A stretch of 64,000 nt of DNA, from positions 62,001 to 126,000 of the forward strand of contig NZ_WSZK01000006.1 in NCBI RefSeq assembly GCF_009791395.1. The letters run 5' to 3'. The notes below the pieces were generated by a model that saw nothing but the letters and a program-made list of their open reading frames with translations, was not told the origin of the DNA and did no database searches. The stretch comes from Halomarina oriensis. Lineage in GTDB: Archaea; Halobacteriota; Halobacteria; Halobacteriales; Haloarculaceae. The position numbers and the translations under genes are program-made. This document shows, in pieces, positions 1-64,000 of the stretch (within the stretch, counting starts at the first letter, position 1; each line of letters begins with the position of its first letter).

Positions 1-498
1 CTCGCGCTCGGCCCGGTGCAGGCCGCACTCCCGTTCTCCGTCGTCGTCCTCGGACTCGCGGCGCTGACCGCGACGGTGTCGCTCGTCGTGCGTCGTCGCC
101 TCGTCGGTGACGTCTCACCGCCCGACGGCGACCGGATGCAGGACCTCGCCGAACGTCTCGACACGGCCCGCGAACGCGGTGACGACGCCGTCGTCGAGCG
201 ACTCGAAGCACGGCGGCGGGCGCTCGTCCGCGAGCAGCTATCGGCGTTGAAGACGCAGTGCCGCCCGCTCGTCTGGACGATGCTGGTGACGATTCCGGTG
301 TTCCTCTGGCTCTCGTGGCTGGTCGCCGCCCCCGCCGCGGCCGTCACCCCCGTCGCACCGGTCTACCCCGTCGTCGGCCGAATCGTCTGGACCGCACGCC
401 TCGTCGGGCCGGTCCAGGCGTGGATGGCGTGGTACTTCGTCTGCTCGCTGCTCGCCGGGACGACGCTCCGTCGGACCGTCGACCGGGTGACGGCGTAA
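1..498 (+). CDS. DUF106 (EMC3/TMCO1-like) membrane protein, 5' end probably cut by the window
   Basis: The reading frame is open to the first base of the window; the first start-like codon is a GTG at 16, so the true start may lie upstream. The visible part has the DUF106 layout: a hydrophobic N-terminal segment, a charged helical stretch rich in Arg, Glu and Asp (about residues 38-80 from the GTG), then two membrane segments around 85-105 and 128-150. The motif FRPLVW-like region before helix two is seen here as CRPLVWTMLVTIPVFLW, and the last helix begins with RLVGPVQAWMAWYF, both typical of archaeal DUF106. The family is related to eukaryotic EMC3 and TMCO1, membrane insertases, and to YidC/Oxa1. 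An insertase role is inferred from family only. It is followed by the endonuclease III gene after 71 bases. Confidence 0.75.
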   Translation, partial: LALGPVQAALPFSVVVLGLAALTATVSLVVRRRLVGDVSPPDGDRMQDLAERLDTARERGDDAVVERLEARRRALVREQLSALKTQCRPLVWTMLVTIPVFLWLSWLVAAPAAAVTPVAPVYPVVGRIVWTARLVGPVQAWMAWYFVCSLLAGTTLRRTVDRVTA

Positions 499-569
499 CC
501 GGTTCCCGCCGCCGTCGACTCGTCTACGCGAACGACAACACCGAAGTCGGTGCCCGCCCCGGACCACCC

Positions 570-1253
570 ATGGGCGACCCCCTCGATTCACGCGAGGCAC
601 AGGCCGAGGCCGTCGTCGAGCGTCTCCAGACGGAGTATCCGGACTCGACCATCTCGCTGCGCTACTCGAACCGCCTCGAACTCCTGATCGCAGTCGTGCT
701 CTCCGCGCAGTGTACCGACGAGCGAGTGAACCAGGTCACGGCGGACCTGTTCGAGACCTACCAGACACCAGAAGACTACGCGAACGCGACGCAGGAGGAA
801 CTCGCCGACGCCATCTACGGCATCACCTTCCACAACAACAAGGGCGGCTACCTCCAGGGCATCGGCGAGCGAATCGTCGCGGACCACGACGGCGAGGTTC
901 CGGACACGATGAGCGCGCTGACCGACCTCCCGGGTGTCGGTCGGAAGACGGCGAACGTCGTGCTCCAGCACGGTCACGACGTCGTCGAGGGTATCGTCGT
1001 CGACACGCACGTCCAGCGTCTCTCACGGCGACTCGGACTGACCGAGGAGGAACGGCCCGAAGCCATCGAGCAGGACCTGCTCCCGGTGGTGCCGGAGGCC
1101 CACTGGCAGGAGTTCACCCACCTGCTCATCGACCACGGACGAGCGGTCTGTGACGCGCGAAATCCGGAGTGTTCGGCGTGTGTCCTCGAAGACGTCTGTC
1201 CGTCCTCGAAACTCGACGCCGAGGTGGACCTCGCCAGCGGCGAGGAGTGGTGA
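570..1253 (+). CDS. nth: Endonuclease III (DNA glycosylase/AP lyase)
   Basis: Base excision repair enzyme that removes oxidised pyrimidines and cleaves the resulting abasic site. The 227-residue protein has the helix-hairpin-helix LPGVGRKTA at residues 120-128, with catalytic Lys126, and the second catalytic residue Asp145 in VVDTHV. Four cysteines at 194, 201, 204 and 210 follow the C-x6-C-x2-C-x5-C pattern of the [4Fe-4S] cluster. The frame stays open far upstream, but the sequence before ATG 570 is arginine-rich and overlaps the preceding gene in another frame, so ATG 570 (MGDPLDSREA) is chosen. Length and motifs agree with bacterial and archaeal Nth. Confidence 0.95.
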   Translation: MGDPLDSREAQAEAVVERLQTEYPDSTISLRYSNRLELLIAVVLSAQCTDERVNQVTADLFETYQTPEDYANATQEELADAIYGITFHNNKGGYLQGIGERIVADHDGEVPDTMSALTDLPGVGRKTANVVLQHGHDVVEGIVVDTHVQRLSRRLGLTEEERPEAIEQDLLPVVPEAHWQEFTHLLIDHGRAVCDARNPECSACVLEDVCPSSKLDAEVDLASGEEW

Positions 1254-1292
1254 GCCACCGTCGTCGGTCACGCGGTGGTCACCGCCGCCCGG

Positions 1293-1790
1293 TCACCCGA
1301 GGATGGAGTACCGGAGGAGATACCGGACGATACCGATGACGTACGCCAGAATCCAGAAGAACGTGTAGCCGAAGACGCCGATACGGAGGCGACGTCGCCA
1401 GAACCGCATGTTCTCGTCGCCGATCTCGTCGAGCAGGACGTCCTCGTCGTAGTCGTGGTAGAGGTCGTGTTCCCACTTCGCCCGGAAGATGCGGACGATG
1501 CCCGTCGCGCCGAACGCGAGCATCGCGTACGCCTGGAACCCGAAGAAGGCGTGGACGGCGGCCAGGCCGTCGCCGAACTGCTCGAACAGGCGGGGGAGCA
1601 TCCAGAACACCAGCGGTATCGTCGTCAGCGCGAGTCCGGGGAGGATAAACGAGAGGTGGTAGGTGAGGACGTTCCACGTCACGTCCTCGGCGTCGATCAT
1701 GATCCACGCGCCGTAGAGCAGGAGGGGGAGGGTGAGCGAGACGGAGAACGCGACGACGGTCGCAGTCTGGGTCTCGCTGAGACCGAACAT
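1293..1790 (-). CDS. Multi-pass membrane protein beside the bc complex locus
   Basis: This 165-residue protein is not recognised by function. It has about four hydrophobic segments (roughly residues 10-32, 40-62, 75-100 and 140-160) separated by a charged, acidic cytosolic-type loop (HDLYHDYDEDVLLDEIGDE). It probably belongs to one of the haloarchaea-specific unnamed families that sit next to the halocyanin/Rieske/cytochrome b genes. It runs opposite to nth and diverges from the 1988 gene. ATG 1790 gives MFGLSETQ; upstream codons in the frame are arginine- and proline-rich and look non-coding. A role in assembly of the respiratory complex is a guess from position only. Confidence 0.75.
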   Translation of the reverse strand: MFGLSETQTATVVAFSVSLTLPLLLYGAWIMIDAEDVTWNVLTYHLSFILPGLALTTIPLVFWMLPRLFEQFGDGLAAVHAFFGFQAYAMLAFGATGIVRIFRAKWEHDLYHDYDEDVLLDEIGDENMRFWRRRLRIGVFGYTFFWILAYVIGIVRYLLRYSILG

Positions 1791-1987
1791 GGACGCGTTT
1801 CGACCGGCGACGGTTTCAGCGTGCCGGATTCGCCGGCCGTGCACGGCGTCCGTCTCGGCTGGCGTCGGGCACGGGCGCCCGCGAGGGCCGTCACCGCGGC
1901 CCCTCGCGGGCGCCGCCCCGGTGAGCGTCGAAACCGGCTGCGGGCGGCGTCGCAACGTCTTTAGGCCGTCCGGCCGTAGTTCGGAGT

Positions 1988-2902
1988 ATGGCTGATGGGC
2001 CGTCTGCCACCCGTTCCGACGACGCCGACAGCGACGCGGCCGACGGGTCGGCACCGGTCGAACGCGATGGCGACGAGCGAGTCCCGTTCGACGCCGAGGT
2101 GGACGACCCCGACCGGCAGACGGACGAGGACCTCTCGCTTGACGAACTCCGGGCACAGGTCGAAGAGAAGTACGACTTCGAGAACTTCGGCCCCCGAGAT
2201 ATGGCCCGGATGAGCGCCGAGGAGTGGGACGCCGTCTTCGACCCCGACTCGTGGATCACGGGGACGGAACTGCTCGACCGCCTCGAAGCCGACCTGAAAC
2301 AGCGCGTCCTCGACCGGGACGTCTTCGCACGCGTCGAGCGGTTCGAGAACCCCGACCGCCTCGTCGCCTACGACGAGGAGGGGTACGCGATGGTCTACGG
2401 CGACGGCACCGTCGAAGGGACGGGCCGGGTGCTCCGAGACGTCGAACCCTCCGTCGCGCTGGCGTCGATGGAGGAGTACGACGTCCCGGAGCTGCCCGAG
2501 GGCGAGGTGCTGCCACGACCACACGACGTTCCCGACGGTGGCGGTGACCTCGGCCACCAGGTGCTACAGGTCGTCGCCGGCGTCCAGTTGCTGATGGCCG
2601 TGGGGCTGGTCGGCTGGGGTCTCTTCGCGGCGGTGACCGCGACCGCGACCGGTCAGTTCGGCAACCCGAACGCCCCGATTCTGGCCATCGCGGCCGGTCT
2701 CGGCTTCCTCGTCATCGGCGTGTTCCTGTTCACACTGGTCGCCAACGCGCGACTCTCCGACCGGTTCCGGTCCGAGGAGTACCGTGACCGCCTGCGGGCG
2801 GTCGGACTCGACTCCGACGAGCGGCCGGCGTTCCTCGACGACCTCGAGTCCGATGGGCGACTCGCCGGCGGTGAAGACGATTCCTCCGAAGACCCCGCGT
2901 GA
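1988..2902 (+). CDS. Acidic protein with two C-terminal membrane helices, bc complex locus
   Basis: 304 residues, function not recognised. About the first 185 residues are soluble and very acidic, with a central MSAEEWDAVFDPDSWITG stretch. Two hydrophobic helices follow near residues 195-220 and 232-255, then another acidic tail. The layout suggests a membrane-anchored cytosolic domain. It lies just upstream of, and in the same direction as, the halocyanin gene (67 bases apart), but a separate TATA-like box precedes that gene, so the two may be transcribed separately. Codon use is ordinary for the window. An accessory or regulatory role for the respiratory complex is possible but unproven. 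Confidence 0.75.
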   Translation: MADGPSATRSDDADSDAADGSAPVERDGDERVPFDAEVDDPDRQTDEDLSLDELRAQVEEKYDFENFGPRDMARMSAEEWDAVFDPDSWITGTELLDRLEADLKQRVLDRDVFARVERFENPDRLVAYDEEGYAMVYGDGTVEGTGRVLRDVEPSVALASMEEYDVPELPEGEVLPRPHDVPDGGGDLGHQVLQVVAGVQLLMAVGLVGWGLFAAVTATATGQFGNPNAPILAIAAGLGFLVIGVFLFTLVANARLSDRFRSEEYRDRLRAVGLDSDERPAFLDDLESDGRLAGGEDDSSEDPA

Positions 2903-2936
2903 GGGCCGTAGCGCCCGTCTACACGTGTTCGGTGGG

Positions 2937-2942
2937 TTTATA
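2937..2942 (+). promoter_or_regulatory. TATA-like box of the halocyanin/bc operon
   Basis: TTTATA lies 28-33 nt before ATG 2970. Archaeal TATA boxes lie about 25-30 nt before the start of transcription, so the transcript should begin at or next to the ATG, giving a leaderless mRNA. This supports ATG 2970 over the longer in-frame extension. Confidence 0.6.
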
Positions 2943-2969
2943 CGAACACGGACCCGAAATCCCGTGTGC

Positions 2970-3683
2970 ATGAATAGACGGGAATTTCTCCTGGTGGCTG
3001 GCGGTGTCGCCGGCACCGTCGCCGCCACCGGCTCCGCCGTCGCCCAGGAGGGCAACGGTTCTGGTGGGAACACCAGTGGCGGAAACGCCAGCGGTGGAGG
3101 CGGAAACGAAAGCGGCAACGCGAGCGGCGGCGGTGGCGGGGGTGGCAGCGTCAGCGGTCCCATCGACTACGGCATCGAGGGAGCGAACGGCTACGACGGC
3201 CCCGGCAGCGGAACCGACGCCACCGGCCAGTCCGAGGTGACCATCGAGGTCGGTGTCGGGAGCGGCGGGTACGCGTTCGGCCCTGCGGCGGTCCACATCG
3301 ACCCTGGCACCACGGTCATCTGGGAGTGGGCGTCGGCGGGCCACAACGTCAACGCGCAGTCCGGTGCGGAGTTCGAGAGCCCCCTCCAGAGCGAGGGCAC
3401 CTTCGAGTGGACGGCCCCGGAGGACGCCTCGGGTATCGTCGAGTACCAGTGTGACCCTCACGTCGGTCAGGGTATGATCGCCGCGCTCGCCATCGGTTCC
3501 GACGTGCCGACCGCGGCGACCGGCGGCGGAGCGGCCGAGGAGGTCGACCCCGAGCACATGGGTGTGCCGATTCAGGCCCACTGGGTCGGTATCGCGACCA
3601 TCCTCATGATCGTCTCCTCGCTGATGTTCACCTTCTTCCTGCTGAAGTACGGTGAGAGCGCCCACACGAAGGGTGGTACCTAA
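2970..3683 (+). CDS. hcp: Halocyanin (blue copper protein) with Tat signal and C-terminal membrane anchor
   Basis: Membrane-attached type I copper protein that carries electrons outside the cytoplasmic membrane. The 237-residue precursor starts with a twin-arginine signal (NRREFLLVAGG), followed by a long Gly/Ser/Asn linker (about 28-62). The cupredoxin domain carries the likely copper ligands His125, Cys161, His164 and Met169, the last three in C-x2-H-x4-M spacing. A hydrophobic helix at about 205-225 anchors the C-terminus. It is the first gene of the cluster with a small membrane protein, Rieske protein and split cytochrome b, so it is the likely electron acceptor of that complex. Its stop codon overlaps the next start (TAATG). 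A close paralogue lies at 36077-36718. Confidence 0.93.
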   Translation: MNRREFLLVAGGVAGTVAATGSAVAQEGNGSGGNTSGGNASGGGGNESGNASGGGGGGGSVSGPIDYGIEGANGYDGPGSGTDATGQSEVTIEVGVGSGGYAFGPAAVHIDPGTTVIWEWASAGHNVNAQSGAEFESPLQSEGTFEWTAPEDASGIVEYQCDPHVGQGMIAALAIGSDVPTAATGGGAAEEVDPEHMGVPIQAHWVGIATILMIVSSLMFTFFLLKYGESAHTKGGT

Positions 3684-4069
3684 TGAGTTCAGGCAACAAC
3701 AGCTACGGCGACATCCATCGGTACGAACCGCCACGCGAATCGACGGCCGCGGCCATCGCCATCGTCCTGCTGACGCTCGTCGAAGTCGTCTTCGTCGGGA
3801 TGTTCAGCTACGGACTGGCGACCGGGTGGGGGTTCGACGAGTTCGGGAACATGTTCCTCGGTGGCCTGCTGGCGGTCATCTTCGTCGACCTCGCGTTCGT
3901 GCTCCTGCTCTACCGCAAGGAGTTCCTCCCGGACGTGATGATCGTCAAGAAACGCCGCCGGAAGTGGGAGGACCTCTACATCAGAGAGGAGGACATGGAG
4001 GGCACCCAGTTCGGCGGTAACGCGTGGGAGAACGTGAAACGCGCGGTCTACCCCTACTACAAGAAATAA
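3683..4069 (+). CDS. Small two-helix membrane protein between halocyanin and Rieske genes
   Basis: 128 residues with two hydrophobic helices (about 22-48 and 56-78) and a basic-acidic C-terminal tail containing KKRRRKWEDLYIREEDM. It overlaps the halocyanin stop codon and ends two bases before the Rieske start, so it is almost certainly co-translated with both. It belongs to a haloarchaeal family of unknown function. Its fixed place between two electron-transfer subunits suggests a structural subunit or assembly factor of the bc complex; this is inference from position. Confidence 0.8.
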   Translation: MSSGNNSYGDIHRYEPPRESTAAAIAIVLLTLVEVVFVGMFSYGLATGWGFDEFGNMFLGGLLAVIFVDLAFVLLLYRKEFLPDVMIVKKRRRKWEDLYIREEDMEGTQFGGNAWENVKRAVYPYYKK

Positions 4070-4071
4070 CA

Positions 4072-4914
4072 ATGGCAGACGACGACAAGTATCCAAACGA
4101 GACCGGACGTCGGCGCTTCGTCAAGGGTGTGGTGGGCGCAGGTGCGCTCGCTGCGGTCGGGACGGGCGGCGCTGCGGCCGTCGGGACGGCGACGAACCGC
4201 TCCGGGTCCGGTGGTGGTATCACCAGCTTCAGAGGCATCGAGAACACGGACGGTCCCGCGCCGCGTGGGATGCCCATCGTCCCCGTCGAAGTCGGCGACG
4301 ATGGCGTCATCTCGGGCGTCTGGCCGGAGGTCCAGGAGGTCGACGAGGGTGGGCAGACCATCCAGGTCGCCGAGATGGACATCGGTGGCGTCACCTACTC
4401 CACCGAGTGGTTCCAGTACTGTGGCGTCCAGACCTACGAGGGGATCGAACCGGGCTACGAGTCCGACAACATCCTCCGGTCGGCCCCGTCGCCCCCACCC
4501 GCCTACACCTGGCAGACGGAAGCCTACTCGGGCGGCGACCCGCTGAACATCGCCGACTTCGAGGACTACCGGACGTACGGCAACGGCATCGGGTCGAGCG
4601 GTCTCGGCAAGCCGGCGATGGCGACGTGGCGCTCACAGGACACCGAGAGCACCATCCCGGTGCAGGTGTTGCGCTCGCCACGAGTCGAGGAGATGGCACA
4701 GAACGACGAGTTCGTCGCCGCGGCGACCGACCAGGGCGTGATGGCGTGGCTCGATAAGTGTACGCACTTCTGCTGTGTCCCCGCGTTCAAGGGCTACGAG
4801 GGCTCCGCCGGGTTCGACGCGGAAGACCGGGTGTACTGTCAGTGCCACCAGTCGGTGTACAACCCGTTCAGCATCGTCGAGTCCTCGTTCGTCTCGCTCC
4901 CACGTCCGGAATAA
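4072..4914 (+). CDS. Rieske iron-sulfur protein of the cytochrome bc complex
   Basis: The [2Fe-2S] subunit that takes an electron from quinol and passes it to the soluble or anchored carrier, here probably halocyanin. The 280-residue protein begins with a Tat motif (GRRRFVKG) and a hydrophobic helix (about 19-40). Cluster ligands are Cys230 and His232 in CTHFCC and Cys256 and His259 in CQCH; Cys235 and Cys258 are placed for the usual disulfide. The canonical box is CTHLGC; here the Gly is Cys234, an extra cysteine. A long insertion with aromatic residues (about 105-185) precedes the cluster domain. ATG 4072 is preferred over an upstream in-frame start because it directly follows the preceding stop. 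Confidence 0.93.
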   Translation: MADDDKYPNETGRRRFVKGVVGAGALAAVGTGGAAAVGTATNRSGSGGGITSFRGIENTDGPAPRGMPIVPVEVGDDGVISGVWPEVQEVDEGGQTIQVAEMDIGGVTYSTEWFQYCGVQTYEGIEPGYESDNILRSAPSPPPAYTWQTEAYSGGDPLNIADFEDYRTYGNGIGSSGLGKPAMATWRSQDTESTIPVQVLRSPRVEEMAQNDEFVAAATDQGVMAWLDKCTHFCCVPAFKGYEGSAGFDAEDRVYCQCHQSVYNPFSIVESSFVSLPRPE

Positions 4915-4943
4915 CCAAACCACTCCACCACTAGTCACACACA

Positions 4944-5753
<810 letters not shown>

Positions 5754-5934
5754 GTCGGCGACTCCGTTCTGACTCGCGGTCGTCCGTTCTTCGTGTTCCG
5801 CCACGGGCCTGACGAGTGGCGACACCGGCCGTCGACCCTGACCCAGGAGGAGGGTCGGAACCCGACGAGGGCGACCTGCCGCCGGCCCGGCTAACACAAC
5901 CTTGATACCCGGCCGGTCGCTAGTACGGACAGTA

Positions 5935-6699
5935 ATGGCGCCGAGTGACGAGACGGACGAGGAAGTCCGGGCGGACGGGACCGGTATCGTCCCGCCGGAC
6001 GACGAGACCCCGACGTGGGGCGAGCGGAAGACTCGCTCCCAGGGGTTGTCTCGTCTGACCTACGAGTACTTCGAACGCTCCCGTCGGGAGGACCAGGACA
6101 TGCGCATGGAGTCGAGTTACGTTGAGCGTGACGTGCTCGGCTTCCCGACGTGGCCTCACGAGATGATTCGGAACCTGGCGATCACCTCCTTCTTCGTCGG
6201 GATGATGATCTTCCTCTCGGCGACGCTGCCGCCCCACATCGGGCCACCGGCGAACCCGAGTCAGACGCCCGCGGTCATCCTGCCCGACTGGTATCTCTAC
6301 TGGTCGTTCGGCCTGCTCAAGCTCGGCCCGCTCAACCCCGACCTCGCCATCCTCGGCGGGTCGAAGCTGATGGCCGACCGGACGTACGGCGTCCTCGCCA
6401 ACGTCGTCATCGTCGGGTTCATCGCTATCGTGCCGTTCCTGAACAAGGGGAGCGCCCGGCGACCCGTCGAACAGCCGTTCTGGGCGGCCGTCGGCGTCTT
6501 CGGGGTCGTGTTCTCGTTCACCATCGCGGCGCTGTCGGTGAAGAACCTCATCCCGATGGACCCGAACCTCCTGTTCGACCTGACGTTCCTCGTCCCGCCC
6601 GTCGCCGGCTTCATCGCCTACGCCGTCCTCCGGACGATGCGCGAAGGCTACATGTTCGAGCTGAATCGGCGGTACTACCGGCTCCGTCCGCCGAAGTGA
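5935..6699 (+). CDS. petD: Cytochrome b, C-terminal (subunit IV-like) subunit with PDWY motif
   Basis: 254 residues. A long acidic-basic N-terminal extension of about 75 residues precedes four membrane helices. The quinol-site motif is PDWY at 117-120, in place of the PEWY of ubiquinol or plastoquinol enzymes. Asp in this position is reported for low-potential menaquinone-type complexes, which fits haloarchaea using menaquinone. The gene follows the b6-like gene after 181 bases that hold no gene, and ATG 5935 is chosen because the upstream in-frame start adds a basic stretch with no support. It completes the quinol oxidase core of the complex. Confidence 0.9.
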   Translation: MAPSDETDEEVRADGTGIVPPDDETPTWGERKTRSQGLSRLTYEYFERSRREDQDMRMESSYVERDVLGFPTWPHEMIRNLAITSFFVGMMIFLSATLPPHIGPPANPSQTPAVILPDWYLYWSFGLLKLGPLNPDLAILGGSKLMADRTYGVLANVVIVGFIAIVPFLNKGSARRPVEQPFWAAVGVFGVVFSFTIAALSVKNLIPMDPNLLFDLTFLVPPVAGFIAYAVLRTMREGYMFELNRRYYRLRPPK

Positions 6700-6725
6700 A
6701 GTAACCGCGGCGCTTCTTTCCCCTA

Positions 6726-7250
6726 ATGGCCTCCGAACCCGACGAGCCACGCCGCGGCACCGACGTTGCCGAGGGAGCCTCGGCAGCCGACCAGAACGCG
6801 TGGCGTTCTGGTGATGGAGACGTCGTCGTCCCCGTCGAACTCTACAGGGTCGTCACGGTGTTCTCGACGCTCCTCGCCGTCGCGTTCGTCGTCCTCGGGT
6901 TCCTGTTTCTGGACGCCGCAACCGGTGCGGTGCGGCGGGTCGCACTGCTCGGGTGGGCTATCGGCCTCGGCGTCCCCATCGCCGCCTATCTGGGCTACCT
7001 GAGCGTCCGGGCGGACGCGGGGACGGCCGAGCGTCTGGTCGTGCTGTTCGTCCTGTTCGCGCTCTCGGTGGCGCTCGTCCCCGGCGCGGTGCGGTCGCTG
7101 CTGGCGGCGGCGGCGCTCACCGACGGGCAGTTCCAGGTGGTGTTCGGCGTCGCTGGCCTCGTACTCATCGGCGTCGGCGCGGGCGTCTACATCCTCGGGA
7201 CGCGGTTCCGAACCGAGGGAATGGGAAACCCTAAAGACGACGCTGACTAA
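6726..7250 (+). CDS. Membrane protein of the bc complex locus
   Basis: 174 residues with an acidic, soluble N-terminus of about 35 residues and four predicted helices (about 40-65, 70-95, 103-125 and 138-160). Function is not recognised. It begins 26 bases after the cytochrome b C-terminal gene, in the same direction, and is followed nine bases later by another small membrane protein. The arrangement suggests co-transcription with the bc complex genes and a possible accessory subunit role; nothing in the sequence shows cofactor-binding residues. Confidence 0.75.
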   Translation: MASEPDEPRRGTDVAEGASAADQNAWRSGDGDVVVPVELYRVVTVFSTLLAVAFVVLGFLFLDAATGAVRRVALLGWAIGLGVPIAAYLGYLSVRADAGTAERLVVLFVLFALSVALVPGAVRSLLAAAALTDGQFQVVFGVAGLVLIGVGAGVYILGTRFRTEGMGNPKDDAD

Positions 7251-7259
7251 GTCCCAGTA

Positions 7260-7517
7260 ATGGCTGACGAGTTCATGAAGGGGTTCGCGCTGTTCATCGT
7301 CTGCGGGATGCTGTGGATGGTGCTGGCTGGCTGGTACAACACCGCCGGCTTCGAGTCGACTCAACTCATCGCGGAGACGACCGGCGCGGGGACCATCTAC
7401 GACCAGATCGCCTACGTCCTCCGTGACGGCCTCCTCGTCGCCACGATTCTCGGGCCGGTCGTGTTCTGGCTGCTCATCCCGCTGAGTCGTGCGCTCGGTG
7501 GCGACGTCGAGAACTGA
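7260..7517 (+). CDS. Small two-helix membrane protein, last gene of the bc locus
   Basis: 85 residues with helices at about 8-27 and 55-77 and a short hydrophilic loop between them. No cofactor motif is visible. It starts nine bases after the preceding stop and ends the run of same-direction genes that began with halocyanin. It is probably a small subunit or assembly protein of the complex, judged only from its position and size. Confidence 0.72.
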   Translation: MADEFMKGFALFIVCGMLWMVLAGWYNTAGFESTQLIAETTGAGTIYDQIAYVLRDGLLVATILGPVVFWLLIPLSRALGGDVEN

Positions 7518-7976
7518 ACGACCCCTCTCCCTTCGATTCTCACCGTCGTGAGCGGCGGAACCGACTCGCCGCTCCGGGCGACGGTGCCCTCTCTCCTCTC
7601 CCGTCGTCGCCTCGCCGTGTGACGTCGCCGTCAGCGGCGGTTCGTAACGGGACGTGTCGGTTCACGTCGCACCGGGCGACCACGCCGGTCCGGTCCGTCG
7701 ACCGTGACCCACGGGCCATCCCGCGCCCGTCTCGGCCCGTTCGAGGCGGACGTCCGACGCCCCCGGTGGTGGCGAGACGGGGGACTCGACCGTCGAGAGA
7801 CGACCCGAGGCGGACGGCGTCGTCGTGACGTCGAGCGACCAGAGGTGACGTCGAGCGAGGCAGGAAACGACCGTCTCCGGTCGTGGGCGAGAGACGAAGC
7901 GAGCGGTATCGGCGAGCGAGTCGTGGGGGCGGAGAAGTGAACGGAGCGGGCGTCCGTTCGGACGGTTCGCGGGCCT
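7518..7976. other. Gene-free 459-base stretch between convergent genes
   Basis: No convincing gene is seen. Open frames here are arginine-rich and lack family resemblance. The part near 7850-7935 holds GAGCGAG- and GAAGCGAG-like purine runs similar to those after the tRNA gene at 16823-17110. The genes on both sides converge on this stretch, so it probably contains their transcription ends. Confidence 0.6.
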
Positions 7977-8417
7977 TCAGACGACCGTTTCCCAGAGCGG
8001 CTTGACGTACTGGAACAGGGTGATGTAGGCGATGTACATCAGGACCAGGACCGAGGCGGCGATAGCCGCTTTCGGTCGGTCGACGGTGAACTCCTGGCGA
8101 ATCTCGACGAGGCGGGACTCGAACTCGAACAGGTCGGTCAGCACCATCCCGACGACGAGTATCGAGAGGACCGTCCCGGCGTGGTACTCGACGGTGGCGA
8201 AGTAGAAAGAGAGGACGACCAGCAGGAAGTTCGTCGCCACGCGAATCGCGTTGCGCGAGACGGCGTCGACGCCGCCGTCACGCGCCTGCTTGACGATAGA
8301 GCGGTACTCGAACGCGCGGGCACCCATGTTGACGAGCACCAGCGCGAGGATGACGAGTCCGATGTAGGGCCGCAACACCGCGTCGACCACACCGAACAGC
8401 GAAGCGAACGCGTCCAT
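7977..8417 (-). CDS. Four-helix membrane protein, function unknown
   Basis: 146 residues with hydrophobic segments near 15-33, 58-78, 82-100 and 118-138 and the conserved-looking loop ARAFEYRSIVKQARDGGVDAVSR. It resembles haloarchaea-specific membrane proteins without known function. ATG 8417 is the only good start. It is transcribed in the same direction as the upstream NAD-kinase-like gene, 41 bases away, but is not obviously linked to it in function. Confidence 0.75.
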   Translation of the reverse strand: MDAFASLFGVVDAVLRPYIGLVILALVLVNMGARAFEYRSIVKQARDGGVDAVSRNAIRVATNFLLVVLSFYFATVEYHAGTVLSILVVGMVLTDLFEFESRLVEIRQEFTVDRPKAAIAASVLVLMYIAYITLFQYVKPLWETVV

Positions 8418-8458
8418 ACCCTATCTCCGGAGGCACACCCATTAGTGCCTTTCCAAAG

Positions 8459-9220
8459 TCACTCCCTCGTCGGTCGTACGAACCGGACGGTGCCCTCCGG
8501 CCGGACGCGGACCGGTTCGTCGGGGGAGACCGTTCCGACGCGCCTCGTGTCGGCGAAACACTCCACCGGCGCTTCCTCCCGTTCGACGCGAAGCGTCGTC
8601 TCGGCCATCGGCACCACCCAGTCGTCGGCACCGATGGCGAACGGGGCGATGGGGACCGTCACGAGCGAGTCGGCGTCGGGCGCGAGGACGGGGCCGCCAG
8701 CGGCGTGGGCGTAGCCGTGACTCCCGAGCGGCGTCGCCACGACGACCCCGTCGGCGCGGAACCGGTCGACCTCCCTCCCGGTGCTGTGGACCGAGTACTC
8801 GGAGATGCGGGCCGGTTCGGCGGTGACGAGCGTCACGTCGAACACCGCGGTCGACCGGGCGGCCCCACACTCGACGCCGAGAAGCGGGTGTGCCGTCGTC
8901 TCGACGGTCCCGGTGTGGAGCGCCCGAATCGCTTCGGTCGCCGTCGCTCTCGGAACCGAGAGCGGCGTGTCGCCCCCGACGACGAGGACGGGCGCGTCGG
9001 TCCGTGCGGCGACGGCGGAGAGCGCGGCGTCCCCGACGGCGACCACTACGTCCGCGTCGGCGACGTCGACGAGCGTCCCGGTGTCGGTGACGGCGGCGGC
9101 GAGTGACTCGGTGTCGGGGACCGTCCCCCTCGTCTCCAGGGTCGGGTCGGGGTCCCCCGCGCCCACGACGGCGACCCGCGTCGTCCCGGCGGGCGGCACT
9201 CCCGTCCCCTCGTCGTTCAT
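8459..9220 (-). CDS. NAD-kinase-family protein with altered active-site motifs
   Basis: 253 residues. The C-terminal half clearly belongs to the NAD kinase fold: RFRADGVVVATPLGSHGYAHAAGGP (about 153-177) matches the conserved region around TPTGSTAY. The N-terminal GGDGT motif is instead VGDAA at 62-66, keeping the Asp, and the NE/ND pair that contacts NAD is Phe127-Asp128. It may therefore be a divergent paralogue with another ligand, or an inactive regulatory form, rather than the housekeeping kinase. ATG 9220 is chosen over a TTG at 9247. It ends 31 bases after the M28 peptidase stop in the same direction. Confidence 0.75.
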   Translation of the reverse strand: MNDEGTGVPPAGTTRVAVVGAGDPDPTLETRGTVPDTESLAAAVTDTGTLVDVADADVVVAVGDAALSAVAARTDAPVLVVGGDTPLSVPRATATEAIRALHTGTVETTAHPLLGVECGAARSTAVFDVTLVTAEPARISEYSVHSTGREVDRFRADGVVVATPLGSHGYAHAAGGPVLAPDADSLVTVPIAPFAIGADDWVVPMAETTLRVEREEAPVECFADTRRVGTVSPDEPVRVRPEGTVRFVRPTRE

Positions 9221-9251
9221 GGCCGTGTGGTCGGGTGGGGTCGGCAAAAGC

Positions 9252-10577
9252 CTACGGTAAATCGCCGGTGATACGCAGCCCTTCGGCCTGGTCCTCCCGT
9301 TCGAGCGCGTCGACGATCTCCGACCGTGACTGACGGGCGACGGTCGTTCCGTCGTCGGCGAGTCGGACGGTCAGGTCGGTCAGGAGGATGGCCTGCTCTC
9401 GGAGGTCACGCACGTCGAGTTTGTCGAGCGTGTCGGCGCGGGTGTGGCCCCAGCCACGGCCTCGCTCGCCGCTCTCACTGGCGACGTGGTAGGCGGGGAC
9501 GCCGCCTTCGAGGACGTACGGCCAGTGGTCGCTGTGGGGACCCTGCCGTGGGTTGGTCTTGATGGGGTGGTCGAACCGCTCGGCCGTCTCCCGGAGGACG
9601 GCGTCCAGGTCGTCGAACCCGTGTGTGAACGCGGTCAGCGACCGGCCCCGGAGGACGCCGTCGCAGTTGACGATGGCCTTGACGCTGTCGAGGTCCGACC
9701 GCTCGGCGTCGTACTCCGACCCGACCAGACCGACCTCCTCCGCGCCGAACGCGACGAACCGAACCCTCGTGTCGAGGTCGTCCTCGCGCATCGCCAGCGC
9801 GTTGGCGAGTTCGACGACCATCGCCGTTCCCGCGCCGTTGTCCATCGCCCCCTCGGCGATGTCGTGGGCGTCGACGTGACTCGTCACGAGCACCTCCTCG
9901 TCGGTGTCGGGACCGAGGACGGCGTGGACGTTCTGGCTCGTTGCGGTGTCGTACTCGCAGTCGACGTCGACGGTCACCTGCTCGCCCTCGAACCGTCGCC
10001 GGAGTCGTGCGCCGAGTTCGCTGGAGACGCCGACGGCGGGACTCTCGCCGATGGGGGCGTCGGCGGTGCCGACACTGCCCGTCGGGGCGAGACAGCCCTC
10101 GACGTGGTTCTCGAAGACGAACGCGGCCGCTCCCGCCTGAACCGCGCGGTAGTACTTCTCGCGCCGGTGGATGAACCGCTCGTAGTAGTCCGGAACGGTC
10201 GACGAGCAGACGACGACCTTGCCGTCGAGGTCGGCGTCGAAGTCCTCTGGGAGGCCGTAGCCGACGTCGACGAGTTCGCCGGTCACCGCACCGGCGGGCG
10301 AGCGTGGGAGCGCGAGACAGTCCCAGGTCCGTTCGGTGGCGACGGTCTCCTCGTCGGCGGTAATCGTGCTACTCCCCCGTTCCCACCCCTGTACCTCGAA
10401 CTCGTCGAGGTGGGCGTCGCGGGTGCCGGCGTCGTCGAGTGCATCCCGAGTGGCCTCGGCCGCCTGGCGCTCGCCGTCGCTCCCGGCCATCCGGTCGCCG
10501 ACGTCGACGAGCGTCTCCAGGTGGTTCCAGCCGCGCCGACTCGTGAACGTCACGCCGATCCAGCTATGGTCACTCAT
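9252..10577 (-). CDS. M28-family zinc aminopeptidase with PA domain
   Basis: 441 residues with no signal peptide, so probably cytoplasmic. Likely zinc ligands, in the M28 order, are His234, Asp246 (GAMDNGAG), Glu281 next to the catalytic Glu280 (GAEEVGLVGSEYD), Asp306 and His351 (HSDHWPY). Residues about 100-180 form the protease-associated insertion (GKVVVCSSTVPDYYE to SPAVGVS). The family removes N-terminal amino acids from peptides. ATG 10577 gives MSDHSWIGV; the longer frame to 10601 has no support. It diverges from the prenyl synthase gene. Confidence 0.88.
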   Translation of the reverse strand: MSDHSWIGVTFTSRRGWNHLETLVDVGDRMAGSDGERQAAEATRDALDDAGTRDAHLDEFEVQGWERGSSTITADEETVATERTWDCLALPRSPAGAVTGELVDVGYGLPEDFDADLDGKVVVCSSTVPDYYERFIHRREKYYRAVQAGAAAFVFENHVEGCLAPTGSVGTADAPIGESPAVGVSSELGARLRRRFEGEQVTVDVDCEYDTATSQNVHAVLGPDTDEEVLVTSHVDAHDIAEGAMDNGAGTAMVVELANALAMREDDLDTRVRFVAFGAEEVGLVGSEYDAERSDLDSVKAIVNCDGVLRGRSLTAFTHGFDDLDAVLRETAERFDHPIKTNPRQGPHSDHWPYVLEGGVPAYHVASESGERGRGWGHTRADTLDKLDVRDLREQAILLTDLTVRLADDGTTVARQSRSEIVDALEREDQAEGLRITGDLP

Positions 10578-10673
10578 AGCCGGTGTCCGGGTGGGTCGCA
10601 CCTAACCGTTGTGAAGCGTGTTCGCAGGAGTCACACGACGGCTCCACGTTCCGAGACCCTCGAATAGCGAGAC

Positions 10674-10678
10674 TTTTT
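10674..10678 (+). promoter_or_regulatory. TATA-like box for the prenyl synthase gene
   Basis: A T-run (GACTTTTTGC) is centred 29 nt before ATG 10705, the spacing for a leaderless archaeal transcript. Confidence 0.5.
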
Positions 10679-10704
10679 GCGTCGCGCCCGACAGTGTCTG
10701 GAGT

Positions 10705-11769
10705 ATGCGGGACGTACTCGACGAGTGGCGACCTGTGGTCGACGAGGAGATAGCGCGGCTCCTCCCGCCCGAGGTCGACGAGGCGTACCTCGCCGACTTC
10801 TTCGGCGAGCCCACCTACGAGTACGACCCGGCGGCCATCCAGGAGGCGCTCGCCGACCCCATCTGGGAACTCCTCGAACGCGGCGGCAAACGCTGGCGGG
10901 CAGTGCTGTTCTTGCTGTTCGTCGACGGGTTCGGCGAGGACCCCGAGGCGTTCCTCCCCTACGCGTGCATCCCGGAGATACTCCACAACGGCACCATCAT
11001 CGTCGACGACGTCGAGGACGGCGCGGAGATGCGTCGCGGTGACCGGGCGCTCCACCTCGAACACGGCACCGACGTCGCGCTCAACGCCGGCAACGCGATG
11101 TACTTCCTGCCGCTGAAGATCATCACCCGGAACCCCGGCGACCTGTCCCCGGAGATCCGACTCAAGGCCTACGAGATGCTGATGGACGAACTCAACCGGA
11201 CGCATCTCGGACAGGGGATGGACATCTGCTGGCACAACCACGAGCGTATCACCGTCAGCGAGGCGCAGTATCTGGAGATGTGTGCCTGCAAGACGGGCTG
11301 TCTCGGACGTATCGTCGCCCGTCTCGCGGCCATCGTCACCGGCCAGGACGAGCCGACCGAACAGGCCGTCGCCGACTACGCGGAACGGATGAGCGTCGCG
11401 TTCCAGATCGCCGACGACGTGCTGGACGTGGAGACGAGCATGGAGTCCGGCGGCGACTTCGGGAAGGCCGCCGGCAACGACATCCGCGAGGGCAAGAAGA
11501 CGCTCATGTCCATCCACGCCGCCGAGCACGCTCCCGCGGAGGACGTCGCCCGGATGGAGGAACTGCTGTGGGCCGAGGAGAACACCGACGCGGAGGTCCA
11601 GGCGGTCGTCGACATCCTCACCGAGGCCGGGAGCGTGACGTACGCCCGTGACCAGGCCCGAGCGCTCTCGGACCGAGCGCTCGACCACCTCGCGTCGGTC
11701 GACCTCGACCCCGAACCGGCCGAGCAGTTGGCGGACTTCGCGCGGTTCGTCGTCGAACGCGAGGTCTGA
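10705..11769 (+). CDS. idsA: Isoprenyl diphosphate synthase (geranylgeranyl/farnesylgeranyl type)
   Basis: Condenses isopentenyl diphosphate with allylic diphosphates to make the C20 or C25 chains of archaeal ether lipids. The 354-residue protein has the first Asp-rich motif DDVED at 101-105 followed by MRRG at 109-112, and the second DDVLD at 237-241. The GGKRWR substrate-binding region is at 60-65. Product length cannot be read with confidence; residues before the first motif (EILHNGTIIVDD) lack bulky aromatics close to it. ATG 10705 fits the TATA-like box; the longer open frame crosses that box and is rejected. Confidence 0.9.
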   Translation: MRDVLDEWRPVVDEEIARLLPPEVDEAYLADFFGEPTYEYDPAAIQEALADPIWELLERGGKRWRAVLFLLFVDGFGEDPEAFLPYACIPEILHNGTIIVDDVEDGAEMRRGDRALHLEHGTDVALNAGNAMYFLPLKIITRNPGDLSPEIRLKAYEMLMDELNRTHLGQGMDICWHNHERITVSEAQYLEMCACKTGCLGRIVARLAAIVTGQDEPTEQAVADYAERMSVAFQIADDVLDVETSMESGGDFGKAAGNDIREGKKTLMSIHAAEHAPAEDVARMEELLWAEENTDAEVQAVVDILTEAGSVTYARDQARALSDRALDHLASVDLDPEPAEQLADFARFVVEREV

Positions 11770-11892
11770 GTGCGACGGCGTCCGGTCGGAGGGTCACCGT
11801 CGGGCCGTCGTCGGACGGTTCTCTCGCCGGCCCGACACGTCGCCACGAGTCCAATTCCCATGACTCATGTAGACAACCGCCGACGCTCGGGT

Positions 11893-12939
11893 ATGAGCAC
11901 GACGGCGTTCGACGTCGAACTGTTGACGGAACTGACCGAAGAGCGTGGCGTCCCCGGCTACGAAGACCGTGTCCGCGAGGTCGTCAAACGCGAACTCGCG
12001 GAGACGACCGACCACGTCAGCACCGACGCGATGGGCAACGTCGTCGGGACCCTGGAGGGCGACAGCGACTACTCGGTCGCCGTCGCCGCTCACATGGACG
12101 AGATCGGGTTCATGGTCCGGCACGTCGACGAGGACGGCTTTCTCACGCTCGACGCGCTCGGTGGCTGGGACCCTCGCGTCCTGCGTGCCCAGCGCGTCAC
12201 CGTCCACACCGAGGGCGGCGACCTGACGGGCATCATCGGGTCGGCCCCACCACACGGCGGCACCGACGACGAGGAACCGAACGTCGAGGACGTCCACGTC
12301 GACATGGGGATGGACGAGGACCGCGTGAACGAACGTGTCAGCGTCGGCGACCTGGTGACGATGGATCAGACGACCGAACGCGTCGGTGACCTCGTCACCG
12401 GCAAGTCCCTGGACGACCGGGTCTGTGTCTTCCAGTTGCTCGAAGCCGCGCGGCGTATCGAGGACCCGGCGGTCACCATCCACTTCTGTGCGACCGTCCA
12501 GGAGGAGGTCGGTCTCCGCGGGGCGCAGGCGCTGGGTGTCGACGTCGACCCGGACCTCGCCATCGCGCTGGACGTCACCGTCGCCAACGACGTGCCCGAC
12601 TACGAGGACGGCGAGGAGGTCACCGAACTCGGGAAGGGTGCGGCCATCAAACTCAAGGACGCCTCGGTGGTGACGAACCCGAAGGTCAACCGTCGGATGC
12701 GCTCGGTGGCCGACGAGGCGGGAATCGAGTACCAACTGGAGGTGCTGCCCGCGGGCGGCACCGACACCGCGGGGTTCCAGAACACGTTCGGCGCGAAACC
12801 GGTCGGAGCCATCTCGATTCCGACGCGCTACCTCCACACCGTCACCGAGAGCGCCCACGTCGACGACATCGAGAACGCCATCGACCTGCTGGTCGCCGTG
12901 CTGGAGACGGAGACGGGCGAGGAAGACTACACCCTGTAA
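11893..12939 (+). CDS. M42-family metallo-aminopeptidase (TET-like)
   Basis: 348 residues, cytoplasmic. Metal-binding and catalytic residues of family M42 are visible: His67 in AAHMDEIGF, Asp174 in GKSLDDRV, Glu204-Glu205 in VQEEVGLRG, Asp227 in ALDVTV and His315 in RYLHT. Members form large dodecameric shells that trim short peptides; several were first called endoglucanases by mistake. The acidic insertion near 124-146 may be a salt adaptation. ATG 11893 (MSTTAFDVEL) is chosen; the upstream frame is arginine-rich. It follows the prenyl synthase gene by 123 bases. Confidence 0.9.
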   Translation: MSTTAFDVELLTELTEERGVPGYEDRVREVVKRELAETTDHVSTDAMGNVVGTLEGDSDYSVAVAAHMDEIGFMVRHVDEDGFLTLDALGGWDPRVLRAQRVTVHTEGGDLTGIIGSAPPHGGTDDEEPNVEDVHVDMGMDEDRVNERVSVGDLVTMDQTTERVGDLVTGKSLDDRVCVFQLLEAARRIEDPAVTIHFCATVQEEVGLRGAQALGVDVDPDLAIALDVTVANDVPDYEDGEEVTELGKGAAIKLKDASVVTNPKVNRRMRSVADEAGIEYQLEVLPAGGTDTAGFQNTFGAKPVGAISIPTRYLHTVTESAHVDDIENAIDLLVAVLETETGEEDYTL

Positions 12940-12960
12940 TCGCGGCCGAAGCGACTCGCT

Positions 12961-15345
12961 CTACGACCCGCTCGCGTTCTCGCTCGCCGCCGACAACTGC
13001 GACCGGTCGACCGAGTAGAGAGTGACGGCGTCGAACCGCCGTTCGACGGTCACGCCGGGGACGCGCTCGAAGGAGACGTCCTCGCCGTACGCCTCACGTT
13101 CTCGCGGGCCGACGTAGACGTAGTCCACCTCGTACTCGGCGAGCAGTCGGGCGCGCTCCTGGGGACTCGCCTCGAACATCGCGTCGGCGTCGCTCGCACG
13201 GGCCGTGTAGGTCTCCGCGCCACGATAGCCGATCTCGTGACGCCACCCCGCGACGGACATGTGGCCGGTGAGACTCGACTCGGGGTTCGTCCACTGGTAG
13301 GCCTGCCAGCCGGGTGCCGCGGCGATGGTGACCTGTCCCGGCTCGTCGTCGAGCCACCCGATGGCGGCCGCCTCGTCGGCGTGGTAGGTCTCGACGAACT
13401 GGGTCGCGTCCAGCGTCGGGTCCTCGGGGACGTACCACTCCGCGGCACCGTAGTCGTAGCGACCCGGTTCGGCCCCGAAGTGGTCGCTCATGGCGAACCC
13501 ACCGTACAGCGCAGTGCTGGCGAGGACGAGGACGGCCAGCACCGTCGCGGGGCGGACGCGCTCGAACATCGCGCGGTCGGCGCTGGCGAACTCCGCGAGC
13601 GACGGGGCGGGTGTCGCTCGGGCGACGAGCGCCGACAGGGCGGCCCCCGCCGCGGGTGCCCACAGCACCCAGACCTGCATGTACGTCTTGAAGACGGTGT
13701 TGTAGCGGTTCGGCCCGGCCTCCTCGCTCACGAAGACGAGTTCGACGAGGAGGACGACGCCGGTGGCGGCGACCAGCAACACCGTCGCAAAACTCGGGTC
13801 GTGGGCGTCCGCGCGGCGGCCACGGAGGACCAGCCACGCCCCGAGGAGGAGGGGGACGAACAGGCCGAACGCGGCGAATCCGAGCGCCCACGCGACGAGA
13901 CTCGTCACCAGCCAGCCGCCGAGTATCGCCGCGACGGTGCCCGACGACAGCGCGACCGTCTCACGGGCCCGCGAGAACAGGAACGGGACGAATATCAGGA
14001 GGTACGCGCCGTGGACGACGAGTAGCCCCCACAGCGCACTGCGCTCTTGGACGAGTTCGATGGACCGACCGCTCGTCGCACCACCCCAGAACGTGAGCGA
14101 GGCGGCGACGGCGACCAGCGCGAGGACGGCCGTGACGAGCAGTGCTCCGCCCGTCCAGCGCGACTCGGTTCGACTCCACGACGGGAACGCTCGACGGGTT
14201 CGGTCGAGCGTCCCCCTGGAGAGCGGCGACGGCTCGTTCCCGCCGAACCGGGTCGAGAACAGCGTCAGCGGGTCCGCGGGCGCGAAGGCGACGGCGAGCC
14301 ACGCCACGCCGAGGAGTGTCGGGAACGACCAGGTGTTGACGACGGCGAGGAAGGCGGTGACGAGCGCGACGAGGACGAGCAGGCCCCGACGTCGCCAGAC
14401 GTGGCGCTCGAACGTCCGGAAGTACGAGTACGCCAGCGTCACGCCCAGCAGCATGAACGGCGTGCTCATCATGTGGGCGTGGAGGTCACCGTTGAGGAAG
14501 GCGAACAGCGGGAACTCGTTGATGGTGCCGGGGATGACGCGACTCGCGGACCAGTAGGTGAACTCCGAGAACGGGGCGGTCAGCGTCCCTTCCCACTCTT
14601 CGAGGGAGACGCCGGCGACACCAGCGCCGGCCGCCAGCACCGACTGGGGGAGCAGTCCCAGGAGTATCTTCACCGGCACTTCGAGGTTGCTGGCGACGCC
14701 GACGAAGAACGCGCCGAACGCGGCGGCCGTCGTCCGGGACCCGCCGAGTCGGTCGCCGAGCGCCCCCGCCAGTCCGTAGGCCGCGGTGACGAGCATCGCG
14801 TAGAACCCCGCGAGCGCGAGGTTGTAGGCGTAGCGCGGCGCGGTGAACGTCAGTTTCGTCACGATTGCGGCGACGAGGTGGCCGCCGTAGTAGTACTGGA
14901 CGCGTTCGCCCGCGAACCACGGGTCGAGCGGTGGGAGGCGGTCGGCCCGAAGCAGCGCCTTCAGCATCGAGAAGTCGAGGAACTTCTCGCCCATCGTGGC
15001 GTGGACGGCGGGGTCGACGGCACGGACGGCGACGAGAAAGAGGAAGGCGAGCGCGAAGACGAGCGCCGTCTCGACGGCGACACGTGGGTCGGGGCGTGCG
15101 CCCGACCGGAGCGCCAGCACGCTCGCTCCGAGGAGGACCGCCAGCGCGAGGAGGATGGTCGGCCAGCCGAAGGCGACCTGACCGACGACCCACGTGACGA
15201 AGCCGAGGACGAACAGGGAGAGCGTGAGAGCGACGCCGGCACCGCGGTCGGCGAGCGGTGGACAGAGGGCGGCGACGACGGGGAGGCCGGCGGCGAACAG
15301 CGCGAGGTACGCCACCAGCCAGAGCAACACGAGCCCGATTTCCAT
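12961..15345 (-). CDS. DUF2298 (YYY-family) polytopic membrane protein
   Basis: 794 residues with more than a dozen hydrophobic helices and a soluble C-terminal domain of about 150 residues. The name-giving YYY at 151-153 lies in ERVQYYYGGH, after DFSMLKALLRADRLPPLDPWFAG, both hallmarks of the Chlor_Arch_YYY family. Such proteins are large membrane enzymes resembling GT-C glycosyltransferases, and their products are unknown. The start at ATG 15345 is chosen because the upstream frame is the antisense of the next gene. It shares an intergenic region with the divergent glycosyltransferase at 15448, which points to an envelope-glycan role. Confidence 0.88.
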   Translation of the reverse strand: MEIGLVLLWLVAYLALFAAGLPVVAALCPPLADRGAGVALTLSLFVLGFVTWVVGQVAFGWPTILLALAVLLGASVLALRSGARPDPRVAVETALVFALAFLFLVAVRAVDPAVHATMGEKFLDFSMLKALLRADRLPPLDPWFAGERVQYYYGGHLVAAIVTKLTFTAPRYAYNLALAGFYAMLVTAAYGLAGALGDRLGGSRTTAAAFGAFFVGVASNLEVPVKILLGLLPQSVLAAGAGVAGVSLEEWEGTLTAPFSEFTYWSASRVIPGTINEFPLFAFLNGDLHAHMMSTPFMLLGVTLAYSYFRTFERHVWRRRGLLVLVALVTAFLAVVNTWSFPTLLGVAWLAVAFAPADPLTLFSTRFGGNEPSPLSRGTLDRTRRAFPSWSRTESRWTGGALLVTAVLALVAVAASLTFWGGATSGRSIELVQERSALWGLLVVHGAYLLIFVPFLFSRARETVALSSGTVAAILGGWLVTSLVAWALGFAAFGLFVPLLLGAWLVLRGRRADAHDPSFATVLLVAATGVVLLVELVFVSEEAGPNRYNTVFKTYMQVWVLWAPAAGAALSALVARATPAPSLAEFASADRAMFERVRPATVLAVLVLASTALYGGFAMSDHFGAEPGRYDYGAAEWYVPEDPTLDATQFVETYHADEAAAIGWLDDEPGQVTIAAAPGWQAYQWTNPESSLTGHMSVAGWRHEIGYRGAETYTARASDADAMFEASPQERARLLAEYEVDYVYVGPREREAYGEDVSFERVPGVTVERRFDAVTLYSVDRSQLSAASENASGS

Positions 15346-15375
15346 GTTCCTGCGACGGGGAGGTGGGGCTAAACC

Positions 15376-15423
15376 TCTTTTGCACTGGCCGACGCGGCCG
15401 AGTGGCATCCCGAACTGTTTTTG
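15376..15423. promoter_or_regulatory. Divergent promoter pair between the YYY gene and glycosyltransferase
   Basis: On the plus strand GTTTTTG at 15417-15423 lies about 28 nt before ATG 15448. On the minus strand an A/T-rich CAAAAG-like box at about 15376-15382 lies about 33 nt before ATG 15345. Both fit archaeal TATA elements and suggest joint control of the two envelope genes. Confidence 0.5.
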
Positions 15424-15447
15424 TCTCGTGGGCGACTCCCCTCCCCT

Positions 15448-16215
15448 ATGTCGTCCGTCGGTCTCGTCGTCCCCGCCTTCCGACCGAACGCCGAGCGACT
15501 CGCATCCTACGTTCGTGCGCTCGACGAGCGGGTGGCACCGGCGGACATCCGTCTCGAACTCGACGACCCCGACAGGGAGACCCGCGACGCACTCCGTGGC
15601 CTCGACGACCTGCCCGTGACGGTCAACGCCGTCCCCTACCGCCGTGGCAAGGGTGCGGCCATCACCAGCGGGTTCGACAGCCTCGACACCGACGTCCTCG
15701 CGTTCGTCGACGCCGACGGCGCGACCCCGCCCCGGAGCGTTGAGGCGGTGCTCGCCCCGCTTCTCGACGGTGACGCCGCCATCGCGGTCGGGTCCCGGCG
15801 ACACCCCGACGCGACGGTCCTGAGCCACCAGACCCGTGCCCGCCGACGGATGGGCGACGCGTTCGCGTGGCTGGCCCGTCGCCTCCTCGACGTCGACCTC
15901 TATGACTTCCAGTGTGGCGCGAAGGCCATCTCCGCCGACGCCTGGGCGAACGTCCGACAGCACCTCTACGAACCCGGCTTCGCGTGGGACGTGGAGTTCG
16001 TCGCGATGAGCCAGGCGCTCGGCTACTCGCTCGTGGAGGTTCCCGTCACCTGGGAGGACCAGCCGAACTCGACGGTCGAACCGCTCGGGGCCGCCTCCGA
16101 GATGGGCCGAGCGCTGTTCGTCGCACGCCATCGGTCGCTCCGCCTCCAGGACCACCGCTTCCACGGCGCGTTCCCGGAGACCACGACCGCTCTCGTCGAC
16201 CGCCAGCGCAGATGA
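15448..16215 (+). CDS. GT2 glycosyltransferase (dolichyl-phosphate sugar synthase-like)
   Basis: 255 residues, soluble GT-A fold without membrane helices. It has the nucleotide-sugar region VGLVVPAFRPN at the N-terminus and the metal-binding DAD at 88-90 in FVDADGATPP. It resembles DPM1-type enzymes that move a sugar from a nucleotide donor to a polyprenyl phosphate. The family's usual second substrate motif (FQCGAKAI, about 153-160) is present. Its stop overlaps the start of a GtrA gene (ATGA), a common pair for making and flipping lipid-linked sugar. Sugar type cannot be read. Confidence 0.88.
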   Translation: MSSVGLVVPAFRPNAERLASYVRALDERVAPADIRLELDDPDRETRDALRGLDDLPVTVNAVPYRRGKGAAITSGFDSLDTDVLAFVDADGATPPRSVEAVLAPLLDGDAAIAVGSRRHPDATVLSHQTRARRRMGDAFAWLARRLLDVDLYDFQCGAKAISADAWANVRQHLYEPGFAWDVEFVAMSQALGYSLVEVPVTWEDQPNSTVEPLGAASEMGRALFVARHRSLRLQDHRFHGAFPETTTALVDRQRR

Positions 16216-16661
16216 ATCGGCAGTTCTCGGCGCTCCTCTCGAGCGTCCGGTTCGGGAAGTTCGTCTCCGTCGGTGCGGTCGGGGCCGTCTTCGACCTCAC
16301 CGTCTCGACGGTGCTCATCGTCGTCTTCGACGTCGCCCCTCCGGTGGCGAAGGTCGGCGGTGCCGAGGTAGCCATCGTCGTCATGTTCTTCATCAACGAA
16401 CACTGGACGTTCGCGGACGAGGGAGCGAGCGGAGTGGTTCCGACGCTCCGCCGGTTGGTGAAGTCGAACCTCGTCCGGAGCGGTGGCGTCGCCGTCCAGT
16501 TCCTCGTCGTCGGTGCGTTCGGGTCGCTCGCGCTCTCGTTCCCGCTGTTCGGTGTCGACCTCTGGGACCTCGTCCCACTCCCCATCGCCATCGGGGTGTC
16601 GATGCTGCTCAACTACGTCCTGGAGAGCCTGGTGACGTGGCGGGTCGCCGCCGAGGCCTGA
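16212..16661 (+). CDS. GtrA-family membrane protein
   Basis: 149 residues with four predicted helices (about 18-38, 46-65, 90-112 and 120-140). The GKFVSVGAVGAVFDL opening and FFINEHWTF loop are typical of GtrA, a family thought to flip polyprenyl-phosphate-linked sugars across the membrane. It overlaps the preceding glycosyltransferase by four bases, so the two are translated together. The acidic loop DEGASG replaces the usual longer loop. The role as flippase for the product of the neighbour is inferred. Confidence 0.87.
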   Translation: MNRQFSALLSSVRFGKFVSVGAVGAVFDLTVSTVLIVVFDVAPPVAKVGGAEVAIVVMFFINEHWTFADEGASGVVPTLRRLVKSNLVRSGGVAVQFLVVGAFGSLALSFPLFGVDLWDLVPLPIAIGVSMLLNYVLESLVTWRVAAEA

Positions 16662-16747
16662 ATCGGGTCGGCCGCTCCCGCGGTATCGCGTGACGTAGCG
16701 GTCGTGGAATCACAACCCTTTACTAGCAGGCTGGGGTACGAGATAGT

Positions 16748-16822
16748 AGCGGGATGGGATAGCCAGGAGATTCCGCCGGGCTCATAACCCGGAGATCGGT
16801 AGTTCAAATCTACCTCCCGCTA
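16748..16822 (+). tRNA. Initiator tRNA-Met (anticodon CAT)
   Basis: A 75-nt cloverleaf can be drawn. The acceptor stem pairs 16748-16754 with 16815-16821 (AGCGGGA with TCCCGCT), with A16822 as discriminator. The anticodon stem CCGGG/CCCGG (16776-16780, 16788-16792) closes loop CTCATAA with CAT at 16783-16785. The T arm is GGTAG-TTCAAAT-CTACC (16798-16814). The A1-U72 end pair and three G-C pairs next to the anticodon loop mark an initiator tRNA. CCA is not encoded. A TATA-like TTTACTA at 16719-16725 precedes it. The last 21 bases are repeated at 16935-16955. Confidence 0.95.
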
Positions 16823-16828
16823 TGTTCT

Positions 16829-16881
16829 GACGACACACGACACGAACGACGAGCGAAGCGAGTCGTGAGCCGTGTGTCGTC
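16829..16881 (+). other. Stem-loop seven bases downstream of the initiator tRNA
   Basis: Bases 16829-16839 (GACGACACACG) and 16871-16881 are perfect 11-base inverted repeats. Inside them ACGAC at 16846-16850 pairs with GTCGT at 16862-16866, leaving a GAGCGAAGCGA loop. It could act in transcription termination or tRNA 3' processing, or be part of a short element bounded by the tRNA 3'-end copies. Confidence 0.55.
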
Positions 16882-16934
16882 GAACTCGTCCGGAGTAGTT
16901 TGAAGCAGGGAGCGAACGCGAGTGAGTGACCGGG

Positions 16935-16955
16935 GTTCAAATCTACCTCCCGCTA
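16935..16955 (+). repeat. Exact 21-base copy of the tRNA-Met 3' end
   Basis: Bases 16935-16955 repeat 16802-16822 exactly, covering the T loop, half the T stem and the 3' acceptor strand of the initiator tRNA. The flanks differ on both sides. A copy of a tRNA 3' end close downstream is what remains when an element integrates at a tRNA and is later lost. The 112 bases between the copies carry no gene. Confidence 0.85.
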
Positions 16956-17194
16956 CTTCTACTGCGAGCAACGACGAGGAGCGAAGCGACGAGTCCCTGA
17001 GTGAGTAAAACCAGCCGAACTACGAACGAGGCTGCGAGCGACGCGAGCAGGGACGGACGACGAGTAGACTCGAAGCAGGCGACGAAGCGAGCGTCCGTGA
17101 GTCTCGGAGCGTGACGCCTCGTCGTCCGTGATAGTTTCACTCCCGTTTCAGTGGCCACAAACTATTCGTTGAGTGGTGAAGTAGCCGAGCAGTC

Positions 17195-17932
17195 ATGGGA
17201 GAGAGCGAGATTCTCGACGGAGCCATCGCCGAACGGCCACGAGAGGTCGCCGAGCATCCGCTGCTCGCGGCCATCTACGACCGTCACGACGCGCTCATCC
17301 GTCGACACGTTCGCTCCGACGGGCGGACGCTCGAACTCGCGTTCGGTCGCCACGCCCACCCCGACGCCGACGTCGGTGTCGAGGCGTTCCACGAGAACTC
17401 GCTCGACGCACGCGACATCGAGGCGACTACCGCCGACGCCCGTTCGCTACCGTTCGCGGACGACGCGTTCGACACCGTCGTCGGGCGGCGGTTCCTCCAC
17501 CACGTTCCGCCGGCCGACCGTCGTGCGATGCTCGCCGAGGCACGGCGGGTTCTCGCACCGGGCGGGCGACTGATACTGCTCGAAGGGACGCCCGGCCTCT
17601 ACCGGCGGTTCACGAAGGCGCTCGCGTTCCGACTCGGTGCGCTCGGGGAGGACACCGACGAGTACGGTCACCTCTCGGTCGACGACGTCAGTGGTCTGCT
17701 CGACGCCGGCGGGTTCGAGACCCTCGAACTCCGCCGACTCGGGTCGCCGTTGATGCCGTTGAGCCTCTCGAAAGGGGAGTGGAGTGCGCGGGCCGTCTCG
17801 CTCTACGAGCGGACGCAGTTCGTCCGCTGGTGGACGCTGGCAGTGGCGACCCCCGCACCCGGCGTCGAGGTGGGAACGCCAGGCTCAGCCGTCGAGAAGC
17901 GCCGTTCGCCGTCGGGACAACGACACGTCTAA
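17195..17932 (+). CDS. Class I methyltransferase-like protein with weak SAM loop
   Basis: 245 residues. DARSLPFADDAFDTVVGRRFLHHV (about 84-107) and RRVLAPGGRLILLEGTP (about 121-137) match post-I and motif III/IV regions of methyltransferase type 11. The first motif, normally rich in Gly, is LELAFGRHAHPDADV at about 46-60 and has only one of the usual glycines. Substrate is unknown. It lies 26 bases before the GT2 gene and may start the operon running to 20920, so a modification of an envelope lipid or sugar is possible. Confidence 0.75.
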   Translation: MGESEILDGAIAERPREVAEHPLLAAIYDRHDALIRRHVRSDGRTLELAFGRHAHPDADVGVEAFHENSLDARDIEATTADARSLPFADDAFDTVVGRRFLHHVPPADRRAMLAEARRVLAPGGRLILLEGTPGLYRRFTKALAFRLGALGEDTDEYGHLSVDDVSGLLDAGGFETLELRRLGSPLMPLSLSKGEWSARAVSLYERTQFVRWWTLAVATPAPGVEVGTPGSAVEKRRSPSGQRHV

Positions 17933-17958
17933 GTGACGCGGGGGCCGTTCGACAACTC

Positions 17959-18633
17959 GTGCGTACCGTCGCCGTCATCCCCGCGTACAACGAGTCGACG
18001 ACCGTCGGGCCCGTCATCGAGGGTGCGCTGGAACACGTCGACCACGTGGTCGTCGTCGACGACGGCTCCGCCGACGACACCGCGGCCGTCGCTCGTCGCC
18101 ACGGAGCGAGCGTCGTCCAGCACGTCATCAACACGGGGGTCGGCGGCGCGGTCAGGACCGGCTATCGCTACGCGATTCGCAACGACTACGACTTCGTCGT
18201 CCAGATCGACGCCGACGGGCAACACGACCCGACGTACATCCCGAAACTCCTCGCCGAGGCCGAGGACAACGACATGGTCATCGCCAGTCGCTACCTCAAC
18301 GACAGCCACGAGGAGTACTCGCAGGTCCGCAACACCGGGATTCGCTTCTTCACCGCGGTCGTCAACGCGCTGGGCGGCATCGACATCACCGACGTGACCA
18401 GCGGCTTTCGGGTGTACCGCGTGTCGAAACTGGAGACCATCCTGCACCACTCCGACCGCCACTGGGCGGTCGAACAGACGCTCGACGCCGCGCGCTCGAA
18501 CCACCGTATCACGGAGGTGTCGGTGAAGATGCCCGTCCGCGACGAGGGCGACTCGCAGTTCACCTTCGACACGTTCGTGCTCTACCCCGCCCGGATGGCC
18601 GACGTCATCCTCCGGGTCCTCATCTTCAGATAA
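17959..18633 (+). CDS. DPM1-like GT2 glycosyltransferase
   Basis: 224 residues, a GT-A glycosyltransferase with VAVIPAYNES at the N-terminus, VVDDGSADDT (about 32-41) and the DAD metal motif at 84-86 in QIDADGQHDP. It lacks C-terminal membrane helices. Such enzymes form dolichyl-phosphate mannose or glucose. GTG 17959 (read as Met, RTVAVIPAYN) is chosen because it directly precedes the conserved start of the fold; the frame continues upstream into the methyltransferase gene. It is followed after nine bases by a DUF2304 gene, a widespread gene pair. Confidence 0.9.
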   Translation: MRTVAVIPAYNESTTVGPVIEGALEHVDHVVVVDDGSADDTAAVARRHGASVVQHVINTGVGGAVRTGYRYAIRNDYDFVVQIDADGQHDPTYIPKLLAEAEDNDMVIASRYLNDSHEEYSQVRNTGIRFFTAVVNALGGIDITDVTSGFRVYRVSKLETILHHSDRHWAVEQTLDAARSNHRITEVSVKMPVRDEGDSQFTFDTFVLYPARMADVILRVLIFR

Positions 18634-18642
18634 CCTCCGACA

Positions 18643-19002
18643 ATGGCAGACTACACACTCGTCAACTTCGCCACGTTCCTGGTGGGCCTCGGCCTCCTGT
18701 TCAACGGCTACTACATCGTCCGGCGGGGCCGCGAGGACATCGCGCTGTTCGTCCTCTCGGCCATCGTCGGCCTCGGACTGGTGTTCGTCGCCCTCCTCCC
18801 GAACGCCTTCCAGAGCGTGGCGAACGTCCTGGGTCTCGAACTCCAGGCTCGTGCCATCCTCGTCGTCTCGAACCTCGTGCTGTTCGTCGTCGTCACCTAC
18901 CTGTTCAACCGTATCGGAAAGCTCTACGACCAGCAGTCGAGGCTGAACGAGGAGCTGAGCCTGCTGAAGAACGACCTCGAAGAACACCGGAACGACCGAT
19001 AG
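18643..19002 (+). CDS. DUF2304 membrane protein
   Basis: 119 residues with three helices (about 5-24, 32-52 and 68-90) and a C-terminal coiled-coil-like tail with regular leucines (LYDQQSRLNEELSLLKNDLEEH). DUF2304 genes commonly sit beside GT2 polyprenyl-phosphate glycosyltransferases, as here. The protein may tether the soluble enzyme at the membrane through its coiled coil; this is inferred from the gene pair and shape. The next gene begins three bases after its stop. Confidence 0.88.
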   Translation: MADYTLVNFATFLVGLGLLFNGYYIVRRGREDIALFVLSAIVGLGLVFVALLPNAFQSVANVLGLELQARAILVVSNLVLFVVVTYLFNRIGKLYDQQSRLNEELSLLKNDLEEHRNDR

Positions 19003-19005
19003 CCG

Positions 19006-19884
19006 ATGGGTGTCGACGACCGGCCTCCCGAAGCGGTCCTCTCGGTGGACTTCGAGGTGTTCGGTCAGACGCCGGCCTACCGGAACGCCGAGGGGACCAC
19101 CGACCGGGAGACGGCCGGGCTCGAACAGGGACGGTTCCTCACGGAGCGGCTGGCGGCCCACGACGCCGACGCGACGTTCTTCACCGTCTCGTCGGTCGCC
19201 GACGAACACCCCGACGAGGTCCGCGCCATCGCCGACGCCGGCCACGAAATCGCCTCGCACACCCACTCGCATCGACTGCTCTCCGACCTCGACCCGGCGG
19301 AGCGTTCGGAGGAACTCGTCCACTCGCGTGCGGTGCTCGAATCGGTCACCAGAGCGTCCGTCGACGGGTTCCGCGCCCCGGCGTTCGACCTCCCCGACGG
19401 GACGCTCGCCGCGCTGGCGGACGCCGGCTACGCCTACGACTCCAGCGTCGCGGCCTCCCGGAAGATTCCGGGCTGGTACGGCGGCGAGGACGACGCGGTC
19501 CGACCGTGTTCGGCCGCCGAGATTCAGTCCGACGCGCCCGAGACGCTCGCCGAACTGCCCGTCGCCGTGATGCCGGGCCTTCGCCTGCCGCTGACGGGGA
19601 CGTGGCTCCGATTCTTCGGCGTTCGCTACACCATCGCCGGGATGCACCTGCTCGCTCGCCGCGGTATCACGCCCGTCCTCTACGTCCACCCGTGGGAACT
19701 CGCGGACCTGCCGGACGTCGACGGCGTCCCGTCGCGGGTGTACGTCCGAACTGGGGCGTGGATGCGACGGGCCGTCGAACGCGTCCTCGCCGAACCGTTC
19801 GAGTTCGTCACCGCCCGGTCCGTCGTGGCCGAGGCGGCCGGCGCACCGCCGCTGACCAGCGTGTCGGACGCCGGAGCGCGGTAG
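19006..19884 (+). CDS. NodB-type polysaccharide deacetylase with HPWE motif
   Basis: 292 residues. Motif 1 is SVDFE (13-17, Asp15), motif 2 is SHTHSH (84-89), and FRAP at 122-125 is motif 3. YVHPWEL (226-232) resembles the C-terminal HPWE signature of deacetylases found in bacterial exopolysaccharide clusters (DUF3473 type). The family removes acetyl groups from N-acetylated sugars. No signal peptide is visible, so it probably acts in the cytoplasm or on a membrane-bound intermediate. Its stop is separated from the flippase-like GTG start by one base. Confidence 0.88.
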   Translation: MGVDDRPPEAVLSVDFEVFGQTPAYRNAEGTTDRETAGLEQGRFLTERLAAHDADATFFTVSSVADEHPDEVRAIADAGHEIASHTHSHRLLSDLDPAERSEELVHSRAVLESVTRASVDGFRAPAFDLPDGTLAALADAGYAYDSSVAASRKIPGWYGGEDDAVRPCSAAEIQSDAPETLAELPVAVMPGLRLPLTGTWLRFFGVRYTIAGMHLLARRGITPVLYVHPWELADLPDVDGVPSRVYVRTGAWMRRAVERVLAEPFEFVTARSVVAEAAGAPPLTSVSDAGAR

Positions 19885-19885
19885 C

Positions 19886-20920
19886 GTGGTCGACGCTCGT
19901 CTCAAGCGCGTCGCCGGCTTCGCCCTCCGCTACGGCATCGGCCTCCTCGCCGTCGCGTGGCTGCTGGGGCAACTCGACTACGACCGACTCCTCGGCGTGC
20001 TGACCGACGTCCCGCCCGAGACGGTCGGGCTGCTGCTCGTCGTCACCGCCGTCGGGTTGGCTGGCCGGTTCTCGACGTGGCACGTCCTGATGAACCGCCT
20101 CGACACGGCTACCTTCCGGCAGGCGGCCAGCACCGACCTCGTGGTCAACTTCATCAACCAGGTGCTCCCCTCCCGGCTGTCGGGCCGGGCGGCCGCGCCC
20201 GTGGTCGTCAGCACCGAGACGGGGATGAGCGGGGGTGATTCGGTCGCGGTCGCCGGCGTCCACACGGGACTGTACGCGGTGCTCTACGGTGTCGTCTCGG
20301 CGGTCGGCGTCCTCGCCGGTGTCGGCCGGTTCCCGGCGGGCGTCCTCCTGTTGCTCGGCCTCTCGACGCTGCTCTACTTCGTCGCGGGGGCGTTCGTCCT
20401 GCTCGTCGGGTCGAACCTGACGGCCGTCGACCGGTTCGTCGCGTCGCTCGCGGGACTGTTCGAGCGTGTGCCGCGAGTCGGCCCCCGACTCGCCGGGACG
20501 GTTCGGTCGCTGCCCGACTTCACCGACAGTTCGGCCGCGGCGTTCCGGACGCTCTCGACCAGTCCGCGTGCGGTGGGGCTGTACGCGCTCGGGTGGGTCG
20601 TGGCGATGGTGCTGACGCCGGGCCTGCGCGTCTGGCTGTTGCTCGACGCGCTCGGTGCGGGGTTCGAGCCTGCGCTCCTCCTGCCGCTCTACCTGCTCGC
20701 GGCGTACAGCGTGACGCTCCTCCCGCTCACGCCGGGCGGTATCGGCGTCACCGAGGCGACGGCGACCGCGGTGTTCGTCGCGCTCGGGGTGCCCGCCGAA
20801 ATCGTCGTCCCGGTCGTCTTCCTCGACCGGTTTCTGAGCGTCTACCTCCCCGCACTGGTCGGGTGGTACCCGTCGCTCCGACTCGACCTGTCGGCGCTCG
20901 CGGCGGACCAGGGTGAGTGA
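19886..20920 (+). CDS. TIGR00374 / lysylphosphatidylglycerol-synthase-TM family membrane protein (AglD-tail/flippase-like)
   Basis: 344 residues with about eight helices. LPSRLSGRAAAPVVV (about 94-108) and LTPGGIGVTEATATAV (about 281-296) are signature regions of the family (usually PGGxGxxE). Related proteins form the membrane half of archaeal AglD and of lipid-linked sugar flippases. GTG 19886 is the only suitable start and follows the deacetylase stop by one base, showing co-translation. A role in moving or using a lipid-linked sugar is likely; the substrate is unknown. Confidence 0.85.
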   Translation: MVDARLKRVAGFALRYGIGLLAVAWLLGQLDYDRLLGVLTDVPPETVGLLLVVTAVGLAGRFSTWHVLMNRLDTATFRQAASTDLVVNFINQVLPSRLSGRAAAPVVVSTETGMSGGDSVAVAGVHTGLYAVLYGVVSAVGVLAGVGRFPAGVLLLLGLSTLLYFVAGAFVLLVGSNLTAVDRFVASLAGLFERVPRVGPRLAGTVRSLPDFTDSSAAAFRTLSTSPRAVGLYALGWVVAMVLTPGLRVWLLLDALGAGFEPALLLPLYLLAAYSVTLLPLTPGGIGVTEATATAVFVALGVPAEIVVPVVFLDRFLSVYLPALVGWYPSLRLDLSALAADQGE

Positions 20921-20967
20921 CGGGAGACGGAGACGACGGTCCTCGACGGGTGCACCCGGAGAGGAGA

Positions 20968-20976
20968 AAGTATTTC
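20968..20976 (+). promoter_or_regulatory. TATA-like box before the phosphatase-superfamily gene
   Basis: AAGTATTTC is centred about 29 nt before ATG 21001, giving a leaderless transcript and suggesting that 21001 is a separate unit from the operon ending at 20920. Confidence 0.5.
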
Positions 20977-21000
20977 CACGGGCCTCGGTTCGGGTAGACC

Positions 21001-22545
21001 ATGACGCGGACGTTCGTCGTCGGCCTCGACGGGGCCTCCTGGCGACTGCTCGACCAGTGGCTCGACGCCGGCGACCTGCCGAACCTCGCCGCCCTCCGGG
21101 AGTCCGGTGCGTGGGCCGCCCACCGAAGCTGTCTCCCGCCGGTGACCTTCCCGAACTGGAAGTGCTACTCCGCCGGGAAGGACCCCGGCGGCTTCGGCGT
21201 CTTCTGGTTCGAACACGTCGACCTGGAGGCGGGGGAGATAACGGTCGCCAACGGCGGCGACTTCCGGACCGTCGAACTGTGGGACTACCTCAACGACGAC
21301 GGCAAGTCGACGGGCGTCGTCAACATGCCGACGATGTACCCGCCACGCGACATCGACGGACCGGTCGTCTGTGGCGGTCCAGACGCCGTCTCCGGGGAGT
21401 ACCGCTCCATCGACTCGGGGTACACCTCGCCGGCTGACCTCGCGGACTACCTCGAACGGGAGTTCGACTACGAGGTCCACCCGAACCCGCTGCTCTCCTC
21501 GAACACCGAACGCGGTGCGGAGGTCGACGCTATCCTCGACGTGCTGGACTCCCGCTTCGAGGTGGCGCTCGACCTGTTCGAGCGCGACGAACTCGACTTC
21601 GTGCACGTCACGCTGTTCTACCTCAACGTCCTGCACCACTTCTTCTGGGACGACGAACCGGTGTACCGAGCGTGGCAACTCGTCGACGAGTGGCTGGGCG
21701 AACTGCGCGAACTGGAGGACACGACGCTCGTGTTGATGTCCGATCACGGCGCGGCCCCCACGACGACGGAGTTCTACGTCAACGAGTGGCTGGCCGAGAA
21801 CGGCTATCAGGCTCGTGAACGCACCGTCGAGGACTACCTCACGCCGCTCGGACTGACCCGCGAGAACGCGCTCTCGCTCGCCAAGCGTGCCGGTATCGTC
21901 GATACGCTCGCCGAGGTGGTCCCCCAGCGTCTCCAGGAACTCGTCCCGCAGAGCGCGGGCCTCAAACGCGGTCGAAAGCTCGAAGCCATCGATCTGGAGC
22001 GAACGAAGGCCGTCGCCAGCGGGCAAGGGCCTATCTACGTCAACCCACGTTTCGACGTGGAGGCGGTCCGCGAGGAACTCCTCGCGGACTTGCGCGAGGT
22101 CAGCGACGCCGAGGGGCCGCTGTTCACCGCCGTCCACCGCGGCGAGGACGTCTATCACGGTCCGTTCGTCGAGGAGGGCCCGGAGGTGGTCGTCGACATG
22201 CGTCCCGGCGTCCACGTCAACGACGGCGTCGGCGGTGGGAACGTCACGACGGCCCCGGACCGCTGGGCCGCCGAGAACACGCCCCACGGCATCTTCGTGG
22301 CGAACGGGCCGAACGTCGCCCCCGTCGGCGAACTCGACGACATCTCCATCCTCGACCTCGCACCGACCATCCTCGCGGGGATGGGCAGCGACGTGCCGAC
22401 GGACATGCGCGGGGAGGTGCTGGACGTCTTCGAGGAGTCCCCCGACGTCGGCGAACGCGAACCGATCCCGTTCCGGGCGCGCGAGCGCGTCGGCGACGGC
22501 GACGAGGTGGCCGACCGCCTGAAGCAGTTGGGGTACATGGAGTGA
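21001..22545 (+). CDS. Alkaline-phosphatase-superfamily phosphodiesterase/transferase
   Basis: 514 residues, of the type I phosphodiesterase/nucleotide pyrophosphatase group. Visible parts of the site are Asp10 (VVGLDGASW), the likely nucleophile Thr49 (PPVTFPNW), and Asp248-His249 (MSDHG). In the region FYLNVLHHFFW (206-216) an Asn (209) stands where relatives usually have a metal-binding Asp four residues before the conserved His213. No signal peptide or membrane anchor is obvious. Its place between flippase and GT-C genes suggests a substrate in envelope glycan or phospholipid metabolism; which one cannot be read. Confidence 0.82.
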   Translation: MTRTFVVGLDGASWRLLDQWLDAGDLPNLAALRESGAWAAHRSCLPPVTFPNWKCYSAGKDPGGFGVFWFEHVDLEAGEITVANGGDFRTVELWDYLNDDGKSTGVVNMPTMYPPRDIDGPVVCGGPDAVSGEYRSIDSGYTSPADLADYLEREFDYEVHPNPLLSSNTERGAEVDAILDVLDSRFEVALDLFERDELDFVHVTLFYLNVLHHFFWDDEPVYRAWQLVDEWLGELRELEDTTLVLMSDHGAAPTTTEFYVNEWLAENGYQARERTVEDYLTPLGLTRENALSLAKRAGIVDTLAEVVPQRLQELVPQSAGLKRGRKLEAIDLERTKAVASGQGPIYVNPRFDVEAVREELLADLREVSDAEGPLFTAVHRGEDVYHGPFVEEGPEVVVDMRPGVHVNDGVGGGNVTTAPDRWAAENTPHGIFVANGPNVAPVGELDDISILDLAPTILAGMGSDVPTDMRGEVLDVFEESPDVGEREPIPFRARERVGDGDEVADRLKQLGYME

Positions 22546-22597
22546 CCGCGCGTGCACCCGTCGGCGGTCCCACGTCGCGTCGCGCCGAACCACGGCC

Positions 22598-22603
22598 CTT
22601 ATC
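22598..22603 (+). promoter_or_regulatory. TATA-like box before the GT-C gene
   Basis: CTTATC, 25-30 nt before ATG 22628, fits a leaderless promoter. Confidence 0.45.
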
Positions 22604-22627
22604 AGGCGCTTCGCTGAGGGTCTGACA

Positions 22628-24418
22628 ATGCGCGTTCCCTCCCCGGTGGCCCGGGTTCGTCGGCGCGTCCGGGCGGACCTCGACGCCGACCCGTACCTCG
22701 GCTACATCCTCCTGCTGACGCTCCTGCTCGGCGCGTTCTGGTTCTGGCACCTCGCGCCGAACTTCGCCACGCGCGACGAGATGGACCGCATCCTCGATCC
22801 GCTGGTCGCGTTCGGGACGGTCTACGCCGACCCGAGTCTCGACTCGTTGCGCGAGGGCATCACCTGGGGTCGGGTCCCGTTCGGCGCGACGCTCTACCTC
22901 TACGCGCTGCTCCTGATTCCCGTCGTCCTCGGCGCGGCCCTCACCGGGAACCTCGACCTGTTCGAGGCGTTCGCCACCCCCGGCCGGGCAGCCAGCGCCT
23001 TCGGGACCTACGAGGTCTGGCACGCGACCCCCGAGTGGGTGTGGTGGGTCGCCGTCTCGATGGTTCGGCTGTTCAACGTCGCGTTCGCCGTCGGGTCGGT
23101 CTACCTCACCTACCGCATCGCCACGACCATCCGCGACCGGGCGGCGGGCCGCCTCGCGGCGGTCCTGCTGACGTTCTCGTGGGGCTTTCTCACCCTCGCT
23201 CACGAGGGCGGCGAGGACGTGCCCGCACTCTTTTTCGTCCTGCTCGCGCTCTACCTCCTGCTCGGCTACGTGCGGGAGGGGACCGACTGGCGGTTCTACG
23301 GCGCGAGCATCGCCGGGGGCGTCGCCATCGCCTTCAAACTCACCGCCTTCCCCGTCATCGTCACCATCGTCGCGGCGTACCTCCTGCGTGCGCGGGAGGC
23401 CGACGACCCGACGGCGGCGCTGTTCCAGCCGAGACTCGTCGTCGCCGGGGGTCTGTTCGGGTTCGGCGTCATCATGCTCGGCTTCCCGACGTTCGTCGTC
23501 GCCGGGTTCGACCCCATCGTCGCTCGTATCTTCGAGGGCTCCGAGGCGCGGGCCGGGTGGGCGACCGGTCCGGACGCCCCCATCTGGTGGTGGTTCCTCC
23601 GTGGCTACTTCAGCGGTCTCAGCCTCCCGCTGTTCGCCGGGGCGGTCGCTGGCGTCCTCGCCGGCCTCTATCAGGTGGTCGACGACCGCGAGGAGTCCAG
23701 TGCCGTCCTGCTCGTCCTCGTCGCACTGGCGACGTACGTGGTGATGTTCTCGCAGTGGCACGACTTCCGGGTCCACCACCTGCTGCCGACGTTTCCGCTG
23801 TTGATGGTGCTCGTCGCGCTCATGCTGAACCGACTGCTCCGGGAGACGCCCCGACTGGGCACCGCGTTCACCGTCTTCTTGCTCCTCACGAGCGGCACGT
23901 ACGCAGTCGTCGGCGTCGGCGGCTACGCCTCGATGCCCCGCGACGAGGCCGTCGACTGGTACGCCGCCAACGCCGACGAGAACGACACCGTCGAACTGTA
24001 TCGCGTCCACATGCAGGACGCCGCCGTCCCGCACTGGCTGGACGTCAACCACCCCTACGAACCGCGAAGCGAGCACGTCGCCTGTCCGGAGTACGTCGAG
24101 ATAACGTATCGAGACCTGCTCTACCTCGCGGACGGGACGTACTACCGGAACGGCGAGGCGGAGAAGGAGTACGTTCGCGGCATGCTGGACGGCGAGTACG
24201 GCTACGAAGTCGTCGCCGAGTTCGGCCCGCGGCCGCCGAACTTCGTCCCACAGCGGGCCTCGCCGGGGTCGGTCGTCGACCTGATTCCGTACGGAGTCGT
24301 GCCACACACCGACCAGTACGCGGACGAACAGGAACTCGAACCGAACCAGTACACCGCGATTCTCGCACGGAACGGGTCGGGAACGTGTGACGCCGACCGC
24401 GAGATACCGTTCTACTGA
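22628..24418 (+). CDS. GT-C (family 39-like) membrane glycosyltransferase
   Basis: 596 residues with about eleven to twelve helices up to residue 440 and a soluble C-terminal domain of about 155 residues facing the outside. The first loop carries Asp50-Glu51 in NFATRDEMDR, the usual place of the catalytic acidic pair in protein-mannosyltransferase and ArnT-like enzymes. Such enzymes use polyprenyl-phosphate sugars outside the membrane, matching the products of the DPM1-like neighbours. The acceptor (protein, lipid or polymer) is unknown. It is the last gene of the same-direction run before the minus-strand DJ-1 gene. Confidence 0.85.
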   Translation: MRVPSPVARVRRRVRADLDADPYLGYILLLTLLLGAFWFWHLAPNFATRDEMDRILDPLVAFGTVYADPSLDSLREGITWGRVPFGATLYLYALLLIPVVLGAALTGNLDLFEAFATPGRAASAFGTYEVWHATPEWVWWVAVSMVRLFNVAFAVGSVYLTYRIATTIRDRAAGRLAAVLLTFSWGFLTLAHEGGEDVPALFFVLLALYLLLGYVREGTDWRFYGASIAGGVAIAFKLTAFPVIVTIVAAYLLRAREADDPTAALFQPRLVVAGGLFGFGVIMLGFPTFVVAGFDPIVARIFEGSEARAGWATGPDAPIWWWFLRGYFSGLSLPLFAGAVAGVLAGLYQVVDDREESSAVLLVLVALATYVVMFSQWHDFRVHHLLPTFPLLMVLVALMLNRLLRETPRLGTAFTVFLLLTSGTYAVVGVGGYASMPRDEAVDWYAANADENDTVELYRVHMQDAAVPHWLDVNHPYEPRSEHVACPEYVEITYRDLLYLADGTYYRNGEAEKEYVRGMLDGEYGYEVVAEFGPRPPNFVPQRASPGSVVDLIPYGVVPHTDQYADEQELEPNQYTAILARNGSGTCDADREIPFY

Positions 24419-24449
24419 GTCGCCGGACCGTCGCGCCCGTCCGACTCGC

Positions 24450-25151
24450 TCAGGTTCGTGCCGGGGCCTCGATACCCAGTTCCTCCAACAGCGTGTCGGC
24501 GGCGGCCGCCGAGGAGCCTGGACCGCGGGCCGTGACGAGGTCACCGTCGACGGTGACGCTCTCCTCGGCGTCGAGTTCCGCGTCCCAGTTCCCGCCGGCG
24601 GCCTTCACCTCGTCTTCGACCCAGTAGGGGAGTTTCCGGCCGTCGGGCATCACGTCGTTCTCGTCGACGATGTCCTCCTCCCACGCGTTGGGGAAGCCGG
24701 TCACGTCCCGTCCCTCGACGAGGCGGCCCTCGTCGTCGCCCCAGGTGAACCCGAGGATGCCGACGGCGTGACAGACGACGAGTGCGTTGCCGTCGTCGCC
24801 CGTGACGGCGTCGGCGAGCAGTTGTCGGGCGTGTGTGTCCTGGTTGATGTCCCACTCGGTGCCGTGGCCGCCGGGGAAGACGACGGTGTCGTAGTCGTCG
24901 GCGCTCACGACCGCGAGCGGTTCGGGGTCGTTCAGTCGCTCGTCGCTCTCGTGAATCTCGCGTAGCTCTTCGACCCGCTCCTCGCCGCCCGCGCTCTCCG
25001 GGTCGAGCGACCGTTCGTCGACGACCGGCGGACTCCCCGACGGTGTCGCCACCGTCACGTCGACGCCCGCGTCGGTGAGCGTCGTCAGCGGTTCGATACA
25101 CTCCTCGGCCCAGTACCCCTCTTCGCTCACGACGAACAGCGCGCTGGTCAT
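24450..25151 (-). CDS. DJ-1/PfpI superfamily protein (Hsp31-like)
   Basis: 233 residues. The nucleophile elbow VVCHAVG has Cys127-His128, and FPGGHG (92-97) and the N-terminal EEGYWAEE (10-17) match Hsp31-type members, where an acidic residue assists the cysteine. Members are glyoxalases, chaperones or deglycases; which applies here cannot be told. The protein is acidic without a signal peptide, so probably cytoplasmic. It converges with the GT-C gene. Confidence 0.85.
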   Translation of the reverse strand: MTSALFVVSEEGYWAEECIEPLTTLTDAGVDVTVATPSGSPPVVDERSLDPESAGGEERVEELREIHESDERLNDPEPLAVVSADDYDTVVFPGGHGTEWDINQDTHARQLLADAVTGDDGNALVVCHAVGILGFTWGDDEGRLVEGRDVTGFPNAWEEDIVDENDVMPDGRKLPYWVEDEVKAAGGNWDAELDAEESVTVDGDLVTARGPGSSAAAADTLLEELGIEAPART

Positions 25152-25264
25152 TGCAGGCCGGTGTTCGGCCGCGGGACGGAAAAGCCCGGTCGTACCCCTC
25201 GGCGTTGCTTCATCCCGGCGTGGCGACCGGTCGAGCTTTCGACCGGTCGCCGGTGGGTGGACGG

Positions 25265-25828
25265 TTACCCGTCGCCCTGCTCGTCGACGATGACGACTTC
25301 GCCGTCGACGACGTCGACGTTGATGAGCGTCTTGACGTCGTAGCCCTCCATCTTGTTCTCACCGCCGACCTTCTTGATGACCGCGACGATGTCGGCCACG
25401 TCCGCACCGGTCTCGCCCAGCGCCTCGCGGATGGCCCGGAGCGTCCCGCCGGTCGAGAGCACGTCGTCGAGCAGGAGGACCCGATCACCCTCGAAGACGT
25501 CGTTCATGTACATCTCGTTCTCGGAGTAGCCGGTGACCTGCGCGATACTCACCTCGCCGTCCAGTCCGTACTGGCGCTTGCGGATGACGACCAGCGGGAT
25601 GTCCGTCATCAGCGAGACGGCCGTCGAGATGTGGATGCCCATCGCGGCCGGGGTGACGATCTTGTCGACGCCCTCCAGTTCGGCCTTCCGGATGATGCCG
25701 ATGGTGATCTCCCGGAGGAGTTTGGGGTCGAGCATCGGGACGCCGTCGCTGATGGGGTGGACGAAGTAGTGGTAGTCTCCCTTCTGGATGATGGGGGCCT
25801 CCCGCAGCGACCGAGCGAGCAAGTCCAT
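25265..25828 (-). CDS. hpt: Hypoxanthine/guanine phosphoribosyltransferase, archaeal type
   Basis: Purine salvage enzyme that joins PRPP to hypoxanthine or guanine. The 187-residue protein has the PRPP-binding loop [14 protein letters not shown] at 117-130 and the flexible-loop region [13 protein letters not shown] at 81-93, as in the archaeal Apt/Hpt family. A TATA-like TATA run at 25852-25857 (read on the minus strand) lies about 26 nt before ATG 25828, which supports this start and a leaderless transcript. The preference between adenine and hypoxanthine is uncertain from sequence alone. Confidence 0.92.
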
Positions 25829-25948
25829 GTCGCCCGTATTTCGCGCGGTGGTATAACAGCGGTGGTCCGAACCGACCGTGAGGTGACCTCACACGAGTGT
25901 GCGACGGCCCGTTCGGCCGGTCGGTCGCTCACACCCCCTCGGCCCCGT

Positions 25949-26056
25949 TCAGGTGAGACTCATCGCCACGACACCGACCACGAGCAGGACGGTCGTCAGT
26001 CCGAGCAACAGCAGTTGTGCGAACACCGCGACGTCGCCGGCCGTATCCAGTCCCAT
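25949..26056 (-). CDS. Possible 35-residue single-helix membrane protein
   Basis: From ATG 26056 a 35-residue peptide is encoded: an eight-residue polar start, then an almost unbroken hydrophobic helix rich in Leu and Val, ending MSLT. It lies upstream of hpt in the same direction (120 bases). Composition and high GC at third codon positions look coding. No family is recognised. It may be a small membrane regulator, or a chance frame. Confidence 0.42.
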   Translation of the reverse strand: MGLDTAGDVAVFAQLLLLGLTTVLLVVGVVAMSLT

Positions 26057-26435
26057 GGCTCGGAGGGCCACGACGAGCGACTTCGTTACCCGCTGCCTTG
26101 CCGACCGGCGGGGCGAGCGAGACGGACCGGAACGGGGCGTTACTCGAACGAAACGTCTCGTTGGTGGAGGATACACGGCGAATAACGGTGTGGACGGACG
26201 GCCACTACCGTGGCCGCAGTCGGAGTCGCCGGTGGTCGCGGCCGGCCACACGACGGCCTCGTTCTGCTGGCACCCCTCACGGCCGGGTGTTCTATCGGTA
26301 CTTCCAGCGACAATTCGTCAGACTTCTGGGTGAATGACCAGTTACGGTTCGTAATCCGATAACCGTTTGGAAAATCGAAGCCGTATCCGCGGAGATTTGA
26401 AAACTATTAAGCGGCCGTCGCTCCGCTCTCTCTGT
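26057..26435 (+). promoter_or_regulatory. Gene-free stretch with the mrp operon promoter
   Basis: No gene is supported over these 379 bases. The last 90 bases become AT-rich, and ATTAA at 26406-26410 lies about 28 nt before the GTG at 26436, a good leaderless promoter position for the antiporter operon. Confidence 0.55.
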
Positions 26436-28883
26436 GTGCAACCGGAACCGGCGGTTCTCCTCGCCGTGCTGGCGCTCCCGTTCGTCGGCGCGGCGGTGAC
26501 ACCACTCGTCTACCGGGTGCTCGGTGAGCGCACCGCCTACTTCGCGGCCGCGGTCGCGACGGCGTGTCTCGCCCTCGTGCTCAGCCAGCACGGCACCCAC
26601 GGCACGGTGAGCGTCGAGTGGATACCGCAACTCGGCGTCAACCTCGTGCTGTACCTGGACGGTCTGGCCTTCCTCGTCGCGCTGCTCGCCTCGGGTGTCG
26701 GTATCCTCGTGTTCACCTACTCCGGGGGGTACATGCACGGCGAACCGGGACAGGCCAAGTACTACACCACGCTGCTGGTGTTCATGGGTGCGATGCTCGG
26801 GGTCGCACTCGCCGCCGACCTCGTCGCGCTGTTCGTCTTCTGGGAACTGACGAGCGTCTCCTCGTTCGTCCTCATCGGTCACTACCAGCGCGAGACGTCC
26901 TCGCTCTACGCCTCGCGGAAGTCGATGCTCATCACCGTCTCCGGTGGGCTGTTCATGCTCGTCGGGTTCCTCGTGCTCGCCTCGGCCAGTACGGACGCGC
27001 TCGGGACGAGCACGTTCGCACTGTTCGGCTACGGCGACGTCCCCGGCCTCGTCGAGAACGCCGACGCCGTCCGTTCGACGCTGACCGAGCAGGGACTCCT
27101 GCTCCCCGTCGTCGCCCTCGTCGGTCTCGGCGCGGCCACGAAGTCCGCGCAGGTCCCGTTCCACATCTGGCTTCCCAACGCGATGGAAGCGCCGACGCCC
27201 GTCAGCGCGTTCCTCCACAGTGCGACGATGGTGAAGGCCGGCGTCTACCTCGTCGGTCGGTTCCGTCCGCTGTTCGTCCCCGGCGGCGAGGACGTCTACT
27301 TCGCCGAGGCGTGGCTGCCGGTCTTCGTCGTCCTCGGCCTGCTGACGATGACCGTCGCCGCCATGCTCGCGGTGAGCGCGACGGACATCAAGGAACTGCT
27401 CGCGTACTCCACCGCCTCCCACCTCGGTCTCATCGTCGCCGGGTTCGGCTTCGCGGTCAGCTACGGCGGGGAGGCGGGCGCGTTCCACATCCTCAACCAC
27501 GCGTCGTTCAAGGCGGCGCTGTTCCTCGTCGCCGGTATCGTCGCCCACGAGGCCGGCACGCGGAACATCGCGGAACTCTCCGGACTCAGGGACGACCTGC
27601 CGATTACGACCATCATCGCCACCGTCGCGTGTCTCTCGATGGCGGGCATCCCGCCGTTCAACGGCTTCTTCTCGAAGGAACTGCTGTTCGAGGCGGCCTG
27701 GGAGACGGGGGCGCACTTCGGGGGCCTCTGGTTCCTCGTGCCCGCCATCGCCGTCTTCGGGAGTATCTTCACGTTCCTCTACTCCATCAGGTTCCTCTCG
27801 CTGTTCTACGGCGACCGGCCCGAGGGACTGGGCGAGGTCCACTCGCCGCCGCTGGCGATGCTCGCACCCGCCGCGGTGCTGGGACTGGCCGTCGTCGCCA
27901 TCAGCCTCCGGCCGAACCTCGCCATCGAACTGGTCGCTGGTGACGCCTACGCCGCCGTCGCGCCGGGTGAGGCGCACTCCTTCACCGTCCCGTGGCCCAT
28001 CCCGCTCGAACCGTCGCCGTACGCGCTGATGTCGCTGGCGACCATCCTGTTCGGCGCGGCGGCCTACCCGTTCTACGACCGCCTCCACGGCGCTATCGCC
28101 CGCGCCCGGACGGTCCCCTACACCAGTCCGAACGCCTACTACGACGGCGGACTGGCCGCGCTCGAACGCACCAGCGCGCTCGTCCCCGGCTACGTCCAGA
28201 CGCGGATGTTCCGCACCTACGCCGCGTCGACGATGCTCGCGGTCTGTGCGCTCGCGCTCGGTGGCTACCTCGTCGCGGGCGTCACCGTTCCGGTGCCCGA
28301 GGGGCTGAGCAGTCTGACGGTGCTCGGCCTCGTCGGTGGCGTGCCGCTCGCCGTCGTCCTGCTCGTCGCGCTGTTCGGCGCGGCGGCCGTCGGCATCGCC
28401 GACTCCCACGTCGCGGGGGTGTTGACCCTCTCGATTCTCGGGTTCATGGTCGCCATCTTCTACGTGCTGGCCTCCGCACCCGACCTCGCGCTCACGCAGC
28501 TGGTCATCGAGACGCTCGTCTTGCTCATCTTCCTGCTCGTCCTCGACAAACTGCCCGCGTGGTACGGCAGTCTCGACGTGCGCGAAGCCGTGCCCGACGC
28601 CGTCGTCGCGGGCGTCGTCGGCGTCACGGTGACGCTGACCGTCCTCGTGACGACGAGCGCCCAGCCGTCCCAGAACATCGCGTCGTTCTTCGTCGAGCGT
28701 GCGCCGGTCCCCGAGGAACACGGGCCGGTGCTCGTCGACTCGGGTGGCGGTGGCAACATCGTCAACGTCATCCTCGTCGACTTCCGGGCGTTCGACACGC
28801 TCGGCGAGATCACCGTCGTCGCCATGGCCGCGCTGGCCGTGTTGACGCTCGTCGGGATGCGAAACCGGGGTGAGGACGTATGA
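26436..28883 (+). CDS. mrpA: Mrp-type Na+/H+ antiporter subunit A
   Basis: Large ion-translocating subunit of the multi-subunit Mrp antiporter, related to NuoL of complex I. The 815-residue protein has about 20 helices. WELTSVSSFVLIG carries the conserved membrane Glu and LHSATMVKAGVYLVGR the conserved Lys. The C-terminal third has the MbhD/DUF4040 region (DLALTQLVIETLVLLIFL) and the MbhE-like domain (VNVILVDFRAFDTLGEI). GTG 26436 is chosen from the promoter position; the longer frame would begin inside the promoter. It overlaps the mrpB start by four bases. Confidence 0.93.
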   Translation: MQPEPAVLLAVLALPFVGAAVTPLVYRVLGERTAYFAAAVATACLALVLSQHGTHGTVSVEWIPQLGVNLVLYLDGLAFLVALLASGVGILVFTYSGGYMHGEPGQAKYYTTLLVFMGAMLGVALAADLVALFVFWELTSVSSFVLIGHYQRETSSLYASRKSMLITVSGGLFMLVGFLVLASASTDALGTSTFALFGYGDVPGLVENADAVRSTLTEQGLLLPVVALVGLGAATKSAQVPFHIWLPNAMEAPTPVSAFLHSATMVKAGVYLVGRFRPLFVPGGEDVYFAEAWLPVFVVLGLLTMTVAAMLAVSATDIKELLAYSTASHLGLIVAGFGFAVSYGGEAGAFHILNHASFKAALFLVAGIVAHEAGTRNIAELSGLRDDLPITTIIATVACLSMAGIPPFNGFFSKELLFEAAWETGAHFGGLWFLVPAIAVFGSIFTFLYSIRFLSLFYGDRPEGLGEVHSPPLAMLAPAAVLGLAVVAISLRPNLAIELVAGDAYAAVAPGEAHSFTVPWPIPLEPSPYALMSLATILFGAAAYPFYDRLHGAIARARTVPYTSPNAYYDGGLAALERTSALVPGYVQTRMFRTYAASTMLAVCALALGGYLVAGVTVPVPEGLSSLTVLGLVGGVPLAVVLLVALFGAAAVGIADSHVAGVLTLSILGFMVAIFYVLASAPDLALTQLVIETLVLLIFLLVLDKLPAWYGSLDVREAVPDAVVAGVVGVTVTLTVLVTTSAQPSQNIASFFVERAPVPEEHGPVLVDSGGGGNIVNVILVDFRAFDTLGEITVVAMAALAVLTLVGMRNRGEDV

Positions 28884-29368
28884 GCACCGACACGGACACG
28901 ACGGTCATCGCACGCACCGTCGTGCGCGTCGTCGTCCCCGTCATCCTGTTGACGGCGGTGGCGCTGCTGTTGCAGGGCCACAACCTCCCCGGCGGCGGGT
29001 TCATCGCGGGAGTGCTGACGGTGACGGCGTTCGCGCTGGTCTACATCGTCTTCGGTCGGGAGTTCCTCCAGCGCGAACTGCTCCACGTCGACGACGACGG
29101 CTTCCTCGGTGGCTCCATCGGCGAGTACGGCCGGACGTTCACCTTCGGACTGGCGCTCGCCGCCTCGTCGGGACTCGCCGCCATCGTCGTCGGCGAACTG
29201 TTCGCCGGCGGCCGGTACGAGTTCATCACACAGGGTGTCTGGTTCGTCTACCACGTTCCCGTCTACCACGAGATAGAGATTCCGACGGCGCTCTTCTTCG
29301 ACCTCGGGGTCTACTTCGTGGTGGTCGGCGCACTGCTGACCATCCTCGCGGTGGTGGGACGCGAATGA
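28880..29368 (+). CDS. mrpB: Mrp antiporter subunit B
   Basis: 162 residues with four helices and the MnhB signature GHNLPGGGFIAG near residues 34-45. The Mrp complex exchanges cytoplasmic Na+ for H+, and subunit B is needed for its assembly. Start overlaps the mrpA stop (ATGA) and its own stop overlaps mrpC in the same way. Confidence 0.93.
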   Translation: MSTDTDTTVIARTVVRVVVPVILLTAVALLLQGHNLPGGGFIAGVLTVTAFALVYIVFGREFLQRELLHVDDDGFLGGSIGEYGRTFTFGLALAASSGLAAIVVGELFAGGRYEFITQGVWFVYHVPVYHEIEIPTALFFDLGVYFVVVGALLTILAVVGRE

Positions 29369-29916
29369 CGCCCACCGCACTCTCGACCGTGTTCACAGCA
29401 ATCCCGCTCCAGGCGTCCGCACAGTCACCGAACACCCAGTTCGTCATCGCCGTCGTCCTCGGTCTACTGTTCGCCATCGGGACGTTCCTCGTCCTCCGGC
29501 GTGACGTCGTCCGGGTCGTCTGGGGTATCGCCATCATCTCGCAGGCGACGAACATGTACCTCGTGACGATGGGTGGTATCGCCGGGAGCGTCCCTATCCT
29601 CGCCCACGGCGCGACGCCCGACCCCGCGACGGTGTCGAACCCGCTGGTACAGGCGCTCGTCCTGACGGCCATCGTCATCGGCTTCGGGACGACGGCGTTC
29701 GCGCTCGTGTTGACCTACCGGGTCTACGAGGAACACGGCACCATCGACCTCGCGGAACTCGGTGCGGCCCCGCCGGAGTCGGGCGTCTCGGCGATGACCG
29801 ACTCGTCGATAGACGGGCCGGAAGCGACCGGCGACGGCGAACCGGTCACCGACGACGACGGCGACACGGACCGCCACGGTGGCCCGGCCGGGTCCACGGA
29901 GGTGGCCGATGACTGA
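29365..29916 (+). CDS. mrpC: Mrp antiporter subunit C (NuoK-like)
   Basis: 183 residues. Three helices in the first 125 residues match NuoK/MnhC, with WGIAIISQATNMYL and the final helix TAIVIGFGTTAFALVLTYR. A hydrophilic acidic tail of about 55 residues (SSIDGPEATGDGEPVTDDDGD) is longer than in bacterial MnhC and is probably a halophilic extension. The start overlaps mrpB by four bases, and mrpD begins before its stop. Confidence 0.92.
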   Translation: MTPTALSTVFTAIPLQASAQSPNTQFVIAVVLGLLFAIGTFLVLRRDVVRVVWGIAIISQATNMYLVTMGGIAGSVPILAHGATPDPATVSNPLVQALVLTAIVIGFGTTAFALVLTYRVYEEHGTIDLAELGAAPPESGVSAMTDSSIDGPEATGDGEPVTDDDGDTDRHGGPAGSTEVADD

Positions 29917-31492
29917 CCTCGTCGTCGCGCCGCTGCTCGTGGCGCTGTTCACGGCCATCGCCACCCTGCCGCTGCGGTCGGCACAGCGCGTCCAGCAGGC
30001 GGTGAGTGTCTTCGGCGGGGTGCTCTACCTCGTCGCCGTGGCCGCACTCGTCCGTGCGGTTCGGGTGGACGCGGACGGCTACCTCGTCTACGAACTGTCG
30101 AACTGGGAGGCCCCGTTCGGTATCACGCTCGTCGCCGACGACCTGTCGGTGCTCATGCTCGGCCTCGCGGCCGTCGTCTCGCTGGCGGCGCTCGTCTTCT
30201 CGGTCAGGGGCATCCCCGAGGTCGGCCAGCGCATCTCCTACCACCCGCTGTACCACCTGATGGTGGTCGGCATCACCGGGTCGTTCCTCACCGCCGACGT
30301 GTTCAACCTGTTCGTCTGGTTCGAGGTGATGCTGATGTCGAGCTACGTCCTCGTCGTCTTCTACAGCGGCCCCGACGAGACGCGGGCGGCGCTCCACTAC
30401 GCGTTCCTCAACCTGCTGGGCAGCGCGGTGATGCTCCTCGCCATCGGTGGGTTGTACGCCACGACGGGGACGCTGAACATGGCCGACATGGCCGAGTACC
30501 TCGCCACGGTACCGGCCTCACAGACGACGCCCGTACTGGGTCTCTCGGCACTGCTGTTCGCCGTCTTCGCGCTCAAGGCGGGTATCGTCCCGTTCCAGTT
30601 CTGGGTGCCCGACGCCTACCGCGCCGCGCCCGCCCCGGTCGCCGCGATGCTCGCGGGCGTCGTCAAGAAGGTGGGCGTCTACGCCATCGTCCGCCTGCTG
30701 TTCACCGTCTTCTCGGTGGCCGCGCTCCCGCCGGGACTGTTCGGCGAGAACGCGACGTTCCTCGCGTTCTACGGGCCGGTGTTGCTCGTCATGGCCATCG
30801 GCTCCGTCGTCGTCGGCGGCCTCGGGGCCGTCGGCCGCGAGGACTTAGACGGGTTGCTCGCGTACTCCAGCATCGGGCAGGTCGGGTTCATCGTCCTGCC
30901 GCTGGCCGTCGCGGCGTCGGCGGTGCCCGGCGCTGGCGCGGAGATTCCCCGCGAGGGACTCGTGACGCTCGGCATCACCGCCGCGCTGGTCTACTCGGTC
31001 AACCACGGCCTGGCGAAGAGCCTCCTGTTCTTCGTCAGCGGGGCGCTCTCCCGGACGCTCGGGACGGTCCGGTTCGACGCGCTCGGTGGCGTCTCCGAAC
31101 GGAACCCCACGCTCGCGGGCTCCTTTTTCGTCGGGGCGCTCGCGCTCATCGGCATCCCACCGCTGTCGGGCTTCTTCGGGAAACTGCTCGTCTTCGACGT
31201 GGGCGCACAGGCGGGGTCGACGGTGGTGCTCGCGGTGGCGCTCGCCGGGGCCATCCTCACCATCGCGTACTTCACGCTGGCGTGGTCCCGCGGGTTCTGG
31301 GGGCCGCCCAGCGACGCCGTGGCCGGTGCGAGCGTCGACCGCTCGTTCGTCCTCGTCGCGGCCGTCCTCGCGGTCAGCATCGTCGTGCTCGGCGTGGGCT
31401 TTGGCCCACTGTACGACCTCTCGTACGCCGGGGCGCAGGCGGCGACCGAAACACAGGGGTACGTCGACGCCGTGCTCGGAGGTAGCCAATGA
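29909..31492 (+). CDS. mrpD: Mrp antiporter subunit D (NuoM/N-like)
   Basis: 527 residues with about 14 helices. VFNLFVWFEVMLMSSYVL contains the conserved membrane Glu and AAMLAGVVKKVGVYAI the conserved Lys of proton-pumping subunits. ATG 29909 is supported by a GGAGGTG Shine-Dalgarno match at 29898-29904. It overlaps mrpC by eight bases and mrpE by four. Confidence 0.93.
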   Translation: MTDLVVAPLLVALFTAIATLPLRSAQRVQQAVSVFGGVLYLVAVAALVRAVRVDADGYLVYELSNWEAPFGITLVADDLSVLMLGLAAVVSLAALVFSVRGIPEVGQRISYHPLYHLMVVGITGSFLTADVFNLFVWFEVMLMSSYVLVVFYSGPDETRAALHYAFLNLLGSAVMLLAIGGLYATTGTLNMADMAEYLATVPASQTTPVLGLSALLFAVFALKAGIVPFQFWVPDAYRAAPAPVAAMLAGVVKKVGVYAIVRLLFTVFSVAALPPGLFGENATFLAFYGPVLLVMAIGSVVVGGLGAVGREDLDGLLAYSSIGQVGFIVLPLAVAASAVPGAGAEIPREGLVTLGITAALVYSVNHGLAKSLLFFVSGALSRTLGTVRFDALGGVSERNPTLAGSFFVGALALIGIPPLSGFFGKLLVFDVGAQAGSTVVLAVALAGAILTIAYFTLAWSRGFWGPPSDAVAGASVDRSFVLVAAVLAVSIVVLGVGFGPLYDLSYAGAQAATETQGYVDAVLGGSQ

Positions 31493-32070
31493 AGAAGTGG
31501 CCGGTCGTCGGGGGAGTGCTCACCGTCCTGTGGCTGTTCGTCACGGGCGTCAGTTTCTCCGGGGCCCCCCGGGAGATACTCGACGCGTTCGTCGGCGCGG
31601 TGCTCGTCGGCGTCGTCGTCGCGTTCCCCATCGCGTACGCGACCCGCGACATCTACACGGACCAGACGAACGTCGCACGGACGCTCAGCGTCGTTCCGTC
31701 GGCACTGCTCTACGTCGTGCTGTTCCTCCGTGAACTGCTGACGGCGAACTTCGACGTGGCCTACCGCGTCCTCTCGCCGTCGCTCCCCATCGACCCCGAC
31801 GTGGTCGCCGTCCCCCTCCGCGTCGAGGGCGACATCGCCATCACGACCATCGCCAACTCCATCACACTGACACCGGGGACGCTCACCATGGACTACGACG
31901 AAGCCACGAACACGCTGTATGTACACGCCATCACCGGCAAGAGCAACTACGAGTCCGTCGTCGACCCCATCCGCGCGTGGGAGGACCTCGCGCTCGTCAT
32001 CTTCGACGAGCAACGGTCGCCCGACGACGCGCCACCCGCGGACCCCGGAGGTGACGCCAGTGGTCAGTGA
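31489..32070 (+). CDS. mrpE: Mrp antiporter subunit E
   Basis: 193 residues with an N-terminal membrane region of three helices and a soluble C-terminal domain containing ANSITLTPGTLTMDYD (about 123-138), the MnhE signature. A GGAGGT ribosome-binding site at 31478-31483 precedes ATG 31489. The C-terminal tail is acidic and proline-rich. Confidence 0.93.
   Translation: MKKWPVVGGVLTVLWLFVTGVSFSGAPREILDAFVGAVLVGVVVAFPIAYATRDIYTDQTNVARTLSVVPSALLYVVLFLRELLTANFDVAYRVLSPSLPIDPDVVAVPLRVEGDIAITTIANSITLTPGTLTMDYDEATNTLYVHAITGKSNYESVVDPIRAWEDLALVIFDEQRSPDDAPPADPGGDASGQ
32047..32054 (+). promoter_or_regulatory. Strong Shine-Dalgarno for mrpF
   Basis: GGAGGTGA lies inside the end of mrpE and five bases before GTG 32060. 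This spacing fixes the mrpF start at 32060 rather than the GTG at 32051, which overlaps the motif. It shows internal translation starts in the operon use ribosome-binding sites although the first gene is probably leaderless. Confidence 0.7.
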
Positions 32071-32353
32071 ACCGGTCTCGGGAGCGCTCGGGATGGTCGT
32101 CCTCGGCGGTCTCCTGCTCGCCAGCCTCGTGACGCTCGTCGCGGGCTACCGCGTCGTCCGCGGGCCGACGACGCCCGACCGCGTCGTCGCGCTCGACGTC
32201 ATCGGCACGAACGTCGTCGCCATCGCGTTGCTGTTCGCGCTCGTCACCGGACAGGCGCTGTTCGTCGACGTGAGTCTCGTCCTCACCATCATCGGGTTCA
32301 TCAGCACCGTCGCCGTCGCTCGCTACATCACCGAGGGGGACATCATCGAATGA
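32060..32353 (+). CDS. mrpF: Mrp antiporter subunit F
   Basis: 97 residues, three helices. YRVVRGPTTPDRVVALDVIGTN is the MnhF signature (GPTxxDRxxALD). It starts at GTG 32060, overlapping mrpE by eleven bases, and its stop overlaps mrpG. The subunit is required for antiport and has been linked to cholate and Na+ efflux in bacteria. Confidence 0.92.
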   Translation: MVSEPVSGALGMVVLGGLLLASLVTLVAGYRVVRGPTTPDRVVALDVIGTNVVAIALLFALVTGQALFVDVSLVLTIIGFISTVAVARYITEGDIIE

Positions 32354-32784
32354 CGCTCACCAGTCAGACGCTCGACACGCTCGCATCGACGGCGGCGGTC
32401 ACGCCGCTCGCTATCGGTCCCGTTCGCACCGCGTTCGTCGCGGTGTTCGTTCTCGTCGGGGCGTTCTTCCTGCTCGTCGGGACCGTCGGTCTGCTCCGCC
32501 TACCGGACGTCTACAACCGGATGCACGCCACCTCGAAGGCGACGACGCTCGGCGCGGCCAGCATGTTCCTCGCCAACGTCGCGTACTTCGGCGTCCTCGG
32601 CGAGGGCCTGACGGCGCTGGTCGGTATCGTCTTCCTCTTCCTGACCGCGCCGACCGGCGCGCACATGATCTCGCGGTCGGCCCAGAAGATGGGCGTCGAG
32701 TTCGCCGACGGCGCGACGTGGCCCGGTGGCGAGTCCCGACCGGACGAACCGGCCGACGCCGACGCCGACCCGAGCGACGACTGA
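32350..32784 (+). CDS. mrpG: Mrp antiporter subunit G
   Basis: 144 residues with three helices and the MnhG signature LLRLPDVYNRMHATSKATTLG at about 49-69, followed by the TAPTGAHMISRSA region. An acidic tail of about 30 residues follows. It is the last of seven overlapping antiporter genes. The complete A-to-G set predicts a working sodium exporter, important for keeping cytosolic Na+ low in a potassium-accumulating cell. Confidence 0.93.
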   Translation: MTLTSQTLDTLASTAAVTPLAIGPVRTAFVAVFVLVGAFFLLVGTVGLLRLPDVYNRMHATSKATTLGAASMFLANVAYFGVLGEGLTALVGIVFLFLTAPTGAHMISRSAQKMGVEFADGATWPGGESRPDEPADADADPSDD

Positions 32785-32803
32785 CGCTCCCGGTCTCCCC
32801 TCC

Positions 32804-33970
32804 TCACGCCTCCAGGTCCGCCGCGAGTTCGTCGGCGAGTCTGAGTCCCAGTCCGAGTTTGTCGCCACCGAACTCCGAGACGGAGTCGTTCCGGACGAAC
32901 AGTGCCCGTGTCTCGTCGCTTCCGAGGACGCTCGCGTCGTTGGCGACGACGAACGACAGTCCTGCACGGGCCAGTGTCTCGCGGGCGATTCGCGTCAGGT
33001 CGTCGTCGTCACCGCCGGTCTCCAGTTTGAAGCCGACGATGGGGAGGCTCGGATGCGCCTCGCGGACGCTGTTGATGAGTTTCGGCGTCGGTTCGAGGTC
33101 GAGCGTGAGGTCCCGTCCAGAGCGGAGTTTCGAGTCGCTGGCGTCGACGGTGTAATCCGAGATGGCCGCGGCCGAGACGACGGCGTCCGCACCCGTCTCG
33201 ATGGCGTCGAGCACGGCGGCGGTCATCTCCGCGGCGCTCTCGACGTGGACGACCGACGCGTACGGGACGTCCGGCCCGTCGTGGACGAGCGTCACGTCCG
33301 CACCACGGACGTAGCAGGCGCTGGCGACGGCGCGTCCGGTCCGCCCCGACGCGCGGTTGGTCAGCGTTCGGACCGGGTCGATGCGCTCGCTGGTCGCGCC
33401 GCTCGTGACGACGACGTGGCGGCCGTCGAGCGGTCGCTCACCGACCGCGCGGGCGGCGGCGAGGACGATGGCCTCCTCCGTCGCTATCTTCGCCTTCCCC
33501 TCCTCGATACGCGGGTCGACGAACGTCACGCCCCACCCCTTCACACGCTCGATGGCCTCCAGCACGCCGGGGTGGTCGTACATCGGTTCGTGCATCGCCG
33601 GGGCGACGACGACGGGGACGCCCGCACCCATCGCCGTCGTCACACAGGTCGTCACGGGCGTGTCGTCGATGGCGGCGGCCACCTTCCCGACGGTGTTCGC
33701 GGTGGCCGGCGCGACGAGCAGCACGTCCGCCCAGCCCTCACGGCCGCAGAACTCGACGTGCTCGACGCGGCCGGTTATCTCGGTCACGACGTCGTTGTCC
33801 GTCGCGTACTGGAGCGACCACGGGTGGAGGATGCTCCGGGCGCTGTTCGTCACGACTGCCTTCACCGACGCTCCCTGCCGTCGCAACTCGTGGGCCAGTT
33901 CGACGGTCTTCACCGCCGCGATGGACCCCGTGACGCCGAGTGCGACGTTCACTCCGTCCAGCATGCTCAT
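32804..33970 (-). CDS. coaBC: Phosphopantothenoylcysteine decarboxylase / phosphopantothenate-cysteine ligase
   Basis: Bifunctional coenzyme A synthesis enzyme of 388 residues. The N-terminal flavin decarboxylase domain has ALGVTGSIAAVK at the start and APAMHEPMYDHP as the substrate motif (the archaeal variant of PxMNxxM). The C-terminal ligase domain starts near residue 190 with VVVTSGATSERIDPVRTLTNRASGRTG. The start at ATG 33970 (MSMLDG) is supported by a TATA-like GTTTTTAC run at about 33992-34000 on the minus strand; the second Met at 33964 is also possible. It converges on mrpG. Confidence 0.93.
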   Translation of the reverse strand: MSMLDGVNVALGVTGSIAAVKTVELAHELRRQGASVKAVVTNSARSILHPWSLQYATDNDVVTEITGRVEHVEFCGREGWADVLLVAPATANTVGKVAAAIDDTPVTTCVTTAMGAGVPVVVAPAMHEPMYDHPGVLEAIERVKGWGVTFVDPRIEEGKAKIATEEAIVLAAARAVGERPLDGRHVVVTSGATSERIDPVRTLTNRASGRTGRAVASACYVRGADVTLVHDGPDVPYASVVHVESAAEMTAAVLDAIETGADAVVSAAAISDYTVDASDSKLRSGRDLTLDLEPTPKLINSVREAHPSLPIVGFKLETGGDDDDLTRIARETLARAGLSFVVANDASVLGSDETRALFVRNDSVSEFGGDKLGLGLRLADELAADLEA

Positions 33971-34185
33971 ACCGGACGTTCGCGGGCGAACGGTAAAAAC
34001 GACCACCGATGCGTCTCGTCGTGGGCGAGCAGTCGACGCCCCGCCTGGCCCGCGACCGGTCGCGTCGAACTCCCTTCCGGGGTGAGGTCACGATGCCTCT
34101 CGAACCCGACCACGGGCGGTCGCTATCGCATGGCCGAGACTGCTCCCGGTATCCGCCTTGAACGCTCGGGAATCGTCGCTCCCGG

Positions 34186-34950
34186 CTACTCCTCGTCGGC
34201 GAGACTCGGGTGTGGGGTCGGCGCGTCGGCGTGCGGGTCGGCGAACAACGCCTGCATCGCCGCCATCGAGTCCCGTTCGCGCCGTTCGCGCTCGGCGTCG
34301 TCGATCTCCTCACACCCCGGCGGCACCTCCCGGTCGCGGTCGGAGAAGTACCCCTCCGGGACCACCCAGTCGTGGTAGAACGGCACGTCGGAGTCGTCGA
34401 CCAGCGACAGTGCCGTCTCCGCGCCGTGACCCGCGGCGACGACGGCCTGGTGTGGTCGCTCCGCGACCCGGCCGGCCGCGTAGAGGCCGTCGAGGTCGGT
34501 TCGACCGGTCGTGTCGCAGTCGAGGTACGTCTTCGACCCGCGCGTAACGATGCCGACGTCGAGGTCCTCGACGAACCCCACGTCGTTTTTCGTGGCGACG
34601 ACGACGAACGCGGCGGTGAGTCGGTCGCCGTCGACGGCCACCTCGAACCGCGGCGTCCCCGTCCGCTCCTCGCTCTCCGTGGGCGTCTCGTTCACGTCGG
34701 TGACGAGACCCTCGCGGATGGTACAGCCGGCTTCACGGGCCTGCCGTTCGGTCGCGTCGAGCAGCGTCCGCGGGTTGACGCCCGCGGGGAACCCCGGGAA
34801 GTTCTCGACGTGGGCGTTCCGTCGGAGGATGGACTCGCCGGCACGGACGAGGAGCGTATCGAGGCCCGCCCGAGCGGTGAACAGCCCAGCGGTCAGTCCC
34901 GCGATACCGCCACCGACGACGAGGACGTCGCTGTGGTCGGAGTCGTGCAT
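34186..34950 (-). CDS. Thioredoxin-reductase-like FAD protein without NADPH domain
   Basis: 254 residues. VLVVGGGIAGLTAGLFTARAG (about 9-29) is the FAD-binding Rossmann start, FVVVATK the second glycine-region strand, and LDGLYAAGRVAE the C-terminal FAD motif. There is no CxxC redox pair, and the protein is shorter than thioredoxin reductase because the NADPH-binding domain is missing. The tail is acidic and Glu/Arg-rich. It may use another electron donor. A TATA-like TTTGTAAC on the minus strand near 34973-34980 lies about 27 nt before ATG 34950. Confidence 0.82.
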   Translation of the reverse strand: MHDSDHSDVLVVGGGIAGLTAGLFTARAGLDTLLVRAGESILRRNAHVENFPGFPAGVNPRTLLDATERQAREAGCTIREGLVTDVNETPTESEERTGTPRFEVAVDGDRLTAAFVVVATKNDVGFVEDLDVGIVTRGSKTYLDCDTTGRTDLDGLYAAGRVAERPHQAVVAAGHGAETALSLVDDSDVPFYHDWVVPEGYFSDRDREVPPGCEEIDDAERERRERDSMAAMQALFADPHADAPTPHPSLADEE

Positions 34951-35052
34951 ACCCGACCCTCGGTGGAGACGGGTTACAAACCGACCGGTTCACTGCCGTC
35001 TGTGGCCGGCACACGGGAGAACACTTACACCGACACCCGAAGAATCTGCGGT

Positions 35053-35583
35053 GTGGACACCGTCAAGGTCAGCACGCTGGTCTACCTGCCCCCCGAGGAG
35101 GTGTACGACTTCCTCGTGGACTTTCCGGGCTACGCCAAGTACTCGGAGTACCTCACCGACGTTCGGGCGTACGGTGACGGTTCGCCGGGGACGGAGTACG
35201 AACTCACCTTCTCGTGGTGGAAGCTGAACTACACCACCCGCTCGCGGGTGACCGACGTCACCCCACCCGAGCGCATCGACTGGGCCATCGTCAAGGACAT
35301 CGACGCTCGCGGCGCGTGGATCGTCGACCACGTCCCCGAGAAAGCTCCCGAAGGGAGAGACGACGCCTGCCGCGTCAGCATCTACGTCGAGTTCAACCCG
35401 GACTCCGCAGACAAGAGTGCCCTCGACCTCCCGTCGTTCGTCTCGTTCGGCTGGGTCGTCGACAAGGTGACACCGAAGATAAAACAGGAGGCAGAGCGCG
35501 TCGTCCGTCGCATCGTCGCGGACATCGAAGGCGAGGACCGCCCGGTGGAACTCGTCGTCCACGACACGCCGGACTCGGTCTGA
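35053..35583 (+). CDS. START-like (SRPBCC, coenzyme Q-binding COQ10 type) protein
   Basis: 176 residues without membrane helices. VYLPPEEVYDFLVDFPGYAKYSEYLTDVRAYG matches the N-terminal signature of polyketide cyclase/COQ10-type lipid-binding proteins. In other organisms relatives bind quinone or help its delivery to the bc complex; a menaquinone link here is speculative. GTG 35053 is chosen from the TATA-like CTTAC at 35024-35028, 27 nt upstream, and from the sudden loss of family-like sequence before it. Confidence 0.82.
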   Translation: MDTVKVSTLVYLPPEEVYDFLVDFPGYAKYSEYLTDVRAYGDGSPGTEYELTFSWWKLNYTTRSRVTDVTPPERIDWAIVKDIDARGAWIVDHVPEKAPEGRDDACRVSIYVEFNPDSADKSALDLPSFVSFGWVVDKVTPKIKQEAERVVRRIVADIEGEDRPVELVVHDTPDSV

Positions 35584-36076
35584 CACCTCACACGGGCCGC
35601 TCGCCTGCGGAGTGACGACGCGCCTCGCTCGACGCGTGCCGATACCGGGGTCGAGGGACCGCACTCACGGCCTGCACCCACCGTCGACGTCGAACGCCCC
35701 GGCCACGGCTACACACGTAGTGCGAACCGTTGTTCGCGTACCGGGATATCGAGTACCTGTGAGTCAGTGAAGGGGCTCACGGGTGGCGTGTGACACTGCG
35801 GCCCCGTCCCCGCGACACACGGCTCTCCTCGTTTCGTCTGACGCACGTGTGACACCGCCTCAAACTATCCTGGCATCAACGGTATACGCGAAACTCACGT
35901 ACCGGACGGTGACCCGCGTACTGGTCCCCAGAACGAAGTGCGGGCGAAGCGCCCACCGACGCGCCGTCAGGCTTCGCTCCCATGTCTCAACCCCACTGGA
36001 GCCGTGACGGCCACCAGTGCGCGTGTCACTTCGACTCCGCCCGAATAGGCGTTGCTATCTCTCTCCGTCCGCGGAG
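35584..36076. other. Gene-free 493-base stretch
   Basis: No gene can be supported. Open frames are short and basic. The stretch is less GC-rich around 35700-35900 and has an imperfect repeat of the TACG/CGTA kind, but no clear element. It separates convergent genes. Confidence 0.55.
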
Positions 36077-36718
36077 CTACTCGTAGTCTCCCCCGTACTT
36101 CAGGAAGAAGAACGCCAGCCCCAGCGTCGAGAACATAGCGATGAGCGTGGCGATGCCGAGCGTCTTCGCCGAGTCCGCGACGACCGGTTCGACGGGGCCT
36201 GCCGGTGCCGCCCGCGGCACGTCGGAGCCGATGGCGAGCGCACCGATCATGCCCTGGCCGACGTGAGGGTCACACTGGTACTCGACGATACCCGAGGCGT
36301 CGTCGGGGACCGTCCACTCGAAGGTGCCCTCGCTCTGGAGGGGGCTCTCGAACTCCGCACCGGACTGCGCGTTGACGTTGTGGCCCGCCGACTCCCACTC
36401 CCAGGTGATGGTCGTTCCGGGGTCGACGTTGACCGCCGCGGGGCCGAACGCGTACCCGCCGCCGCCGACACCCACCGCGATCGACACCTCGGACTGGCCG
36501 GTGGCGTCGGTTCCGCTACCGGGGCCGTCGTAGCCGTTCGCTCCCTCGATGCCGTAGTCGATGGGGCCGCTGCCACCGCCACCACCGCCACCACTCTCGG
36601 TCCCGCTTCCGTTCCCTTCCTGGCCCGCCGCGGTCCCCGCCGCGCCCGCGGCGACGGCACCGCCGACACCCGCCGCGCGGAGGAAGTCACGACGTTTCAT
36701 GCCCGTCTCGTCGGTCAT
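36077..36718 (-). CDS. hcp: Second halocyanin, paralogue of the bc-locus copper protein
   Basis: 213-residue Tat-exported copper protein: KRRDFLRAAG signal, Gly/Ser linker, copper ligands His113, Cys149, His152 and Met157, and a C-terminal helix (about 186-206). Residues about 51-78 (GPIDYGIEGANGYDGPGSG and onward) are identical to the first halocyanin, and DNA there differs at very few positions. The linker, C-terminal anchor and tail differ. ATG 36718 is chosen; ATG 36700 (MKRRDF) is also possible. It stands alone, so it may serve a different oxidase or growth condition from the copy in the bc operon. Confidence 0.92.
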   Translation of the reverse strand: MTDETGMKRRDFLRAAGVGGAVAAGAAGTAAGQEGNGSGTESGGGGGGGSGPIDYGIEGANGYDGPGSGTDATGQSEVSIAVGVGGGGYAFGPAAVNVDPGTTITWEWESAGHNVNAQSGAEFESPLQSEGTFEWTVPDDASGIVEYQCDPHVGQGMIGALAIGSDVPRAAPAGPVEPVVADSAKTLGIATLIAMFSTLGLAFFFLKYGGDYE

Positions 36719-36919
36719 AGCCGGACTTGGCAGGGGAGCTAACTCAATCCTTCGACTTTTTCTTCGTCGGGTGCGCCTCCGGCGCACCGCTCCTCGAACA
36801 CCCCCGAGTAAGAAGGCTGCGAGCCGTGCCCGGCGTGGCTCGCGGTACGCTCGCCGGTGTCTCCGTACCGCTACCGCATGGGATTACCCACACGACACCG
36901 TTACGGCACTGCTGGCGCC

Positions 36920-37186
36920 TCAGACTGCCATGTCGCCTTTCGCCTTGATGACGGTGACGACGTCGGCGTCGACGGCCTCGGTGTCGAGATGCATCGGGAC
37001 GTACTCTCGGGTCTCGTAGGTCTCGCGTTCGTCGTCGGTCCCGACCGTACACCAGAGCTGGACCTCGTCGGGGCCGTGCCAGTCGCCCTGCCGCTTGACG
37101 GAGAAACACTGGAGTTCCTCGCCGTCGACTTCGATGACGGCGTCCTTGCGGATGCCGGGGTCGCCGTGGATGATGAGGTTCTTCAT
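36920..37186 (-). CDS. HAH_0734-family small protein
   Basis: 88 residues, soluble and acidic, starting MKNLIIHGDPGIRKDAV and containing FSVKRQGDWHGPDEVQLWCTVG. This pattern matches a family conserved across haloarchaea and known only as HAH_0734; its function is unknown. A TATA-like GCTTAACC on the minus strand at about 37211-37218 lies about 28 nt before ATG 37186. It sits between the second halocyanin and a Tat-exported hydrolase with no sign of an operon. Confidence 0.9.
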   Translation of the reverse strand: MKNLIIHGDPGIRKDAVIEVDGEELQCFSVKRQGDWHGPDEVQLWCTVGTDDERETYETREYVPMHLDTEAVDADVVTVIKAKGDMAV

Positions 37187-37278
37187 GTGGTGTTCTCTGC
37201 CTGTGGACCGGTTAAGCGCTTCGAGTTCTCGGACTCGAAATCGGTTCCCGCACGGACGGTGTCGGTGGTCGAGTCGGC

Positions 37279-38193
37279 TCAGTCGAAGTACGAGACGTAA
37301 TCCATGTGGTAGACCATCTCGTCGGTCAGACTGTCGAGGTAGCCCGAGTGGTCGGTGCCGACCTGTGCGGTGCCGTCGTAGTCGGTGTAGTTGCCGGGGG
37401 CGGTGTTGCCCGACTCCGTGCCCGTCTCGCCGAGCGCCTGGTCGAACTCGATGGTGTTGTACACCCACGAGAGGACGCTGTCGTCGTTGGAGTAGTAGTT
37501 GAACGTCGCGCGTGTCTGGTCGGCGACGGCGTCGTAGCCCGCGCCGTGTTCGAGCGTCGGTCGCTCGTTGTTCACCGCACCGCCGAGGACGTGGGCCGAC
37601 TCGACCTGCCACCCACGGTCGTTCCAGTAGGACGACCCGTCGAGCGCCTGGAGCGCACTGAACATCACCTCGGCACCGAGCGAGTGACACGCGACGCGTA
37701 CCGTCCCGCCGCAGTCGTACTTGCAATCGAGGAGGAACTGCGCGAGTTTCGACCCGTTCTGCGTGGCGATGTCCTTCGAGGTTCCCCAGCCGTAGTCCCA
37801 GCCACCGCCCTTGTTGTTGTCCCACGAGTAGCCGACGACGGTGCCGTCGTACCCGTCGGCTTCGAGCGTCGCCTTCGCGTGAGCGAACTTGTCGCGGGCC
37901 GCCTGTGCGGCCTCCGAGTCGCCGCCTTTCTTCTTCCAGCCGTGGACGAACACGAGCAGGTCGTCCGCACACGCCCCGTCGACACCCGGTACCGTCCCGA
38001 CGGTGTCGTAGTCGAACGTCCCGTGGCCGCTCGTGAGCGTCGCGTCGTCGTCGAAGTGCCCGCGCGTGCTGACGTACGGGGGTACCGTCTGTGCGCTCGC
38101 CGTCCCGTTCGTCGCACCGAGGAGGCCGACACCGACTGCGACCGTACCGGTTCGTCGAACGAAACTCCGTCGTGAGATGGATGACTCTCGCAT
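37279..38193 (-). CDS. Tat-exported alpha/beta hydrolase (lipase/esterase-like)
   Basis: 304 residues. A twin-arginine signal (SRRSFVRRTGTVAVGVGLL) precedes a likely cut near residue 34-35 (ASA-Q). LLVFVHGWKKKG (79-90) is the oxyanion strand and ACHSLGAEV (168-176) the nucleophile elbow with Ser171; the first Gly of GxSxG is Cys here. The last catalytic His may be in GTDHSGYLDS near the C-terminus. It is probably secreted or kept at the cell surface; the substrate is unknown. A strong TATA-like TTTTATAAC on the minus strand near 38260-38270 would give a short leader. Confidence 0.84.
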   Translation of the reverse strand: MRESSISRRSFVRRTGTVAVGVGLLGATNGTASAQTVPPYVSTRGHFDDDATLTSGHGTFDYDTVGTVPGVDGACADDLLVFVHGWKKKGGDSEAAQAARDKFAHAKATLEADGYDGTVVGYSWDNNKGGGWDYGWGTSKDIATQNGSKLAQFLLDCKYDCGGTVRVACHSLGAEVMFSALQALDGSSYWNDRGWQVESAHVLGGAVNNERPTLEHGAGYDAVADQTRATFNYYSNDDSVLSWVYNTIEFDQALGETGTESGNTAPGNYTDYDGTAQVGTDHSGYLDSLTDEMVYHMDYVSYFD

Positions 38194-38369
38194 GGATGTC
38201 TCTCCGCGTCGTCCGTGGACCGTCCACGAACCACGCGCGACTACATCTCCAACCGTATTGTTATAAAATTAATTACAGTTGACCGTGTTCGGATACCGTC
38301 GGCTCCGGTCCGGTTCAGTGGGTATCGGTGACGTGGCGGGGCGGTGGCGACGAGCACAGACCAAACGGG

Positions 38370-38376
38370 TTTTAAG
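38370..38376 (+). promoter_or_regulatory. TATA box of the L44e-S27e operon
   Basis: TTTTAAG lies 31-37 nt before ATG 38407, which predicts a transcript with a very short leader. It shares the 213-base gap with the minus-strand promoter of the hydrolase gene, which is AT-rich at 38258-38278. Confidence 0.6.
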
Positions 38377-38406
38377 CCACGGGGAAGAACCTCCTCTCAA
38401 CCAACC

Positions 38407-38691
38407 ATGCAGATGCCACGCCGGTTCAACACGTACTGCCCGTACTGTAAGGCTCACCACGAGCACGAGGTAGAGAAGGTCCGACGCGGCCGCTCTTCCG
38501 GGATGAAGAAGGTCAACGACCGCCAGGCTGCCCGCCGCGGCTCCGGTATCGGTAACAGCGGTAAGTTCTCGAAGGTTCCCGGTGGCGACAAGCCGACGAA
38601 GAAGACGAACCTCATCTACCGCTGTAGCGACTGTGGCAAGGCCCACATCCGCGAGGGATGGCGCGCAGGCCGTCTGGAGTTCCAGGAGTAG
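38407..38691 (+). CDS. rpl44e: 50S ribosomal protein L44e
   Basis: 94 residues, basic. Two cysteine pairs CPYC (about 11-14) and CSDC (about 73-76) form the zinc site of archaeal and eukaryotic L44e/eL42. [15 protein letters not shown] is the conserved loop near the E-site of the large subunit. The gene is followed after three bases by rps27e. Confidence 0.97.
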
Positions 38692-38694
38692 ACC

Positions 38695-38868
38695 ATGGCA
38701 GGGAACTTCTACTCCGTCCAGTGCCCGGACTGCGAGAACGAACAGACCGTCTTCGGCAAGGCGTCGACCGAAGTCGCCTGCGCCGTCTGTGGCCACGTCC
38801 TCGTCCGCCCGACCGGCGGCAACGCCGCCATCGAGGGCGAGGTCCTCGAGACCGTCGAACAGCGATAA
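38695..38868 (+). CDS. rps27e: 30S ribosomal protein S27e
   Basis: 57 residues with a zinc ribbon: CPDC at 10-13 and CAVC at 29-32, then GHVLVRPTGGNAAIEGE, all typical of archaeal S27e. The gene is short and easily missed. It starts three bases after the L44e stop, so the two are co-expressed. Confidence 0.96.
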   Translation: MAGNFYSVQCPDCENEQTVFGKASTEVACAVCGHVLVRPTGGNAAIEGEVLETVEQR

Positions 38869-38973
38869 CGCGTCGACGCTCCTCCGACTCTCTCCCCGGC
38901 GAGTGACGACGTCGGCCGCCACTCCGCACCCGGCAGCGACCACGCCTAAGTTCTCCCCGCGAGTCACGGCGGT

Positions 38974-39339
38974 ATGAGCGACGACTCGACCGACCCGCCG
39001 ATGCGACCCGAACCGGCCGACGGCTGGCCCGACGGCCCGCTCTCCGAGCGCGCCGCCCGCGACCTGCTGTTCGACCGCGAGGACGTCGTGGCGGTGTGGG
39101 TGATGGACCACGACGAGACGACGCTGTCGGCACTGGTCGGCCCCGACCCGCCGGACGACGCCGTCGTCGACGTGGTCCTCGAGACCGAGGACGCCTTCGA
39201 GATGTACAGCTACACCCACTACGAGACGGCGACGCGCTGGGTCACGTTCGGCGAGGAGCGAAAGGAGAGCGAGGGTGGGGGGACGATGCGCGATACGCTC
39301 GCGGACTACCGAATCGTCGCCGGCGAGAGCGAGTCCTGA
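38974..39339 (+). CDS. Small acidic protein of unknown function
   Basis: 121 residues without signal or membrane segments and very acidic. A central region (AVWVMDHDETTLSALVGP and FEMYSYTHYETATRWVTFGEE) looks like a small alpha-beta domain. The family is not recognised. It follows rps27e by 105 bases in the same direction but its own ATG follows a CACGCCTAAG-like region that could act as a weak promoter. Confidence 0.7.
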   Translation: MSDDSTDPPMRPEPADGWPDGPLSERAARDLLFDREDVVAVWVMDHDETTLSALVGPDPPDDAVVDVVLETEDAFEMYSYTHYETATRWVTFGEERKESEGGGTMRDTLADYRIVAGESES

Positions 39340-39432
39340 CCGGTCACCGGCACCGGCGCTCGGTTGATGCTCTCGGAGCGCCTCTCTCCAGTCGACGACC
39401 GGTGAGCCCCGCGTCTCACCGGGAACCGTACC

Positions 39433-39855
39433 ATGACAGCTATCGTCAAGACAGTCGGTGGGTGGCCCGGCGTGAGCGTCGCGCCACACCGGTTCGGCGG
39501 CCGTGAGTTCACGGTCGGCGGCCGCGAGTTCGGTCACGTCCACGGTGAGCGTCACGTCGACCTGCCGCTCACCCGCCGGGTCCGTGACGTCCTCGTCGTG
39601 GAGGGAACGACGGACGCTCACCACCTGTTTCCGGACTCCGGGTGGGTGAGCTACTACCTCGACGAGGGGAGCGAGCGCGGCGCACTCCGTCTGCTTCGAC
39701 TCTCCTATCTCCACCACGTCGCCAGCCAGAAGCGACGGGCGACGAGACGCGGCGAGTCGCTGGGCCCTCTCGACGCCGTCGACGTCGGCACGGAACTCGA
39801 CGCCCTCGACCCGAGCGACGCCCTCCGGGCGGCGTTCGGCCCGGTCCCCGTCTGA
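39433..39855 (+). CDS. DUF5519 (luciferase-domain-like) small protein
   Basis: 140 residues. GGWPGVSVAPHRFGGREFTVGGREFGHVHG at the start and DSGWVSYYLDE match DUF5519, proteins found in actinobacteria and haloarchaea that some databases call luciferase family after a domain in larger proteins. No cofactor-binding motif is visible and no light-producing role should be assumed. The tail is Arg/Ala-rich. Confidence 0.75.
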   Translation: MTAIVKTVGGWPGVSVAPHRFGGREFTVGGREFGHVHGERHVDLPLTRRVRDVLVVEGTTDAHHLFPDSGWVSYYLDEGSERGALRLLRLSYLHHVASQKRRATRRGESLGPLDAVDVGTELDALDPSDALRAAFGPVPV

Positions 39856-39904
39856 GCGCCCTCGACGGTCGCCTCGTGGGACGCGGTGACACCGTCGAGG
39901 TGCG

Positions 39905-39910
39905 TTTATG
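39905..39910 (+). promoter_or_regulatory. TATA-like box before the GNAT/Eis gene
   Basis: TTTATG lies 24-29 nt before ATG 39934, again fitting a leaderless transcript. Confidence 0.5.
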
Positions 39911-39933
39911 CCTCCCGGCCGTCCATCGCCGGT

Positions 39934-41157
39934 ATGTCCCTTCAGTACCGTCCGGTCCCCGACGAGGACTACGACGAGTTCAGCCGGTTGCTCACCTACG
40001 CGTTCCGTCCGACCGACGAACACGAACCGCTCGACGAGGACGAGGACCCGCCCGCGTCCGCACAGCTCGGTGCTCGACGGGGCATCTACGACGGCGACGA
40101 GTTGCTCTGTACCGGTCGGCACCACTGGTTCACGCTCGACGTCCGTGGCTCGAAACACGGCGTCCCCGGTCTCTCGGCGGTGTCGACACCGCCGTGGAAC
40201 CGACGCCGTGGTCTCGTCCGTCGACTCCTCGTCGAATCGCTCGACGAGTACCGCGAGCGTGAGCAGTGGTTCTCCGCGCTCTGGCCGTTCGAACACCCGT
40301 TCTACGCGAAGTTCGGGTGGGCGACGACGTCGACCTACGCCGAGGTGTCGGCCGCGCCGACGGACCTCGACTTCGTCGACGATATCGAGGCGTCCGGTCG
40401 GTTCGTCGAACTCGACGCCGACCGGTGGGAGGAGTTGGAGGCGGTCTACCGGGAGGTGAACGACCACACCCTCTCGATGTACCGCACCGAGGAGTGGTGG
40501 CGACACCGGATCTTCGAGGGATGGCAGGGAGAGCGATACGTCGCGGGTCTCGAACGCGAGGCCGGCGACGGGCGGACGCTGGCGGGGTACGTCGCCTACC
40601 GGTTCGATGAGGACGGTGGCGACCGGACGCTCACCACCGTCGAGACGTGTGCAGTCGACTTCGACGCCTCCGTCGAACTCCTGCGATACCTCCGGCACCA
40701 CGACTCGCAGGTCTCGGAGGTCCGGTTCTACGACCGCCCCGACGCGGTGCTGTTCGACGTCGTCGGCGACCCGCGCGACCCGACGGTCGAACTGAAGCCC
40801 GGCCCGATGATTCGACTCGTCGACGTCCGAGAAGCACTGCGTGCGCTCGATTACCCCGAGAACGCGTCCGGGACGGTGACGCTCGCCGTCGCGGACGGCC
40901 TCGCCGAGTGGAACGACGGGACGTTCCGACTCGACGTGGCGAACGGTCGGGCGACGTGCGAACGAGTGGAGACCGGAGGCGACCCCGGAGCCGCCGACGC
41001 GAGTCTCGCCGTCGGCCCGCTGTCACAGTTGGCCGTCGGCTACCGGTCGGCGTCGAGGCTCCAGACGGTCGGCAAACTCGACGGTTCCGAGGACGTCGTC
41101 GAGCGACTCGACGCGCTGTTCCCGACCGAAGAGGTGGTGCTCCACGAGGGGTTCTGA
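39934..41157 (+). CDS. GNAT acetyltransferase with SCP2-like C-terminal domain (Eis type)
   Basis: 407 residues. The N-terminal GNAT domain has STPPWNRRRGLVRRLLVESL (about 88-107), the acetyl-CoA binding Arg/Gly loop, and WPFEHPFYAKFGWA, a typical Eis-family segment. A second GNAT-like middle region and a C-terminal sterol-carrier-like domain (RLVDVREALRALDYPE onward) complete the layout. Bacterial Eis enzymes acetylate aminoglycosides or protein lysines; the archaeal substrate is unknown. ATG 39934 follows a TATA-like box at the leaderless distance. Confidence 0.85.
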   Translation: MSLQYRPVPDEDYDEFSRLLTYAFRPTDEHEPLDEDEDPPASAQLGARRGIYDGDELLCTGRHHWFTLDVRGSKHGVPGLSAVSTPPWNRRRGLVRRLLVESLDEYREREQWFSALWPFEHPFYAKFGWATTSTYAEVSAAPTDLDFVDDIEASGRFVELDADRWEELEAVYREVNDHTLSMYRTEEWWRHRIFEGWQGERYVAGLEREAGDGRTLAGYVAYRFDEDGGDRTLTTVETCAVDFDASVELLRYLRHHDSQVSEVRFYDRPDAVLFDVVGDPRDPTVELKPGPMIRLVDVREALRALDYPENASGTVTLAVADGLAEWNDGTFRLDVANGRATCERVETGGDPGAADASLAVGPLSQLAVGYRSASRLQTVGKLDGSEDVVERLDALFPTEEVVLHEGF

Positions 41158-41203
41158 GCCGTCCGGACCGACGCTCCCCGCCCGCCGCGGTGGTCGCGGA
41201 AAC

Positions 41204-41323
41204 TCAGAGCAGTCGCATCGCTACGCCCGCCAGCAACACGACGAGACCGAGCAGCGTCGTCGCGGGTTCGGGGAACACGAGCAGGACGAGACCGACGACC
41301 ATGACGAGTGTCGAGGTTCGCAT
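41204..41323 (-). CDS. 39-residue membrane microprotein
   Basis: From ATG 41323 a 39-residue peptide is encoded with two hydrophobic runs split by PEPATT: residues about 5-17 and 23-35, ending MRLL. It is almost entirely hydrophobic with an Arg near each end, like a small hairpin membrane peptide. High third-position GC and absence of overlap with other genes support it. Not recognised; might belong to a small haloarchaeal family. Confidence 0.5.
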   Translation of the reverse strand: MRTSTLVMVVGLVLLVFPEPATTLLGLVVLLAGVAMRLL

Positions 41324-41403
41324 GGCTGGCTGGAGTCGCGCCAGGGGAGAAAGCGTTGTGGCTGCGGAAACCTGCGTCGTGGCGGCCGGTGAATCGTGAC
41401 CGC

Positions 41404-42561
41404 TCAGTACTTCGCCTGCCGGTAGATGAGGTTGCGCTGGATCTCGTTCGCGCCCTCGTAGACGACCGGGATGCGGACGTCGCGGTAGACACGCGAGATA
41501 CGCCGTTCCTGGAGGATGGAGCGCCCACCGTGTAGTTGCATCGCGCGTTCGGCGGCGAAGTTCGCTACCTCGGTGGACTTCGTCTTCGCACAGGCGGCCC
41601 AGAACCCGGCGTTCTCCTGGTTGGCCACCTTCTCGGCGGCCCGCCAGTTCAGCGCGCGGGCGGCCTCGAACTCCATGCGGATGTCCGCGAGGATGTGCTG
41701 GACGGCCTGGAACTCCGAGATGTCACGCCCGAACGCCTCGCGGCCGTGGACGAACTCCCACGCCTCCTCGACGGCGGCGGCGGCGAGACCGAGGCCGTGC
41801 CCGCCGACGACGATGCGGCCGTGGTTGAAGAACTCCGCGAGCATGTAGAAGCCCGCACCCTCGACGCCCACGAGGTGCTCCTCGGGGATGCGACAGTCGT
41901 CGAGGACGATGTGGCCCTGCTTCGAGGCGCGCATGCCGATCTTCTCCGGGATGTGTTCGGCCTCGTAGCCGGGCGCGTCCGTCGGGACGATGAACATCGA
42001 GTAGTTGCCGTACCGGTCGTCGGCGTCGCCGGTCTTCGCGTAGAGGGTGAGCCAGTCGGCCTCGACGGCGTTACCGACCCAGTACTTCTCGCCGTTGAGC
42101 ACCCACTCGTCGGCCTCTTCGTCACGCTCGGCGCTGGTCGTCATCCCGGCGAGGTCGCTCCCCGTGTCGGGTTCGGAGACGGCGAGACCCGTTATCTGGT
42201 CGTTCTCGGCGACCGGTCGGAGGAACTCCGCTTTCTGCTCCTCGGAGCCGTACTCCTCGACGATTTCGGCCCCGAACGACGCGAGCATCATCGTCAGGCC
42301 GATGCCGGCGTCGGCGCGGTAGAACTCCTCGGCGATGGCGAAGACCTCGTAGAGGTCCAGACCGCGGCCGCCGTACTCCTTGGAGATGTCCTGTGCGACG
42401 AGACCGGCGTCCATCCCTGCCTCCAGAATCTCCCACGGATACTCGCCGGAGTCGTGGTACTCCTGTGCGGCGGGGGCGATGTGCTCTTCGGCGAAGGCGC
42501 GGGCTTCGGCCTTGATATCGTGGGCGTGTTCCGGGACCACGGACTCGTCCAAAAGGTCCAT
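41404..42561 (-). CDS. Acyl-CoA dehydrogenase
   Basis: FAD enzyme of 385 residues that oxidises acyl-CoA to enoyl-CoA. FAD/substrate motifs are ITGLAVSEPDTGSDLAGM (about 123-140) and the catalytic base Glu369 in VVYEGANEIQRN near the C-terminus. The first signature is followed by EKYWVGNA. Together with the acyl-CoA ligase at 44154 it suggests fatty-acid or branched acyl degradation, although the two are separated by an exported protein. A TATA-like run near 42585 on the minus strand precedes ATG 42561. Confidence 0.92.
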   Translation of the reverse strand: MDLLDESVVPEHAHDIKAEARAFAEEHIAPAAQEYHDSGEYPWEILEAGMDAGLVAQDISKEYGGRGLDLYEVFAIAEEFYRADAGIGLTMMLASFGAEIVEEYGSEEQKAEFLRPVAENDQITGLAVSEPDTGSDLAGMTTSAERDEEADEWVLNGEKYWVGNAVEADWLTLYAKTGDADDRYGNYSMFIVPTDAPGYEAEHIPEKIGMRASKQGHIVLDDCRIPEEHLVGVEGAGFYMLAEFFNHGRIVVGGHGLGLAAAAVEEAWEFVHGREAFGRDISEFQAVQHILADIRMEFEAARALNWRAAEKVANQENAGFWAACAKTKSTEVANFAAERAMQLHGGRSILQERRISRVYRDVRIPVVYEGANEIQRNLIYRQAKY

Positions 42562-42744
42562 ACACCGAGTAGGGGTGGTGTCGTCAAGTAGCTCCCGGAA
42601 CTGGAGACGTGAGGAAAGCCGTTTTCTCGCCGCACGGTTCCGACGGGGACTCCCGTCGAGTCGTCGCTGGTCGGTCGTCGTGGCGACTGGGCGCGTCGTG
42701 GCACGGCGATAGAAAAGCAGCGAGCGTCGAACGAGCGACCCGCG

Positions 42745-43908
42745 TTACTGCGGGACGGTGAGTTCGAGGGTGACGGTCTCACCGGGGGAGATAGTCACCG
42801 TCTGGCCGTCGACGTACATCTGTTCGTCGGCGACTGGACGCTCGAACGACGTCGTGTCGTCGGGCAGCTGGTAGCTCACGAGCGAGACGGTGGTGTCGTT
42901 CGTCGCGTCCGCGTCGAGCGTCACCGTGACCGTCGCCGTGTCGTTGCGAGCGTCGTACTCGATGGCGTCGTAGGTGATGGTCGCGCCGTCGTACGTCGCC
43001 GTCGCGTTACCGTCGCTCGGCACCTCGTACGAGGCGAAGACGTCTCCGTTCGCCATGATGGACGTCGCCTGCACGAGGCGACCGTCCGCGTTGTAGAACG
43101 CCGAGTCGTTCGCACCGATGTCCTCGATCGGTTCGCCGAACACCAGGTCGTACTGGTAGGTGTTCATGTAGTTGAACTCCTCGTCGAGGTCACACGTCTC
43201 GGTCGCCGTGGCGGCGTCGGCCGTCTCGACGACCATCCCGTCGGCGGACAGTTCGAGGGTCGCGTCGCCGCGGTAGGTCGTTGCGAGGTCGAGCGTCGTC
43301 GAGTCCTCGGCGCTGAGGTTCACCGTCCCCGAGGCACCCGTCTCTTCGACGAAGTACTCGACCGAGACGTTCTCGGTGTTGTCGTTGCTGACCTGGAACC
43401 GGGCGACGTCGTCGGCCGTGTCGGCACAGAGGACGGTGGCGTCGAGGCCGGGGGCGACCTGCGTGCTGTCGACGGCGGAGACGACGACGTCCATCGCCGA
43501 GGAGGCGTTCGTGACGGTCACGACACCGTCGTCGTACTGGACGTCGAGCACGTCGGTGTCGGCTTCGGCGCCGAGCAGCGGCGTCTCGACGGCCGACAGG
43601 CCCGCCTCACGGAGCTGGCTCTCCGGCGCGTTCCTGGTCTCGAAGACACGGTCGTCGACCTTCACGGACGTCCGGTAGACGACGTCGTCACCGCTGGCGT
43701 CGATGGTCGCCGTGTCCGTCGAGTTGTTGTACGTGTAGGTGACAGCGTCGGTGCTCGCGTTCGCGGTGGCGTCGTCGACGACGAGACTCGTCTTGTACCG
43801 GTCGTCGACGTCGGCGGCGGCCACGCCCGCCCCGAGGCCCGTCGCGGCGAGACTCACGACGAGTACGAGCACGAACGAGAGTCGGAGGGACGTCGTCCGT
43901 CGACTCAT
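42745..43908 (-). CDS. Secreted, heavily sequon-rich surface protein of unknown function
   Basis: 387 residues. A Sec-type signal (about residues 1-32, ending GVAAA) is followed by a beta-rich, Asp/Thr-rich extracellular sequence with about ten N-x-S/T sequons (for example NAS, NNS, NVS, NDS, NDT), consistent with surface glycosylation. It has two cysteines far apart near 160 and 240. No catalytic motif or cell-wall anchor is seen. ATG 43908 is preferred to GTG 43914 two codons upstream. The 245 bases upstream are unusually AT-rich and likely hold its promoter. Confidence 0.8.
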   Translation of the reverse strand: MSRRTTSLRLSFVLVLVVSLAATGLGAGVAAADVDDRYKTSLVVDDATANASTDAVTYTYNNSTDTATIDASGDDVVYRTSVKVDDRVFETRNAPESQLREAGLSAVETPLLGAEADTDVLDVQYDDGVVTVTNASSAMDVVVSAVDSTQVAPGLDATVLCADTADDVARFQVSNDNTENVSVEYFVEETGASGTVNLSAEDSTTLDLATTYRGDATLELSADGMVVETADAATATETCDLDEEFNYMNTYQYDLVFGEPIEDIGANDSAFYNADGRLVQATSIMANGDVFASYEVPSDGNATATYDGATITYDAIEYDARNDTATVTVTLDADATNDTTVSLVSYQLPDDTTSFERPVADEQMYVDGQTVTISPGETVTLELTVPQ

Positions 43909-44153
43909 CGGCACACCCTCCGTCGTTCGGCGCTCACGCGGTACGGTTCGGAACTGACTGACCGGGCTGGGCTGTGTCCCATATTCACTGATTCGAGAGT
44001 ATCAGGCTTAGTTCAATACTCTCTAACAGGGAATATTTCACCCGTCGTAATTCGTAGATAGAACGTTCGATACACCGATAATACCGTGTTAAGCTGTCCG
44101 ACACGCGCCGTCGGTGCCCGCGACGGCAGGAGGAACCCCCGTCGGTTCGAGAG

Positions 44154-45809
44154 TCAGTCGTCCTGTTCGGGCGCGGCGTCGTCCGGGGCCTGTCCCTCGA
44201 ACGCGTCCATGTCGGTGTACTGGTCGCGGAGGTCCTTCTTCGAGAACTTGCCCGTCGCCGTCTTGGGCACCTCGTCGATGAAGACGACGTCGTCGGGGAG
44301 CCACCACTTGGGGTACTCCTCGCGCAGGAGGTCCAGAACACCCTCCGGGATGGCGTCGCGGTCCGCGCCCTCGGTGGGGACGACGAACGCCACGGGGCGC
44401 TCTTGCCACTTCTCGTGGGGGACGCCGATGACCGTCGCCTCGGCGACGTCCTCGTGGGCCATGATGGCGTTCTCCAGTTCGACGCTGGAGATCCACTCGC
44501 CGCCCGACTTGATGACGTCCTTCGCCCGGTCGACGATCTTCAGGTAGCCCTCGGGGTCGACCGTCACCACGTCGCCGGTGCGGAGCCAGCCGTCCTCGAA
44601 GTCCTCCTCGTTGGCCTCGGGGCGCTCGAAGTACTCCGTCGTCACCGACGGGCCGCGCACGAGCAGTTCGCCGAACTCCTCGCCGTCCCACGCGATCTCC
44701 TCGCCGTCGTCGTCGAGCACCTTGAACTCCAGTCCGGGAACGATGAGACCCTGTTTGACGCGGTGGTTCACCTGCGTCTCGTAGTCGGCGTCCTCCAGGT
44801 CGCTCTTGAGGTGAGCGACCGACCCGATGGGAGCCATCTCGGTCATCCCCCAGGCGTGGAGCAGTTCGATGTCGCGCTCGTCGAACCACTGGATCATCGA
44901 CTTCGGCGCGGCGGAGCCACCGACGATGACGGTGTCGAGCGTCGAGAGGTCGACGTCGTTGTCCTCACAGTAGTCCATCAGCCCCAGCCACACCGTCGGG
45001 ACGCCGGCCGTGATGGTGACGCCCTCCTCCTCGATGAGGCTCGCGAGGTCGGCAGGTTCCGGCGAGGGACCGGGGAACACCTGTTTCGCGCCCGCCGCAG
45101 TGGCGGTGAACGGCATCCCCCACGCGTTGACGTGGAACATCGGCACGACGGGCATGACGACGTCGTCGTCGGCCATCGGGATGCCCTGTGGACTCATCGA
45201 CTCCATCGTGTGCGCCCAGAGCATCTTCTGGGTGTACTCGACGCCCTTCGGGCGACCCGTCGTGCCCGAGGTGTAACACATCCCGGCCGGCTGGTCCTCG
45301 CTGACGTCCGGCCAGTCGTAGTCGGTGTCGTGGCCCGCGACGAACTCCTCGTAGGCGACGGCGTCGAGGTCCGTGTCGGGCACCTCCGAGGCCATCACGA
45401 CGAACTGTTTCACCTGGTCGAACTCCGGCGACTGGACGGCGGGTTCGAGCGCCGGAAGCAGCGACGGGTCGACGAACAGCACCTTGTCCTCGGCGTTCTC
45501 GACGATGTAGCGGATGTGTTCGGCCGGGAGCAGCGGGTTGATGGTGTGCAGTTGTGCACCCATCGAGGGCGCTGCGAAGTACGTCTCGAAGTGGGTGTGG
45601 TGGTTCCAACAGAACGTCGCCACCCGGTCGCCCTCGCCGATGCCCACGTCGTCGAGTGCGTTCGCCAACTGGGCGACGCGGTCGCCGTACTCGGTGTAGT
45701 CGTATCGCGTGATCCCCTCGCTGGTGCGCGAGACGATCTCGGTGTCGGGGTAGAGCTTTTCGGCGCGCCACAGGAACGGTCGAAGCGTGAGGTCAGTGCC
45801 TCCTGGCAT
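44154..45809 (-). CDS. Medium/long-chain acyl-CoA ligase
   Basis: 551-residue AMP-forming enzyme that activates fatty or aryl acids to CoA thioesters. P-loop-like YTSGTTGRPKGV lies near residue 180, the adenylate motif GMTEMAPIG near 319, GDVVTVDPEGYLKIVDRAKD near 415, and the catalytic Lys in PKTATGKFSKKDLR near 520. A strongly acidic C-terminus follows. Chain-length preference cannot be read. A TATA-like box on the minus strand lies at about 45833-45840. Confidence 0.92.
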   Translation of the reverse strand: MPGGTDLTLRPFLWRAEKLYPDTEIVSRTSEGITRYDYTEYGDRVAQLANALDDVGIGEGDRVATFCWNHHTHFETYFAAPSMGAQLHTINPLLPAEHIRYIVENAEDKVLFVDPSLLPALEPAVQSPEFDQVKQFVVMASEVPDTDLDAVAYEEFVAGHDTDYDWPDVSEDQPAGMCYTSGTTGRPKGVEYTQKMLWAHTMESMSPQGIPMADDDVVMPVVPMFHVNAWGMPFTATAAGAKQVFPGPSPEPADLASLIEEEGVTITAGVPTVWLGLMDYCEDNDVDLSTLDTVIVGGSAAPKSMIQWFDERDIELLHAWGMTEMAPIGSVAHLKSDLEDADYETQVNHRVKQGLIVPGLEFKVLDDDGEEIAWDGEEFGELLVRGPSVTTEYFERPEANEEDFEDGWLRTGDVVTVDPEGYLKIVDRAKDVIKSGGEWISSVELENAIMAHEDVAEATVIGVPHEKWQERPVAFVVPTEGADRDAIPEGVLDLLREEYPKWWLPDDVVFIDEVPKTATGKFSKKDLRDQYTDMDAFEGQAPDDAAPEQDD

Positions 45810-45863
45810 ACGCCGACAATGCGTCCGTCACCACCTAACTGTTAGCACTGTCGCAACCCGATT

Positions 45864-46526
45864 CTACCGGTGGAAGCTTACTGCAACGCCTTCCCCGACC
45901 GGAAGTAAGGTCGTCTCGAAGTCGGGGGCCGCTCGGACCGTCTCCAGATAGTCGGCGATGCCGCGTGTCGCGTCGGTCGTCTCGACGTCTCCACCGGCGA
46001 CCAACTCGGTGAGTGCGTCGAAGTCGATGGGGCCGGCGGTCATCGCGTTGTCCGCGAGGACGACGCCACCGGGGGCGACCTTCTCGCGGACGGCCTCGAA
46101 CGCCTCGGTGTATCGCTCCTTCTCGTTGTCGACGAGCACCACGTCGAACGGCCCGTCGTAGCGTTCGACCGTCTCGATGGCGTCGCCCTGTTCGACGACG
46201 GTCCGGTCGTCGTACCCACCGCGAGCGAGGTACTCGCGGGCACGTTCGCAGTTCTCCGCGTCGAACTCGGTGAGGACGACTTCGCCCTCTGTGGGCACCG
46301 CGCCGGCGAACCAGTACGCAGAGTAGCCGAATCCCGACCCGAACTCGAACACCCGGCGAGCGTCGACCATCCGGGCGAGCAGTCGCAACCACCCACCGAC
46401 CGCGGGACCGACCGTCGGGAACCCCGTCTCCTCGGCGTGGGCGTCCATCTCCGCGACCACCTCGTCGCCGTCCGGGCCGACGAGTCGTGCGAACCGTTCG
46501 ATGTGCTCCGGTACCACGTCGTTCAT
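45864..46526 (-). CDS. O-methyltransferase (catechol-type fold)
   Basis: 220 residues, SAM-dependent. VFEFGSGFGYSAYWFA (about 58-73) is the SAM loop and DVVLVDNEKERYTEAFEAV (about 128-146) with LADNAM (about 157-162) are the metal/acceptor region of family 3 O-methyltransferases. The substrate is unknown. ATG 46526 (MNDVVPEHIERF) is chosen; a longer frame upstream to 46589 lacks support. It diverges from the NCS2 permease. Confidence 0.88.
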   Translation of the reverse strand: MNDVVPEHIERFARLVGPDGDEVVAEMDAHAEETGFPTVGPAVGGWLRLLARMVDARRVFEFGSGFGYSAYWFAGAVPTEGEVVLTEFDAENCERAREYLARGGYDDRTVVEQGDAIETVERYDGPFDVVLVDNEKERYTEAFEAVREKVAPGGVVLADNAMTAGPIDFDALTELVAGGDVETTDATRGIADYLETVRAAPDFETTLLPVGEGVAVSFHR

Positions 46527-46630
46527 AGCCGAGTCGTTCACTGCCGGTCGGCAAAACCCTGCGGCCCACCGTGATGCACGATAGTGCATACCGAATCCGT
46601 GGAACGTGACGAAAACACCACGTCGATGGA

Positions 46631-46635
46631 TTTAA
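46631..46635 (+). promoter_or_regulatory. TATA-like box of the NCS2 permease gene
   Basis: TTTAA in GATTTAACTC lies 30-34 nt before ATG 46665, close to the leaderless distance. Confidence 0.5.
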
Positions 46636-46664
46636 CTCGTCGCTGTGGCTGGCTCCGGTAGCAC

Positions 46665-48239
46665 ATGTCGGGGGACACCGACCGAACCGGCGAGGAGGCG
46701 GGTTCGGACGCGCTCGTCACGTACGGAATCGAGGACAGACCGCCGCTGCCGACCGCACTCCTGCTCGGCGGCCAGCACTACCTCACGATGGTCGGGGCGA
46801 ACATCGCCGTCCCGCTCATCCTCGCAGGGGTGCTCGGGTTCGCGGACCGACCGGCCGTCCTCGGGAAGTTCGTCGGGACGTTCTTCGTCGCCTCCGGTAT
46901 CGCCACGCTCGCCCAGACGACGCTCGGCAACCGCTACCCCATCGTCCAGGGCGCGCCGTTCTCACTGCTCGCGCCCGCCATCGCCGTCGTGGGGGCCGCG
47001 CCCGTCGTCGGCGGGATGCCCGACTGGCAGTCGAAACTGCTGTTCTTGCAGGGGGCCATCGTCGCCGCCGCCGTCGCCGAGGTGGGTATCGGCTACTTCG
47101 GCGTCGTCGGCCGCCTCCGGCGGTACCTCTCGCCGCTCGTCGTCGCGCCCGTCATCGCGCTCATCGGCCTCTCGCTGTTCAGCGCCCCGCAGATCGTCGA
47201 CGTCGCGGCGAGCGTCGAGGGCGCACAGCAGAACTGGTGGCTCCTGCTCCTCACGCTCGGCCTCATCGTCCTGTTCTCGCAGTATCTCGGCGACCGGAAC
47301 CGGATCTTCGACCTGTTCCCGGTCCTGCTCGGTGTGGTCGTCGCGTGGCTCGTCGCGTTCGCCCTCTCGTTCTTCGGGGTCTACACCCCACAGTCGCTGG
47401 GCTACGTCGACTACGGTGCGGTGTTCGACGGCCAGTGGGTCTACGCCATCCACCCGCTGCAGTACGGGATGCCCCGCTTCGAGACGTCGTTCGCCATCGG
47501 GATGTTCGCCGGCGTCATCGCCTCCATCGTCGAGAGCTTCGCCGACTACCACGCCGTCGCTCGCCTCTCGGGCGTGGGCGCACCGAACGAACAGCGCATC
47601 AACAACGGCATCGGCATGGAGGGGCTGATGACCGCCTTCGCGGGGCTGATGGGTGCGTGTGGCTGTACCTCCTACTCCGAGAACGTCGGGGCCATCGGCA
47701 TCACGGGCGTCGCCTCCCGGTTCGTCGTACAGGTCGGCGCGGTGCTGATGCTCGTCGTCGGCTTCTTCGGCCCGTTCGGTCGCCTCGTCGCCACGATTCC
47801 CGACCCCATCGTCGGCGGCCTGTTCGTCGCCATGTTCGGTCAGATAGTGGCGGTCGGCCTCTCGAACCTGAAGTACGTCGACCTCGACTCCTCGCGTAAC
47901 CTGTTCGTCCTCGGCACGGCCGTCTTCGTCGGCCTCGCCGTCCCCGAGTACATGGCCATCGCCGGCCGTGAAGCGTTCGTCGCCGGTCTCGGGACGGTTC
48001 CCGTCGTCGGGAACGCGCTCGCCACCCCCGCCGTCGGGGGGACGCTGTTCGTCGTCGGGTCGACGAGCATGGCCGTCGGTGGCGTGGTCGCGCTGTTCTT
48101 CGACAACACCATCCCCGGCACGCCCGAGGAACGCGGCATCACCGCGTGGGAGGCACTCGCGGAGGGCGAGGACGACTACGAGTCGCCGCTCGACCGCCTG
48201 CGCTCGCGGCGCGACGACGGCGTGACGAAGGCGGACTGA
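46665..48239 (+). CDS. NCS2 uracil/xanthine permease
   Basis: 524 residues, about 14 helices. GGQHYLTMVGANIAVPLIL (about 35-53) is the first signature and VESFADYHAVARLSG (about 290-304) contains the substrate-binding region of the family. GCTSYSENVG follows in helix 10. Transports uracil or purines with H+ or Na+. The tail is acidic. It is upstream of pcp in the same direction, but pcp has its own TATA-like box. Confidence 0.9.
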   Translation: MSGDTDRTGEEAGSDALVTYGIEDRPPLPTALLLGGQHYLTMVGANIAVPLILAGVLGFADRPAVLGKFVGTFFVASGIATLAQTTLGNRYPIVQGAPFSLLAPAIAVVGAAPVVGGMPDWQSKLLFLQGAIVAAAVAEVGIGYFGVVGRLRRYLSPLVVAPVIALIGLSLFSAPQIVDVAASVEGAQQNWWLLLLTLGLIVLFSQYLGDRNRIFDLFPVLLGVVVAWLVAFALSFFGVYTPQSLGYVDYGAVFDGQWVYAIHPLQYGMPRFETSFAIGMFAGVIASIVESFADYHAVARLSGVGAPNEQRINNGIGMEGLMTAFAGLMGACGCTSYSENVGAIGITGVASRFVVQVGAVLMLVVGFFGPFGRLVATIPDPIVGGLFVAMFGQIVAVGLSNLKYVDLDSSRNLFVLGTAVFVGLAVPEYMAIAGREAFVAGLGTVPVVGNALATPAVGGTLFVVGSTSMAVGGVVALFFDNTIPGTPEERGITAWEALAEGEDDYESPLDRLRSRRDDGVTKAD

Positions 48240-48300
48240 CCCAGCCGTCGTCTCCCGGCACGTCGTTCAACCCGTCGACGACCCGACGTACCCCGAACCG

Positions 48301-48306
48301 CTTTTG
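48301..48306 (+). promoter_or_regulatory. TATA-like box before pcp
   Basis: CTTTTG lies 24-29 nt before ATG 48330, fitting a leaderless transcript separate from the permease gene. Confidence 0.45.
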
Positions 48307-48329
48307 CGGTCGTCGTCCCTCTCGCCGTC

Positions 48330-48968
48330 ATGTCCGTCCTGCTCACCGGCTACGAACCGTTCGGCGAGTTCGAGGAGAACCCCAGCGAACAGCTCGCTCG
48401 CCGACTCGACGGTGAGGACGTCGCGGGCCACGAACTCGTCGGCAGCGTCCTCCCCGTCGAGTTCGACGGTATCGGCGAACGCCTCGCCACGCTCGTGGAC
48501 CGCCACGACCCGGCCGCCGTCGTCTGTACGGGACTCGCGTCGGGGGAGCCGGCGATTCGCCTCGAACGCGTCGGCGTCAACGTCGCGGACGCCGCCGGGA
48601 CGCCGGACAACGCCGACGCCGACCCGGTGGACGAACGCATCGCGCCCGACGGCGCGGACGCGTACCTCTCGACGCTCCCGCTCGTCCGGACGGTCGAACA
48701 CCTCCGGGAACGTGGGGTTCCGGCCCGCGTCTCGAACACCGCGGGGACACACCTCTGTAACGACGCGCTCTACTCGACGCTCGCACACCTCGACGCGACC
48801 GGACGCGACGTCCCGGCGGGGTTCGTCCACCTGCCGGCCACCCCGGCCATCGCGGTCCGGAACGCAGAACACCCCGAACGCGGTGGGAGCGTCCCGGCGA
48901 GCATGGACCTCGACCTCCAGGCCGAGGCGGTGCGACAGGTCGTCGCGGCGGCGCTCGTGACCGTCTGA
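48330..48968 (+). CDS. pcp: Pyroglutamyl-peptidase I (C15 family)
   Basis: 212-residue cysteine peptidase that removes N-terminal pyroglutamate. The catalytic residues are Glu80 (RLERVGVN), Cys143 (NTAGTHLCND) and His167 (GFVHLPATP). TGYEPFGEFEENPS at the N-terminus is the usual opening. Pyroglutamate released can go to glutamate salvage. It ends 22 bases from the convergent amidohydrolase gene. Confidence 0.93.
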   Translation: MSVLLTGYEPFGEFEENPSEQLARRLDGEDVAGHELVGSVLPVEFDGIGERLATLVDRHDPAAVVCTGLASGEPAIRLERVGVNVADAAGTPDNADADPVDERIAPDGADAYLSTLPLVRTVEHLRERGVPARVSNTAGTHLCNDALYSTLAHLDATGRDVPAGFVHLPATPAIAVRNAEHPERGGSVPASMDLDLQAEAVRQVVAAALVTV

Positions 48969-48989
48969 CTCCACGGGTGTGCGGTCGCC

Positions 48990-50252
48990 TCACTCCACGC
49001 CGGCGAGGTCGGCCAACGCGCCGGTCAGCACCCGTGTCGCCGCCGCGCAGTCGCCCCAGTCGGTCCACTCCCGTGGCGAGTGGGAGACGCCGTCGCGCGA
49101 GGGAGCGAACAGCATCCCCGCGTCGGTCACGGACGCGACGTACATCGAGTCGTGGGCCGCTCCGGAGTGGAGCGTCAGCGTCTCGACGTCGGCCGCCTCG
49201 CCCGCTCCCGCCAACGCCTCGCGGCAGCGCTCGGCCATCGGCGTCGGTTCGAGGTCGAACCCCCGCTCGAAGGTGGTCTCGACCCTCCGCTCGGCTTCGA
49301 GGCGGTCGAGTTCCTCGCGGGCGTGCACACAGAGGTGGTCCATCGAGTCGTACTCGACGCTCCGCACGTCGAGGCCCATCTCGACGCGGCCGGGGACGAC
49401 GTTCGTCGCGTTCGGCGAGACGTCGAGCGACCCGACCGTGGCGACGGCCGCCGGGTCTTCGGCCGTCCTCGCTTCGGCGGCCTCCTCCATCGTCAGGACG
49501 AACTCGCTGGCCGCCGCGAGCGCGTCCGTTCGCTCCTCGCCCATCGGCGTCGCTCCGGCGTGGTCGGCCTCGCCGGTGACCGTCGCCTCGCAGTGAGTGA
49601 TGCCCGTGATGTCGGTGACGACGCCGGCCTGCGCCCCGGCCCGTTCGAGGTCGGTGTGCTGTTCGACGTGGAGTTCGAGCCACGCGTCCCACTCGCTCGC
49701 GTCGAGTCGGCCCTCGCCGCGGAAGCCGATGGCGTCGAGCGTCTCGTCGAGCGTTCGCCCCTCCCCGTCGGTCAGCGCGAGGGCGTCGTCGACCGAGCGT
49801 GCGCCGCTGGCGACCGAGGACCCGAGCAGGCCCGAGGCGAACGTCGTCCCCTCCTCCTCGGTGAACGAGACGACCTCGACCGGTCGCTCGGGCGTGCAGT
49901 CGGCGTCCTGCATCGCGCGGACGGCTTCGAGCGCGGCGTAGACGCCGAGCGGGCCGTCGAAGCGGCCGCCGTCCGGAACCGAATCGAGGTGGCTCCCGGC
50001 GGCGACGGGTGCGCCCGACGCCCCTGGTGGGTCCCAGTATCCGACGAGGTTGCCCACCGCGTCGACCGTGACGGCGAGGCCGGCCGCCTCGAACCGCGAC
50101 ACCAGGTACTCGCGGGCGTCGCGGTTCGCCTCGCTCCCGGTCGTGTTCGTCCGCCCGTGGCCGTCGCCGTCGGTCGCGCCGAAGGTGCCGTTGTGTTCGA
50201 TGTCCTCGCGGAGTCGGTCGCCGTCGACGAACTCGTCGGGCCGTGGTGGCAT
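48990..50252 (-). CDS. M20-family N-carbamoyl-amino-acid / allantoate amidohydrolase-like enzyme
   Basis: 420 residues. The metal sites are His88 (GSHLDSV), Asp99 (RFDGPLG) and Glu133-Glu134 (FTEEEGTTF). The layout (metal domain, dimerisation lid around residues 210-320, metal domain) matches beta-ureidopropionase, allantoate amidohydrolase and N-carbamoyl-L-amino acid hydrolase. Which one cannot be told from sequence. Beside a uracil/xanthine permease, a role in breakdown of pyrimidines or purines is suggested. Confidence 0.85.
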   Translation of the reverse strand: MPPRPDEFVDGDRLREDIEHNGTFGATDGDGHGRTNTTGSEANRDAREYLVSRFEAAGLAVTVDAVGNLVGYWDPPGASGAPVAAGSHLDSVPDGGRFDGPLGVYAALEAVRAMQDADCTPERPVEVVSFTEEEGTTFASGLLGSSVASGARSVDDALALTDGEGRTLDETLDAIGFRGEGRLDASEWDAWLELHVEQHTDLERAGAQAGVVTDITGITHCEATVTGEADHAGATPMGEERTDALAAASEFVLTMEEAAEARTAEDPAAVATVGSLDVSPNATNVVPGRVEMGLDVRSVEYDSMDHLCVHAREELDRLEAERRVETTFERGFDLEPTPMAERCREALAGAGEAADVETLTLHSGAAHDSMYVASVTDAGMLFAPSRDGVSHSPREWTDWGDCAAATRVLTGALADLAGVE

Positions 50253-50312
50253 GGCTCGCGGTTCGGCGAGAAAGGTGATACGCGTTCCGTCAGCGCCGTC
50301 ACCGAGCGGGAC

Positions 50313-50888
50313 TCAGTCGTCCCTCCACTTGATGGAACAGCCGCGGGAGGGCATGAACTCCAGGTCCACCTCCTCGCCCGCGAGGATGCTGTCGATGGCC
50401 TGCCGGACGTAGAACTCGCTGGCTTCGTCGTCGGGGTTGAGCGCGTCGTCGAGGCGGCCGTGATAGGACAGCAGGAAGCGTGGCTCCTCGGGCCCACCCT
50501 CGTTTCGGAAGAGGAACGGGTCGGGCGTACAGACCGCGCCGTAGTCGCGGGCGACGTCCTGTGTCTCGTCGTGGAGGTAGGCGTCGTAGGCGATGGTGCC
50601 GTCCCGGACGAGTTCGGTCATCCGGTCGAAGGAGTCCTCGGGGTACTCCTCGGCGTCGTTCGAGTTGATGCCGACGACGGCCACCTCGTCGTACTCCGCG
50701 GCGACGTCGTTGAGCAGGTCGAACTTCGCCTTGGCGTAGGGACAGTGGTTGCAGGTGAACACCAGCAGGAGCGCTTCGTACTCGCCGAAGTCGTCGAGCG
50801 AGTAGCTGTCACCGCTCGTGGCCGGGAGTTCGAACGCCGGGGCCGGTTCGTCGCGTCCGATGGTCCGTTCGGACTCTTCCATGACCAT
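50313..50888 (-). CDS. Redoxin (thioredoxin-fold) with CNHC site
   Basis: 191 residues with AhpC/TSA-like fold. The motif is TCNHCPYAKA, with Cys46 and Cys49 in a CxxC arrangement (CNHC). RDYGAVCTPDPFLF has another cysteine in the place of the cis-proline loop. This resembles thioredoxin-family proteins annotated as redoxins, which reduce peroxides or disulfides. Start ATG 50888 or 50882; the difference is two residues. It runs with the M20 gene but 60 bases apart. Confidence 0.82.
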   Translation of the reverse strand: MVMEESERTIGRDEPAPAFELPATSGDSYSLDDFGEYEALLLVFTCNHCPYAKAKFDLLNDVAAEYDEVAVVGINSNDAEEYPEDSFDRMTELVRDGTIAYDAYLHDETQDVARDYGAVCTPDPFLFRNEGGPEEPRFLLSYHGRLDDALNPDDEASEFYVRQAIDSILAGEEVDLEFMPSRGCSIKWRDD

Positions 50889-51008
50889 AGTCGACGTACG
50901 GCGAGCGGGGACAAAGGGGTTGGTCCTTGCGACGTAGTGGTGGGTGTGCGAGGATGCGAGGGCGAGAGGAGAGTCGGTGGGGTCCGACGGCGAACTCGGC
51001 CGGAGTGC

Positions 51009-51185
51009 TCAGTCGGCGAGCAGCGGCGTCTCGCCGTCCGGGTCGGCCCGAGTGTCGGTGTCCGCGTGACCGACGCGTGCGGCCATCTCGTCGGTGGAGA
51101 GTCCCGCCTGTCCGGCCGCCTGTTCGAGCGTCAGTGTTCCCGCCTCGTAGAGCGTCGTAGCCGTCTCGACGGCGTGACTGCGCAT
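51009..51185 (-). CDS. 58-residue helix-turn-helix-like protein
   Basis: From ATG 51185 a 58-residue protein is encoded. AVETATTLYEAGTLTLEQAAGQAGLS followed by STDEMAARVG looks like the helix-turn-helix part of a small family of haloarchaeal DNA-binding proteins. A GGAG Shine-Dalgarno match (in GAGGAGTGAT before the ATG) and an AT-rich stretch at about 51205-51230, holding a TATA-like box, both support the gene. It might regulate a neighbour; the target is unknown. Confidence 0.65.
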   Translation of the reverse strand: MRSHAVETATTLYEAGTLTLEQAAGQAGLSTDEMAARVGHADTDTRADPDGETPLLAD

Positions 51186-51424
51186 ATCACTCCTCTGCGT
51201 CTAAAGACCTATAATTGTATCGTGAGATTATATTCCACAGAGGGGATATAAGGTCGAGCCCGCCACGCCCCGTCCATCTTCGGCGGTCGGGACGACGCTC
51301 TCACCACTTGGGCCGACTGCGCCGACGTCCGGTCGGGCGGACCCGACTCGTCGTCGGGGTGAGTGGCGACCGCAAACCCTGCGTCGGTCGGTAGGGCTAA
51401 CTCCCCCACACACGCCTGTCGGCT

Positions 51425-51910
51425 ATGGAGCGCAGCGACCTGCTCGACCTGTTGCGTGAGGACGCCCGCACCTCGACGGCCGACCTGGCGCGGATGCTCG
51501 ACACCGACGAGGCGACCGTGCAGGCGGAACTCGACGCGCTGGAAGCGGACGGTGCAGTTCGCGGCTATCGTGCAGTCCTCGACCCGGACCGTGTCGAGGA
51601 CGAACGTGTCGAGGCCGTCGTCGAACTCGACGTGACGCTCGACCGCGAGACGGGGTACGAGGACATCGCCCGACGACTCGTCCAGTTCGACGAGATTCGT
51701 GGTCTGAGGCTGGTCAGTGGCGACTACGACTTCGCGGTCGACGTCGAGGCCGACTCGATGCGAGCGGTCTCGCGGTTCGTCAGCGACCAGGTCGCGCCCG
51801 TCCCCGAGGTGACGAAAACGGTGACCCACTTCGTGATGCAGACGTACAAGGAGGCGGGCATCGCGTTCGAGGACGGTGACGACGACGACCGCCTCTCCGT
51901 GACGCCATGA
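51425..51910 (+). CDS. Lrp/AsnC-family transcription regulator
   Basis: 161 residues. An N-terminal winged helix (DLLDLLREDARTSTADLARMLDTDEATVQAELDAL, about 5-39) is followed by a RAM-like domain containing FDEIRGLRLVSGDYDF (about 90-105). The stop overlaps the aminotransferase start, so regulator and enzyme are translated together, and the regulator probably responds to an amino acid handled by the enzyme. The acidic C-terminal tail is typical of halophiles. Confidence 0.9.
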   Translation: MERSDLLDLLREDARTSTADLARMLDTDEATVQAELDALEADGAVRGYRAVLDPDRVEDERVEAVVELDVTLDRETGYEDIARRLVQFDEIRGLRLVSGDYDFAVDVEADSMRAVSRFVSDQVAPVPEVTKTVTHFVMQTYKEAGIAFEDGDDDDRLSVTP

Positions 51911-53058
51911 GCGAGTTCCACGTCTCCGAGCGCGTCGGTTCGGTCCCACCTTCGGGTATCCGCAAGTTCTTCGAACTCGCGGAGGAGCGCGACGACGTGG
52001 TCTCGCTCGGCGTCGGCGAACCGGACTTCTCCGCGCCGTGGCGTGCCCGCGAAGCCGCCATCGGCGCCCTCGAACGCGGCCGGACCTCCTACACCGCCAA
52101 CCGTGGGACCCGCGAGTTGCGCGAGGAGGTCGCCCGCTACGTCCAGCGGTTCGACCTGACGTACGACGCCGACGACGAGATACTCGTCACGGCGGGCGCG
52201 AGCGAGGCCATCGACCTGGCCTTTCGGGCGCTCTGTGACCCCGGCGACGGTGTCGCCGTCGTCCAACCGTCGTACGTCTCGTACGTGCCGGGCGTCACCT
52301 TCGCCGGGGCCGAGCCGATTCCGGTCCCCACCCGTGCCGAAGACGGGTTCGAACTGACCCCCGAGGTGCTCCGGGCGTCGGGCGCGGCCGACGCCGAGAT
52401 GCTCGTGCTCTGCTACCCGAACAACCCGACGGGGGCGACGATGGACCGCGCGGGACTCGAAGCGGTCGCCGAGTTCGTCCGCGACCACGACCTGACGGTG
52501 CTCTCCGACGAGATATACGCCGAACTCACCTACGAGGGCGAGCACACCTCCATCGCCGCGCTTCCGGGGATGCGCGAGCGGACCGTCGTTCTCAACGGCT
52601 TCTCGAAGGCCTACGCGATGACGGGACTGCGACTGGGCTACGCTCTCGGGCCGGCCGACGCCGTCGGCGCGATGAACCGCGTCCACCAGTACACGATGCT
52701 CTCGGCCCCGACGACCGCCCAGCACGCCGCACTCACCGCACTTCGGGAGTGCGACGACGAGGTGCGGTCGATGTGTGCCCAGTACGACCGCCGACGGCGG
52801 TTCGTCCTCGCGCGCTTTCGAGAGATGGGTATCGACTGTCCCGAGGCCACCGGCGCGTTCTACCTCTTTCCCGAGTCGCCCGACCCGGACGCGGGGGCGT
52901 TCGCCGAGGCGTTGCTGGACGCCGAGGGTGTAGCGATGGTGCCGGGCGACGCGTTCGGGGCCGGCGGGGCCGGCCACCTCCGGGTCTCCTACGCGACGGG
53001 GATGGACGACCTCCGAACCGCGATGAACCGGTTAGAGCGGTTCCTCGACGAACGGTAG
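51907..53058 (+). CDS. Class I/II aminotransferase (PLP-dependent)
   Basis: 383 residues. The PLP lysine is Lys234 in NGFSKAYAMTG, with Asn173 (CYPNNPTG), Asp201 and Tyr204 (LSDEIYAEL) as cofactor contacts. The family includes aspartate and aromatic/branched-chain aminotransferases; exact substrate not determinable. The four-base overlap with the Lrp gene suggests amino-acid-dependent control. Confidence 0.92.
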   Translation: MSEFHVSERVGSVPPSGIRKFFELAEERDDVVSLGVGEPDFSAPWRAREAAIGALERGRTSYTANRGTRELREEVARYVQRFDLTYDADDEILVTAGASEAIDLAFRALCDPGDGVAVVQPSYVSYVPGVTFAGAEPIPVPTRAEDGFELTPEVLRASGAADAEMLVLCYPNNPTGATMDRAGLEAVAEFVRDHDLTVLSDEIYAELTYEGEHTSIAALPGMRERTVVLNGFSKAYAMTGLRLGYALGPADAVGAMNRVHQYTMLSAPTTAQHAALTALRECDDEVRSMCAQYDRRRRFVLARFREMGIDCPEATGAFYLFPESPDPDAGAFAEALLDAEGVAMVPGDAFGAGGAGHLRVSYATGMDDLRTAMNRLERFLDER

Positions 53059-53135
53059 CCGCGTTCTATCAGCACGCTGCCACCGGGTCGCACGGTCGTT
53101 TCTCGCCCCGACATTTCGATAATTAGACGCAAACC

Positions 53136-53140
53136 TTTTT
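53136..53140 (+). promoter_or_regulatory. TATA-like T-run of the pilus operon
   Basis: A T-run in AACCTTTTTGTG lies 24-28 nt before ATG 53164, the leaderless distance. A second AT-rich patch, GATAATTAG, lies at about 53119-53127. Confidence 0.45.
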
Positions 53141-53163
53141 GTGGGGTAAACGTATCGCAAACC

Positions 53164-55482
53164 ATGGCTATTAGGGACGTCCTACAGGGCACCGACGAGG
53201 ACGCGCAGCGTGACTCGTCGGACGAGGCGTCCGTCTCAGGGGATTCGTCGGTCACGGTGGGCGACTACACCTGGGAGGACTACAAACGGGAGTTCTACTA
53301 CGACGAGGACGGGAACCCTCCGGTCGACGACGAGGAACGCGTCGTCCCGTTCGACAAGGAGGGCGCACTGGGGTTCGACCCCGACGCACTCGGCGGGATG
53401 CTCGCACACGGCGAGTCCGCCGCCGACCTCATCGGTGACCGCGAGGCGGAGAACAGCGTCAACGTGAACGAGGAACTCGACGAGGACACGTTCTTCTCGA
53501 CCGTCGAGGGCCACACCACCGTCACGAACCGCTACGACCTCGAGAAGTCGGTTCCCTTCGAGAAGAAATCGCACTTCGAGGAGGTCGACCGCTACTGGGT
53601 GAACAAACCGCACGCGTTCATCACCATCTTCCACTCCGAGAAGGAGAACGAACAGAAGTACTACGCCATCGAACCCCACCTCACGTCCATCGAGCGGGAC
53701 CTGATGGAGTTCCTCTCGGGAAAGCTGAAGACGGCCATCAAGTACTCCGCGGACGACGTCATCGTCCAGGGGAGCGACGAGTCACGCGCCGAGGTCATCG
53801 AGCGCGAGACCAGACGGCTGCTCACGCGCTACGACCTCTTCGACGGCGACATCACCGCGTTCGCCGACGACGTGAGCGCGGGCGAGGAGGGCGGCTTCGT
53901 CGCCCAACTCAAGGAACTGTTCGGGTTCGAGCAGGAACACGTCGTCCACGACGGCGAACTGGAGGGCATCGCCGCACGACCGGAACCGGCGCTCATCGAG
54001 GAGGACTCGCCGACGCTCACCGAGTACCAGGTCGAGAAGATACTCTACTACCTCCGTCGGGACTTCGTCGGGTTCGAGCGCATCGACCCCGTCAAACACG
54101 ACATCAACGTGGAGGACGTCTCGTGTGACGGCTACGAGTCACCCGTCTTCGTCTACCACACCGACCACGAGCAGGTCATCTCGAACGTCTACCACGGTAC
54201 GCAGGAACTCGACGACTTCGTCGTGAAGATGGCCCAGCGCTCGGGCAAAGGTATCTCGAAACGTCAGCCACAGGTCGACTGTACGCTCCCCGACGGTTCG
54301 CGTGCCCAGCTCACGCTCGGCAAGGAGGTGAGCGACCACGGGACGAACTACACCATCCGCCAGTTCAAGGACGTCCCGTTCACGCCCATCGACCTCATCA
54401 ACTGGAACACCTTCTCGCTCGAAGAGATGGCGTACCTCTGGCTCTGTATCGAGAACAACAAGAGCCTCATCTTCGCGGGCGGCACGGCGTCGGGGAAGAC
54501 CACCTCGCTCAACGCCGTGAGCCTGTTCATCCCCTCGAAGTCGAAGATCGTCTCCATCGAGGACACGCGCGAGGTCGAACTCCCACAGCGCAACTGGATC
54601 GCGTCGGTCACGCGCCCCTCCTTCTCCGACGACGGGAAGGGCGACGTCGACGAGTTCGACCTACTGGAGGCCGCACTCCGCCAGCGCCCCGAGTACATCG
54701 TCATGGGTGAGATTCGTGGGGAGGAAGGTCGAACGCTGTTCCAGGTGATGTCGACGGGGCACACCACGCTGACGACGTTCCACGCCGACTCCGTCGGGGA
54801 GGTCATCAAGCGGTTCACGACCGAACCCATCAACGTCTCGAAGACGATGTTCACGGCGCTCGACCTCGTCTCCATCCAGACTTCGACCCGAGTGAACGGC
54901 AACAAGGTCCGCCGGAACAAGTCGCTGACCGAGATCAACCGCTACGACCCGGAGAACGACGAGATCAACGTTCAGGACGTCTACCAGTGGCAGGCCGAGA
55001 CCGACGAGTATCTGAAGATGGGGCAGTCGAACACCATCGAGGAGATCAAGTTCGACCGCGGGTGGAACCAGGACAAACTCGAGGACGAACTGTTCAAACG
55101 CAAACTCGTCCTCGCGTACCTCATCGAGGCCCGCCTGAACACCTACACACAGGTCGCGGCGACGCTCCAGGCGTTCATCAACGACCCCGACACCATCCTC
55201 TCGCTCATCGCCAGCGGCGACTTAGAGGAGAGCCTCGTCGACCTCCGAGAGATGGAGTCGGTCAGTATCGACATCGACCCCGAGAAAGAGGAGATGGTGC
55301 CTCGTCCCGACCCGACGCTCGAAGTGCTCGCGGAGGCCGAAGAGGTTCTCTCGGACGGCACCTCGATGCTCCGGGAGTACCGCGGCGAGGAGACCACGGT
55401 CGACGAGTTCGCGGACGCACTGGCGGGGGTGGACGAGGAAGCAGCGTTCGGCGGGTTCCGGCCGAAAGGTGACGGGCAATGA
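53164..55482 (+). CDS. pilB: Type IV pilus assembly ATPase (PilB/TadA-like)
   Basis: 772-residue secretion ATPase of the type II/IV superfamily. Walker A is GGTASGKTT at 439-447, and the Walker B region is YIVMGEIRGEEG at about 511-522, followed by MSTGHTTLTTFHAD, the His-box. A long N-terminal part of about 380 residues resembles archaeal pilus ATPases such as haloarchaeal PilB. It powers assembly of pilin-like subunits. The gene starts the operon of seven genes and overlaps the platform gene by four bases. Confidence 0.92.
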   Translation: MAIRDVLQGTDEDAQRDSSDEASVSGDSSVTVGDYTWEDYKREFYYDEDGNPPVDDEERVVPFDKEGALGFDPDALGGMLAHGESAADLIGDREAENSVNVNEELDEDTFFSTVEGHTTVTNRYDLEKSVPFEKKSHFEEVDRYWVNKPHAFITIFHSEKENEQKYYAIEPHLTSIERDLMEFLSGKLKTAIKYSADDVIVQGSDESRAEVIERETRRLLTRYDLFDGDITAFADDVSAGEEGGFVAQLKELFGFEQEHVVHDGELEGIAARPEPALIEEDSPTLTEYQVEKILYYLRRDFVGFERIDPVKHDINVEDVSCDGYESPVFVYHTDHEQVISNVYHGTQELDDFVVKMAQRSGKGISKRQPQVDCTLPDGSRAQLTLGKEVSDHGTNYTIRQFKDVPFTPIDLINWNTFSLEEMAYLWLCIENNKSLIFAGGTASGKTTSLNAVSLFIPSKSKIVSIEDTREVELPQRNWIASVTRPSFSDDGKGDVDEFDLLEAALRQRPEYIVMGEIRGEEGRTLFQVMSTGHTTLTTFHADSVGEVIKRFTTEPINVSKTMFTALDLVSIQTSTRVNGNKVRRNKSLTEINRYDPENDEINVQDVYQWQAETDEYLKMGQSNTIEEIKFDRGWNQDKLEDELFKRKLVLAYLIEARLNTYTQVAATLQAFINDPDTILSLIASGDLEESLVDLREMESVSIDIDPEKEEMVPRPDPTLEVLAEAEEVLSDGTSMLREYRGEETTVDEFADALAGVDEEAAFGGFRPKGDGQ

Positions 55483-57515
55483 GCACGGAGAACTCCGTCG
55501 AGCAGTTCGGTGCCGACAGCTTCAGCGACGCGTTCTACCCGCTGTACAAGACCCTGTTCGACGAGGAGGGTGATTTCACCGCCTCCATCGAGAAGAAACT
55601 CGCGCAGGCGCGGATGCCCCAGACCGCCGAGATGTACCTCTCGCAGGCACTGGCCATCGGCGTCGTCGCGGGGCTCTTGCTCTGGCTCGTCGGGACGCTC
55701 GGCGTCTTCATGGTGTTCGAACTGTTCGTCGAGGGGACCCCGATTCTGCTCGGTCTCCCGCTCACGGGCGAGACTTTGGCGCTCGTCAACGCGGTCAAGG
55801 TCCCGGCGCTCATCCTCGTCGGCGGCGTCGTCTTCGGTGCGGTCGGGTTCGGGGCCGGTTTCGGGGCCCTGCTCGGCGTCCCCTACATGAAAGCCGGGGA
55901 GCGCAAACGCAACATCAACGTCCTCCTGTCCGACGCGACGTCGTTCATGTACGCGCTCTCGGTCGGCGGTCTGAACCAACTGGAGATCCTGGAGGCCATC
56001 GCACAGGCCGACGACACCTACGGCGAGGTGTCGATGGAGTTCAAGGCCATCATCCGCGAGACCCAGTACTTCGACACGGACTACCGGACGGCGATCCAGA
56101 ACCAGTCCGAGCGCACCCCGAGCGACGAACTGAGCCAGTTCCTCACGGACATGCTCTCCATCGTCAACTCCGGGGGGAACATGACGCAGTTCCTCGAAGA
56201 CCAGAAGAACAAGCAGATGCGGACCTCCAAGCAGGAACAGGAGACCATCCTCGAGACGCTCGAACTGTTCGGGGAGATGTTCATGACGCTCTCGCTGTTC
56301 CCGCTGCTCTTGCTCATCATCCTCGTCATCATGTCGATGATGGGCCAGTCCCAGACACAGCTGCTCTACGTGACGGTCTACGGCCTCATCCCCCTCATCG
56401 GCGGCGCGTTCCTCGTGATGATCTCGACGGTCGTGCAGGACGAGGTGGGCGACGGCTACCTCCGGGAGGAGAACGGCCGAACGCGGGACGACGAGGGGCT
56501 GTTCAGTCTCGGTCTCGTCGAGCGCTACACCGGCGAGTACAGCGTCTTCGACCGCGTCAAGAGCCGAGAGGGTACCTACGAGACGATGCAGATGCTCAGA
56601 CGGCCGCACATCTTCTTCCGGGACCACCCGCTGACGGTGCTGTTCATCACGCTCCCCGCGACGCTCGTCTTCGTGGCGTTCGCGGTACTCGGCGGGTGGG
56701 CACCGCTGTCGGTGGAGGCGATGAAGGACGCGCCCGTTCGCGGGACGTTCTTCTGGCTCTACCTCCCGCTGTACGTCAACTGCGTGCCGCTGGCGTTCTT
56801 CCACGAGTGGAACGTCCGCCACCGGAACAGCATCATGGGGAAGCTCTCGGAGAACCTCCGGAAGCTCTCGTCGGCCAACGACACCGGGATGACGCTCCTC
56901 GAATCCATCAAGAGCGTCTCGGAGACCTCCACCGGCCGACTCGCCGACGAACTCGACACGATGCACGCGAAGGTGAACTACGGCACGAGCCTGAAGGACG
57001 CGCTCTACGAGTTCAACAACAAGTACCACGTCCCCCGCCTCGCGCGGACGGTGAAGCTCATCGCGAAGGCACAGGAGGCGTCGAGTCAGATCACGGCCGT
57101 GCTGAGCACCGCCGCACAGGCGTCCGAGAACCAGGACGACATCGCCCGCGACCGCAAGTCACGGACTCGGATGCAGGTCGTCATCATCGTCATGACGTTC
57201 CTCACGCTGCTGGCGGTGATGGCCATCCTGAAGGTCCGGTTCCTCGGTGAGATCGCGGGACTGGCGGAGTCGACCGCCGGGGGCGGTGGCAGCAGCGCAG
57301 CAGCCAGCGGTGCTCCGGGCGGCCTCGGCGGTGGTGGACTCGCCGAGAACGTCGACGTCCCGCTGTTGGACATGCTGTTCTTCCACGCGGTGACGTTCCA
57401 GGCCATCGTCTCGGGCATCGTCGCCGGCTACATCCGCGACGTGAGCATCCTCGCCGGAGTGAAGTTCCTAGTCGTCCTGCCGACGTTCGCACTTCTGGTG
57501 TTCCTGTTCATATGA
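55479..57515 (+). CDS. pilC: Type IV pilus membrane platform protein (PilC/TadC-like)
   Basis: 678-residue integral protein of the type II secretion F family. Two copies of the cytoplasmic helical domain are seen, one near 150-240 (VGGLNQLEILEAIAQADDTYGEVSMEF) and one near 450-560 (LSSANDTGMTLLESIKSVSETSTGRLADEL), each followed by hydrophobic helices, with about nine helices in total. A Gly/Ser/Ala loop near residues 590-620 (GGGGSSAAASGAPGG) precedes the last pair of helices. It works with the ATPase at 53164 in assembling the fibre. Confidence 0.92.
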   Translation: MSTENSVEQFGADSFSDAFYPLYKTLFDEEGDFTASIEKKLAQARMPQTAEMYLSQALAIGVVAGLLLWLVGTLGVFMVFELFVEGTPILLGLPLTGETLALVNAVKVPALILVGGVVFGAVGFGAGFGALLGVPYMKAGERKRNINVLLSDATSFMYALSVGGLNQLEILEAIAQADDTYGEVSMEFKAIIRETQYFDTDYRTAIQNQSERTPSDELSQFLTDMLSIVNSGGNMTQFLEDQKNKQMRTSKQEQETILETLELFGEMFMTLSLFPLLLLIILVIMSMMGQSQTQLLYVTVYGLIPLIGGAFLVMISTVVQDEVGDGYLREENGRTRDDEGLFSLGLVERYTGEYSVFDRVKSREGTYETMQMLRRPHIFFRDHPLTVLFITLPATLVFVAFAVLGGWAPLSVEAMKDAPVRGTFFWLYLPLYVNCVPLAFFHEWNVRHRNSIMGKLSENLRKLSSANDTGMTLLESIKSVSETSTGRLADELDTMHAKVNYGTSLKDALYEFNNKYHVPRLARTVKLIAKAQEASSQITAVLSTAAQASENQDDIARDRKSRTRMQVVIIVMTFLTLLAVMAILKVRFLGEIAGLAESTAGGGGSSAAASGAPGGLGGGGLAENVDVPLLDMLFFHAVTFQAIVSGIVAGYIRDVSILAGVKFLVVLPTFALLVFLFI

Positions 57516-58057
57516 CCCGAAGCCGAGGCCAGACGACGCTCGATTTCGCCATCGGCGTGAGCGTGTTCCTGCTCGCCGTCGCGTTCGTCTTCTCGTTCGT
57601 GCCGGGGATGGTCCAACCGTTCGCCGACAGCGGACAGGAGCAGATGTCGGCGTCCAATCGACTCGCGGACCGCCTGGCGACCGACGTCCTGACCGACGAC
57701 GAGGCGTACGTCCTCGATTCGACGTGTACGGACGTCTTCTTCGACGAGACGACCGCGCCGACGGCGGCCGACGGCTGTGACTTCGACGGTGTCGACGCCA
57801 CCGCCGCACTCTCGCTCGGTGTCCGGACCGACCTCAACGCGGTCCTCCTCGCCGACCTCGACGGCGATGGAACCGGGGAGACGCTCTGTCGTGCGACCGA
57901 CGGGTCGCTCGTCGCGGACGACGACGCGGACTGTCCGAACGACGCGGCCACCTTCGTCGCCGGCGACTCGGTGCCCGAACAGGGGTCGGTCGTCACCGCG
58001 ACCCGTCGGGTGACGCTCGACGGCGTCCACGCGAAACTGGTGGTGAAAGTATGGTAG
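57512..58057 (+). CDS. Pilin-like protein 1 (QTTLDF signal)
   Basis: 181 residues. A basic start (MTRSRG) and QTTLDFAIGVSVFLLAVAF resemble the class III prepilin signal of archaea, where cleavage comes before the Gln and the hydrophobic helix forms the fibre core. The rest is beta-rich and acidic with four cysteines. It overlaps the platform gene by four bases. Probably a minor pilin or pseudopilin; its exact role is unknown. Confidence 0.82.
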   Translation: MTRSRGQTTLDFAIGVSVFLLAVAFVFSFVPGMVQPFADSGQEQMSASNRLADRLATDVLTDDEAYVLDSTCTDVFFDETTAPTAADGCDFDGVDATAALSLGVRTDLNAVLLADLDGDGTGETLCRATDGSLVADDDADCPNDAATFVAGDSVPEQGSVVTATRRVTLDGVHAKLVVKVW

Positions 58058-58692
58058 ACCGCGGACAGGCCCACACGCTCGAAGCCATCATGGCCGCGGT
58101 GCTGCTGCTGGGGAGTCTCGTCTTCGCGTTGCAGGTGACGGCGGTGACGCCCCTGTCTGCCAGCACGTCCAGCCAGCACATCGAGAACCAGCAGGCGGCG
58201 ACCGCACAGGGCGTGCTCGCGGCGAGCATCGACGACGGGTCGCTGAAACGCGGGCTGCTGTACTGTGACCCCGCACCGGAGAACACACAGGAACCGAAGT
58301 TCCGTGAGACCAGTGGCCAGACGTTCTACACGGACGCGCCACGAACGAGCAACGGGCCGACCGGCTTCGGGGAGAAACTCGAAGCCGCGTTCGGGTCGCA
58401 GTCGGTCGCGTACAACGTCGCGCTGGTGTACGACGACGACAACGACGGTCAGGGGTTCGTCCGACGGTGGATGGTCTATCAGGGCAACCCGAGTGACAAC
58501 GCGGTGACCGCCAGTCGGACGGTGACGCTGCTCGACAGCGACGAACTCAGTCAGGACGGTGGGAACGGCACTCTCGTCGGGTCGGGAACCGTACTCGGGA
58601 GCGGCGAGGACCAGACCTGCTACGGCTCCGGTTCGGGAGCCGGTGGCGTCCACCGGGTCGTGAAGGTCGAGGTGATCGTATGGCGACAGTGA
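58051..58692 (+). CDS. Pilin-like protein 2
   Basis: 213 residues, starting MVDRGQAHTLEAIMAAVLLLGSLVFAL. The Asp-Arg-Gly-Gln start and hydrophobic helix resemble class III prepilin signals, although the residue after Gln is Ala. The remainder is soluble, beta-rich, with two cysteines. Overlaps the previous gene by seven bases, preceded by GGTGGTGA-like ribosome-binding site. Confidence 0.8.
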   Translation: MVDRGQAHTLEAIMAAVLLLGSLVFALQVTAVTPLSASTSSQHIENQQAATAQGVLAASIDDGSLKRGLLYCDPAPENTQEPKFRETSGQTFYTDAPRTSNGPTGFGEKLEAAFGSQSVAYNVALVYDDDNDGQGFVRRWMVYQGNPSDNAVTASRTVTLLDSDELSQDGGNGTLVGSGTVLGSGEDQTCYGSGSGAGGVHRVVKVEVIVWRQ

Positions 58693-59609
58693 GAGAGCGC
58701 GGACAGCTCCTGCTCGTCGGTGGACTGGCGCTCGCGGTCGTCCTGGTCGCCCTGGCGCTGGTGATGAACTCCGCCATCTACACCGAGAACCTCGCCAGCC
58801 GGGACGACGCCGGTCGTATCGACGAGGTCGGTACCGTCAACTCCGACGTCCGACGGGCGACTGCACAGTTGATGCGTCAGGAACGGTCGGACAACGCAGA
58901 ACCGTACACGACCAAAGACGCCGACGTCACGGACGGTCTCAAGAGCGTTGGTGAGAGCGTCCGCTACTACGGCGCTCAGGATGGGGCGTCCGTCGACGTA
59001 TCTTACGTGTCCCACGACAGAGGCGCTGTCGTCCAGCAGACGACACAGCGTGCTTTCACGGACGACGGTGGTGCCGAGAGTTGGACACTCGCGGCCGGGG
59101 TGAACTATCGGGAGTTCACGATGACGGTCGACGGGAACACCCTGTTCTCCGACCCGACCGACATCCTCACGGACGACGTGTTCACAGTGGTCGTCGGCTC
59201 GAAGGAGGTCTATCTCTATCGGGACGGTGGAGACTTCGCCGTCGAGGTCGCTGGAGAGACTCCCTGTCTCGTTCCCGGTGGCGCAACCGAGGACGTGCGA
59301 GTTTCGCTGACAGACGCAACCGTCGGCGGAGCGCAATGCGACGGGCTGAGGACGCTCCCAGAAAGCACGAGCGGTACGACGATTTCGTTCGGTCACGGCG
59401 AGAGCGCCGATGGCACGTACTCTCTCGTCGTCGACCAGGAATCGTCGTCTCTGAACGGCACCGGTCACTACGACACCGACGATACCGCGCCGACCGGTCC
59501 CCACGTCACGAAGGCCGTCTACTCCACGTCGGTTCGCCTCACCGTCGACACGCCGGAACTGCACTACGAGACGACGATTCGGGTCGCTCCGGGTGAGAAC
59601 GATGGATGA
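58680..59609 (+). CDS. Pilin-like protein 3 (largest of the set)
   Basis: 309 residues. After the start MATVRERG comes QLLLVGGLALAVVLVALAL, a hydrophobic helix with a prepilin-like edge, then a long extracellular beta-rich domain with two cysteines (about 197 and 221). It overlaps gene 2 by thirteen bases and has a GAGGTGA ribosome-binding site at about 58668-58674. GC is somewhat lower than in the neighbours over 58900-59450. Possibly a fibre tip or minor pilin. Confidence 0.8.
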   Translation: MATVRERGQLLLVGGLALAVVLVALALVMNSAIYTENLASRDDAGRIDEVGTVNSDVRRATAQLMRQERSDNAEPYTTKDADVTDGLKSVGESVRYYGAQDGASVDVSYVSHDRGAVVQQTTQRAFTDDGGAESWTLAAGVNYREFTMTVDGNTLFSDPTDILTDDVFTVVVGSKEVYLYRDGGDFAVEVAGETPCLVPGGATEDVRVSLTDATVGGAQCDGLRTLPESTSGTTISFGHGESADGTYSLVVDQESSSLNGTGHYDTDDTAPTGPHVTKAVYSTSVRLTVDTPELHYETTIRVAPGENDG

Positions 59610-60063
59610 CCGTGGTGTCTCGACGACGATCGGCTACGTCAGCACGCTGGGTATCGCCGCGATTCTCATCAGCGGCCTGCTGATGGCCGGTGGCGGGTTC
59701 GTCGACGACCAGCGCGAGCGGACGATTCGCTCGGAGATGCAGGTCATCGGCCAGCAGATGGTCGCGGACATCGACGCGACCGACCGCCTCGCACGAACCG
59801 GCGGTAGCACCGAGGAACTCACCGTGAGACACCAGTTCCCCAGTCGAGTGACCGGCGCACAGTACACGGTGGACGTCGTGAACGACGGCGGCCAACTCTC
59901 GCTCGTCCTCGAAGCGGCCGACCCGGACGTCACCGTCGAGATCCCGTTCGACACGCGGTTGCCGCTCGACGAGGGGTCGGTCAGGGGCGGTGACCTGCTC
60001 GTCCGGTGTGTCGACACCACCGGTGGGCCGGCCTGTGACGAACTGGAGGTGACGAGCGGATGA
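59602..60063 (+). CDS. Pilin-like protein 4
   Basis: 153 residues from ATG 59602, MDDRGVSTTIGYVSTLGIAAILISGLLMAG. This N-terminus resembles the RAVSxxxG type of archaeal type IV pilin signals. Two cysteines near the C-terminus may form a disulfide. It overlaps gene 3 by eight bases; a GTG at 59593 is a less likely start. Confidence 0.82.
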   Translation: MDDRGVSTTIGYVSTLGIAAILISGLLMAGGGFVDDQRERTIRSEMQVIGQQMVADIDATDRLARTGGSTEELTVRHQFPSRVTGAQYTVDVVNDGGQLSLVLEAADPDVTVEIPFDTRLPLDEGSVRGGDLLVRCVDTTGGPACDELEVTSG

Positions 60064-60872
60064 ACCGCGACCGTGCGGTCAGCGAAGTCGTCGGGTTCGT
60101 CCTCGTCTTCTCGCTCATCACGATGACCGTCGGCGTCGTCTACGTCGCGGGGTTCGAGGGTCTGACCGGTGCGCGCGACGCAGAGCGGGTCAACAACGCC
60201 GAGCGCGCGTTCGACGTGCTGGCCCACAACGTCGAGGACATCGGACGCGACGGCGCGCCCGGCCGCTCGACGGAGGTGAAACTCGCGGACGCACAGCTCT
60301 CGTTCGGCGAGGAGACGACCGTCTCGTGGTGTTGGGACGAGGACGGGAGTGGAAACGCCTCCAACGACTGTGACACGGCGAACAACTCACAGACGCTCAG
60401 ACCCATCGTCTTCGAGGCAGACGGTACACGGATCGTCTACGAGAACGGCGCGGTCATCCGGTCACAGGATGGCGGTGCTATCGTCCGGCGAGCGCCGGAG
60501 ATGGTGTTCCGTGGCCCTGACTCCGCTCCGGGTCCCGGCGAGACGGTCGTTCTGCCGACCATCGTGATGAACCAGCAGGAGACCAGCGGTGTCGGCGGCG
60601 AATCGACCGTGCTGGTCCGTACACAGCTTCAGTCCGGGCAGGGGGGTCGCTCGACACTCGAACCGCGGCCGACGGCTGATGGAGCGATTCAGTACAGAAT
60701 CAACACGAGTGCCGACCGTGCCGCCGCGTGGGAACGGTATCTGGACGACCAGATCTCGTGGCAGGACGACGCTTGTCGTGTGACCGACGACGACGAGGGT
60801 GTCGTCACCTGCTGGTTCGACGCGGACCGGACGACGTTCCCCGTCGTCCGCATCGACGCGACGTTCGCCTGA
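60060..60872 (+). CDS. Pilin-like protein 5 (RAVSEVVG signal)
   Basis: 270 residues. MNRDRAVSEVVGFVLVFSLITMTVGVVYV is the clearest archaeal pilin-type N-terminus (DUF1628-like) in the operon. Four cysteines lie in the beta-rich extracellular part. The GGAGGTGA Shine-Dalgarno at 60045-60052 and overlap of four bases fix the ATG at 60060. It is the last gene of the operon. Confidence 0.83.
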   Translation: MNRDRAVSEVVGFVLVFSLITMTVGVVYVAGFEGLTGARDAERVNNAERAFDVLAHNVEDIGRDGAPGRSTEVKLADAQLSFGEETTVSWCWDEDGSGNASNDCDTANNSQTLRPIVFEADGTRIVYENGAVIRSQDGGAIVRRAPEMVFRGPDSAPGPGETVVLPTIVMNQQETSGVGGESTVLVRTQLQSGQGGRSTLEPRPTADGAIQYRINTSADRAAAWERYLDDQISWQDDACRVTDDDEGVVTCWFDADRTTFPVVRIDATFA

Positions 60873-61343
60873 CGGCGAGCGCTCGGCCGACAGCCCTTCT
60901 CCCCGACGACGACACAGTCCCACTCTCCGTTCTCCGTTCGTAGCGGTGCTCTCGTCACTGTCTCTCCCCGTGTCGTCGTACAGTGCTCCGGTCCCCGGTC
61001 CGAACGCGCCTCGGACCGAACGGTACTGGCCACCACGACACACGACGGGCGGAGCCTGTCGGGTCCGTGACTCGCTCCACCGGCCGCTTCGACTGTGCCC
61101 ATCGGTCGCCCGACACGGTACGGTCGGCCGTCCACGAGAGCGCGCCGACACCCTCGACGGAAGCGTAGACGAGTCCCCTGTAGGTGGTCGTCGGTCCGTC
61201 CCACGGCTGGGGGGTTCCGCTCGACGATGCACCTCGGACGGCGGAGCGTCGAACCGTACCGTCAGTCCGTGGTATCGTCGTTTCCGAGAGCGACTGTCGG
61301 CAGAAAGCGTTCAGTATCGGGGCCGCCGTCCCGCTCCCCGCCG
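60873..61343 (-). other. Intergenic stretch with a possible minus-strand gene remnant
   Basis: No complete gene is supported in these 471 bases between convergent genes. On the minus strand from about 61190 to 60955 (stop at 60955-60957) a frame reads YRGLVYASVEGVGALSWTAD and onward with mostly G or C at third positions, unlike the plus-strand frames. It has no good start codon. It may be the decayed end of a lost gene, or chance. Confidence 0.35.
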
Positions 61344-62867
61344 TTACTCGAACCGGACCTCGATACCGTTCTCCGAGACGTGGAGGTAGGTGATGACGTC
61401 GTCGCCGGTGTACTGGATGTCGTCGCCGCTCGACTCGCCTTCGTTGACCGAGTTGCCGTTGTTGCCGTCGGCGGATTCGAGGTGGAACGTCGGCGCGAAG
61501 TGGTTGAGGTAGTGACGAACCAGCACGTCGACGGACTCGGTGCTGCCGGTCGAGTACGTCGTGCCGGTGTCGCCGTCGAAGTGGTCGAACGTCGTGCTGC
61601 CGGCCAGTGACCCACCGCCCTGTCCGGGGTTGTACGCCGCGAGCTTTCCGGAGATGGACTGGTACTCCGCGGTGGGTGCGCCCGTCCCGACGAGGTCGAC
61701 CTCTATCTTCGCGTATCCGTTCGCGTCGCAGGTGACCTCGTAGGCGTTCTCGGCGACCCACCCCTGGTAGGTCGCACCGCCGTCGTCCGAGTAGTAGACC
61801 GTGAGGTCGGCGTGCTCGCCGGTGCCACACTTGCCGTTGCCCAGCCCGCCGAGATTCATCTCGATGCGCCGGTCGCCGTTCTGGGCGGTCAGCGACCAGT
61901 CGAGACTGGCGAACTTGTTCGTGTGGTCGTCCTTCGGTCGCACCGTGAACGAGAGGCGTTCGAGGCCCTCGCCGCTCTGCATGCTGGGTTCGAGTCCACG
62001 GACCTCGAAGGGGTTGTTGTCGGTCGGAATCTCGAACCCGCCCTGTTTGCCGAGCGTGATGAGTTCGGCGGTGACCGTCCGGTTGGCGTGGTCGACGTCG
62101 ACGACGCTCCCCTCGGTCCGGGAGTCGAAGTACTCCGCCCACCCGCGGTAGTACTCGCTCTCGACGGTGACGATCATCTGTCCGTCGCTCGCGGGGTTGC
62201 TGTAGGTCGGCTTGCTACTGTCGTCTTCGTAGTGTGTGGAGGCGTTGGGGTACATGCCCTTCGTCTGCCCGCTCTTCGAGACGACCGCAGTGGGTGCTCC
62301 GGACGCGCTTTCGTCGCCGGACACCTGTACGACGGGGAGCGTGAGCGTCGACCCCTCGTAGTGGAACTCGGGCGGTGAGAGCATGCGCGTCGAGTCCCCC
62401 CGGTGTCGCCAGACGCCGCCGCCCTGGTAGGCGATTTCGGTGTCGCCGTTCTCGTAGACGACCGCACCGAGCGTCCCCGAGTAGACGTCCTCGTCGTCGT
62501 CACCCGGTCCGTCGTCGACGCTGTTGCCGTCGGCGTCCGACCCCCCGTCGTGGTTGACGTGCGTGATGGTGATGGTACCCGCGTCGTCGACGACGCGGTA
62601 GGTCCCACTGGAGTGGCCGAACGAGAGCCGTGTCGACCGCTCCTCGCCGAGTGCGACCTGCGCCGCCCGGGAGTCGAACTGTGCCATCGACTGCTCGGCC
62701 CGGTCGAGCGTCGACTGGCGTTCGGTGCCGTCGAGTGCGACCGACCCCAACGCGACGACGCTCGTCGTTCCGATGACGACGATCCCCAGGATGAGGACCA
62801 CACCGACCGTCGACGACACGCCGCGACCACGACCGGTCCAGAAGGAAGACGCATATCGGATAGACAT
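61344..62867 (-). CDS. 507-residue pilin-like surface protein
   Basis: The protein begins with a short basic part (SFWTGRGRG) and VSSTVGVVLILGIVVIGTTSVVALGSVAL, again like an archaeal type IV pilin helix. A long secreted beta-rich part of about 470 residues follows, acidic, with an N-x-S sequon (NAS) and two cysteines about 30 apart near 347 and 379. It converges on the pilus operon and may be a large subunit or adhesin assembled by it. A TATA-like region on the minus strand is at about 62893-62905; ATG 62867 is the start. Confidence 0.82.
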   Translation of the reverse strand: MSIRYASSFWTGRGRGVSSTVGVVLILGIVVIGTTSVVALGSVALDGTERQSTLDRAEQSMAQFDSRAAQVALGEERSTRLSFGHSSGTYRVVDDAGTITITHVNHDGGSDADGNSVDDGPGDDDEDVYSGTLGAVVYENGDTEIAYQGGGVWRHRGDSTRMLSPPEFHYEGSTLTLPVVQVSGDESASGAPTAVVSKSGQTKGMYPNASTHYEDDSSKPTYSNPASDGQMIVTVESEYYRGWAEYFDSRTEGSVVDVDHANRTVTAELITLGKQGGFEIPTDNNPFEVRGLEPSMQSGEGLERLSFTVRPKDDHTNKFASLDWSLTAQNGDRRIEMNLGGLGNGKCGTGEHADLTVYYSDDGGATYQGWVAENAYEVTCDANGYAKIEVDLVGTGAPTAEYQSISGKLAAYNPGQGGGSLAGSTTFDHFDGDTGTTYSTGSTESVDVLVRHYLNHFAPTFHLESADGNNGNSVNEGESSGDDIQYTGDDVITYLHVSENGIEVRFE

Positions 62868-63010
62868 TGTATTGTTTCAGAGAACTCTATAACAATAAAT
62901 TAATCGGCCGCCGACCCCGGCCGAGACCGGCGGTCGGAGTCGGCCCCCGGAAGTATCATCTGGGGTGAACTAAGGGGGTCTTAGGAATCAAGTCACGTCT
63001 CATGAAGGGG

Positions 63011-63017
63011 TTAAGTA
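63011..63017 (+). promoter_or_regulatory. TATA-like box before a 31-codon frame
   Basis: TTAAGTA lies 27-33 nt before ATG 63044, matching leaderless promoters elsewhere in the window. Confidence 0.4.
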
Positions 63018-63043
63018 GGTTTGACTTGCTACTGCATATCACG

Positions 63044-63139
63044 ATGCCGAAACAGACACTCAAAGACGTCAGTCACACACCACCCAAGGGAGAGCGAGTC
63101 GACCGAGTCTGGGAGCGAGGCAACGAGCGAGAGGAGTAG
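63044..63139 (+). CDS. Possible 31-residue leaderless peptide
   Basis: ATG 63044 opens a 31-residue frame, MPKQTLKDVSHTPPKGERV and onward, highly charged with no hydrophobic segment. A TATA-like box sits at the leaderless distance. Against it, the second half uses GAGCGAG-type repeats like those in non-coding stretches of this genome. It is either a microprotein or a chance frame in a short RNA. Confidence 0.32.
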   Translation: MPKQTLKDVSHTPPKGERVDRVWERGNEREE

Positions 63140-63440
63140 CGCCGCTACGAACGGTTTTCTCTCCCATCCGATCCGTGAGTCGTCGCGCTCGACAGCCGCG
63201 AGCGACGCGGACTCGACACGCTCGACGAGACGCCGCTCTGCGACAGGTTGATGCCCCGAGCGGCGAATCCTGATACTGCGACTCGCGGATAGCACTGACC
63301 GTTTTCGAGGAGTTCCTCCGGCACAGCCCCCGAGCCGTCACACCGGAGGAGCACGTGACCCAACGAACCCAGACCCCGTACGCGGGCACCGACACTACGA
63401 CCGTATCGCCGATCGACCACACGCTGCCGGAGCTTCGACG
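63140..63440. other. Gene-free 301-base stretch
   Basis: No supported gene. The frames are short and arginine-rich. It lies between the 31-codon frame and the DUF1328 gene. Confidence 0.5.
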
Positions 63441-63650
63441 ATGAACACTGCACTGCTCTCGGCGCTCGGGAGCGTCGTCGCCCAGCTCGGCGGCAGTGGC
63501 CAGTTCCTCTGGCTCGCCGTCGTCTTCTTCGTCGTCGCCATCGTCGCCGCGCTGCTCGGCTTCCGTGGTGCGGCCGGTATCTCCATGGGCGCGGCACGCC
63601 TGTTCGTCGTCGTGTTCCTCGTCCTCGCCGTCCTCGCGCTTCTGTTGTAG
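63441..63650 (+). CDS. DUF1328 small membrane protein
   Basis: 69 residues with two helices. FLWLAVVFFVVAIVAALLGFRGAAGISMGAARLFVVVFLVLAVLALLL matches the DUF1328/YtjA-like family: two helices linked by a Gly-rich turn. These proteins are widespread in bacteria and haloarchaea and of unknown function, sometimes stress-induced. The C-terminus is just after the second helix. Confidence 0.88.
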   Translation: MNTALLSALGSVVAQLGGSGQFLWLAVVFFVVAIVAALLGFRGAAGISMGAARLFVVVFLVLAVLALLL

Positions 63651-64000
63651 GGCGTACGGCGATCACGGAGGGTCCCGTTTCCGGACTCGTCCGACTACCT
63701 ACTGAAGTTCTGGACTCGGTGTACTCCCGACACTCGCCGTGTGGACTCGCTGGGCCTCGCCGGGATTCGACCCACGGTCGCTCCCGTTCGCTCGTTACAC
63801 TCGCTCACCTCCTGCTCTCTGCTCCGAGGTCCGTCTCGTGTGCGAATTCGTGTGGACTCGCCGGGAGTCCCGCGAGCCGCGCGGGACCTCCGGTCCCGCT
63901 GGAAACCGGGGGCTTCGCCGCCGGTGACGACCGGAGTGAACGAGTGGGACTCAGGCGAGCCCATCGACTGACGGAGCGTAGCGACGGAAGGAGATGGACT
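63651..64000 (-). other. Gene-free end of window with tRNA 3'-end-like fragments
   Basis: No protein gene is supported. On the minus strand 63751-63779 reads like the T arm and 3' acceptor strand of a tRNA (GGGTCGAATCCC core, GGCCCA end) without the rest of the cloverleaf. TGGACTCGC at 63742-63750 recurs as TGGACTCGC at 63853-63861, and the last six bases (63995-64000) again read TGGACT. These would be the 3' acceptor end (GAGTCCA) of a minus-strand tRNA and its copies. The intact gene, if any, lies beyond the right edge. Confidence 0.5.
63751..63779 (-). repeat. tRNA 3'-half-like fragment
   Basis: Read on the minus strand it contains GGGTCGAATCCC followed by a GGCCCA end, the look of a T arm plus acceptor strand. 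The usual TTC of the T loop is TC, one base short, so it is not a working tRNA part. Confidence 0.5.

Follow-up and report, generated by a model that had tools for sequence, protein, structure and literature searches.

In haloarchaea, six and sometimes seven of ten neighbouring genes form a travelling cassette, and the other three genes are an older, separate neighbour. The cassette probably serves these salt-loving archaea in loading a membrane lipid with a sulfonated amino sugar, which is then deacetylated, flipped to the outside and joined to the cell surface. With sulfoquinovosamine as the sugar and an N-glycan as its likeliest acceptor, this is the overall explanation that we favour with moderate confidence. 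The genes lie in a window of 64,000 nucleotides, the whole stretch of Halomarina oriensis DNA analysed here, in which protein families were called with Pfam and NCBIfam and tRNAs with ARAGORN and Rfam.

An older tRNA block and an inserted module

The features of the locus are as follows:

12961-15348, minus strand: YYY/DUF2298 membrane protein (DUF2298/YYY 447 bits; TIGR03662 588 bits); older block, outside the module
15451-16215, plus strand: GT2a, first glycosyltransferase of the GT2 family (Pfam); older block, outside the module
16212-16661, plus strand: GtrA (PF04138, 68.9 bits); older block, outside the module
16747-16823, plus strand: initiator tRNA-Met (ARAGORN and Rfam); older block
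17195-17932, plus strand: class-I methyltransferase (PF08241, 48.6 bits); optional module member
17962-18633, plus strand: GT2b, predicted soluble polyprenyl(dolichyl)-phosphate glycosyltransferase (PF00535, 90 bits; DADGQH motif)
18643-19002, plus strand: DUF2304, proposed small membrane partner of GT2b (PF10066, 57.0 bits against a cut-off of 25.5)
19006-19884, plus strand: NodB-type deacetylase with DUF3473 (PF01522, Polysacc_deac_1, 76 bits; PF11959, 58 bits)
19886-20920, plus strand: LPG_synthase_TM/TIGR00374 membrane protein (LPG_TM), proposed Dol-P-sugar flippase (PF03706, 111 bits; TIGR00374 above cut-off)
21001-22545, plus strand: AP, phosphodiesterase of the alkaline-phosphatase superfamily (Phosphodiest PF01663, 120 bits; TFPNW motif)
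22628-24418, plus strand: GT-C transferase, PMT_2 (PF13231, 40.6 bits)

Pfam and NCBIfam place here every family that the preliminary description had named, and the tRNA that it had called initiator is a tRNA-Met(CAT) with a GGG/CCC anticodon stem and therefore an initiator. The YYY gene is divergent from GT2a and likely starts near 15348, not 16164. Downstream of the tRNA, the gaps from stop to next start (29, 9, 3, 1, 80, and 82 bp) have an operon-like spacing. A tRNA-Leu at 19848-19940 was rejected, as it has no Rfam support and overlaps two conserved genes, and a PADLOC scan gave only a weak methyltransferase match.

YYY, GT2a, GtrA, and the initiator tRNA are an ancestral haloarchaeal block, separate from the module and found without module genes in many genomes. 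GT2a relatives occur in 63 of 117 genomes of the order, and at 30 GT2a loci GtrA adjoins in 29, YYY in 26, and tRNA-Met in most. Conversely, YYY, GT2a, and GtrA lie near only two to three of 47 named loci of the NodB module. The module is inserted between the initiator tRNA-Met and PfpI, a gap of 324-636 bp in relatives without the module at this site and of 7.6 kb in the window. Integration guided by the tRNA was considered as the cause of the island and rejected: a 21-bp stretch repeating the 3' end of the tRNA lies 133 bp downstream, but genomes that have no module at this site carry this repeat too, and no such repeat marks the far end of the island.

The module genes themselves are closely associated. 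Orthologues of NodB, LPG_TM, and AP occur in exactly the same 16 of the 117 genomes, and GT-C in 14 of those 16 and nowhere else among the 117. At the 47 named loci the module genes are clustered and the flanks differ: LPG_TM lies near NodB in all 47, GT2b and GT-C are each present in 42, and DUF2304 is a free gene in 27. AP co-occurs with NodB even where it is about 110 kb distant (Haloarcula). The methyltransferase is found at these loci only in Halomarina and one MAG, and a genome from outside the order has a homologue with 41% identity within its module. In such a genome (L248), a single block carries GlmS (780 bits), a GlmU-like enzyme, a homologue of the UDP-sulfoquinovose synthase SQD1 (401 bits), NodB, GT2, DUF2304, LPG_TM, the methyltransferase, AP, and GT-C.

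The preliminary description had read all ten genes as a single envelope-glycan pathway around the initiator tRNA, and the window, Halomarina rubra, and one MAG do have all ten side by side. However, the tRNA block is conserved apart from the module and the module apart from the block, the unfilled site is visible in relatives, and the distributions already contradict this reading, which we regard as extremely improbable. In the comparison of co-occurrence across genomes the ten genes split: YYY, GT2a, and GtrA scatter independently, whereas the remaining genes behave as one pathway.

Module proteins and the steps proposed for them

The module very probably serves to place an amino sugar outside the cell via dolichyl phosphate, in a manner resembling ArnC, ArnD, a flippase, and ArnT. 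The making, flipping, transfer, and deacetylation of a lipid-linked sugar, earlier ascribed to all ten genes, is supported for the set from GT2b to GT-C and given up for YYY, GT2a, and GtrA.

In this scheme DUF2304 would keep GT2b at the cytoplasmic face of the membrane, where the enzyme would load dolichyl phosphate with an N-acetylated amino sugar taken over from UDP. The PF00535 domain, the DADGQH motif, and the nearest structures, with ArnC as the best PDB match (E 1.8e-10) and the P. furiosus DPMS next, are consistent with a predicted loading of polyprenyl phosphate; the nearest curated models are PpgS (95 bits) and AglJ (85 bits), both under cut-off. AepG (HAH_1206, the DolP-GlcA synthase) was rejected as a GT2b orthologue, being a separate gene with C-terminal TM helices about 350 kb away in H. 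hispanica. One sub-type has DUF2304 as an N-terminal fusion to the GT2, scoring above the Pfam cut-off, so DUF2304 likely acts as a partner of polyprenyl-phosphate GT2 enzymes.

NodB would then deacetylate the sugar on its lipid, also on the cytoplasmic side, and leave a free amine, comparable to the deformylation of the Und-P-sugar by ArnD. NodB matches CE4 structures, and its D15, H85, H89, R123, and H228, which cover the CE4 catalytic and metal-binding residues, are invariant among 14 orthologues, as is the previously noted HPWE motif (H228-P-W-E231); motif 1 reads SVDFE in place of TFDDG. The protein is read as cytoplasmic because it has neither a signal peptide nor a TM helix.

The flipping step is tentatively assigned to LPG_TM, whose family is annotated only as flippase-like and which accompanies NodB in every locus. 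GT-C may finally transfer the sugar to a surface acceptor. Its AlphaFold model (pLDDT 86, pTM 0.91) resembles ALG12 (Z 28.8) and ArnT (Z 26.6), a predicted fold matching Dol-P- and Und-P-sugar transferases, and D50 in the first external loop is invariant. AP carries TFPNW at the NPP-type nucleophile position and is predicted to be cytoplasmic; the low-quality model of its structure (pLDDT 62) is similar to phosphonoacetate hydrolase and to NPPs and supports the superfamily only. Our guess, held with low confidence, is that AP clears misloaded or unused nucleotide- or lipid-linked sugar.

Candidate sugar and acceptor

Sulfoquinovosamine is the likeliest sugar, and we hold this with somewhat more than even confidence. 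Membranes of Haloarcula hispanica contain dolichol-phosphate sulfoquinovosamine (DolP-QuiNS) (PMC9943897), and the H. hispanica genome, recognised via published primers, carries both the module and SQD1. Its homologues of GT2b, NodB, LPG_TM, and GT-C share one locus (L238), which its distance from HAH_1206 would place around HAH_1570-1580, a region for which PMC9943897 lists the cluster HAH_1567-1573. Calculation from the published m/z of C60 DolP-HexA (1093.7) gives about 1142.7 for DolP-QuiNS and 1184.7 for the N-acetylated lipid. The literature searched, with one key subscription paper outside it, names no genes that make or move DolP-QuiNS, and a search on a haloarchaeal NodB/DUF2298 system gave no match. 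The archaeal SQD1 homologue would convert UDP-GlcNAc to UDP-6-sulfo-QuiNAc, which would be loaded and then deacetylated. It is similar to plant SQD1 (E 3e-73) and present in 15 of 16 module genomes versus 27 of 101 others, an association whose Fisher value is optimistic because the module genomes are alike by descent; in the remaining module genome (G085, which matches Halococcus morrhuae) SQD1 was not detected. Its scores against the equivalog NF041015, 348 bits in this genome and generally 330-400 bits, lie below the cut-off of 575, so these homologues cannot be equated with that enzyme and their substrate may differ. SQD1 adjoins the module in Salinarchaeum, Haladaptatus, and Halovenus. Because it is nearly universal within Haloarcula, it was rejected as a one-to-one marker for the module. 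An SQD1-epimerase cassette is also found in module-less genomes, including all eight module-less Haloarcula examined; SQD1 thus also serves some other purpose and is insufficient on its own to identify the sugar. Whether the full archaeal route runs from fructose-6-phosphate to UDP-GlcNAc, 6-sulfonation by SQD1, GT2-DUF2304, NodB, LPG_TM, and GT-C we judge to be evenly balanced.

The same scheme could instead deliver plain glucosamine or galactosamine to a polymer, lipid, or glycan of the surface, as happens with Mycobacterium arabinogalactan, with SQD1 co-occurring only through a shared presence in genomes rich in surface glycans. The nearest model of GT2b, the polyprenyl-P-GalNAc synthase PpgS, points this way, as do the GlmS gene that Halopenitus and Salinarchaeum carry close to the module and the frequency of SQD1 without the module. 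(A glutamine-amidotransferase neighbour at another locus, L063, was rejected as GlmS because its N-terminal sequence resembles PurF.) Against this stand the near-constant presence of SQD1 in module genomes, its physical linkage to module genes, seen in L248 as well as in several lineages, and DolP-QuiNS in a module-bearing species (PMC9943897), which make a plain amino sugar rather unlikely. Less likely still is that the module modifies a preassembled lipid-linked glycan or an extracellular polysaccharide, with NodB acting on an oligosaccharide and not on a monosaccharide carrier. NodB does have DUF3473, and among NCBIfam models it scores best (118 bits, under cut-off) with the polysaccharide deacetylase of the XrtA system; an oligosaccharide substrate has also been proposed for XrtA/EpsH-type deacetylases with this domain. 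However, no polymerase or EpsH-type export gene is conserved in the module loci, and the partners of NodB are monosaccharide-loading and GT-C enzymes.

For sulfoquinovosamine loaded as a monosaccharide, the S-layer N-glycan is the acceptor that we tentatively place foremost, at a little under even confidence. S-layer glycosylation in H. hispanica draws on DolP-QuiNS (PMC9943897). The preliminary description had taken the missing oligosaccharyltransferase as a sign against N-glycosylation, and the locus indeed has none, but this argument fails since the genome encodes AglB elsewhere (G000:C18, 90.5 bits). AglB lies within 10 kb of the module only at Halosimplex-type loci (confirmed by Pfam in L076).

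Comparison with known systems

The proposal offers a short, testable gene list for DolP-QuiNS in the genetically tractable H. hispanica, a likely role for DUF2304 proteins, flipping as a predicted activity for TIGR00374 proteins, and a proposed archaeal case of sugar deacetylation on a lipid carrier. Its logic is that of ArnC-ArnD-ArnE/F-ArnT, which attach 4-amino-arabinose to lipid A: a GT2 enzyme loads Und-P, a NodB-family protein N-deacylates the sugar on its carrier, and flipping and a GT-C enzyme follow. The best PDB match of GT2b and the ArnT-like GT-C model reflect this likeness. However, none of the module proteins is an Arn orthologue (57 bits for GT2b with the ArnC equivalog NF007986, cut-off 529), and the module adds DUF2304 and AP, has a proposed flippase of another family, and has an archaeal host that lacks lipid A. 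If the full route holds, archaea would have their own version of the Arn logic, applied to a sulfonated sugar and extended by a cytoplasmic phosphodiesterase as an invariable new component.

The same order of parts is found in PpgS-Rv3632-Rv3779, which add galactosamine to mycobacterial arabinogalactan by a GT2 enzyme with a small membrane partner, deacetylation, and GT-C transfer (PMC9671496). GT2b is nevertheless not PpgS, with 95 bits in the window and 124 bits in the fusion sub-type against a cut-off of 370 (NF058614). The mycobacterial deacetylase and flippase have no assigned genes (PMC9671496), whereas the archaeal module has candidates for both.

In GacI-GacJ-GacK-GacL and CsbB-GtcA-YfhO, a small three-helix membrane protein aids a polyprenyl-P GT2 enzyme, followed by a flippase and a GT-C enzyme (PMC8035078), as proposed for the module. 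These systems have no deacetylase or phosphodiesterase, and for flipping they use Wzx or GtrA and not LPG_TM. GacJ is presumably a DUF2304 protein. Haloarchaeal N-glycosylation (Agl) and AepG share with the module the use of dolichyl-phosphate sugars and GT2 enzymes, but GT2b falls far under the cut-offs for AglJ and DolP-hexose transferases, and outside the Halosimplex group AglB is not a neighbour of the module.

The initiator tRNA locus and its two gene sets

All ten families named in the preliminary description were found where it had placed them, and the initiator tRNA-Met is present. Downstream of the tRNA lies a set of genes (GT2b, DUF2304, NodB, LPG_TM, the alkaline-phosphatase-superfamily protein AP, GT-C and sometimes the methyltransferase MT) that we call the module. 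The nearest named match to the NodB of the window comes from Halomarina rubra (84% identical, gene order identical). A tRNA-Leu(GAG) called by ARAGORN across the NodB/LPG_TM junction (19848-19940, minus strand) is without Rfam support and probably a false positive. Away from this locus the genome encodes a second AP paralogue (G000:C1:12018-13526, 47% identical).

The ten genes had been proposed to form one pathway, with co-occurrence of the families across genomes as the test. Starting from several anchor genes, we counted co-occurrence in a single set of 117 Halobacteriales genomes. The NodB orthologue occurs in 16 of these (E below 1e-98; next matches above 1e-33, a clean gap), which span six families in a sample that is not independent of descent. 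LPG_TM is confined to exactly the same 16 genomes, as is AP with at least 62% identity (next best 48%), which in three Haloarcula lies ~110 kb away and yet co-occurs. Fourteen of these genomes also have GT-C, which no other genome of the sample carries. GT2a relatives, in contrast, are far more widespread (63/117). Thus, co-occurrence holds for NodB, LPG_TM, AP and GT-C and does not extend to GT2a, and a single ten-gene pathway is not borne out.

The wider set is an older block:

12961-16823: YYY-GT2a-GtrA-tRNA-iMet block, conserved in about half of the order

Among the best 30 GT2a loci the order YYY / GT2a / GtrA / tRNA-Met is conserved, often followed by PfpI or HPRT, and the block looks like a separate GT2/GtrA/membrane-protein system. 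The gap between tRNA and PfpI measures 324-636 bp in six relatives, whereas in the window it holds 7.6 kb of module; the module is therefore inserted beside the older block. The 3' end of the tRNA-iMet gene (16802-16822) recurs as an exact 21-bp repeat 133 bp downstream of the gene (16935-16955). Since several genomes without the module have this copy too, it is an older trace, perhaps left by integration.

Spread of the module

Scanning public genomes for the NodB module yielded 47 loci. LPG_TM lies near NodB in all 47, GT2b and GT-C in 42 each, AP in 37 and a free DUF2304 gene in 27; YYY, GT2a, GtrA and MT do so in just two or three. The flanks vary from genus to genus and one copy is carried on a 616-kb Haladaptatus plasmid; hence, the module moves as a unit. 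Tandem GT-C genes beside the module (two to three copies; L052 and L053) may serve several acceptors or linkages. A second sub-type has no free DUF2304 gene, and its GT2 of ~360 residues has three N-terminal TM helices, the N-terminal part being DUF2304 by Pfam (43.4 and 38.8 bits, cut-off 25.5). These loci (L076, L089, L091 and others) have an extra sulfatase-like AP-superfamily protein (c6), often between NodB and LPG_TM or adjoining GT2.

Predicted functions and the likely sugar

All module functions are predictions, made from sequence, gene linkage, genomic distribution and a single fold. The best solved-structure matches to GT2b are ArnC and DPM synthase, and among curated families PpgS and AglJ come closest to it, each below cut-off. 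No TM helix is predicted in the GT2b of the window. Fusion in one lineage and adjacency of the genes in another argue for a putative DUF2304-GT2 complex, a pairing of GT2 and small membrane protein that resembles GacI, which works with its small membrane partner GacJ (PMC8035078). NodB retains its active-site residues and has no predicted TM helix, and is therefore expected to be a cytoplasmic enzyme. AP is a predicted soluble NPP-like phosphodiesterase. The predicted GT-C structure is good (pLDDT 86, pTM 0.91) and aligns almost full-length with Dol-P-/Und-P-sugar transferases (ALG12, Z 28.8; ArnT, Z 26.6).

The presence of NodB implies an amino sugar as the probable substrate, and three observations point to sulfoquinovosamine. 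A homologue of plant SQD1 (UDP-sulfoquinovose synthase; E 3e-73) occurs in 15/16 module genomes versus 27/101 others (Fisher 3.8e-7, kinship ignored). The homologue and two SDR epimerases make up a fixed cassette, to which a TrmB regulator is often added (L218-L237). Many haloarchaea have this cassette, whether or not they have the module, and in Salinarchaeum, Haladaptatus and Halovenus it directly adjoins the module. Locus L248 of G154, a 1.4-Mb genome outside the order, joins the module genes NodB, GT2, DUF2304, LPG_TM, methyltransferase, AP and a GT-C in a single stretch to GlmS, a GlmU-like enzyme, a second phosphodiesterase, the SQD1 homologue, an epimerase and a TrmB regulator:

L248:15616-18918: GlmS, split by an intein that contains a LAGLIDADG domain, adjoining the module

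Finally, Haloarcula hispanica, whose genome was recognised by 7/9 primer cores from PMC9943897, has GT2b-DUF2304-NodB-LPG_TM, GT-C and the SQD1 homologue, and dolichol-phosphate sulfoquinovosamine serving S-layer glycosylation has been reported in its membranes (PMC9943897). Locus tags for these H. hispanica genes are positional estimates. The presence of SQD1 in 8/8 module-less Haloarcula, and its not being detected in the module-bearing, Halococcus-like G085, argue against an exclusive link.

Comparison with known systems

By analogy, the module would work like the ArnC-ArnD-flippase-ArnT route and the mycobacterial galactosamine system (PMC9671496), although its scores fall far short of the curated cut-offs for both. 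Two of its parts are undescribed for the Arn and mycobacterial systems: LPG_TM as candidate flippase and the constant, predicted cytoplasmic phosphodiesterase AP.
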